This document shows positions 1 through 29,192 of a DNA stretch of 29,192 nucleotides, piece after piece. Origin of the DNA: a virus; the IMG/VR virus record IMGVR_UViG_3300021594_000967, positions 1 to 29,192 of that record. One strand, 5' to 3'. How positions within the stretch are numbered: the stretch's first letter is position 1; the number at the start of each line of letters is the position of its first letter. The notes below the pieces were generated by a model. That model was not told the DNA's origin. It searched no databases and worked only from the letters and a program-made list of their open reading frames with translations. A program made the translations under genes and the position numbers.

Positions 1-429
1 GCTATTAAACGTGAATCCTCTCATTGTCTCAAGCGGCTCAAATCTAATCGTTCTGTCATTTACTAACAGCCCATAATAATGACCTAAGAAGATTCTGAGA
101 TTTTCTTGCATGGGTCCAATATAAGGACCAATTTTCTCGGCGACTCCGCCCGGCAAGTGACCAATATCTTTTCCAGTGCAGATTAAAGGCCTTGTTACAA
201 TTATGTGATCGAACTGCTTGTTTAAAATCATTTTTGCGGCTAATCCCGCAGCCAAGTAACTTTTGCCAGATCCGGCTGGGCCAGTACAGAACGTAACATC
301 GTAATCGAGAATGCAATTATAATAATCTGCTTGATTTTCCGTTACTGGCTTTATATCAATATTTGGCCTTTCTGAAGATTGAGTTTTTGCCTTGTTTCTG
401 GACTCTTTCGCTGGTCGTCTTCTTGGCAT
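1..429 (-). CDS. phoH: PhoH-like P-loop ATPase, C-terminal part beyond the window
   Basis: This is the N-terminal 143 codons of a PhoH-family ATPase; the gene runs off the left edge. A short basic leader rich in Arg and Lys is followed by the Walker A motif GPAGSGKSY at about residues 55-63. The family block IIVTRPL...GK(D)IGHLPGG...EKIGPYIGPMQENL follows. PhoH proteins are cytoplasmic ATP-binding proteins, found in many phages and linked to host phosphate-starvation regulons, with RNA helicase/nuclease activity suggested for some. The ATG at 429 lies 5 nt past the stop of the upstream nrdA-like gene, so the two are probably co-transcribed. Family assignment is secure; the role in infection is not known. 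Confidence 0.9.
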   Translation of the reverse strand, partial: MPRRRPAKESRNKAKTQSSERPNIDIKPVTENQADYYNCILDYDVTFCTGPAGSGKSYLAAGLAAKMILNKQFDHIIVTRPLICTGKDIGHLPGGVAEKIGPYIGPMQENLRIFLGHYYGLLVNDRTIRFEPLETMRGFTFNS

Positions 430-433
430 TTTT

Positions 434-2086
434 TTACCCTTCGCATGAGCGACATGTGGAAATGTTTCTTAAACCTTCTTGCACTGGACTAGCACTTCTC
501 TGATAATACAAACTCTTTACACCCATTTCCCATGCTTCGATCATTAATTTACTAACGTCCTTAGCTGGGATGTTTGGGGCAATAGAAAGATTTAGAGACT
601 GAGATTGATCAATATACTTCTGCCGATTAGCAGCCTGAATTATGATATCTCTTTGAGATATTTCTGAAAATGTTTTAAATAGATCCTTTTCATCATCCGA
701 GAGAAAATCTAGATGCTGGACAGATCCACCATTCTCCAGAACGCTATTTCTAACAAGCTCTGTATTCTTTCCTTTCTTATCCAGTAAAGAAAGAAAGGCA
801 GGATTTGATTGTGAGAATCGCCCCTTGGCGTTTTGTTCAAGTCCTATGTTCGCGTTAATTGGCTCTATTGACTGACTTACTTGACCCAAAATGAATGCAC
901 TCGACGTTGTCGGTGCGATTGCTAATGTTGTTGCGTTTCGTATGCCATAACCCTGAAGCAAACTGGGAGATCCAAATAGGCCTGCGAGATCGGCAGTTGC
1001 CTGATTAGCCCTTGCCTGAAGTTCCTTAAAGATAGCTGTATTCAATAACTTTGCGTGCAATGACTCAAATGGTATTTCTTTCGATTGTAAATAAGAATGC
1101 CATCCGAGGACTCCCATCCCCAATGCTCTATGATTTTTTGCAAAATAATTCGCGGCGTCGAGCATTGGAATGTGTTCAGATTTATTTACAAATTCTTCGT
1201 TCACTGCGTCAAGAAAGTAGATCATAGTTTCTACAGCGTCAGTTTGTAGAATCTCGTCCCAGTGCAGTAAATTAATTGAGGAAAGGACACAGACAAATGA
1301 CTCGTCTTCATTTGACGGTAGTGCGATTTCAGAGCAAAGATTTGACGCATGAATTTTTAGGTTTTGTTCTATGTAATGAGCTGGGGCATTATCATTAACA
1401 TTATCTGAAAACATTATGTACGGATATCCAGACTCATATCTCTTTCGTATAATAGACGACCAGATTTTTCTCTTTACTGAATCGCCCTCGATCAATGACC
1501 GCATCCACGCATCTGTAATAGTTACCCCGAAGGACATTTCCTGAATAGTATGTCCTTCAGATCTAATCTGTAAGAAATTTTCAACATCTGAGTGTTCTAC
1601 GGGCAAGTAAGCTGCAAAAGAACCTCTCCTTGCAGATCCTTGACTCACTACAGACGTGACTCGATCAAATATCTCCATAAATGGCACTGGGCCAAATGAC
1701 TTCCCGCCAACGCTAATTGGAGATCCGCTGGGCCTAACCTGACCGAAGAATCCAGACGTTCCACCACCCATCTTAGTCATCATTCCTACTTCAGCGGCTT
1801 TACGTAGAATGCCCTCTGTTGTATCTGGAATGTAGCTACCAAAGCAGCTTACAGGAAGCCCACGGGAATTACCAAAATTACACCAGACTGGTGTTGATAA
1901 TGAGTAATATCCAAGAGCCATATATTTTGAGAACTTATCGGCAAATCCATCTATTTTAAGAATCTTCTCAGCGTTTTTAGCTATTTCTAAAATTCTTTCC
2001 TCAGCCGTTACTCCTGGCTTAAGATAATCTCGCTTTAAGAAGTTTCTACTATTTTCATTTAGCCAATAAAATGGTTCTTTATTCAT
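434..2086 (-). CDS. nrdA: Class I ribonucleoside-diphosphate reductase, alpha (large) subunit
   Basis: Catalytic subunit that reduces ribonucleotides to deoxyribonucleotides together with the beta subunit encoded next to it. Numbered from the ATG at 2086 (550 aa), the active-site residues are all visible: Cys81 (PVSCFG), Asn249-Cys251-Glu253 (NLCSE), Cys266 (FVCVLSS), the radical-transfer pair Tyr527-Tyr528, and a C-terminal redox pair Cys545/Cys548. The protein starts directly in the R1 N-terminal domain with no ATP-cone, so it is much shorter than E. coli NrdA (about 760 aa) and should lack dATP overall-activity control. A TTG at 2110 would add eight residues overlapping nrdB. The ATG one base after the nrdB stop is preferred because translation can simply reinitiate there. 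Confidence 0.95.
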   Translation of the reverse strand: MNKEPFYWLNENSRNFLKRDYLKPGVTAEERILEIAKNAEKILKIDGFADKFSKYMALGYYSLSTPVWCNFGNSRGLPVSCFGSYIPDTTEGILRKAAEVGMMTKMGGGTSGFFGQVRPSGSPISVGGKSFGPVPFMEIFDRVTSVVSQGSARRGSFAAYLPVEHSDVENFLQIRSEGHTIQEMSFGVTITDAWMRSLIEGDSVKRKIWSSIIRKRYESGYPYIMFSDNVNDNAPAHYIEQNLKIHASNLCSEIALPSNEDESFVCVLSSINLLHWDEILQTDAVETMIYFLDAVNEEFVNKSEHIPMLDAANYFAKNHRALGMGVLGWHSYLQSKEIPFESLHAKLLNTAIFKELQARANQATADLAGLFGSPSLLQGYGIRNATTLAIAPTTSSAFILGQVSQSIEPINANIGLEQNAKGRFSQSNPAFLSLLDKKGKNTELVRNSVLENGGSVQHLDFLSDDEKDLFKTFSEISQRDIIIQAANRQKYIDQSQSLNLSIAPNIPAKDVSKLMIEAWEMGVKSLYYQRSASPVQEGLRNISTCRSCEG

Positions 2087-2087
2087 A

Positions 2088-3059
2088 TTAAAAAAGCTCG
2101 TCTGGATCAAAAGATTGTTGTGGTTTAGAGTATTCTACTGGTCGAGAATGGAAAAAGTCTGTTTTTGTTTTGGCGATTAGTTGCTCGTCGAACCATCTGG
2201 TTTTCGCGACAAGATCTCGATCTGGATTGAATATTTTCTTATATCCAATATCTTCTAGTGATGAGTTCATTCTATCTTCAATAAACGCGACCAACAAATC
2301 TTTATTAAGATAGTCATCTGAAAACCCATTAAGTATCCACTCAATAATCTGAGATTCATATCTTACGGCGTTCTCGGCCTCCTCAAGTATTTTCGCCTCT
2401 AGGACCTCGTCAAATAACTCGGGATACTCAGACCTTATGACGTTAATCAACTTAATTCCAATTAGGGCATGGATGTTCTCTTCTCTTGAAGTGTATTCTA
2501 TTTGTTTGTTTGTGTCTTTTAGTATGTTATGGAATCTACCAAAATACGCAATCATGTAGAACTGAGAAAAAAGAGCAATATTCTCAACAAACAAAGTAAA
2601 CAAAATAAGTGAATATATGAACTGCCGCTTGTTGTCTGAGTGAAATTTATGTAGATGTTTTCTTAGATAGTTAACACGACCTTTAATAATGTCGAGTTTA
2701 AGGATTTCGTCGAAAGAATCCTCAAGACCTAAAACTTCTAACAATCTTTCGTAGGCGTCTCCGTGGACAACCTCAGTATATGCCATCACGAAACCCATAT
2801 CAGAAATCGATGGGTGAGGCAAATTTTCTCCCAGCTTAGCCCAAAACTTCTTAACTGCTATTTCTAATTGACCAATTGTAGACAAACCTCGAACTACCAT
2901 TGTTTTGGTTTGTTCATCCATATTGTTCTTGAAGTCTTGGAGGTCTGTCGCGAAGCTAAACTCTTGAACGGTCCAATGACCATTTTGCATCATTTCTTTG
3001 AATGATTGAGTCCAAGGATAGTAATCTGGTTTGCGGCTAATTTGTTCGTTAAATATCAT
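2088..3059 (-). CDS. nrdB: Class I ribonucleotide reductase, beta (radical-generating) subunit
   Basis: Di-iron (or Mn/Fe) subunit that generates the radical for the alpha subunit. Ligand-like residues are Glu66 (QLEIAV), Glu96 and His99 (EVVH), Glu159 (FVENI), Glu194 and His197 (EENIH). The radical Tyr is present at 103, four residues after the His. The first ligand appears to be Glu rather than the usual Asp. At 323 aa the length is normal for the family. The ATG at 3059 has a good GGAG ribosome site. The stop is one base from the alpha-subunit start, a tight nrdB-nrdA operon. The C-terminus (SFDPDELF) would be the tail that docks on the alpha subunit. Confidence 0.94.
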   Translation of the reverse strand: MIFNEQISRKPDYYPWTQSFKEMMQNGHWTVQEFSFATDLQDFKNNMDEQTKTMVVRGLSTIGQLEIAVKKFWAKLGENLPHPSISDMGFVMAYTEVVHGDAYERLLEVLGLEDSFDEILKLDIIKGRVNYLRKHLHKFHSDNKRQFIYSLILFTLFVENIALFSQFYMIAYFGRFHNILKDTNKQIEYTSREENIHALIGIKLINVIRSEYPELFDEVLEAKILEEAENAVRYESQIIEWILNGFSDDYLNKDLLVAFIEDRMNSSLEDIGYKKIFNPDRDLVAKTRWFDEQLIAKTKTDFFHSRPVEYSKPQQSFDPDELF

Positions 3060-3115
3060 TGCTTCTCCAGTCTTGAAAAGCTATTACGTGTATGTATATG
3101 CGACTATAGCAAATT

Positions 3116-3409
3116 TCACGAATAATTAAACGAGAAATCTGGACAATTCAGCATTTTCAGAGTAATCTCGCTTTCCGTAAAAACAATCTCGGAAAGCTTT
3201 CTGGAGAGAAATGGCTTAAAAATTTTCAGCGATTTTTCATAGGTGACAATAGGGTAAGTTTCATCATCAAATGAAACGACGATGGTTTTTCCTGTTACTG
3301 AGACAGAAAATCTAATAGGATGCGGCAGCTTAACACTGAATCCATCTTTAGAATACCCATTCGGGCTAAACATATTTTTTATTATATTTAGAGATTCAGT
3401 TACGGTCAT
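3116..3409 (-). CDS. Hypothetical protein, 97 aa
   Basis: I do not recognise this protein. It is a small soluble protein with alternating hydrophobic residues (RFSVSVTGKTIVVSFDD), which suggests beta structure, and no Cys cluster, signal peptide or membrane segment. Its ATG overlaps the stop of the preceding gene in an ATGA arrangement, so it is translationally coupled to the Ser/Thr-rich structural candidate upstream. It may be an accessory or chaperone of that protein, but this rests only on position. Confidence 0.65.
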   Translation of the reverse strand: MTVTESLNIIKNMFSPNGYSKDGFSVKLPHPIRFSVSVTGKTIVVSFDDETYPIVTYEKSLKIFKPFLSRKLSEIVFTESEITLKMLNCPDFSFNYS

Positions 3410-3930
3410 TTGATACCCATTACAGTTATTTCGTAACTCGCGATTCCAGATGTTGATCCAGACGCGGTAGAAACATTATGGATTTGTAGACGATAGCCTG
3501 TGGAGACATTAACTCCATCAAATGGATCATTGTAAATAAATGATGAGTATGGCTTGATTAATAGATTGCCACTACCTGTGTTGAAAAATCCTGTAGCCGC
3601 ATTTACGCCAGTCGCCCTAACATTTAGGTCAATACCACTACTTGTCGATGTATTGTTGACAACAATTGATTTGATTTTACTAAAGGTGATATTTCCGCTG
3701 CCGTTTAGTAGAATAAATGGATAAGAGTTAAAGTTTAGAGAAATTGAAGACCCGCTCGCTATCACACCAGTGGTTTTTACTATGGAATTGACCTGTAAGT
3801 TTCCAGTTCCATAGGTATAATCTGACGAATTAGCTGACGTGTCGCTTGACTGTGTCGTCTGTAATCCATTTTGGTCACGAAATGTATACTGTATTTGAGA
3901 CAGTGCTTTCGCATTTATTGTTGTTGTCAT
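3406..3930 (-). CDS. Putative virion (head/tail) protein, Ser/Thr/Asn-rich
   Basis: 174 aa, very rich in Ser, Thr, Asn and Gly, with short hydrophobic stretches between turns (SISLNFNSYPFILLNGSG), poor in Lys and without Cys. This composition is typical of beta-rich phage decoration or tail-associated proteins. The C-terminal half (LLIKPYSSFIYNDPF...YRLQIHNVS...YEITVMG) reads like a small beta-sandwich of the kind seen in virion proteins. The stop overlaps the next gene by 4 nt and the start overlaps the thioredoxin-like gene upstream by 4 nt. No catalytic motif is seen. The structural call is an inference from composition and context. Confidence 0.55.
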   Translation of the reverse strand: MTTTINAKALSQIQYTFRDQNGLQTTQSSDTSANSSDYTYGTGNLQVNSIVKTTGVIASGSSISLNFNSYPFILLNGSGNITFSKIKSIVVNNTSTSSGIDLNVRATGVNAATGFFNTGSGNLLIKPYSSFIYNDPFDGVNVSTGYRLQIHNVSTASGSTSGIASYEITVMGIK

Positions 3931-4589
3931 TTTTTCGCCTCAGAGTCCAGCTTCTCGATTACTCTGTAAATATCATCACCATTTGAATACCCCAAAGTCG
4001 ATAGCGGAATTCTTGTTTTTTTATCTATTATGACAATAGTTGGCAGGGACGTAATTCTTAAACTTTGTATGGCTTTTTTATTGCCCGGACTATCATAGTC
4101 ATATCGCTCAATTGTTATATTTTTTGCCTCTAACTTAGGAGCTTCTTGTCTGTCCCAAGTTTGACAAGGGCCGCACCAAGTTGCGGTAAATTTTAAAATA
4201 GCATACCTATCCGCGATGGTTTCGATAGGTTCAGCAACTGCTGGTTCAGACGGAAGCTCGATACTTTTTTTTTCTGAGCAGCCACAATTTTCTTCAGAAC
4301 AGCCACAGGGACAAGATCCAGTACCAGAGGCCACTTTGACGCAATCACACGGATCACACGGGCATGGAGTTTTATGTCCGTCTCCATGAGTCAATTGCTT
4401 CGTGCCTCCACATTCGCACTTCGTAACTTGGTCTTCTTCCGCTTCTTTTGTCGTCTCATTTACAACAAATGCTACATATCCTTCAGCTTGACGACTATCC
4501 AGAACTCTAGCTAATAACTGCTTTTTGGCTTCTGTTGGAATCAAGACAATTATTACAAAAACAATAAGGGGTAAATATTTTTTTATCAT
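3927..4589 (-). CDS. Secreted/anchored Cys-rich protein with C-terminal thioredoxin domain
   Basis: 220 aa in three parts. Residues 1-20 are a signal peptide or membrane anchor (MIKKYLPLIVFVIIVLIPTE). Residues about 57-108 are dense in Cys, with CEC, CPC, CDC, CPCGC and CGC clusters plus His, so a metal-binding or disulfide-rich segment. From about 128 to the end is a thioredoxin fold with active site WCGPC (Cys139, Cys142) and the cis-Pro loop (SLPT). It should act outside the cytoplasm as a thiol-disulfide oxidoreductase or metal-sensitive redox protein. Four-nt overlaps join it to the papain-like protease gene upstream and the virion candidate downstream. The Cys-rich linker between anchor and thioredoxin domain is unusual. 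Confidence 0.85.
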   Translation of the reverse strand: MIKKYLPLIVFVIIVLIPTEAKKQLLARVLDSRQAEGYVAFVVNETTKEAEEDQVTKCECGGTKQLTHGDGHKTPCPCDPCDCVKVASGTGSCPCGCSEENCGCSEKKSIELPSEPAVAEPIETIADRYAILKFTATWCGPCQTWDRQEAPKLEAKNITIERYDYDSPGNKKAIQSLRITSLPTIVIIDKKTRIPLSTLGYSNGDDIYRVIEKLDSEAKK

Positions 4590-5485
4590 ATGATTCTCGC
4601 ATTAAGTTTTTGTGGCTTAAATCCCTTATAGCCCGAGAAAGCCCAGCAATCTCCGCTACGTAAAATATATCGTTCAATATCATCAGCTTCGACCCAAAAT
4701 GAACCGTCAGGCTGGTTATGTCTTTTAGGGCCTGTAATCCAATTTGGCCCCCAGCTATTTTGCACTAATACAGCAGGCCGTTTAAACGCATCATCACAAG
4801 CTAAAATAGACATTTGGTGTTGCCATTTTCCACTGGGCTTGGCAAATCCATCTACGTCACGTTTATTCGTAAAACCTTGACTACTCGCTATCGTAACTGC
4901 ATATCCATTAGCAATTAAGTCGCGAACCTCGGCGTATGTTTTAACTTGAGAAATTGTCTCAATTTGGTGTTGTTTAATAAACGGCATTAGCTCTTTAGGA
5001 GGACCATTTCCGGGAGCACCCCAAGTTTTAGCTCGATTGCCGTCATATTTTGAGAGGTCTATACTTCCATACTTTTGTCTAGCGAGTGCTCCGTATTCAT
5101 TTAAATATCGAGCAGCCCAAGCTCCCACCGACCCATCACCGCGAATTTGACCTTTGCCAGTAATTACTCTACTACCAGAATAAATGTCTTCAGTCGCGGT
5201 TTCAGCGATCCATTCCTCAAAATCTTTGTTGATATAAATGTCAACAGCTTTAATTACGTCTACTGCGTAAGCACAGCCCATTGACACACAATCACCTATG
5301 GTTTGATTGCGGATAGGAAATGAGCCAGACACTTTTCTTACAATTTCATAAAGTAGGGTAGTTTTCCCTTTCCCGCTATCTTTAATTTGAGAATGTACGT
5401 CCGCAAATACAGGAAAAGGAAGGTCCTCCATGACCTTCTCGACTGATTTTGGTTGATCTACCCAGCCAAATTTATAGTCAGGCAT
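4586..5485 (-). CDS. Papain-like (C1A-type) cysteine protease
   Basis: 299 aa with the papain catalytic set in order: Gln61 oxyanion-hole residue and Cys66 in QTIGDCVSMG, His223 in WQHQMS, and Asn243 in LVQNSWG. There is no signal peptide and no obvious propeptide. The usual GxCW motif is replaced by GDCVS, which is common among bacterial and viral C1-like members. Candidate roles are processing of virion proteins, cleavage of a host protein, or a cell-wall peptidase in lysis. Its overlap with the thioredoxin-fold gene, whose product could keep a catalytic Cys or disulfides in the right redox state, suggests the two act together (inference). Confidence 0.85.
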   Translation of the reverse strand: MPDYKFGWVDQPKSVEKVMEDLPFPVFADVHSQIKDSGKGKTTLLYEIVRKVSGSFPIRNQTIGDCVSMGCAYAVDVIKAVDIYINKDFEEWIAETATEDIYSGSRVITGKGQIRGDGSVGAWAARYLNEYGALARQKYGSIDLSKYDGNRAKTWGAPGNGPPKELMPFIKQHQIETISQVKTYAEVRDLIANGYAVTIASSQGFTNKRDVDGFAKPSGKWQHQMSILACDDAFKRPAVLVQNSWGPNWITGPKRHNQPDGSFWVEADDIERYILRSGDCWAFSGYKGFKPQKLNARII

Positions 5486-5499
5486 CTTATTTATCCTAC

Positions 5500-5934
5500 C
5501 TATCGCTGTTCATATTTTAAGGCAATATAAAGAGAGTGAAAAATGTTTAAGAACCATTCTCTATCCTTATCTGTGTTTAATTCTCTAGGCTCTGTGTAAC
5601 CTTGAGAAATTAGGTACTTTTCCAAAGCATCCGTGAAATCTGGATTCTTACCACGGTCCCAACCTAGAGAAGATTGGACTCGACCCAAGATAGGATCAAA
5701 ATCAGAAGTCTTTCCTAGACTCTTAGAGTTCTTTATATACAATGCGGCTCCCGCAATCTGCATATACACAGAATCTTGGTCGTCCTCATCCATCTTGAGG
5801 AATTCTTCTTTTACTGCTGATAGTTCGTCGGTTAATACTATCGTATTAGCCTCTTTTTGTTCGGGAGTTTCATCCTTAGTTTGCAAGCATCCAAAGAGAC
5901 TAAAGCATAGTAATAATACTAATACTTTTCTCAT
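5500..5934 (-). CDS. Putative lipoprotein, 144 aa
   Basis: The start is the ATG at 5934, behind a strong AAGGAAG ribosome site. It opens with a lipoprotein signal (MRKVLVLLLCFSLFGC) whose lipobox Cys is residue 16. The mature part is acidic and helical (DELSAVKEEFLKMDEDDQDS) with no recognised domain. A longer frame upstream is open to 6009 but would bury the signal peptide. It sits in a group of small membrane proteins, so an outer-membrane spanin-like or superinfection-exclusion role is possible. Nothing in the sequence proves either. Confidence 0.75.
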   Translation of the reverse strand: MRKVLVLLLCFSLFGCLQTKDETPEQKEANTIVLTDELSAVKEEFLKMDEDDQDSVYMQIAGAALYIKNSKSLGKTSDFDPILGRVQSSLGWDRGKNPDFTDALEKYLISQGYTEPRELNTDKDREWFLNIFHSLYIALKYEQR

Positions 5935-5935
5935 T

Positions 5936-6355
5936 TTACTTCCTTTTCGTTTGACTTTGTGCTGTGGGGGCCGATACTGTGGTATTAACTGGGCGTGAAG
6001 GTAAAACACCCTCAGACATTTTCTTGAAGAAGTTAGCCTGTACTTGCTGAATCAATGTAACACTGTCAGGACAGCCAATATTTCCAGCTCTCTGTAGCAG
6101 GTAGCATATTGCCCGATAATCTGCCTGAGTAACATCCTCTTCTTCTTCTGTTTGCCATTTTTCTACGGTCATTTCCTCTGGTTCCTTTCGAGTTCTTTTA
6201 AAATTAAATTTTGGTAAAGGTAATTCCGAAATAAGAACAGCCGCCCCGAATAAAATCAGGGCGGCTGATTTAGCTAATGCCGAAGTTGAATCGCCGGTGC
6301 TAAACAAAAAGATGGAATACCCAATTGATAAAACGGCGACCAACCTATTAATCAT
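5936..6355 (-). CDS. Membrane protein, 139 aa, two N-terminal TM helices
   Basis: Two hydrophobic helices at about residues 3-19 and 29-45 are followed by a basic junction (KFNFKRTRK) and a roughly 85-residue charged soluble tail, with low-complexity Thr/Ser/Pro/Gln at the end. It is unrecognised. By the positive-inside rule the basic junction suggests the tail is cytoplasmic. It lies one base upstream of the lipoprotein gene and three bases downstream of the holin-like gene, in what may be a lysis or envelope cassette. A perfect GC-rich inverted repeat lies inside the second-helix coding sequence (listed separately). Confidence 0.65.
   Translation of the reverse strand: MINRLVAVLSIGYSIFLFSTGDSTSALAKSAALILFGAAVLISELPLPKFNFKRTRKEPEEMTVEKWQTEEEEDVTQADYRAICYLLQRAGNIGCPDSVTLIQQVQANFFKKMSEGVLPSRPVNTTVSAPTAQSQTKRK
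6238..6267 (-). promoter_or_regulatory. GC-rich intragenic hairpin
   Basis: A perfect 9-bp inverted repeat (CAGCCGCCC / GGGCGGCTG) encloses a 12-nt AT-rich loop. On the coding (minus) strand it is followed by TTCTTATTTC, so it resembles a weak intrinsic terminator placed within an open reading frame. It stands out against AT-rich surroundings. It could be a pause or attenuation site, or simply a by-product of Ala-Ala codons on both sides. Confidence 0.4.
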
Positions 6356-6358
6356 TTT

Positions 6359-6580
6359 TCATTCCTGATTATTCTTCACCCATTTGATTACCGTGTCAAG
6401 TACTACAGAAAATACTGGAACCATCACTGGGCCATAGACACCAAAATCAACATTGCCCAAATTTTGAGCGACGTAAGTTAATGCAGCGGAAGAACCAACT
6501 AATGCGGCACCCTTCGCTACTTTGATTATATCATCTACATCGATAGTAAACGAACCAGAACCACTCTTGTTTATTGGCAT
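6359..6580 (-). CDS. Small membrane protein, holin-like candidate, 73 aa
   Basis: A Gly/Ser-rich start and acidic segment (FTIDVDDIIK) precede two hydrophobic stretches, roughly residues 23-42 (AALVGSSAALTYVAQ) and 47-66 (VYGPVMVPVFSVVLDTVIKW), ending in a short charged tail. The size and layout fit phage holins, which make lesions in the inner membrane at lysis, but no family motif confirms this. It sits 3 nt after the next small TM/coiled-coil gene. Confidence 0.55.
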   Translation of the reverse strand: MPINKSGSGSFTIDVDDIIKVAKGAALVGSSAALTYVAQNLGNVDFGVYGPVMVPVFSVVLDTVIKWVKNNQE

Positions 6581-6583
6581 AAA

Positions 6584-6901
6584 TCACCTCTCTAATCTTT
6601 TTTCTATTCTGTCTAACAATTCCGCAATTCTTGCTTGATGATTAACAACTTCCATTAGTGATTTTTGAAAATCTTTTTGCATCTCCATAAATGTTCTTGG
6701 AGTGTAAACAAGTGGAGTTCCATCATTATCTGTTCTTACATGAATTTCGTGTATCTCTTTTAGATACGATCTTTCTTCATCTGTAAGAACAGACTTTGTT
6801 GGAAATGACTTGGTTACTAAGACTTCGATAACTTTAGCTAGAGCTACGACGACTGCAACTATGGCAGCTAACGACGGAGTACTAAGTACAGATTCTGGCA
6901 T
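6584..6901 (-). CDS. Single-TM protein with C-terminal coiled coil, 105 aa
   Basis: One N-terminal hydrophobic helix (SLAAIVAVVVALAKVIEVLV, residues 10-29) is followed by about 70 charged residues that end in a probable coiled coil (FQKSLMEVVNHQARIAELLDRIEKRLER). This topology is seen in inner-membrane spanins and some phage membrane accessory proteins. Next to the holin-like gene it may be part of a lysis cassette, but no endolysin is recognised nearby. Confidence 0.55.
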   Translation of the reverse strand: MPESVLSTPSLAAIVAVVVALAKVIEVLVTKSFPTKSVLTDEERSYLKEIHEIHVRTDNDGTPLVYTPRTFMEMQKDFQKSLMEVVNHQARIAELLDRIEKRLER

Positions 6902-6926
6902 AACTGACTCCTTAAAATAAAATTAC

Positions 6927-7547
6927 TCAGCCGTTGTCGGGTTTGTAGTCGTCCATCTTCGGATTCAAGGCACCATACATGTACACTAGCTCGCCGGGAA
7001 CGGCTTTGTATGTCACGTAAAGGGCCTGATCAGAAGCGGAGCCACCAACACCATTGGCGTAAGTAACATTATTTGTAGCTGGTGGAGTTGTCCAGTTAGA
7101 CCGCTGCTTAGAAATTCCTAAGAATCTAAAGTAGCCAGCTCTCCAAGCGGTTGATGTTTTTGCACCTTTTGATTTGTTAGAAGTGTATCGTCTTGCTCTT
7201 GAGGATTCATTTCCATTAATCAAGAGAGCGGTATTCGCGACTCCATTGATGCGAGTAGTATATCCCCGCATAATGAATTGATCTTGCTTATAAGCAAAAG
7301 TGCCAGCAGTATAAGCTTTTGCCGCACTATATGTGTGATTAATACCTGATAATTGAGCTACGACGCTCGATCTTACAGCAGTGCCATCCATTGCTGTATT
7401 TCTTAAGGTCAAGATTTTAGTAATTGGGTTTCCGAGAGCAGTATTTGTGGCACTTGTGATACCAAGTAAAGTACCGCCAATTCTCTCTGATGGACCCACA
7501 CCATTTCCAGTTGGTGCAACAATAATACCTGTAGGAAGTAATGCCAT
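6927..7547 (-). CDS. Putative virion protein, 206 aa
   Basis: The start is the ATG at 7547 with a GGAG site 9 nt upstream; an in-frame extension to 7571 is less likely. The sequence is rich in Gly, Thr, Ala and Asn with aromatic residues spaced through it, basic in the middle (SSRARRYTSNKSKGAK), and has no Cys, signal peptide or TM. It looks like a structural or receptor-facing protein by composition, but I do not recognise the family. The next gene upstream ends at 7616. Confidence 0.5.
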   Translation of the reverse strand: MALLPTGIIVAPTGNGVGPSERIGGTLLGITSATNTALGNPITKILTLRNTAMDGTAVRSSVVAQLSGINHTYSAAKAYTAGTFAYKQDQFIMRGYTTRINGVANTALLINGNESSRARRYTSNKSKGAKTSTAWRAGYFRFLGISKQRSNWTTPPATNNVTYANGVGGSASDQALYVTYKAVPGELVYMYGALNPKMDDYKPDNG

Positions 7548-7615
7548 TTTTAATCTCCAACACAAATTCAATAGTGCTTTTTCCTAAAACAGTATTCCTT
7601 CCTATTAATACTCCT

Positions 7616-8203
7616 CTATACTTTTTGTGAAATAAATAATCTTCCGTTAGTAAACTCTTTAAGTTGAGATAGGTGTGCTTCATATTCTTCTCGTGTCGAA
7701 TATTCCGACTCTGAAATAGTATATGAATCACCTTCCGCCGAAATAAAGGCTGCCCAATCTGCTTGATCTTCACTATTACTATCGGAAACGCACAACGCCT
7801 TTGCGATATCTACTCGAACATCTCGTATAGAAAATAATTTACCAACACCAATAAAAAATCTATAGCGAGTCATCACCTTAAGAACTTCAACTCCGGGGAC
7901 CTGCTCCAGTATTTTTATATGATCTGGGGTGTTGTTGTTACCATTTGTCAAATCAAAATTCGTATGACATATCCAACAATCAAACAACTTAGTAGGCAAC
8001 AAATTATCGTCATCTTTATATTTGCCAATAGGAGTGCTAATGTACTTAGGTTGATATATGCCGTCTAAGCTACTAGAAAATAACAATTCTCCTTCTTCAA
8101 CTTCGCCATCATCAAAAGAATCATCTTCAACTTCTTGATCTTTTTTCTCTTCGAAATCTTCTGGAGGAATGTCGTTCCATTTTTCCCAAACTATTTTCTT
8201 CAT
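7616..8203 (-). CDS. Hypothetical protein, acidic N-terminus, 195 aa
   Basis: Residues about 12-42 are strongly acidic (EEKKDQEVEDDSFDDGEVEEGE). The rest is an ordinary globular sequence with a Cys-x2-Cys-His motif (DCWICHTNFD), a hydrophobic RYRFFIGVGKLFSIRDVRVDIA block and a Tyr/Ser-rich C-terminus. It reads like a conserved phage protein but the function is unknown. It overlaps the next gene upstream by one base in a TAATG arrangement (stop and start share base 8203), so it is co-translated with it. Confidence 0.65.
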   Translation of the reverse strand: MKKIVWEKWNDIPPEDFEEKKDQEVEDDSFDDGEVEEGELLFSSSLDGIYQPKYISTPIGKYKDDDNLLPTKLFDCWICHTNFDLTNGNNNTPDHIKILEQVPGVEVLKVMTRYRFFIGVGKLFSIRDVRVDIAKALCVSDSNSEDQADWAAFISAEGDSYTISESEYSTREEYEAHLSQLKEFTNGRLFISQKV

Positions 8204-8484
8204 TAATATTCTCCCGAAGAGTATTTACTCGGCCTAACGATTAATTCATCTGAATTATTTCCGCCATTAATCACAAAATCTATCTTATCTCTAAATTCGC
8301 TATAGAGCTGTTGATAGTTGTTAGCTAGAAATTTATCGAGAGATTTCGCGATTGATAATTGAAAATTTTCACTTAAGATGAAATCTAATAACTTACGAGC
8401 TTGATCTTCGTCAGAGCAGCTCATTATTCTATTAATCCCATCCTCTTCCGAAAGTAGCGTGAGATAAGCTTGTTTTTCTGACAT
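8203..8484 (-). CDS. Hypothetical protein, 93 aa
   Basis: Small, mostly helical, soluble protein with the pattern EDQARKLLDFILSENFQLSIAKSLDKFLANNYQQLYSEFRDKI. No known motif. It begins one base after the ferritin-like gene stops and shares a base with the following start, so it belongs to the same translational unit. No function can be given. Confidence 0.6.
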   Translation of the reverse strand: MSEKQAYLTLLSEEDGINRIMSCSDEDQARKLLDFILSENFQLSIAKSLDKFLANNYQQLYSEFRDKIDFVINGGNNSDELIVRPSKYSSGEY

Positions 8485-8485
8485 A

Positions 8486-9055
8486 TTATACTTGTAGTGT
8501 TAAAAAGTTTTCCATTCCCATCTGGGCAATCATTTTGAGGTACGACTCATATAAGCGTATACCATCTTCGCTGCCTTGTAAAAGGGGAATCATGATATTT
8601 GCTGTAATTTCGTCGCCATTTCCTCTAGCAGCTAGTATAGTCAACTTTTCGACTGCCGCAGCCTCTCTGACTGAGGCAAGATTGTAATTGATTATTCCTA
8701 GCATGTCGTGTCTAGGCCAAGTTTCAGTCGATAGGGGAGGAGATACAGCAGGAATATCGTAAAATTCAAGTCTACGTATATTAGCTTGAGCGTGCTGATG
8801 TTCCTGCTCAGCATCTTCCTTTAAGACAGCGGCTAATTTTTTGTAGCCCCACCTTTCTAAATGCTCAGATTGCTCTGTTAAATCATGCGTCTGCTTCCAA
8901 TGAATAGACAACGACTTTTTCAGTAAAGAAAAAACTTGGCTTTCTTTATTTTCTGCTAGGGTAGATTCTCCAACCGAATTAGAAGAATAGACATAATAGT
9001 CTTCTTTCTTTTTATCATCCGCTGGGTTTAATAGTTCGTCGATATTAATACTCAT
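8486..9055 (-). CDS. Bacterioferritin-like four-helix protein
   Basis: 189 aa. From about residue 40 to the end it follows bacterioferritin through all four helices: the helix A end (ERWGYKKLAAVL), the helix B core (EDAEQEHQHAQANIRRLEFYD) and the characteristic C-terminus MGMENFL, compared with IGLENYL in bacterioferritins. The helix B pair Glu-x2-His is kept. The helix A Glu appears to be His, and the helix D Glu-x2-His appears to be Ser-x2-Gly, so the ferroxidase centre looks incomplete. A metal-storage, DNA-binding (Dps-like) or purely structural use of the fold is possible. About 40 poorly conserved residues precede the domain. Confidence 0.75.
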   Translation of the reverse strand: MSINIDELLNPADDKKKEDYYVYSSNSVGESTLAENKESQVFSLLKKSLSIHWKQTHDLTEQSEHLERWGYKKLAAVLKEDAEQEHQHAQANIRRLEFYDIPAVSPPLSTETWPRHDMLGIINYNLASVREAAAVEKLTILAARGNGDEITANIMIPLLQGSEDGIRLYESYLKMIAQMGMENFLTLQV

Positions 9056-9058
9056 GAT

Positions 9059-9763
9059 TTATCCTTTCACTGGAGAACTTGCTCTCCATTGGTAGCATGA
9101 CCAATATCTGGCTTTCCACTTCGGGCCGGGATTCGCACAATTGTGTCGTGCTCGGAAGCCTTTCCGCCTCTCTGGGTCATCTCTCTTGATTTCCATATTT
9201 GGGTCGCCAAAATTGACTTTTACCACATTCCCTTTATCATTTCTTACGTAAACTGAAAACTTCTTTGGGCCATTTGGAGTTCTGAAAGGCTTATTTAGCT
9301 TCACCTTGCTCTTATTTTCAGCAGATTGTGCTTTTTTATAAGCGTCTGGGTCTGGCCTATCTTTTTCTCCGGGTCCGGCTGGTCGATAATTATCCCCAAG
9401 CCTTTCCTTCTTTTTCCTGATATTTTCCCAAAGTCCGGGCTTATCTTTTGCAAGATCATATTCTTCTTCGTCTTCGTCTTCGTCTTCTTTGTCGCATTCA
9501 CACTCACATTCGGAAGCGAATGCTAGATAGTCACTTTCCTCTGGAACATAGAAATTGTCTTCATTAAGATCTTCCTCAAATCCATATTCTGATTCATTAT
9601 ACGTCACATCGATTTCTTCAATCAATGATGCTCCTGCGGACCTTCGACAGACTGCGTATCTTTGACCACGGTCTGGATATTCCTTATTCATTACTGAATC
9701 ACCCATGCATCTTGCAATAAAATCTTGATTTGATTCGTCTTTTTCTGGTTTAGGAATTGGCAT
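9059..9763 (-). CDS. Conserved phage protein with acidic, Cys-rich middle
   Basis: 234 aa in three parts. The N-terminal 45 residues (ESNQDFIARCMGD...YPDRGQRYAVC) match a short block found in many phage head-region proteins, including some prohead proteases. The middle is very acidic with a CECECD cluster followed by a Glu/Asp run. The C-terminal ~65 residues (FSVYVRNDKGNVVKVNFGDP...RRKGFRARHNCANPGPKWKARYWSCYQW) form a Cys/Trp-rich conserved phage domain. The domains are recognised from phage proteins in general; the function is not known. Both ends look like small folded, possibly zinc-binding units. Confidence 0.7.
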   Translation of the reverse strand: MPIPKPEKDESNQDFIARCMGDSVMNKEYPDRGQRYAVCRRSAGASLIEEIDVTYNESEYGFEEDLNEDNFYVPEESDYLAFASECECECDKEDEDEDEEEYDLAKDKPGLWENIRKKKERLGDNYRPAGPGEKDRPDPDAYKKAQSAENKSKVKLNKPFRTPNGPKKFSVYVRNDKGNVVKVNFGDPNMEIKRDDPERRKGFRARHNCANPGPKWKARYWSCYQWRASSPVKG

Positions 9764-9770
9764 ATTTACC

Positions 9771-10853
9771 TCAGGCTACTTCTAGTAAGTTTTCATATAA
9801 AATTTTAGAGCATTTGCCCCATGTGAAATTTTTAGCAGTCTCAATACCGGCAGTATTGACAGAGAGATTCCCATTCATTCGTTCTCTGTGTACTGACCTC
9901 ATATGTTCGACGAGTTGTTCGTGCTCGTCACTTCCAAACTTTCTCCAATACGAGCTTCCGTTGAAAAACTTTCCGTCTTCAGCTTTTTCAAATCCGCTGC
10001 TCATTTTGATCAGTCTTGAATTTTTATCACTTGCGTATTCTGAGTGGGCGGTGCAGTCGGTAATGATCAGATGTTTACCAATAGCTAATGATTCTAAGGC
10101 CTCTAAATTCCACCCTTCAGCCCTCGCAGGAAATACAGCACAGTGAATTTGTGACATTATTTTATACACCAACGACTGTGATGGCTGCCTTGGTAGTATT
10201 TTTACTCTACTGTCGTTACCAGAGTAAAGATTTTCCCAATATTTACTCTCGCTATCTGTAAGAAAACGATTAGATGGAACCATTATTAAATAAACTTCAC
10301 CATTATCTTTTTTGCCAAAAGCGTCGCAAAAAGCTTTATACAATACGTCGTGACCTTTGCGGACTTCCCATTTTCCAAAATTTCCAAAAATAGTATGTTC
10401 AGATCTAGGCATCTTACATGGAATAAAAATATCTTCATTGAATCCAAGTGGAACTACGAAAATATTATCCTCACTGGAAATATTATTTGCCAATAGTCTT
10501 TCTTTAGCCCATTTACTAGCAACAAATAAAAAATCGGGATATCTCAAAGAATGAGACTCCCGATCATTGAATGTTTCAAGCTCAAATATTGGAAAACCAA
10601 CCTTTTTGCCATTGCCGGTAAAACCAGTCATGTCGTGTTGATGCCAAATTTTTAGAGAAGTGGCGTCGTGATGGAACCTGAAGTCTCCCAGTATTTTACC
10701 TAGATAAGGAGATAGGTCTTCATCTATTTCATGCTCTGAAAACATTGGTACGTGCTTAACGTCACAGCCTAGTTCTAAAAGCCCCTTCATAAAATAGGAA
10801 GAAACATATCCGTATGAAGTGGTATTAACTGGGCATGTGACATTAATTTTCAT
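9771..10853 (-). CDS. GT-B glycosyltransferase (GT4-type, group 1)
   Basis: 360 aa with the GT-B layout. The N-terminal acceptor domain begins MKINVTCPVNTTSYGYVSSYFMKGL. The C-terminal nucleotide-sugar domain contains IFGNFGKWEVRKGHDVLYKAF and the family motif PARAEGWNLEALESLAIGK, with the paired Glu of GT4 enzymes. It should transfer a sugar from an activated donor to an unknown acceptor such as a surface glycan, virion protein or DNA. It lies 7 nt upstream of the head-type protein gene. Other glycosyltransferase-type genes lie on the opposite strand about 1.3 kb away. Confidence 0.88.
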   Translation of the reverse strand: MKINVTCPVNTTSYGYVSSYFMKGLLELGCDVKHVPMFSEHEIDEDLSPYLGKILGDFRFHHDATSLKIWHQHDMTGFTGNGKKVGFPIFELETFNDRESHSLRYPDFLFVASKWAKERLLANNISSEDNIFVVPLGFNEDIFIPCKMPRSEHTIFGNFGKWEVRKGHDVLYKAFCDAFGKKDNGEVYLIMVPSNRFLTDSESKYWENLYSGNDSRVKILPRQPSQSLVYKIMSQIHCAVFPARAEGWNLEALESLAIGKHLIITDCTAHSEYASDKNSRLIKMSSGFEKAEDGKFFNGSSYWRKFGSDEHEQLVEHMRSVHRERMNGNLSVNTAGIETAKNFTWGKCSKILYENLLEVA

Positions 10854-10869
10854 AGCAATTTATCAACCT

Positions 10870-11061
10870 TTAGGTCATGTGTTTTGGTGGAGGAGTCCAT
10901 GAATCCTCAGTTGAGTTTGATTTTATCTCAATTATCTCGCTTTCAAGCTTTTTAATCTCGGAATTGAGTTTTCTTAATCGCTCTCGCTTCTTGCGAACTT
11001 TTTCCCGAGATTTTCGCTCTCTTTCTTTTCTCTTGGCTTGCTGTCTTTTTGACTTAGACAT
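10870..11061 (-). CDS. Small highly basic coiled-coil protein, 63 aa
   Basis: Residues 2-37 are almost entirely Lys, Arg, Glu and Ser (KRQQAKRKERERKSREKVRKKRERLRKL), continuing into an amphipathic helix (SEIKKLESEIIEIKS). The TGATG overlap with the ssb stop supports real translation. The charge suggests nucleic-acid binding, perhaps with SSB, but no family is recognised. Low-complexity composition alone would be weak evidence; the coupled start is the better argument. Confidence 0.6.
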   Translation of the reverse strand: MSKSKRQQAKRKERERKSREKVRKKRERLRKLNSEIKKLESEIIEIKSNSTEDSWTPPPKHMT

Positions 11062-11405
11062 CAGAACCCAACCGAATCACTAGCGGTATTAGGGGAAGTA
11101 TCTGTTCTCCGCTCTTGTTTTGAGAAAATAACGGCGTTAATAACAACGTCCTTTGTTACCACACCTTCCTTATTGGTGTACTCGTCATTCTCAAGATATC
11201 CCTTAACTAGGACTCGATCACCCTTCTTCATTACAGCGGCGTCTCGTCCAGAGTTGCCGAAACATTTTACATTAATGTAAAGAGTTCGTTCCACTTCTCC
11301 GATCTTTCGATTAACAGCAACTCGACAGTTAGCACCAGGACCATTCTTAGTATCGAATGTTCGAGGGTCCGCGACTAAATTACCAAGCAAAAAAATCTCA
11401 TTCAT
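11061..11405 (-). CDS. ssb: Single-stranded DNA-binding protein (OB fold)
   Basis: 114 aa from the ATG at 11405 (AAGGGAAA ribosome site). An OB-fold SSB: MNEIFLLGNLVADP at the start, FDTKNGPGANCRVAVNRK, then the YINVKCFGNSGRDAAVMKKGDRVLVKGYLEND block. The short C-tail ends in SDSVGF rather than the usual acidic DDDIPF tip, so host SSB partners may not be engaged in the standard way. It would protect single-stranded DNA during phage replication. An in-frame start at 11423 would add six residues but lacks support. Confidence 0.92.
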   Translation of the reverse strand: MNEIFLLGNLVADPRTFDTKNGPGANCRVAVNRKIGEVERTLYINVKCFGNSGRDAAVMKKGDRVLVKGYLENDEYTNKEGVVTKDVVINAVIFSKQERRTDTSPNTASDSVGF

Positions 11406-11419
11406 AACATTTCCCTTAA

Positions 11420-11506
11420 TCAAACAGGATACAACATATCAAAATCGTCATCACTATCATCACAAATAAGAGCAATCAATAATATCAAAACTAGGATAAT
11501 TATCAT
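11420..11506 (-). CDS. 28-aa single-TM peptide
   Basis: A very short frame between ssb and the preceding gene. The ATG overlaps the upstream TGA (ATGA), giving coupled translation. The product is a hydrophobic helix (MIIILVLILLIALIC) followed by an acidic tail (DDSDDDFDMLYPV). The clean hydrophobic-then-acidic layout and the coupled start argue that it is expressed. The function is unknown; phage single-TM micropeptides often act on host membrane proteins. Confidence 0.45.
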   Translation of the reverse strand: MIIILVLILLIALICDDSDDDFDMLYPV

Positions 11507-11823
11507 TGCTGGTACCGAAGAATAGAATTCAATCGTCCTCGGACCACCTGAGCATTTCCTCGATTTGTATTATCGCTTACGATACACGCAGAAACAAACG
11601 AGCTTGGAAGTGACAGCCGAGAAGCTGCTCTTTTTATGTCTCTTAGAGAGTTCGAATAACGAGGCCCATGAGGAGTACAAGCTCTCGCCACAGCCACAAT
11701 TGGACTAACCAACTCGCCCCCTTTTGACCTTCCGCAAATTCTACCATTGATTACAGACCATTTGTAATTATCTTTAACAGCAGCCAACATTTCGTAAAAC
11801 GTCATAGTTACTTCCACAGCCAT
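11503..11823 (-). CDS. Hypothetical protein, 106 aa
   Basis: The start at 11823 follows a strong GGAGG site. Unrecognised soluble basic protein with pattern MTFYEMLAAVKDNYKWSVINGRICGRSKGGELVSPIVAVA and a C-terminus rich in Arg, Ser and Asn. It is the first gene of the leftward SSB unit and has a promoter-like element 44 nt upstream, so it is probably well transcribed. Likely a small regulatory or DNA-associated protein, but this is an inference from position only. Confidence 0.65.
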   Translation of the reverse strand: MAVEVTMTFYEMLAAVKDNYKWSVINGRICGRSKGGELVSPIVAVARACTPHGPRYSNSLRDIKRAASRLSLPSSFVSACIVSDNTNRGNAQVVRGRLNSILRYQQ

Positions 11824-11866
11824 AGTTACTTCCTCCAAAAAAAACAATTTAAATACGCATACTGAT

Positions 11867-11895
11867 ATATTAGCAGATAATACTGAAATATTCAA
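11867..11895 (-). promoter_or_regulatory. Sigma70-like promoter for the leftward SSB unit
   Basis: Reading the minus strand, TTGAAT (11895-11890) and TAATAT (11872-11867) are separated by 17 nt, each matching the -35/-10 consensus at 4 of 6 bases. The ATG of the first gene is 44 nt beyond the -10, behind GGAGG. Position at the divergence between leftward and rightward genes supports the call. Confidence 0.5.
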
Positions 11896-12152
11896 CTCTC
11901 CTCTTTGTTTTTTTTAAAATTTCCAACTACGATAGAGGTGCTGTTTCCATTTTCAGCTTACATAGTCGAAAAGACAGGTAAAATGGATGCTTTGATTGGC
12001 GTAGGCGAAATACTGAGTAAAGAACCTCCAACTGTTTTGAATCCACTGGTCGCGAGCAGTCGCGTAATTTCAAAACCACCCAATCAAAAAAAAAAAAAAA
12101 ATGTATTCTCCTTTTACTGAATTGTAATAGCGTTGATAATTATGAAGGGGAA
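11896..12152. other. Divergent intergenic region, no secure gene
   Basis: About 257 nt lie between the leftward SSB unit and the rightward glycosyltransferase cluster. Long frames are open on both strands (a 71-codon plus-strand frame at 11905-12120 and minus-strand frames broken by a stop), but none has a good start, a ribosome site or a recognisable product. The last part, from about 12102, is in frame with the glycosyltransferase gene and translates to LLLLNCNSVDNYEGE, which resembles the normal family sequence. The missing N-terminus should therefore lie here but does not. No convincing rightward promoter is seen. Confidence 0.5.
12086..12101. repeat. Homopolymer run of 16 A
   Basis: Sixteen consecutive A on the plus strand, just upstream of the point where glycosyltransferase-like coding sequence begins. 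Such a run is a hotspot for polymerase slippage, sequencing error and assembly joining. Confidence 0.95.
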
Positions 12153-12806
12153 GTGATAGATAAATATTGCGAAAAATTCACAAACATCGTTCATTACCGG
12201 CACGGAACTCCAACTGAAGACGGTAAAAATAGGGCGTCGTTAAGTGTATACGGCGCATGGAATTTTATGATACAAAAAGTTACAACTCCGTATTTGATGA
12301 ACGCAAATACGGACGATAGATTTGTTACTGTTGATTTTCTTGAAAGTGCGATTAAGCACCTTGATGACAATCAAGATATAGATTTAATCTATGGTCCTAA
12401 TATTGTTATCGATTCTTTCGAGACTCTAAAGGGATTTGATCAAGACGATAGCTCACTTTGGAGAACGCCTCTAACGCTCTGGCCTTCGGCTCAATATAGC
12501 CCTCAGACCATGCTTTCAATGAATCTTCCTCATTGTCGTCCAGTATGGCGTGCTAGCCTCCACAATCGATTTGGTTTGTTCGACGAGATATATCAGTCAG
12601 CCGCAGATTGGGATTTTTGGATACGTTGTGCTTTTGGTCACACTGATTCTGGTTGTGTTTCTCCAGCTAAAATGGAAGCATTTACCAATATTATTGGGCT
12701 ATACTATAATAACCCAACCGGCGTGTCAACAGCGTTTGAAAACATGCCTAGAAATCTAGCAGAAGTAAACGCCGTAGCGAAAAAATGGAAAGGTATTTAT
12801 CAATGA
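12153..12806 (+). CDS. GT-A (family 2-type) glycosyltransferase lacking its N-terminus
   Basis: 217 aa from the GTG at 12153. It has the GT2 metal-binding motif (NANTDDRF) and the acceptor-side motif AADWDFWIRCA. The usual N-terminal strand-loop block that binds the nucleotide (VVIPTYNR...) is absent. In-frame codons upstream add a plausible family piece (NCNSVDNYEGEV) and then run into the 16-A tract. The gene is therefore either 5'-truncated, frameshifted at the A run, or damaged by assembly. The stop overlaps the next start (ATGA). If functional as written, nucleotide-sugar binding would be doubtful. Confidence 0.7.
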   Translation: MIDKYCEKFTNIVHYRHGTPTEDGKNRASLSVYGAWNFMIQKVTTPYLMNANTDDRFVTVDFLESAIKHLDDNQDIDLIYGPNIVIDSFETLKGFDQDDSSLWRTPLTLWPSAQYSPQTMLSMNLPHCRPVWRASLHNRFGLFDEIYQSAADWDFWIRCAFGHTDSGCVSPAKMEAFTNIIGLYYNNPTGVSTAFENMPRNLAEVNAVAKKWKGIYQ

Positions 12807-13519
12807 AAAAAGTTATTTCGTTTTGTCTTTATGGTAACAAGCTAAAATATTTATTTGGAGCAGTAAAAAATTCATACTTGGCTAAGTATGTTTATACTGG
12901 CTGGGAGTGCTGGTTTTATGTATCTGATTGTGTTCCTCAGCCGATTATTGATATGATTAGGTACAATGGTGGGAAAATCATCGAGTGTGGTCCAGCAACA
13001 GCTACTTCGATGTTCTGGCGATTTAGGCCATTATTCGAAGAGGATGTTGAAATCTTCATTAGTCGAGATACTGATTCTCGATTAAATACGCGAGAAAGAT
13101 ATTGCGTAAATGAATGGGAGAGCTGGTCTAAGAAACATTTTCATACTATGCATGATCACTTATATCATCAGTGTTCTCCTATTCTTGGTGGTATGTGGGG
13201 CTGTAAAGTAGCTGAACTATCTCGGACTAACTTTATTGATCCAGCCAAAGAATTAATGGAAAACAAAATACGCGAGTTTGAGGGCCGTTCTGAGGTTGGT
13301 ATTTATAACCTAGACCAAGCGTTTTTGTGCGATTTATTTCAGGACGCAGTTTCTCAAGGTTATTCAGTTCTAGATCATTCGAGCCAAGATTTTGTCTGGG
13401 GACATTTTGACCATAATGATATCTCTGAGTATCTTAGTAGGTCTCAGGATGAGTATATCGGAGCACCATACGATGAGAACGAAAATCTGGAAATCCCTTA
13501 TGTAGGAAGATCTAATTGA
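12803..13519 (+). CDS. Glycosyltransferase-like protein with DxD motif, 238 aa
   Basis: Start at 12803 (MKKVISFCLYGNKLKYLFGAVKN), overlapping the preceding stop. GT-A-like features are an N-terminal strand-loop, SMFWRFRPL, then ISRDTDSRLN with the DxD metal-binding motif, and a conserved HDHLYHQCSPILGGMWGCK block. This organisation is seen in uncharacterised capsule or lipopolysaccharide-type glycosyltransferases. It is likely to act with the neighbouring genes on the same glycan. The donor and acceptor cannot be told from sequence. Confidence 0.75.
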   Translation: MKKVISFCLYGNKLKYLFGAVKNSYLAKYVYTGWECWFYVSDCVPQPIIDMIRYNGGKIIECGPATATSMFWRFRPLFEEDVEIFISRDTDSRLNTRERYCVNEWESWSKKHFHTMHDHLYHQCSPILGGMWGCKVAELSRTNFIDPAKELMENKIREFEGRSEVGIYNLDQAFLCDLFQDAVSQGYSVLDHSSQDFVWGHFDHNDISEYLSRSQDEYIGAPYDENENLEIPYVGRSN

Positions 13520-14427
13520 ATTTTTTTAATATTGATTTGCATATTTCTGTTATTGAGGATATTTCCACAATTTTCAGAGACTTGGGCCACGAAGTCACGT
13601 CGTGGAATATGTCTGGACATAATTGGGTCTTTGGAAGACAACCCAAAATAATACCAGAATTAATGAACTGGAGAAATTTCGACCAGAAAATGTGTGATCA
13701 GTTTTACGAGAAATACAAGAAGGAGCTTAGCGGGTATGATGGATTTATTGCCTGCTATCCTCCTTCTTTCTCTTTACTGTTTGAGAAGTTCCAGAAGCCT
13801 ATCTACGTCGTTGCTGCGACAAGGTATGACTATCCTATTTCCCGTTCTTCTGAGGGCTTTGCGTGGCTTAACGACAAGCTTGGATCAATGATTACTTCTG
13901 GACAGGTAATCCCAATAGCCAATAATAGATTTGATGCTTTTTATTGCGAGTATTATCTGGGTAAAAAATTTACTCATATTCCGAGCCTCTGCGAGTATAC
14001 AAAATGCAAATACACTGGCCGTAATGGCAGGTTTTGCGTATACGAGGCACGTCGAGGGACTCATACTTGGAGCGATCTTTACGATCATTTAGCGATCATC
14101 CACGCTCCATACAACGTCTCAACAATGTCTATCTTTGAGCATTACACAGCCAATGTCCCTATGCTCTTTCCAAGCAAAACTGACAGAAGGCCAATGTCTC
14201 AGTTGTTTTTCGACGAACATCAGACGAACTTTGACCTCCTAAATCATGCATGGGAGCTAGCGGATTTTTACGACGAAGAGTGGATGCCACATCTTCTATA
14301 TTACGGTATAGATACAGAAATACGAGATCTCAAGGCTGATTTCCCTGAGATCTCGGAAAGTGTGAGAAGATTCAATGTTTTGCGAAAACAGAGAATTTAT
14401 GAACTATGGAGTCGGCTTATCTATTGA
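13516..14427 (+). CDS. Putative glycosyltransferase (GT-B-like), 303 aa
   Basis: The only suitable start is a TTG at 13516 that overlaps the previous stop, consistent with coupled translation. It begins with a strand-helix opening (FFNIDLHISVIEDISTIFRDLGHEVTSW), then GYDGFIACYPPSFSLLFEKFQKPIYVVAATRYDYP, and later VSTMSIFEHYTANVPMLFPS, which resembles the donor-domain segment of GT-B enzymes. The last 24 nt overlap the 3' end of thyX on the opposite strand. The glycosyltransferase call relies on fold-like pattern and neighbours, not on a decisive motif. Confidence 0.6.
   Translation: MNFFNIDLHISVIEDISTIFRDLGHEVTSWNMSGHNWVFGRQPKIIPELMNWRNFDQKMCDQFYEKYKKELSGYDGFIACYPPSFSLLFEKFQKPIYVVAATRYDYPISRSSEGFAWLNDKLGSMITSGQVIPIANNRFDAFYCEYYLGKKFTHIPSLCEYTKCKYTGRNGRFCVYEARRGTHTWSDLYDHLAIIHAPYNVSTMSIFEHYTANVPMLFPSKTDRRPMSQLFFDEHQTNFDLLNHAWELADFYDEEWMPHLLYYGIDTEIRDLKADFPEISESVRRFNVLRKQRIYELWSRLIY
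14323..14355 (-). terminator. Hairpin between convergent units, candidate terminator after thyX
   Basis: A 13-nt stem with a single mismatch (CGAGATCTCAAGG / CCCTGAGATCTCG) and a 7-nt loop. On the minus strand it lies 49 nt past the thyX stop and is followed by a T-rich stretch (TATTTCTGTAT), so it could end the leftward transcript. It lies inside the coding sequence of the convergent glycosyltransferase gene, near its 3' end. The plus-strand side lacks a T tract. Confidence 0.45.
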
Positions 14428-15150
14428 TTTTTCGATTGCTGCAATAGTGTGTTCAAATGGATTTTCTGGGATGGCTTTTACAAGCTCCAACATTTGAGTC
14501 GCGATTTCTCTAATTTCCACTTGTGCAGATTTGCTCGTTCTCAATTTTAGAAAGTTAGCAAACGATCTCATGTTAAACATAACGTCGGCTTGAATTTGAG
14601 AGTTATACGTTTTGAAAAAACGGGCTGATTCTTTTGCTCGTTTACGCCCTAGCACTGGCTCAAGATCTGATAGGCATTTATGGTATAATAAATTACCTAG
14701 CTGTGTATATTCAGATAGGGCGTCATGCCATGATTTTTGACCTCGATTAATTCCAAACCAATTGAGAATCTTATCATACCATTTTTTATGATGGATTCCA
14801 AATTGACCACAATCGATTCTGTAATCAACAGAACAGTCGATTCCCATCCAGTCTTCCGGCAAGTAATATTTATCTTCTTTCAACTCCTTATATCGAGCTG
14901 ACTCGGCGTTAATTGATGCTATCCGATGCTTCAATAGATGGATATGTGAAGCAATGTCGCAGTTCACGAGAAACTGGACTATGCCCTTCTCGAAGGGGGT
15001 TTCGTGACCATCGCTCCATAGTTGATGGACAAGCTGTGGTATTCTAGCTTTTTTTTCTGCAGTCAGGTTTCTCGATGTGCTCGTCCATGCGGAGCAGGCA
15101 ATAACTTCGTCCCCACCATACCATCCTATTAGTTCGACTGTATTTTCCAT
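14404..15150 (-). CDS. thyX: Flavin-dependent thymidylate synthase
   Basis: 248 aa. ThyX makes dTMP from dUMP using FAD, NADPH and methylene-tetrahydrofolate. The signature RHRxxSxNExSxRY is present as KHRIASINAESARY (residues 74-87), with two conservative-looking departures (R to K, E to A). Other family parts are HETPFEKGIVQFLV near the start and the C-terminal block KTYNSQIQADVMFNMRSFANFL. The ATG has an AGGAG site and abuts the upstream stop (TAAATG). With RNR and the MazG-like enzyme it forms the nucleotide-supply set. Confidence 0.93.
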   Translation of the reverse strand: MENTVELIGWYGGDEVIACSAWTSTSRNLTAEKKARIPQLVHQLWSDGHETPFEKGIVQFLVNCDIASHIHLLKHRIASINAESARYKELKEDKYYLPEDWMGIDCSVDYRIDCGQFGIHHKKWYDKILNWFGINRGQKSWHDALSEYTQLGNLLYHKCLSDLEPVLGRKRAKESARFFKTYNSQIQADVMFNMRSFANFLKLRTSKSAQVEIREIATQMLELVKAIPENPFEHTIAAIEKSIDKPTP

Positions 15151-16074
15151 TTAATCTCCTGTGTATAAAATTAGGTCAAGGTAGTGGTTTTTTGATTTGA
15201 AGTATAATCCTTCATTTGTCCAAGTCTCAACTCCATCAGTCCATGGGTATTGAATATCACGATCATCGTGATATATTCTGAATTCCTTATTATTTCGTGA
15301 TCTCCATAATCCGGTTCTTAGTTTAGTGTCTAACAGAGGAAATACTTCGCCAAGAAACTTTACAAGATCATGCGGATGCAATCCTGAGTCACGATAACGC
15401 CCATCTCTTCGCAATACTAGACCATCGCCGCCCGTCCAACAACGATCTGAATCTAGACAGTCTAAAAATTGCTGCGGATTGAAAAAATCAACGTATTTGC
15501 GGATATGTACTTTTCTCATTCCGCGAGTGAGCCACAGACCCTCGCGAATTTGGATTTTTTCTGGTGTCGTTTTTTCTTCAGTATTAGTAAATGGCTCCCA
15601 TTTCCATCCCAGTCCTGACCGCTCAACTAAATCATGTACTCTTTTGTACGGTCTCAGAGTAGATTCCTCTACATGATATTGATAGCGGTCAGTGTGGTAA
15701 AAGCACCAACCTTCTTGTTTTTGACATGGCTCTACATACCAAATAAGTCTTCCGCTTATTTCAGATCCAAGCCAATACCATCCTGTAACCATCTGGTTTT
15801 TAGGATAATAAACTCCATCTGGATTGACTTCTTTCCAGCTACGCCCTTGAATCTGTGTCGCAACAGCCTCCGATGACATTATTGGTTTAGTGAGGTTTGC
15901 TATAGCCTGTTTTACATTTGCACTTATCAACAGATTACACACTTCTTCTAGTTCTTTAATCTCTTTCTGATCGGATTCAATTCTGTCTAAATAGACTCGG
16001 TTGGCCTCAGATAGTTCCTTATTTTCGTTAGCGATGTCATTAATCCGACGTTTTAGTTTTTCTGCTTCCGACAT
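15151..16074 (-). CDS. Coiled-coil protein with repeated GLW...G.Y...H..DL domain
   Basis: 307 aa. Residues 1-50 form a coiled coil (LKRRINDIANENKELSEANRVYLDRIESD...). The C-terminal half contains two copies of a ~55-residue domain. One starts IREGLWLTRGMRKVHIRK and ends GRYRDSGLHPHDLVKFLG; the other starts LRTGLWRSRNNKEFRIYH and ends GLYFKSKNHYLDLILYTG. This small domain, with aromatic residues at fixed places, resembles one I associate with uncharacterised phage and bacterial proteins. Between coil and repeats is a Trp/Tyr-rich segment (GWYWLGSEISGRLIWYVE). The function is unknown, perhaps a multivalent binding or scaffold protein. Its stop abuts the thyX start. Confidence 0.65.
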   Translation of the reverse strand: MSEAEKLKRRINDIANENKELSEANRVYLDRIESDQKEIKELEEVCNLLISANVKQAIANLTKPIMSSEAVATQIQGRSWKEVNPDGVYYPKNQMVTGWYWLGSEISGRLIWYVEPCQKQEGWCFYHTDRYQYHVEESTLRPYKRVHDLVERSGLGWKWEPFTNTEEKTTPEKIQIREGLWLTRGMRKVHIRKYVDFFNPQQFLDCLDSDRCWTGGDGLVLRRDGRYRDSGLHPHDLVKFLGEVFPLLDTKLRTGLWRSRNNKEFRIYHDDRDIQYPWTDGVETWTNEGLYFKSKNHYLDLILYTGD

Positions 16075-16085
16075 AAATAATTCCT

Positions 16086-16442
16086 TTAGCTTCTATTGCT
16101 TGAAGTGATTTGATCAATGATTTTAGATACAATCCACTTAATAATAGCATTCAGTAAAAAGGAGAAGAGGATTGTGTTTAGAAATCCTGCGGGTTTTTCC
16201 TTTGCCGCAGCTTTTCTCATAACGTCTGAGAGTTCTTTTTTAAATCGCTTATCATTAGCGAATCGTAAAGATTCTATCCAACTAGAGTTTTGTCTAATTG
16301 GGAGATTATTAGTGTAATCAGCACCAGCAGAAAGGGCAATTTCAAATACGCGATCTCTTAGAGATTCGCTAAATCCAGAAGCGACAAAGCCATCGGACTC
16401 TGTTCCATAAAACTCGGACTGAATTGCCTGTGTATTAATCAT
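16086..16442 (-). CDS. Membrane-associated hypothetical protein, ~119 aa
   Basis: Of two adjacent ATGs, the one at 16442 has GGAG at the better spacing; 16445 is the alternative. The first ~85 residues are soluble. Near the C-terminus is one hydrophobic helix (FLNTILFSFLLNAIIKWIV), so it is probably a tail-anchored membrane protein. It overlaps the nuclease gene upstream by 8 nt. No family is recognised. Confidence 0.6.
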   Translation of the reverse strand: MINTQAIQSEFYGTESDGFVASGFSESLRDRVFEIALSAGADYTNNLPIRQNSSWIESLRFANDKRFKKELSDVMRKAAAKEKPAGFLNTILFSFLLNAIIKWIVSKIIDQITSSNRS

Positions 16443-16926
16443 CATAACGCTCCATTTTGGAAAGTGGGACAATATAGTTTTCTGGGAAATTTTGAATTTG
16501 GCCGTACTTTTTTTTGATTTTATTTTTATCAAATTCTTCTCGGCTAATTGTGCCTAGTAATTTTATACTCCGGTGCATATCGTAATGCATTAGTACATAA
16601 GTGTGTGGCTTTTTTATTTCCCACTCTTTAACCATAATTTTTAACTCAGGCTCTGATTTACCAGAGTATGTAATAGTCTTAACCTCTATGCCATCAAAAT
16701 CGTATCCTCCGTCTCTGATAGCGTAAAGGTTAAGATCCATTTTTTGTCCGCTCAGTTTTGACCAAGCATATTCACCTAGAGCCCCAGTAATATGAGGGAA
16801 ATAGACTCCGAAAGTTTTATCAGACATAATTCTAGAATTCCGAAATGACGGATGCTTAGCATTATGTCTATCTATTGCAATTTGTTTAATTTCCTCAAAC
16901 TCTTCATCTGTTAGAGTTACCAACAT
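16435..16926 (-). CDS. PD-(D/E)XK-type nuclease
   Basis: 163 aa. The core motif is GGYDFDGIEVKTITY: an Asp pair, a short turn, then Glu-Val-Lys, as in restriction-endonuclease-fold enzymes. The helix before it (GALGEYAWSKLSG) carries the expected upstream Glu. The domain fills most of the protein, with no DNA-binding extension visible. It overlaps the HNH nuclease gene by 23 nt, so two unrelated nucleases are made together. Possible roles are host DNA degradation, recombination or competition between phages. Confidence 0.75.
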   Translation of the reverse strand: MLVTLTDEEFEEIKQIAIDRHNAKHPSFRNSRIMSDKTFGVYFPHITGALGEYAWSKLSGQKMDLNLYAIRDGGYDFDGIEVKTITYSGKSEPELKIMVKEWEIKKPHTYVLMHYDMHRSIKLLGTISREEFDKNKIKKKYGQIQNFPENYIVPLSKMERYDD

Positions 16927-17407
16927 AAATTTTCCATTCGTCTGGTATGTTCTTGTCGATAACAGCAGAGTGAATTTCGCGAGGTTCGCTGATAAGCCTC
17001 ATTTCGCATTCATAGAGCATCTTATTGCCCTTTTTTGCATTACATGATTTGCAGCACGCGACCATATTAGACCAAGTGTTTGCGTCATTTTTGCATCTAA
17101 AGGTAGAAACTGGCTTTACATGGTCAATTGATGCCGTATGCTCATTTAGTTTTACAGAGCAATATTGACAAATCATGCCGTCTCGTTTGAGAATAGCTCG
17201 TTTAGTTGGGGAGGCTTTCTTAGAACGAGCCACATACCTTGGGTAAAGTATTACGGCAGGCACTGGGAGTTCTCGCACCGAGGTTCTAAGTGTTTCTTTG
17301 TACCATTCCAGCACTCGCATTCCCTTAGCGTATGCTAAAACAATTCCCCTCCTGCCGGAAACCACGCAAAGAGGGGTAAAAGAAGAGTTAAGAATAAGGG
17401 TTTTCAT
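16904..17407 (-). CDS. HNH endonuclease
   Basis: 167 aa. Zinc-binding HNH domain in the middle: KRDGMICQYCSVKL (first Cys pair), SIDHVKPVS (catalytic His), WSNMVACCKSCNAKKG (HNH Asn and second Cys pair). The ~65-residue N-terminus (LNSSFTPLCVVSGRRGIVLAYAKGMRV) is typical of bacterial/phage HNH proteins of this class. A good AAAGGT ribosome site precedes the ATG. It may be a homing-type or packaging-associated nuclease. No split gene or intron is visible around it. Confidence 0.9.
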   Translation of the reverse strand: MKTLILNSSFTPLCVVSGRRGIVLAYAKGMRVLEWYKETLRTSVRELPVPAVILYPRYVARSKKASPTKRAILKRDGMICQYCSVKLNEHTASIDHVKPVSTFRCKNDANTWSNMVACCKSCNAKKGNKMLYECEMRLISEPREIHSAVIDKNIPDEWKIYVGNSNR

Positions 17408-17410
17408 ATG

Positions 17411-17596
17411 CTACCTTTTCAGTCGTTTAACGGACAGATGTCGCTGCACAGCTTCTGAAAGTTGTTCGAGTTCTTGTTGAGAAAACTCAACATTTTGTGC
17501 TGGCCTAAAATTACCATATGGAGTAATTGTTCCGACTTGAGATTGTCTAGCGTCCAAAACGATTGTTGATTTATTCACTGTTTGAATTTGAAACAT
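17411..17596 (-). CDS. Hypothetical protein, 61 aa
   Basis: Starts at 17596 behind AAAGGAG. Short soluble protein, a beta-type beginning (MFQIQTVNKSTIVLDARQS) followed by a helix (FSQQELEQLSEAVQRHL). The N-terminal coding region overlaps the preceding gene by 26 nt in another frame. No function is recognised. It lies three bases before the HNH gene. Confidence 0.55.
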   Translation of the reverse strand: MFQIQTVNKSTIVLDARQSQVGTITPYGNFRPAQNVEFSQQELEQLSEAVQRHLSVKRLKR

Positions 17597-17927
17597 TTTT
17601 GTTCTCCTTTGGCCTATAATAAAATTTACCATCTTCCCCCAAAAGGGGCTCAAGATAACCCGCTCTTACCATAGATTCAATAGCACTGTCTGTGTCTTCT
17701 GGGCCACTGACATGGTCTACAATAAGAGTATCCAAAGGACATTTTATCAATTCAAACTCAACTCTTCCAAAATTAAGATCAAGACATTCAGCATTCTCAT
17801 AAACGGCTTCAGCCTCTGGGCTAATTTGATTGGGATCTTTCCTTAGGTACGCTCCAAGAATTCGCACTTCTTTGATGAGAGATCCTTTTTCCATTACCTT
17901 ACAAAGAACAATATCAATGATCGACAT
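17571..17927 (-). CDS. Hypothetical protein, 118 aa
   Basis: The ATG at 17927 has GGAG at normal spacing and overlaps the stop of the ATP-grasp gene by 14 nt. Soluble, rather acidic, with an Asn/Ser/Lys-rich tail. The segment DTDSAIESMVRAGYLEPLLG may be a winged-helix-like element, but this is weak. No known motif. It may work with the ATP-grasp protein given their coupled translation. Confidence 0.55.
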   Translation of the reverse strand: MSIIDIVLCKVMEKGSLIKEVRILGAYLRKDPNQISPEAEAVYENAECLDLNFGRVEFELIKCPLDTLIVDHVSGPEDTDSAIESMVRAGYLEPLLGEDGKFYYRPKENKNVSNSNSE

Positions 17928-18558
17928 ATTTTCTCCAAGCGTTATATTGCCAAAATACGTAGTCAAAATGTTTATCTCCATACCATCCACAGGCATATGG
18001 AGCGTGTGATTCTACAACGGAGAGAGTTTTGCCAACTCTACCCATATCAATACTCCCATTATACCAAGTAGGTATCTTGAAGTCAAGATCTGGTGCTGGC
18101 TCTTCTTCATCTTCTCCCATATACCAGCCAGTAGAAATAACTTCTCCTTCGAGAATGTAGTATCTCCACTCATTCTCAAATTTGACAATTTCTGATTTTA
18201 TATACTCGCCAACTGGTATAACTTCTCCTACCTCGTAAACACGAGATACAAAATCAGTTTTCCATCCAGATTTATCTTTTAAGAAAAATCTTTCGCGAAG
18301 TGTATATGGGCTGAAATGAACTGAGAAATTCGAAATATCGCGGTTTAAATGGGAGGATAAAAAGCTAGGAAAAAAATCAACGTTTATTTGTCTTTCTTTC
18401 AGTAGTTTTTCGCAATATGATACAGATCCAATTGGCACAGATCCATCAATTGGCTCTTTAGACACTTTCCAAGTTGTTCCATTTCTAGACGAGGAACAAA
18501 CCGCGATAAATTCTCTTGATGGAAAGTCTAAATCGTGAGGCTCTATTGAGAAAAACAT
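17914..18558 (-). CDS. ATP-grasp protein, R2K-like clade
   Basis: 214 aa from the ATG at 18558, which shares a base with the upstream stop (TAATG). The pattern matches phage R2K ATP-grasp proteins: KEPIDGSVPIGSVSYCEKLL near the start, then SEIVKFENEWRYYILEGEVI, an acidic loop with PDLDF, and the C-terminal IDMGRVGKTLSVVESHAPYACGWYG followed by YVFWQYNAWRKY. ATP-grasp enzymes join a carboxylate to an amine using ATP. R2K members are thought to make peptide-like tags or modify proteins, with unknown substrates in phages. The family call rests on this ordered set of motifs and is good but not proven. Confidence 0.7.
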   Translation of the reverse strand: MFFSIEPHDLDFPSREFIAVCSSSRNGTTWKVSKEPIDGSVPIGSVSYCEKLLKERQINVDFFPSFLSSHLNRDISNFSVHFSPYTLRERFFLKDKSGWKTDFVSRVYEVGEVIPVGEYIKSEIVKFENEWRYYILEGEVISTGWYMGEDEEEPAPDLDFKIPTWYNGSIDMGRVGKTLSVVESHAPYACGWYGDKHFDYVFWQYNAWRKYVDH

Positions 18559-18998
18559 TAGAATGGAATCCGTGGAGATATATTTTGGGCGATATCTGCA
18601 GGTGAATAACTTGGGCCTTTCACCCATTTTCCATCATCGCGACGATAACCGTCGATAAATTTAGACATATTTGATCTATAAACCTCTTGAAGAGGACCTT
18701 CTAAATCGACATTACAGGCCACTGAAACTCCAGCTACTCCAACCCAAAACAGATCACAGGCCCCATCTATTGTTTCGACCATACTGAATGGTCTACTGAT
18801 CTTGAAATCGCCGTCAGCTATATCAACACCGAGCCCCTTATTGATCAATTCCATCGCTTCTTCATATACCAATTTAGCCCGAAGAACTCTTTCTTCCTCG
18901 GTGAGTGTATGCACAGGACTATCGCCCTGTGGAGGATTTTGACCTGCTTTCCGCATAAATTTCTCTACGCCATCAACATAATCAACAAAAAGATCCAT
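18558..18998 (-). CDS. MazG-like (all-alpha) NTP pyrophosphohydrolase
   Basis: 146 aa. The metal-binding motifs are EEAME (Glu46, Glu47, Glu50) and ETIDGACD (Glu75, Asp78, Asp82), followed by the family tail YRSNMSKFIDG...DGKWVKGPSYSPADI. These enzymes hydrolyse NTPs or dNTPs to NMP and pyrophosphate. In phages they are proposed to adjust nucleotide pools or the alarmone response. The length and tail fit the short phage group. The start overlaps the next stop by one base. Confidence 0.85.
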   Translation of the reverse strand: MDLFVDYVDGVEKFMRKAGQNPPQGDSPVHTLTEEERVLRAKLVYEEAMELINKGLGVDIADGDFKISRPFSMVETIDGACDLFWVGVAGVSVACNVDLEGPLQEVYRSNMSKFIDGYRRDDGKWVKGPSYSPADIAQNISPRIPF

Positions 18999-19198
18999 TA
19001 TTCAATCTCCAAAACATAATCCAAGAATTGTTCAATTTTTTTATCGTCGTAGTAAGGATCGACATCTTCTGGGATGTCTTTATGGTAGTGATAGCTAAAC
19101 ACCATCGACAGAGTTTGTCCCCAGCGAAGCTGAGGAGTTTTTTGCTTGTATGCATTGCCGCAGAATTTTAGAAATTTCTCAATTTGCATTTTTGCCAT
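18998..19198 (-). CDS. Hypothetical protein, 66 aa
   Basis: Small helical protein with aromatic and Asp-rich C-terminal half (FSYHYHKDIPEDVDPYYDDKKIEQFLDYV). It overlaps the previous gene by 20 nt. The start could be either of two ATGs, 19198 or 19189. The pattern resembles short conserved phage proteins of unknown role, and its neighbour is the MazG-like enzyme. Confidence 0.55.
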   Translation of the reverse strand: MAKMQIEKFLKFCGNAYKQKTPQLRWGQTLSMVFSYHYHKDIPEDVDPYYDDKKIEQFLDYVLEIE

Positions 19199-19373
19199 TC
19201 TTCAATAGATATCGCAGAACATCTTCTCGTGGAACTTCCTCAAGAATATCTAAAGTCCGAGTTGTAATAACAAAGTCTCTTCCATCAAGACCAATTAGAA
19301 TATAACTATTTCCAGAAGAAGTTGCAAAAACTTCTTGACCATCATAATTTACCAGATAATAACGATTATGCAT
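19179..19373 (-). CDS. Hypothetical protein, 64 aa
   Basis: Beta-rich start (RYYLVNYDGQEVFATSSGNSYILIGLDGRDFVITT) followed by a short helix. Looks like a small fold such as an SH3-like barrel, but no motif supports this. It overlaps the genes on both sides (20 and 8 nt). Function unknown. Confidence 0.5.
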   Translation of the reverse strand: MHNRYYLVNYDGQEVFATSSGNSYILIGLDGRDFVITTRTLDILEEVPREDVLRYLLKNGKNAN

Positions 19374-19806
19374 ATTTTACTCCTCGGTAATAAATTGACC
19401 AGTTTGATGAATAATCCAATCCTCGTAATCTTTCACGGCACATTTTGGCATATGTCAATGAATTGAATTTAGCTGGAAAACCACACTGAAATTCTCCATC
19501 ATATGGTTTATCTTCATTGTTCTTTCTTACTTCGAAAAACTCATGCTTGTTTCCTACCCATTCAAGTATTGAAGTCTGCTTCAGCATAAGAGACGCAAAA
19601 TAGAACTCGTCCTTATCCATGATTACAGTTCCTTCTATTACACCACTTTTAACAATATCTCCCATAAAAATTCTTTTACCAAAGACATCATGAACTCTAG
19701 TATCGAGTTCGATCATACTCTCGTCAAAGGGAGGATTTGCTGTCTCATTTGGGTGTTCTGAAAAATAAACAAATCCGTATGGAGGCTCCCAAATTCTGTA
19801 TGTCAT
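19366..19806 (-). CDS. Hypothetical protein with YopX-like segment, 146 aa
   Basis: Residues 34-70 (DTRVHDVFGKRIFMGDIVKSG...GTVIMDKDEF) resemble the core of YopX-like phage proteins (D.NG.EI.EGDI.), but the usual MREIKFR beginning and GNIFE ending are missing. The C-terminus (MCRERLRGLDYSSNWSIYYRG) is unlike the other YopX-like genes in this window. Could be a divergent relative or an unrelated protein. Translation is coupled to the next small gene by an 8-nt overlap. Confidence 0.5.
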   Translation of the reverse strand: MTYRIWEPPYGFVYFSEHPNETANPPFDESMIELDTRVHDVFGKRIFMGDIVKSGVIEGTVIMDKDEFYFASLMLKQTSILEWVGNKHEFFEVRKNNEDKPYDGEFQCGFPAKFNSLTYAKMCRERLRGLDYSSNWSIYYRGVKYA

Positions 19807-19809
19807 ATA

Positions 19810-20172
19810 TTACAATCTAGCCGCAAAAAATGCGGCGGTTGAAATAAGCATCAATTGTTCGAAAAGGAAAGTTATGAGAGCTAGATAATTCTGTCTACGT
19901 AGGCTGAAGTGTTTATAGCATGAAGAAGTCACGAAGTCAAGTCCTAAGTGGAAAATACCGCCGAAAACTGAGTAGATCATCATACCTATTGTTATTGGAA
20001 CAAATAGTTCTCCGGGAGAATCATCCAGTAAAAGCCGGAGCGGAATATAGATTAATGGAAATAATACAGAATAAGAAAGAGCGTGAAGAAATAACCCAAA
20101 AAAGCTATCTTTCCGACCTCTCCTTAGGGGAATGTCCGCAATGATCGCGGAAATAATTCCAAGTGGTATCAT
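19810..20172 (-). CDS. Integral membrane protein, 120 aa, possibly DUF3307-like
   Basis: About four hydrophobic helices with a basic loop between the first two (PLRRGRKDS) and His-Leu-Gly-Leu-Asp followed by VTSSCYKHFSLRRQNYL. That order (H.xxDxxTS....., then a helix with an E/DQ) resembles the DUF3307 family of phage/bacterial membrane proteins. The resemblance is suggestive only. The ATG overlaps the upstream stop by 4 nt. Role unknown. Confidence 0.55.
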   Translation of the reverse strand: MIPLGIISAIIADIPLRRGRKDSFFGLFLHALSYSVLFPLIYIPLRLLLDDSPGELFVPITIGMMIYSVFGGIFHLGLDFVTSSCYKHFSLRRQNYLALITFLFEQLMLISTAAFFAARL

Positions 20173-20597
20173 TTCAACTCCTCCTCGATTTCTCGTAGTG
20201 CCAATTCTGCCAAAAGCTCTGGCGTCATTACGCTGTTCAGCTTAGCTTCAAGCGATGCGAGTTTGCTTTTCTTGCATTCAATGTCAATTTTTTTGAGCCG
20301 CAAAATGATATCAGATTGCCAGTCGCTAAACGAACACCCCTGCCATAGAAACGGGTACTCTTCTAAATTATAGCCTAAGGCCTTAGCAGATGCAATATAT
20401 GCCCTTTCTTTTTCAGCAAGAAGAGAATGCACATAGATCAGATCATTTACTCCCAAAACATGCAAGTTATATTCAGTTTTCCCATCGACGAAAACGCACT
20501 TAGTTCGCCATCGTGGATTTGAGAGTTCACTGATTTCCTTCTTTTGCTGTCTGATTTGTTGTAATAGTGCAAGAGTTCGTGCATCAATCTTTTTCAT
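20169..20597 (-). CDS. Conserved phage hypothetical protein, 142 aa
   Basis: Helical, with features that look like a widespread phage family: NPRWRTKCVFV, then YNLHVLGVNDLIYVHSLL, WQGCSFSDWQSDIILRLKKI, and the C-terminal LASLEAKLNSVMTPELLAELALREIE. The last part may form a coiled coil. I know no function for this family. It stops 4 nt inside the membrane-protein start. Confidence 0.6.
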   Translation of the reverse strand: MKKIDARTLALLQQIRQQKKEISELSNPRWRTKCVFVDGKTEYNLHVLGVNDLIYVHSLLAEKERAYIASAKALGYNLEEYPFLWQGCSFSDWQSDIILRLKKIDIECKKSKLASLEAKLNSVMTPELLAELALREIEEELK

Positions 20598-20606
20598 ATT
20601 AATCTT

Positions 20607-21653
20607 TCAACCTTTGAAAACGTAAATTTGACCATCTGAAAGTTCTGCTACAATTTCCTGATCTGGTTTTGTAACCAAGTCTTTATATTTATTATCCGTG
20701 TATTTGTACTCATATACGTTGCGATAGTTAGGAAATGAGTACCACGAAGTATAAGTCGTTTGAATGGGGATTATTTCTAATAAACCATTGTTAATACGCA
20801 ATTCGGAGTCAAAGTAATTTCCCCATCGTGAGATACAAAGCGAGTCTCCAAGCTCGGCGGTAGCGATTCCTTTTACCACTGCTCTTGGATCGCTAGCTCT
20901 CGAAAAAAGCTTTACAACCTTAAGATCATGAACGGATTCAAAATCACGACGTATTTCGTTGAAGTATTCATCTGCTGTGAAAGCTTCAGATATTTTCTTT
21001 TTGTCAACAATCGAGTATTTCCCATCTATGAAAAATACAATCTGTTTTTCTTTTTTTGTTGCCTCTCCTAAGAAATATTTCTCATTCGGGTTCAGAAGGT
21101 TCCAAGCAACGATGTTTATGCGATATCTACCAACATAAGTTCCAGAACTACCATCCTTAAGATAATAACGCATTCCGGGAACTAATTCTCGTAGATTTAT
21201 TTTTTTGCCAGACAGTCCAGAAATTCTTTCAATTTCGGAATAGCTGTCACTATTCACTGGTAATAGCACGAGTTCTGTACCAGACCATGAATATACGAAT
21301 TTTCCTTCAAGGCCTTTTCCGGGACTGCATCCTCCACAGGAAAGAATAAAGAGTAGATTATCGACTGAGATTTCGAATTCAAATCCTCGGGGATCGTAGA
21401 CTCTAACGTAGGCGTTTCGAAAATTCCAATCGCTCTTATATCCTCCAACTTTTTTGTTGAGAACAAAGCCTTCCATTGGGGAGTTGTCAAATTCTTTTGG
21501 TTCGATATTTTTGTTTCGCCAACTTTCCCAAGATTGTTCTTTCCTCAGCGTCCCATTATTGTCGTAATAAATGACGTAAGCAAGTTGTTTTGTGTATGTG
21601 TCTGTTCGATTCTGAAACCCAACCTTAATTCTTCGCGGAATAAACATTGCCAT
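20607..21653 (-). CDS. Conserved phage protein, 348 aa
   Basis: N-terminal half has a strongly patterned sequence (IPRRIKVGFQNRTDTYTKQLAYVIYYDNNG...WESWRNKNIEPKEFDN...GFVLNKKVGGYKSDW...YDPRGFEFEISVDNLLFIL). It looks like a widespread, uncharacterised phage protein family. A CGGCSPGKGLEG segment follows and then a Tyr/Trp-rich, beta-type C-terminal half. No catalytic motif is evident. The start at 21653 overlaps a small membrane ORF (TAATG). Could be a non-virion regulator or a structural protein; context favours neither. Confidence 0.65.
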   Translation of the reverse strand: MAMFIPRRIKVGFQNRTDTYTKQLAYVIYYDNNGTLRKEQSWESWRNKNIEPKEFDNSPMEGFVLNKKVGGYKSDWNFRNAYVRVYDPRGFEFEISVDNLLFILSCGGCSPGKGLEGKFVYSWSGTELVLLPVNSDSYSEIERISGLSGKKINLRELVPGMRYYLKDGSSGTYVGRYRINIVAWNLLNPNEKYFLGEATKKEKQIVFFIDGKYSIVDKKKISEAFTADEYFNEIRRDFESVHDLKVVKLFSRASDPRAVVKGIATAELGDSLCISRWGNYFDSELRINNGLLEIIPIQTTYTSWYSFPNYRNVYEYKYTDNKYKDLVTKPDQEIVAELSDGQIYVFKG

Positions 21654-21781
21654 TATTTTATTCTCCGATCAAAAAATGCGACAACCATCGCCAGCAGAAA
21701 AATAAGTCCCAGTGTCAATACAACACCGAGGGTTATTGCTACCGGCAAAAGCATAATAAACGTGAGTACCGTAAATAGCAC
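21653..21781 (-). CDS. 42-aa membrane peptide, GTG start
   Basis: Starts with GTG at 21781 behind AGGAG (7-nt spacing) and ends in a TAATG overlap with the 348-aa gene. The product is almost wholly hydrophobic (MLFTVLTFIMLLPVAITLGV...), with a basic tail FFDRRIK, so one long or two short membrane helices. It lies in a different frame inside the 3' part of the 68-aa coiled-coil ORF; 113 nt are shared. The ribosome site and coupled stop support it over chance. Confidence 0.5.
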   Translation of the reverse strand: MLFTVLTFIMLLPVAITLGVVLTLGLIFLLAMVVAFFDRRIK

Positions 21782-21875
21782 TTAGTTTCTCCTCAAGTTG
21801 AAATATGGTAGCTTGTGCTAGTGAAAGCTCAAGCTCCAATTTGTTATAAAATTCGTTTCTTCTGTCATTTATCAA
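21669..21875 (-). CDS. Coiled-coil hypothetical protein, 68 aa, TTG start
   Basis: Starts at a TTG (21875) with AAGG upstream. Residues 4-36 form a coiled coil (RRNEFYNKLELELSLAQATIFQLEEKL) and the C-terminus has a Cys pair and GDG (NNPRCC...GDGCRIF). It overlaps the 42-aa membrane peptide in another frame. Both frames cannot be equally conserved, and the coil start is less well supported than the peptide start. Confidence 0.45.
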   Translation of the reverse strand: MINDRRNEFYNKLELELSLAQATIFQLEEKLSAIYGTHVYYAFAGSNNPRCCIDTGTYFSAGDGCRIF

Positions 21876-21912
21876 AGCCCTTTACTCTTTTAATATAGCT
21901 CCGTTAGCGGCA

Positions 21913-22161
21913 TTACTCAACCTCATCAATCACTTTGGGATTGCGTCCTCTCTCATACGATCTTTCAAACGCAACTTCTGTCCATTGATTGTTTTTCAAT
22001 CTGTACAAAATAACATCGTCAGGCACAGAAAGTCTACCTTCATCTTCGCGGATAGAGGCCTCTCTGATCGCAGAGAGGGCATGAGTTTTATTGTAATGAA
22101 TTTTGAATTTTGGAGATCTGCTATTGATTTTTGTGGCCCACGGCAACGGTAGATTATTCAT
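21913..22161 (-). CDS. Hypothetical protein, 82 aa
   Basis: Basic, soluble protein (KINSRSPKFKIHYNKTHALSAIREA). Translation is coupled to the last gene of the first NQVx array (ATGA overlap at 22158-22161). An 8-bp hairpin (22059-22078) lies in the coding sequence. No family recognised. Confidence 0.6.
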   Translation of the reverse strand: MNNLPLPWATKINSRSPKFKIHYNKTHALSAIREASIREDEGRLSVPDDVILYRLKNNQWTEVAFERSYERGRNPKVIDEVE

Positions 22162-22478
22162 TTTTTAACATACTCTCTTAAAATATAACCCCAAATTTGA
22201 TCGAAAACATTGCCACTCATTTGATCAGACATTAAGCTTGCGTCACGAAACCGAGTTTGTTTATTGATTTGATTTTGGATCTGGTGATAAGTACAAATCT
22301 GACCTGTGGACTGAGCTTGATCACATATCTGATTCCGGACCTGACTCCAGACCTGATTCCAGACCTGATTCTGGACCTGATCACTGACCTGATACCAGAC
22401 CTGATTCTCGACCTGATTCTTGACCTGACTCCGGACCTTATCTTGGGCCTCAAGCCGGACCTGATTAAATGTTTTCAT
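22158..22478 (-). CDS. NQVx-repeat protein, array A gene 7, 106 aa
   Basis: Last gene of the first array in reading order. After MKTFNQVRLEAQDKVRSQV come about ten tetrads of the form x-Gln-Val-x (NQVE, NQVW, YQVS, DQVQ and so on). A non-repeat C-terminal half of about 50 residues then follows, ending DQIWGYILREYVKK. It is the only member of array A with a long unique tail and may be the anchor copy. Its start lies inside the last codons of gene 6 (14-nt overlap). Function unknown. Confidence 0.65.
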   Translation of the reverse strand: MKTFNQVRLEAQDKVRSQVKNQVENQVWYQVSDQVQNQVWNQVWSQVRNQICDQAQSTGQICTYHQIQNQINKQTRFRDASLMSDQMSGNVFDQIWGYILREYVKK

Positions 22479-22632
22479 TTATTTGATGCCCGACTTGATA
22501 AAATACCTCAATCCAGACCCGATTCCGGACCTGATTCGAGACCTGATTCCGGACCTGATTCCGGACCTGATTCTCGACCTGATTCCGGACCTGATTCCGG
22601 ACCTGATTCTCGACCTGCTTAATCGTTTTCAT
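22465..22632 (-). CDS. NQVx-repeat protein, array A gene 6, 55 aa
   Basis: Starts MKTIKQVE, continues with nearly perfect NQVR/NQVE/NQVS tetrads for about 36 residues, then drifts (NRVWIEVFYQVGHQINENI). The stop TAA lies inside the ATGAAAACATTTAA start of gene 7; the start overlaps the gene 5 stop by 4 nt (ATGA). Shorter than 60 codons, but the open frame, start context and overlaps match its neighbours. Confidence 0.65.
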   Translation of the reverse strand: MKTIKQVENQVRNQVRNQVENQVRNQVRNQVSNQVRNRVWIEVFYQVGHQINENI

Positions 22633-22823
22633 TTATTTGCTCCCAAACCCGACCCCCAGACCTGATTCCAGACCTGATTCGAGATCTGACCCCGGACCTG
22701 ATACCAAACCTGATTCCGGACCTGATTCTCGACCTGACTCCAGACCTGATTCCGGACCTGATTCTCGACCTGACTCCAGACCTGATTCCGGACCTGATTC
22801 CGGACCTGCTTAATCGTTTTCAT
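22629..22823 (-). CDS. NQVx-repeat protein, array A gene 5, 64 aa
   Basis: Sixteen tetrads in exact register: MKTI-KQVR-NQVR-NQVW-SQVE and on to NQVW-GSGL-GANK. The C-terminus GSGLGANK is identical to that of gene 3 (23212-23394). A longer open frame reaches 23027, but its N-terminal part is the other frame of gene 4. The stop overlaps gene 6 by ATGA. Confidence 0.7.
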   Translation of the reverse strand: MKTIKQVRNQVRNQVWSQVENQVRNQVWSQVENQVRNQVWYQVRGQISNQVWNQVWGSGLGANK

Positions 22824-23073
22824 TTGTTTGTTTCTGAATCTGATTCCAGGCCCGATTCCAAGCCTGACCCCAGATCTTCTTAAAAACCCGCACCCCGACC
22901 AAATTCCGTACCTGATTCGAGACCTGATTACAGACCTGATTCTGTACCTGATACCAGACCTGATCACTGACCTGATTCCAGACCTGATTCTCGACCTGAT
23001 CCCAGACCTGATCCCAGACCTGATCACTGACCTGATTCTCGACCTGATCCCAGACCTGATTAAATACTTTCAT
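22810..23073 (-). CDS. NQVx-repeat protein, array A gene 4, 87 aa
   Basis: Starts MKVFNQVWDQVENQV, runs through about twelve tetrads, and ends with a distinct segment NLVGVRVFKKIWGQAWNRAWNQIQKQTNEND. The FFKK/VFKK...QAWN module recurs in array B (28839-29024), so the arrays share more than the short repeat. The stop is inside the gene 5 start (ATGAAAACGATTAA, 14-nt overlap). Confidence 0.7.
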   Translation of the reverse strand: MKVFNQVWDQVENQVSDQVWDQVWDQVENQVWNQVSDQVWYQVQNQVCNQVSNQVRNLVGVRVFKKIWGQAWNRAWNQIQKQTNEND

Positions 23074-23215
23074 TTACCTGATCCCATACCTGATCCCATA
23101 CCTGATCCCAGAACTGATGTCTGAACTGATTCTGTACCTGATTCCAGATTTGATTCGGGACCTGATCACTGATCTGAGACCAGACCTGATACGAGACCTG
23201 ATTAATCATTTTCAT
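23060..23215 (-). CDS. NQVx-repeat protein, array A gene 3b, 51 aa
   Basis: Tetrads with more drift than its neighbours: MKMI-NQVS-YQVW-SQIS-DQVP-NQIW... then three DQVW/DQVN units and ESI. The frame stays open although several tetrads have changed at the Val position (Ile, Phe), which favours coding over chance. It ends inside the gene 4 start (ATGAAAGTATTTAA) and starts by ATGA overlap with the gene at 23212. Confidence 0.6.
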   Translation of the reverse strand: MKMINQVSYQVWSQISDQVPNQIWNQVQNQFRHQFWDQVWDQVWDQVNESI

Positions 23216-23394
23216 TTATTTGCTCCCAAGCCCGACCCCCAGACCTGATCACTGACCTGATTCCAGACCTGATTCTCGACCTCACTCCAGACTTGATACC
23301 TGACCTGATTCCAAGCCTGATCATCAGCCCGATTACCGACCTGAAACCATATCTTATCCAAGACATGCTCCTCTACCTGATTAAATGCTTTCAT
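23212..23394 (-). CDS. NQVx-repeat protein, array A gene 3, 60 aa
   Basis: Starts MKAFNQVEEHVLDKIWFQVGNRADDQAWNQV, more diverged in its first half, then regular tetrads ending VWGSGLGANK, identical to gene 5. The nucleotide stretch around this shared end and the following start is also nearly the same at both places. The stop and the next start form ATGA. Confidence 0.7.
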   Translation of the reverse strand: MKAFNQVEEHVLDKIWFQVGNRADDQAWNQVRYQVWSEVENQVWNQVSDQVWGSGLGANK

Positions 23395-23536
23395 TTATTT
23401 GTGATTCCAAGTTTGATTCTAATTCTGATACTAGATGAAATAATAGCTGATTCCATATATGATCCCCAGCCTGATTCCAAGTCTGAATGAATAACTTAGT
23501 CTGGATATAAGTTTGGGCTTGATAAAATGTTTTCAT
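23381..23536 (-). CDS. Degenerate NQVx-type protein, array A gene 1, 51 aa
   Basis: First gene of array A in reading order. It keeps the MKTF start and the INESI ending, but the interior has drifted (YQAQTYIQTKLFIQTWNQAGDHIWNQLLFHLVSELES). The stop lies inside the next start (ATGAAAGCATTTAA). It overlaps the 3' end of the upstream YopX-like gene by 41 nt, so one of the two ends may be shorter in reality. Confidence 0.5.
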   Translation of the reverse strand: MKTFYQAQTYIQTKLFIQTWNQAGDHIWNQLLFHLVSELESNLESQINESI

Positions 23537-23942
23537 TTTGGTAATCACTTAGATTTAGCTGTTCAAAAATGTTTCCTACCACCTCGTAGTGTTCTTGATG
23601 CATATTTAACAGTGGTGCTACTTGACCATTTTTAGCATACTGGGATAAGAATGATGACATTTTTGCGTCAACACCCCAACTAGAATGGGCATCTGCCCAG
23701 AATACTTCTGTTGGATTTTCTTGAGGTTTAAAAAATTTGGTTACCAAAAGATCTCCTTCATAAATTTCAACACCGTTTTTATCTTTGAGTCCAGTATATT
23801 GTTGCCATACACAATCTTCGCTTGTTAACGTTGGTAGCTCCATAGACTCTATTGCGTCGTCTTGTATTTCTTTAGGAGTCATGCCATCAATAATAAACAT
23901 ATTGCGGTTTTTATTCCACACTCTAAATTTAATCTCTCTCAT
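23496..23942 (-). CDS. YopX-like protein A, 148 aa
   Basis: Start chosen at 23942 to match the MREIKFR beginning of its paralogs; a GTG at 23957 is an alternative. YopX features: MREIKFRVWNKN, then the core QQYTGLKDKNGVEIYEGDLL, and the end YEVVGNIFEQ. YopX-like proteins are common in phage and prophage early regions and have no established function. A 32-nt stretch around the core is identical to YopX-like B, showing recent duplication. The C-terminal ~18 residues overlap array A. Confidence 0.85.
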   Translation of the reverse strand: MREIKFRVWNKNRNMFIIDGMTPKEIQDDAIESMELPTLTSEDCVWQQYTGLKDKNGVEIYEGDLLVTKFFKPQENPTEVFWADAHSSWGVDAKMSSFLSQYAKNGQVAPLLNMHQEHYEVVGNIFEQLNLSDYQNENILSSPNLYPD

Positions 23943-23973
23943 TTTAATAAATCTCACCCAGCTATTAGAACCA

Positions 23974-24252
23974 TCATAACTTTATTGGATAAATTTTAAC
24001 TTCTTCTCTTCTTGAGCCTGTTGAATTTTGATAAACCATGTAAAATTCATGTCGGTAGTCAGCGTCCTCACGGTATGAGTCACTATATTCTAGTGGCTCA
24101 TCAAAATCAAAAATAAAATCTTCCATATGTTCAGGAATTACATATTCTTTAACTATTTCTGTTTTAAAGGCAGAATGCATTCTAATAATAAACTTACGGT
24201 TTATTTGTAAGCGACTGGCAGATGGTGTGGGTATTTTGAATTTATATTTCAT
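23974..24252 (-). CDS. Hypothetical protein, 92 aa
   Basis: Basic start (MKYKFKIPTPSASRLQINRKFIIRMHSAFK) and acidic middle (EDFIFDFDEPLEYSDSYREDADYRHEF). No recognised motif, signal or membrane helix. It stands between a YopX-like gene and a coiled-coil gene, in the block of small orphan genes. Confidence 0.55.
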   Translation of the reverse strand: MKYKFKIPTPSASRLQINRKFIIRMHSAFKTEIVKEYVIPEHMEDFIFDFDEPLEYSDSYREDADYRHEFYMVYQNSTGSRREEVKIYPIKL

Positions 24253-24291
24253 ATTTTTAAAACCACTTTGCCTTCCTGTGATGTAATATCT

Positions 24292-24471
24292 TTATTTTAA
24301 ATAACGATTAATATTATCTAATACATAATATGCAGAACCAGTCTCCATGAGTTCATTAACTACATCCTGTAGAATCCATCTCAAATTATGTTTATAATCA
24401 TTAAAATCATCTCTAAGTTTGTTTATCTCTTCTCTGAGATCGTTTATTTCTTCTTTACTGCTTTCTAGCAT
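24292..24471 (-). CDS. Small coiled-coil protein, 59 aa
   Basis: The ATG at 24471 has GAGG at 4-nt spacing and overlaps the upstream stop by 7 nt (ATGCTAG). Residues 4-30 form a coiled coil (SSKEEINDLREEINKLRDDFNDYK), followed by a helix and an aromatic C-terminus. Function unknown. Its start layout is the same as at 27372-27378, where the paralog of its upstream gene is found. Confidence 0.6.
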   Translation of the reverse strand: MLESSKEEINDLREEINKLRDDFNDYKHNLRWILQDVVNELMETGSAYYVLDNINRYLK

Positions 24472-24689
24472 AAAACCTCGATATATAAATCTCTATCGAA
24501 GTGATAAATACATGCATACCGAGCGAGCCATTCTTCAAAATCACAACCTATAGGTTTGTTTTGACTATTCAAAAACTTTATCATATGAGAGTTATCCCAT
24601 ACAGCACCCTCTTTGTTTACAAGATTTTTAAATTTTTCTATATCAGCTTCGCTGTATACTACAAACATTCTTGGCTTAAATTGTTTCAT
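24465..24689 (-). CDS. KPRMFVVY-family small protein, copy 1, 74 aa
   Basis: Starts at 24689 behind AAGGAG. Conserved pattern shared with the gene at 27372: FKPRMFVVYxExDIExF, then V.K.GA.WD.SH.I.FLN, YACIYHF..DL..E.LC. Fixed Trp, His, Cys and Asp positions suggest a small folded enzyme or binding protein. Function not recognised. Its start sits inside the last codons of YopX-like B (14-nt overlap). Confidence 0.65.
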   Translation of the reverse strand: MKQFKPRMFVVYSEADIEKFKNLVNKEGAVWDNSHMIKFLNSQNKPIGCDFEEWLARYACIYHFDRDLYIEVLC

Positions 24690-25011
24690 TCTTGACTCCT
24701 TCAAAGATATTTCCAATGACAGTTTTTTCTGCCTCATCCATACGGATAATGTCTCCACCAGAGGGGAGACAGGCATAAAACATACAACTATCTTCCTCCC
24801 AGTTTACAACTAGCAATTCTTGAGAATTCCAATGGTCTGAAAGAATCAAGTCGCCCTCGTAAATTTCAACACCGTTTTTATCTTTGAGTCCTGTGTATTG
24901 TTGTGGCTCACTTAAACCACCATAAATACCTTGCGGATAGCTTTCGTAAATAGTCCAGTGGTGCCAAGTTTTATCAACATTACAATATGCTCTAAACTTA
25001 ATTTCTCTCAT
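24676..25011 (-). CDS. YopX-like protein B, 111 aa
   Basis: MREIKFRAYCNVDKTWHHW, core QQYTGLKDKNGVEIYEGDLI, end KTVIGNIFEGVKNETI. It is the closest paralog of YopX-like A, with an identical 32-nt core. The stop lies inside the start of the KPRMFVVY gene and its own start lies inside YopX-like C, both as 14-nt overlaps, making a three-gene chain. Confidence 0.85.
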   Translation of the reverse strand: MREIKFRAYCNVDKTWHHWTIYESYPQGIYGGLSEPQQYTGLKDKNGVEIYEGDLILSDHWNSQELLVVNWEEDSCMFYACLPSGGDIIRMDEAEKTVIGNIFEGVKNETI

Positions 25012-25405
25012 CTTTATTCCTTGCTAAATCTTCGCGGAACTGATTTAGCCACTTTAAGTTTGCCTCAATATCGATATTCTCTGGCTGAGGTTCATTCTCA
25101 AAAATATTTCCAGTAATCTGCATTGATTTTGGATCTACGGCACAATCTGCCCCCATACACATAAACCGAAAACGACCATCTAGAAATTCAACAGTAAATT
25201 TTTCGTTTAGAATGTCTCCCTCATATATTTTAACGCCATTTTTATCTTCGCGACCAATATATTGCTGGATACAAATACTGTCCTTTTCAGCAAAGGAAAA
25301 GATCTCGTTTAGATTAAAATGAGCCGGAAATGGTGGTAGCCAGCTATCAATGTCGCACCATCTGTTATTTCGGGTGTCCCAGCATCGAAACTTTAGTTCT
25401 CTCAT
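24998..25405 (-). CDS. YopX-like protein C, 135 aa
   Basis: MRELKFRCWDTRNNRWCDI, core QQYIGREDKNGVKIYEGDIL, then MQITGNIFENEPQPEN and a charged C-terminal tail (NLKWLNQFREDLARNKDERN). More diverged than A and B and with an extra tail. The stop lies inside the start of B (ATGAGAGAAATTAA). AGGA precedes the ATG at 11-nt spacing. Confidence 0.85.
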   Translation of the reverse strand: MRELKFRCWDTRNNRWCDIDSWLPPFPAHFNLNEIFSFAEKDSICIQQYIGREDKNGVKIYEGDILNEKFTVEFLDGRFRFMCMGADCAVDPKSMQITGNIFENEPQPENIDIEANLKWLNQFREDLARNKDERN

Positions 25406-25457
25406 TTTGTCGATTCCTGTTTAAATCCAAATCCACCTTAACAGGCGGCCACGGCAC

Positions 25458-25850
25458 TCATTCCTCACATGGCAGACGAATTGACAAACATTGTGCTGCA
25501 TAGCTTTCTAATGCGTCATTTGCTTTTTTGCTAACAACTAGCCCAAGCTTACGAGCCGCGATTATTAGTTTTTGCTTTTCTTTACCGTCAGCTATTAATT
25601 TTTCTCGATTATTCTTTTGTTCCTCTTCTAATCTTTCTTCATATTCTTCATCGGTTTCTAATCTCCAAGAATATTCTGTAACTGTTACGTTGTTTTGGCC
25701 AGCATCAAAGTTGAATTCGATGGAGCCAATGCCGTCACGATCCATATTATCTGCTACTGTTCTTAGATCTTCTGATGTGATATTGTCGAGATTTAAATAA
25801 CCAGTTCGGGTTTGAATTAATTTTTTTTCTTTTTTATTGGAGTTGTTCAT
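25458..25850 (-). CDS. Hypothetical protein, 130 aa, Glu/Lys-rich helix
   Basis: Starts at 25850 behind GAGG. The middle is a beta-type segment (GIGSIEFNFDAGQNNVTVTEYSWRL). Then comes a long charged helix (DEEYEERLEEEQKNNREKLIADGKEKQK) and a short C-terminus with one Cys. It overlaps the zinc-ribbon gene by 17 nt. Not recognised. Confidence 0.55.
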   Translation of the reverse strand: MNNSNKKEKKLIQTRTGYLNLDNITSEDLRTVADNMDRDGIGSIEFNFDAGQNNVTVTEYSWRLETDEEYEERLEEEQKNNREKLIADGKEKQKLIIAARKLGLVVSKKANDALESYAAQCLSIRLPCEE

Positions 25851-26115
25851 TTTTACCTCTGAATAATTTATCAAATCTTCTGCGATGACATTTATGGCAC
25901 GCATCTTTTCTTGTGTTCATGTCTGCGTTTTTGTCGAATAAAATCCACCGACCAGCAACATTTGTCCAGTACACGTGAGAACTTCCACAGGTGTTACACC
26001 TAGTTGATCGCCGTGTACCTACACCGTATTCGTTGTCTTCTCCCGGTATGTACCTATCCTCCTCGTAAGAGGGGCAATAATCATCACCATTTAAGCCACC
26101 CATGAATTCAAACAT
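25834..26115 (-). CDS. Zinc-ribbon-like protein, 93 aa
   Basis: Starts at 26115, sharing one base with the upstream stop (TGATG). Two Cys-x2-Cys pairs (RCNTCGSSHVYW and DACHKCH), separated by about 33 residues containing VAGRWILFD, form a probable zinc-binding fold. The N-terminus is acidic and aromatic. A nucleic-acid or protein binding role is likely but unproven. An in-frame upstream extension to 26136 is possible. Confidence 0.65.
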   Translation of the reverse strand: MFEFMGGLNGDDYCPSYEEDRYIPGEDNEYGVGTRRSTRCNTCGSSHVYWTNVAGRWILFDKNADMNTRKDACHKCHRRRFDKLFRGKNEQLQ

Positions 26116-26546
26116 CAATAAGCCCCCAATAAACAAGTCTTATTATATGAGTTGATGCCCAGCACTAATCCACCTTTCTTCCAAGATAATCCACACTTTA
26201 ATGCATCCTCAAAATACTCAATATATTTGCCCCGGTTGTCGTTGAAATCAATTGAAAGACCATCGACAAATTCAATAGCTCTTCCCAGTATTTCGTATTC
26301 ATAAAGCCTATCAGGGAGATAGTCGTTTAGGTTAGTGCATCTCTGTTGAAAAATTTCGAGTATGTCAAGTTTCGCACTCTGACTATTTGAAAAAATGAAT
26401 TTATTCATGCCCGGCATTTCAAAAACCATAAGGTTTAGTAGCCTTAGAGTGATACGTTGATCGGGAGCTTGACAGTCATAGACTAATAAACCTTTATCTG
26501 CGCCGGTTTTTATTAGGTCATACACGTTCATTTCATGCGCGTTCAT
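26115..26546 (-). CDS. Hypothetical protein, 143 aa
   Basis: Starts at 26546; GGGAG is 7 nt upstream, inside the previous gene's last codons. Soluble protein with a segment LDILEIFQQRCTNLNDYLPDRLYEYEILGRAIEFVDGL. No known motif. It shares a base with the zinc-ribbon gene and is in the same unit. Confidence 0.55.
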   Translation of the reverse strand: MNAHEMNVYDLIKTGADKGLLVYDCQAPDQRITLRLLNLMVFEMPGMNKFIFSNSQSAKLDILEIFQQRCTNLNDYLPDRLYEYEILGRAIEFVDGLSIDFNDNRGKYIEYFEDALKCGLSWKKGGLVLGINSYNKTCLLGAY

Positions 26547-26550
26547 TGAT

Positions 26551-26820
26551 TTACTCCCAGTCAAAAACACAATCGCTGTCTAAACTCACGTTGAGTTTGT
26601 AATAATCTACAGCCCCTTGCATTATTTCCCTAAACTCTCTTTTTTCTTCTTTACTGCTGTCGTAGTATAAGCTAGGACTATGCCACAATTCTATTCGTGA
26701 ATTTGATTTTGTCAAGGCTATAATTTTAAAAAATATAGTTCCACAGCATTCTGGCTCACAAGAAAATGAAGTAAGATAAATTTCTTCTAAATCTTCTGGG
26801 ATTGGTTTATAGTGTTTCAT
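26551..26820 (-). CDS. Hypothetical protein, 89 aa
   Basis: Starts at 26820 (MKHYKPIPEDLEEIYLTSFSCEPECCGTIFF). Contains a Cys cluster (SCEPECCG) and an aromatic C-terminal region (YKLNVSLDSDCVFDWE). Its start lies inside the last codons of the upstream gene (ATGAAACACTATAA, 14-nt overlap). Not recognised. Confidence 0.55.
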   Translation of the reverse strand: MKHYKPIPEDLEEIYLTSFSCEPECCGTIFFKIIALTKSNSRIELWHSPSLYYDSSKEEKREFREIMQGAVDYYKLNVSLDSDCVFDWE

Positions 26821-27103
26821 TGCTCTGATCTTTTTTAATTCTGAGAGAACCATCTTCTAGTAGTTCAACTACAACTTCTGTTCCAGTGCTGCTAAACAAT
26901 CTGTGGTGTAAATTTTTTAAATCTGCACCACTTTTAGTTGGCGGTACTGGTTTATCAAGAGGAAAATATTTCTGTCCAGTATGATACTCGTTGAACTCAT
27001 TGACCGCCATATTAGATACAAAGTCTATATCGGGATCATAACACGTTGGTGAGTAACGAATGGATAAACTTACTGGATGTCTGAATGTACTAATAACCTT
27101 CAT
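26807..27103 (-). CDS. Hypothetical protein, 98 aa
   Basis: Soluble protein starting MKVISTFRHPVSLSIRYSPTCYD, with a charged C-terminus (VVVELLEDGSLRIKKDQSNETL). The ending NETL is close to the NETI ending of YopX-like B, because both endings are set by the next gene's start codons. The start shares a base with the upstream TAA. Confidence 0.55.
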   Translation of the reverse strand: MKVISTFRHPVSLSIRYSPTCYDPDIDFVSNMAVNEFNEYHTGQKYFPLDKPVPPTKSGADLKNLHHRLFSSTGTEVVVELLEDGSLRIKKDQSNETL

Positions 27104-27378
27104 TAGTGAATCTCTTTAAAAAGACCATTTGGGACATTGATAAAAAAACAATTCATGCCATCATGAAATGTATCACTCCATACATGGATGCGAGAGCATT
27201 GTGTTTTTTTATCTCTTTCTACCGATAGAACACCGAACGGAGTCGGCCTAATCATTGCGGCTCTTGTATTATAAATTCCGGCTAATCCGCCGCCCTCTTG
27301 TTTCAAAACCCAAGTAGGTTCATGAAATTGAATCTTGAAATTATATTTATTAACGCTACTTTCTACATTCGTTAACAT
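27103..27378 (-). CDS. Hypothetical protein, 91 aa
   Basis: Beta-type sequence with Trp/Gly-rich segment (PTWVLKQEGGGLAGIYNTRAAMIRPTPFGVLSVE) and a Cys-containing C-terminal half. The start overlaps the KPRMFVVY-family copy 2 stop by 7 nt (ATGTTAA), matching the arrangement at copy 1. Not recognised. Confidence 0.55.
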   Translation of the reverse strand: MLTNVESSVNKYNFKIQFHEPTWVLKQEGGGLAGIYNTRAAMIRPTPFGVLSVERDKKTQCSRIHVWSDTFHDGMNCFFINVPNGLFKEIH

Positions 27379-27578
27379 AGCAACTCCATATCTAAATCTT
27401 CATAAAAATGGTATATGCAAGCCCATTGATGAAATGCGGCCTGTTGATTCCAAACGTTTAGAAACATTATTCTATGTGATCCATCCCATATTGCACCTGC
27501 TTTCTCCACGACTTGTCGAAAATTCTCTATATCCTCTTCTTGGTATACCACAAACATTCTTGGCTTAAATATTTTCAT
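27372..27578 (-). CDS. KPRMFVVY-family small protein, copy 2, 68 aa
   Basis: Paralog of 24465-24689: MKIFKPRMFVVYQEEDIENFRQVV, GAIWDGSHRIMFLN, WACIYHFYEDLDMELLC. Some Lys/Gln positions differ and the middle is shorter by six residues. About 20 nt around KPRMF are also identical between the copies. The start follows the upstream stop directly (TAAATG). Confidence 0.65.
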   Translation of the reverse strand: MKIFKPRMFVVYQEEDIENFRQVVEKAGAIWDGSHRIMFLNVWNQQAAFHQWACIYHFYEDLDMELLC

Positions 27579-27800
27579 TTATTTACCTCGGAAAATATGC
27601 GACACCCATGGATGGTCATGCCACATTGGGTCAAGTTTATCTGGATTTTTTTCATAGTAGTCTAACAGAGCAATATTTAACATACCTTTTATTCTGGCAT
27701 ATTCAATAGGACAAATTTCAATATGACAAACCTGACAGACATAGTTTCCAATTAAACTATTCATTCCAATGAATACTACATCGTCATGTTTACATGTCAT
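27579..27800 (-). CDS. Zinc-binding-like small protein, 73 aa
   Basis: MTCKHDDVVFIG at the start (Cys3, His5) and YVCQVCHIEICP (Cys-x2-Cys) about 20 residues later form a Cys/His set consistent with one zinc site. The C-terminus is Trp/His-rich (DPMWHDHPWVSHIF). The start overlaps the next stop by ATGA and lies in the 24-nt junction repeat (27797-27820). Function not recognised. Confidence 0.6.
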   Translation of the reverse strand: MTCKHDDVVFIGMNSLIGNYVCQVCHIEICPIEYARIKGMLNIALLDYYEKNPDKLDPMWHDHPWVSHIFRGK

Positions 27801-27820
27801 TTGTCAACTCCTTCATCAGC
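27797..27820. repeat. 24-nt gene-junction repeat, copy 1
   Basis: Identical to 28009-28032. On the minus strand it holds GGAG, a spacer and the ATG of the next gene, and the upstream gene reads the same bases as its C-terminal ADEGVDK plus TGA. Confidence 0.9.
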
Positions 27821-28012
27821 CTCAACAATCTGGTCAAGCATTTTTTTAGCTATTTTCAGGGCTGCCGCCTCATGACCTTCTTCGTTGACTTTATGAATAC
27901 ATTCTTCAATTTGTCTAAGGACTTCTTTTCTAAAGTCCGGTTGTCGTCTCAACCTTTCAATTACTGTTAAATTAAAAGATGAGATCATTTGATCTAATGG
28001 ATTAACACTCAT
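27797..28012 (-). CDS. Hypothetical protein, 71 aa
   Basis: Mostly helical (LTVIERLRRQPDFRKEVLRQIEECIHKVNEEGHEAAALKIAKKML) with an acidic end. The last codons (ADEGVDK) are read from the first copy of the junction repeat, and the start comes from the second copy. No family recognised. Confidence 0.6.
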   Translation of the reverse strand: MSVNPLDQMISSFNLTVIERLRRQPDFRKEVLRQIEECIHKVNEEGHEAAALKIAKKMLDQIVEADEGVDK

Positions 28013-28295
28013 TTGTCAACTCCTTCATCAGCGGCCCGAAAACAGATGTCGCTGACAACAAGCCCAATGTCAGACCTCGCCAACGAGATAGCGATAGATC
28101 TAACTCCACATATGATTCTGGATCTGATCCCGTAGTATCCCTGACCTGATCTTTGATCTGATCAAAAAGATGATCCTGAACGTAAATTAAGACTTGCCTC
28201 CGGACCTGAGATAATGGCTGATCACAAACTTGAATCCAATCCTGATTCTGAGCCTGAGTTCGGACCTGATGCCGGATGTGACTAAATGCTTTCAT
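28002..28295 (-). CDS. NQVx-related protein with unique C-terminus, array B, 97 aa
   Basis: Starts MKAFSHIRHQVRTQAQNQDWIQVCDQPLSQVRRQVLIYVQ, a drifted version of the x-Gln-Val-x tetrads. It ends in about 45 unrelated residues (SDPESYVELDLSLSRWRGLTLGLLSATSVFGPLMKEL). Like the 106-aa gene of array A it is the last gene of its array in reading order and carries a long unique tail. The start overlaps the previous gene by 14 nt (ATGAAAGCATTTAG). Confidence 0.6.
   Translation of the reverse strand: MKAFSHIRHQVRTQAQNQDWIQVCDQPLSQVRRQVLIYVQDHLFDQIKDQVRDTTGSDPESYVELDLSLSRWRGLTLGLLSATSVFGPLMKELTNEC
28009..28032. repeat. 24-nt gene-junction repeat, copy 2
   Basis: Identical to 27797-27820. Here the upstream gene reads it in another frame, as LMKELTN, and continues 11 nt into the next gene before stopping. 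Confidence 0.9.
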
Positions 28296-28485
28296 TTATT
28301 ACACCCTTAGCGAGACCCTTAATATGATCCCAACTCCCCTTATAGACCTGATCCAAAATTTTACTCTCTGTCATAAGTTTGAAATAGATTAATATAAGGG
28401 GATGTTTCTGAATTTGAAACTGGTTAAGGACTCCTTTATATTCTTGATCAACAGCCTCATCCCAAATATGCTTAAATATTTTCAT
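28282..28485 (-). CDS. Array B small protein, 67 aa, highly diverged
   Basis: Keeps the array start (MKIFKHIWDEAVDQEYKGVLNQF) and the ending VINESI set by the next gene's start, but the interior is no longer repeat-like (KHPLILIYFKLMTESKILDQVYKG). A member by position and ends only. Confidence 0.5.
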   Translation of the reverse strand: MKIFKHIWDEAVDQEYKGVLNQFQIQKHPLILIYFKLMTESKILDQVYKGSWDHIKGLAKGVINESI

Positions 28486-28500
28486 ACATCTGCTCCGCGA

Positions 28501-28662
28501 CTATTCATTGATTCGATCTAAGATCTGAATTAAGATCTGATCCTGTATCCTGCTCCATACCCAAGCCTGATCCCTAAGCTTAAAACACAACCCCAAATTT
28601 ACATTTGTCGAATACAATAATTGGTGATCAATATGGCTCCAGATTTTATTGAGCGATTCCAT
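28501..28662 (-). CDS. Array B small protein, 53 aa, degenerate
   Basis: Starts MESLNKIWSHIDHQL and ends RDQAWVWSRIQDQILIQILDRINE, with recognisable but worn x-Gln-Val/Ile-x tetrads at the end. It overlaps the upstream gene by 17 nt and has the AAATAAATG-type leader. Short, so the call is moderate. Confidence 0.45.
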   Translation of the reverse strand: MESLNKIWSHIDHQLLYSTNVNLGLCFKLRDQAWVWSRIQDQILIQILDRINE

Positions 28663-28834
28663 TTATTTCTTTCACAACCTGATCCAAGACCTCGTCCAAG
28701 ACCTCATCGACCTGATTCCCCATATAGCCCCAAACTTCTCCGAAAACCGGCTTCCAAACTTTATGGCGGATTTTGTTAGAAATATGAATGTGGATATGCT
28801 TCACGAGCAACTGTAGATGACTAAGCTCTTCCAT
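28646..28834 (-). CDS. Array B small protein, 62 aa, degenerate
   Basis: MEELSHLQLLVKHIHIHISNKIRHKVWKPVFGEVWGYMGNQVDEVLDEVLDQVVKEINGIAQ. The C-terminal third has tetrads (NQVD-EVLD-EVLD-QVVK). The leader TTAAATAAATG matches the other array starts. Four nt separate it from the upstream stop. Confidence 0.5.
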   Translation of the reverse strand: MEELSHLQLLVKHIHIHISNKIRHKVWKPVFGEVWGYMGNQVDEVLDEVLDQVVKEINGIAQ

Positions 28835-28838
28835 TTAT

Positions 28839-29024
28839 TTAATCCTTGACCTGACCCAAGACCTCATCACGAACCTGGTTCCAAGCTTGATCCCGGACCT
28901 TCTTAAAAAACTGCACCTCGACCAAATTCCAGACCTGATTATGAATCTGTCTCCAAACCTGATTCCAGACCTGTTTCTGAACCTGATTCCAGACCTTATT
29001 TTGGACCTCTTTAATCGTTTTCAT
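28839..29024 (-). CDS. NQVx-repeat protein, array B, 61 aa
   Basis: Clear tetrads: MKTIKEVQNKVWNQVQKQVWNQVWRQIHNQVW, then NLVEVQFFKKVRDQAWNQVRDEVLGQVKD. The FFKKVRDQAWN module corresponds to VFKKIWGQAWN of the 87-aa gene in array A, so these two are true paralogs. The start overlaps the upstream gene by 14 nt (ATGAAAACGATTAA). Confidence 0.65.
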   Translation of the reverse strand: MKTIKEVQNKVWNQVQKQVWNQVWRQIHNQVWNLVEVQFFKKVRDQAWNQVRDEVLGQVKD

Positions 29025-29192
29025 TTATTTTATTCCTGATGCGATCCCAGACCTGAGTACTGACCTGATTCCAGACCTGACCCCGGACCTGATTTTCGAG
29101 ATGATTCCAGACCTGATTCCAGCCACGCTTCTCGACATGATTCTGGTTGACCTGATACCATAGCTCATACCGGACATCATTCTCGACCTGAC
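29011..29192 (-). CDS. NQVx-repeat protein, array B, cut by the window edge
   Basis: C-terminal 59 codons of a further member; the start is outside the window. Tetrads with drift: QVENDVRYELWYQVNQNHVEKRGWNQVW, then NQVRGQVWNQVSTQVWDRIRNKINEND. The ending INEND and the 14-nt overlap with the next start match array A genes. Array B therefore continues to the right. Confidence 0.6.
   Translation of the reverse strand, partial: QVENDVRYELWYQVNQNHVEKRGWNQVWNHLENQVRGQVWNQVSTQVWDRIRNKINEND

Follow-up and report, generated by a model that had tools for sequence, protein, structure and literature searches.

Tandem tiny genes of a tetrapeptide repeat in a viral contig, a probable detached form of the DUF6745 repeat arm

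Introduction

The closest described counterparts of the repeats reported here lie inside long proteins of the DUF6745 family (PF20530), such as gp38 of the Mycobacterium prophage prophiGD102-1. Its array, located within one protein between an N- and a C-domain, follows the tetrapeptide plan y-Q/S/N-V/L-x and is built from in-register 12-nt units. A literature search retrieved no paper that describes DUF6745 or these tetrapeptide repeats. The window analysed here is a stretch of 29,192 nt (IMG/VR record IMGVR_UViG_3300021594_000967, positions 1 to 29,192). It has the plan, the main x residues and the 12-nt register in common with gp38, but its repeats form separate short proteins without a DUF6745 domain. 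In layout it resembles contig L069 (IMG/VR 3300023229_000108), in which overlapping short genes starting with MK and made of a 12-nt unit also lie on one strand. In L069, a repeat-less DUF6745 protein (the core) and a second conserved protein (protein A) are found beside the array, whereas neither was found within the 29 kb of the window. The isolated phage Ma-LMM01 has ribonucleotide reductase and ThyX genes like the window, and its core and A homologs, gp174 and gp175, stand side by side; unlike the window, it has no tetrapeptide repeats at this locus.

Two other systems invite comparison. Pentapeptide-repeat proteins have a small, a polar and an aliphatic residue in succession, as does an ANLx array (A-N-L). 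However, their period is five and not four, no Pfam pentapeptide match was obtained here, and they form a beta-helix, whereas AF2 predicts a helix (given low weight) for our repeats. Diversity-generating retroelements also limit variation to defined codon positions, but the present arrays lack four-state randomisation and their variation appears to spread by recombination.

Results and discussion

A first-pass annotation had described seven consecutive minus-strand ORFs at 22158-23536, starting with MK and made of an xQVx tetrapeptide from a 12-nt unit, all of which is borne out by the ORF coordinates and by TRF. In order of translation, these are paralog 1 (23381..23536, 51 aa, the most decayed of this cluster), paralog 2 (23212..23394, 60 aa, tail WGSGLGANK), paralog 3 (23060..23215, 51 aa, tail NESI), paralog 4 (22810..23073, 87 aa), paralog 5 (22629..22823, 64 aa, start at 22823, tail as in paralog 2), paralog 6 (22465..22632, 55 aa) and paralog 7 (22158..22478, 106 aa), in which the repeat degenerates and a unique C-terminal part follows. 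TRF places the minus-strand tandem array at 22329..23321, with about 83 copies of the 12-nt unit (score 426) and the coding-strand consensus TCAGGTC + N5. Successive ORFs overlap by 14, 4, 14, 14, 4 and 14 nt, so all six joints have the 4- or 14-nt overlap reported before. The majority of joints follow the pattern AAATAAATGAAA, where the stop codon shares bases with the start codon of the following gene. The 5' end of paralog 1 overlaps a YopX gene (23496-23948) by 41 nt, and paralog 7 shares 4 nt with the next gene (21913-22161). Short MK-start ORFs of a 12-nt unit with end-to-end overlaps are the layout of the split-form arrays described below. The conserved starts, the recurrent C-terminal tails and the identical layout in other phages support the view that these are separate coupled paralogs and not one broken long protein. 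The overlaps would couple translation, and one mRNA would then yield many variants.

The units are less regular than first described. Gln-Val had been called fixed, but it is only dominant, with Q retained in 95% and V in 86% of 42 window units (each counted without conditioning on itself) and gene 1 largely decayed. The fourth position does vary, as had been noted, but the residues on both sides of QV are variable and not one alone. Overall, the window units are more degenerate than those of DUF6745-linked arrays.

The limits 22158-23536 hold for the seven ORFs, but the family is larger. A second minus-strand cluster at 28002-29190 contains six more divergent QV relatives with similar joints, far more decayed than those of cluster 1. 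It consists of member a (29011..29190), truncated by the contig end; member b (28839..29024, 61 aa), with an 'NxVxVxFFKK' stretch in common with paralog 4; the strongly diverged members c (28646..28834, 62 aa, TAAATG joint kept), d (28501..28662, 53 aa) and e (28282..28485, 67 aa, tail NESI); and member f (28002..28295, 97 aa).

Among the other genes of the window are those for PhoH, both ribonucleotide reductase subunits, ThyX, SSB, an HNH protein, a ferritin-like protein, a glycosyltransferase and three YopX proteins. The YopX-family (PF09643) trio lies on the minus strand (23496-23948, 24676-25011 and 24998-25405), and the first of these leads straight into the QV array. Two minus-strand genes (24465-24776 and 27372-27578) form a paralog pair with KPRMFVVY-type sequence in common; the product of the latter starts with MKIF, at a TAAATG joint resembling those of the QV genes. 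Another minus-strand gene, 20607-21653, encodes a phrog_2475 protein without assigned function, with homologs in Clostridioides phage LIBA6276, Vibrio phages pv27 and phiTY18, and Synechococcus phage BUCT-ZZ01. DNA matches to the Clostridioides, Vibrio and Synechococcus phages were rejected as array relatives, the matching part being this gene, and the relatives of the window phage identified through it are without the array. The Pfam/PHROG matches DUF4816, IpaB_EvcA and phrog_5189 were discarded, being weak and below cut-off or low-complexity-like. No end repeats are present in the 29,192-bp record. The 29,192-base window is a fragment, and no match to DUF6745, its N-domain or the A gene was found in it. 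Since the PF20530 C-terminal domain model gave no match over the cut-off, the window was not assigned to the DUF6745 family; as its array runs off the contig end, the absence of core and A is to be read as absence in a fragment.

Next, coding potential was assessed with a frame-blind count over all five-base spacers between successive TCARGTC cores (3790 spacers from 181 loci), with expected stop numbers derived from position-wise base composition. In the QV frame, one stop was observed against about 191 expected, compared to 87 against 79 in the +1 frame and 179 against 191 in the +2 frame. The variable codons of the window itself contain no QV-frame stop (4.7 expected), with eight in the +2 frame (6.7 expected). 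Since the depletion is confined to the QV frame, translation in this frame appears to be under selection in the family. Judged from these sequences, the QV family is protein-coding, with strong selection against QV-frame stops. This supports the translation proposed by the first-pass annotation and contradicts a picture in which the frames of relatives are broken by stops.

A protein query matched 79 viral loci, which fall into two classes: long proteins (about 270-560 aa) with an internal array, and clusters of short MK-start ORFs, with up to 16 array ORFs per locus. As the short proteins have no conserved stretch on which a profile could be built, genomes were scanned with a DNA pattern for the short form (MK-start plus three units). 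It retrieved 63 stretches in viral contigs, compared to one match in bacterial and archaeal genomes totalling 257 Gb, on a contig that carries a long-form gene. Short MK-start arrays are nearly virus-specific. A tblastn search of GenBank phages with the repeat gave no match to the short form, a null made uninformative by low-complexity masking. Two contigs show other arrangements. The two ends of the 102.6-kb contig L095/L141 (IMG/VR 3300010234_000004) each carry many TCAGGTC units, which lie on opposite strands (22 forward and 75 reverse). In L041 (IMG/VR 3300027573_000779), ten QV-type short ORFs with more degenerate repeats are spread across several kb, without a tight operon.

The long proteins contain PF20530 (E = 1e-45 for the L015 protein). 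Of 39 records searched, 21 contain this domain above cut-off, all of them viral and repeat-bearing; it was found in none of 14 control genomes. Array-bearing viral records often encode a DUF6745 ORF of about 290-340 aa. There are 41 repeat-less DUF6745-type ORFs, a number in which some contigs are represented twice. In 38 cases, QV genes are found on the same strand less than 1 kb away, and the ORF usually touches them. In most other DUF6745 proteins, a comparable array sits within the protein. In a table of non-redundant core loci, each with 1.5 kb of flank or more, cores with an internal array had no separate QV genes in 53 cases and had them in two, while cores without one had separate QV genes in 24 cases and lacked them in seven. 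Internal and separate arrays are thus near-exclusive (53/2 vs 7/24, Fisher p = 5e-13) in a sample obtained partly with repeat-based queries. Among loci found via the core alone, separate arrays occur at two of eight repeat-less cores; the split form, being a minority there, is one variant and not the rule. Pseudomonadota seldom carry DUF6745 (2 of 299 genomes). On the Nocardia farcinica plasmid NZ_LN868940.1 (L156, 570-1932), a DUF6745 gene is apparently frame-shifted inside its repeat array, with the N-domain, QV stretches and C-domain in different frames.

Protein A is a conserved protein of about 115 aa, encoded upstream or downstream of the DUF6745 core. It has an invariant QGD, an ETGHxH (or EVTGHxH) motif and further invariant His residues, and ends like RQREYTPEGFRRAAD. 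Of 231 core loci, 188 have it, and with few exceptions the two genes share a strand and are no more than 600 nt apart. Among 50,697 phage records, DUF6745 and A were found in the same 11, including the pairs gp174/gp175 of Microcystis phage Ma-LMM01 and gp38/gp37 of prophiGD102-1. Core and protein A are also neighbours on a Nocardia plasmid, as well as in one proteobacterial genome. In the Manatee Spring phage MW202476.1 (L155, 7353-8657), an A homolog left unannotated in the record lies directly downstream of the DUF6745 gene. For core and A, the searches made matched no solved relative and no known function. In Ma-LMM01, both sit among genes for DNA polymerase, exonuclease and uracil-DNA glycosylase. 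These belong to the middle, replication class, while the early block comprises gp054-gp063 (PMC5780444). From their position, gp174 and gp175 are probably middle genes as well.

Taken together, the ORFs of cluster 1 and cluster 2 are best read as translated paralogs that represent a detached and multiplied DUF6745 repeat arm, to which we assign a probability of roughly 0.6. The family membership of the window is inferred, as core and A are missing from the fragment and both were shown in relatives; in the window phage, the two genes would lie beyond the contig end.

The arrays themselves vary between close relatives. Outside the array, five contigs match one another at 99.8-100% identity over stretches of 4.8-6.2 kb (for L096, identity was checked on the core region; L101 has 10 mismatches in 4.9 kb), and their array genes differ. 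The differences comprise the presence or absence of a whole gene, a recombinant gene of 89 vs 61 aa and an in-frame fusion. The array of L101 has one additional gene, with units absent from the other haplotypes. As these differences rest on metagenome assemblies of repeats, mis-assembly could explain collapses, but hardly the new units. Arrays evidently change faster than their flanks, through in-register gain, loss and fusion of units and genes. The suggested expansion in steps of four codons agrees with this, whole units and genes being gained, lost or fused in frame, as does the comparison of copy number between near-identical phages, which differ in whole in-frame genes and fusions. Phase variation, also suggested, finds no support, since the 12-nt unit preserves the reading frame and the spacings between cores are nearly all multiples of 12.

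In the QV and SV frameworks of 101 internal arrays, Trp, Arg and Gly each make up about one third of the x residues, and the QL, SL and NL frameworks have a similar composition. Hence, one main x set recurs in five frameworks made of different DNA units. Among the 101, no long array is fixed for one x residue. The order of x is random, with 749 adjacent identical pairs against 739 ± 19 expected over the 101 arrays; some block duplication is visible. Most internal arrays use the x codons TGG and GGG plus either AGG or CGG, and the latter two occur together in only 2 of 78 DUF6745-internal arrays (the window's own not included). This near-exclusivity implies that x sites are not freely mutagenised. 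Synonymous sites of the framework are near-uniform inside an array and differ between genomes. A small founder alphabet is, on this evidence, shuffled within arrays, and selection for the residue mixture is the simplest reading. The SSLx array of MW202476 was considered as a frame-shifted QV repeat, which was rejected as its DNA, AGC AGC CTC NGG, is an independent unit; its x set is similar to that of QV arrays.

An AF2 model of paralog 4 is a single long helix (pLDDT 91, pTM 0.40), and that of an internal array has low confidence. Little weight is given to these models because a four-residue period fits a regular helix awkwardly. PDB sequence searches and a fold search of the long protein gave nothing usable, and PADLOC models did not match the QV protein, core or A. 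The repeats would form elongated multivalent modules that act with, and physically contact, the DUF6745 core. Composition would count over order, the mixture being Trp, Arg, Gly and further residues at x and Asp together with Ala, Gly or Asn at y. Gene neighbourhoods suggest the replication or middle phase of infection as the probable arena. For the QV proteins, a multivalent binding or scaffold role is favoured. A bolder and still doubtful proposal is that protein A, the DUF6745 core and tetrapeptide arrays in cis or trans make up a three-part phage and bacterial system, a modular composition-coded polymer. The mixed alphabet (Trp/Arg/Gly with Asp/Ala/Gly) would be selected while its order is free, arrays would be remade by recombination, and in some phages the polymer would have been split off and multiplied as operons of tiny proteins.

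Other explanations were weighed against the same data. The QV proteins might be a fast-diversifying set of effectors or decoys, whose differing exposed x/y strings engage or distract a host protein in counter-defence or superinfection control, with new strings supplied by recombination. The fast in-register rearrangement among (nearly) identical phages, the many paralogs per operon, the wide x and y alphabets of short-gene arrays and their near absence from bacterial genomes would all suit such a role. However, the random order and kept composition of x in internal arrays suit composition better than specific recognition, PADLOC gave no match, and core and A of Ma-LMM01 lie outside the early host-takeover block, which makes this rather unlikely. 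It is more improbable that the clusters are decaying, mostly neutral relics of an array once linked to a DUF6745 core that the phage no longer carries. Most of the repeat is indeed gone from cluster 2 and paralog 1, and the window has no core or A gene, but all 13 ORFs are still open, most are overlap-joined, and cluster 1 has 0 stops where 4.7 are expected.

The uniform synonymous sites were the reason for considering an element acting as DNA or RNA (a minisatellite, a protein-binding or a sponge sequence) with incidental open frames. The unit is strictly 12 nt and its 7-nt core TCARGTC is almost invariant at synonymous sites within a genome. Against this, stops are depleted in the QV frame alone, starts and tails are conserved, and one tetrapeptide plan is written in different DNA units (CAGGTC, AGCGTC, TCGGTC, CAGCTC, TCGCTC), leaving such an element very improbable. 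Least credible is randomisation of the x and y codons by targeted mutagenesis of the diversity-generating-retroelement type. Variation is concentrated at x1 and y2 and framework sites are uniform, as expected for it, but Arg is encoded by AGG or CGG, with both in 2/78 arrays although they are synonymous. Moreover, neither a template repeat nor a reverse transcriptase was found among the approximately 30 proteins scanned in the window, a fragment. The earlier label 'diversity-generating' is therefore kept for the fast in-register rearrangement of arrays and dropped for targeted mutagenesis.

Conclusions

The reading of the window genes as a detached, multiplied DUF6745 repeat arm ties puzzling tiny repetitive phage genes to an uncharacterised protein family and to a second unnamed partner gene. 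DUF6745 is already catalogued. No account of its detached multi-gene form, of protein A as a partner or of the maintained alphabet seems to exist in the literature searched, and there is a small possibility that the module as a whole constitutes a new type of system. Protein repeats are seen here moving between cis and trans forms, with a residue composition that is conserved despite random order. This opens the function of DUF6745 to testing; members of the family occur in phages of Mycobacterium and Microcystis and on plasmids of Nocardia and Streptomyces.
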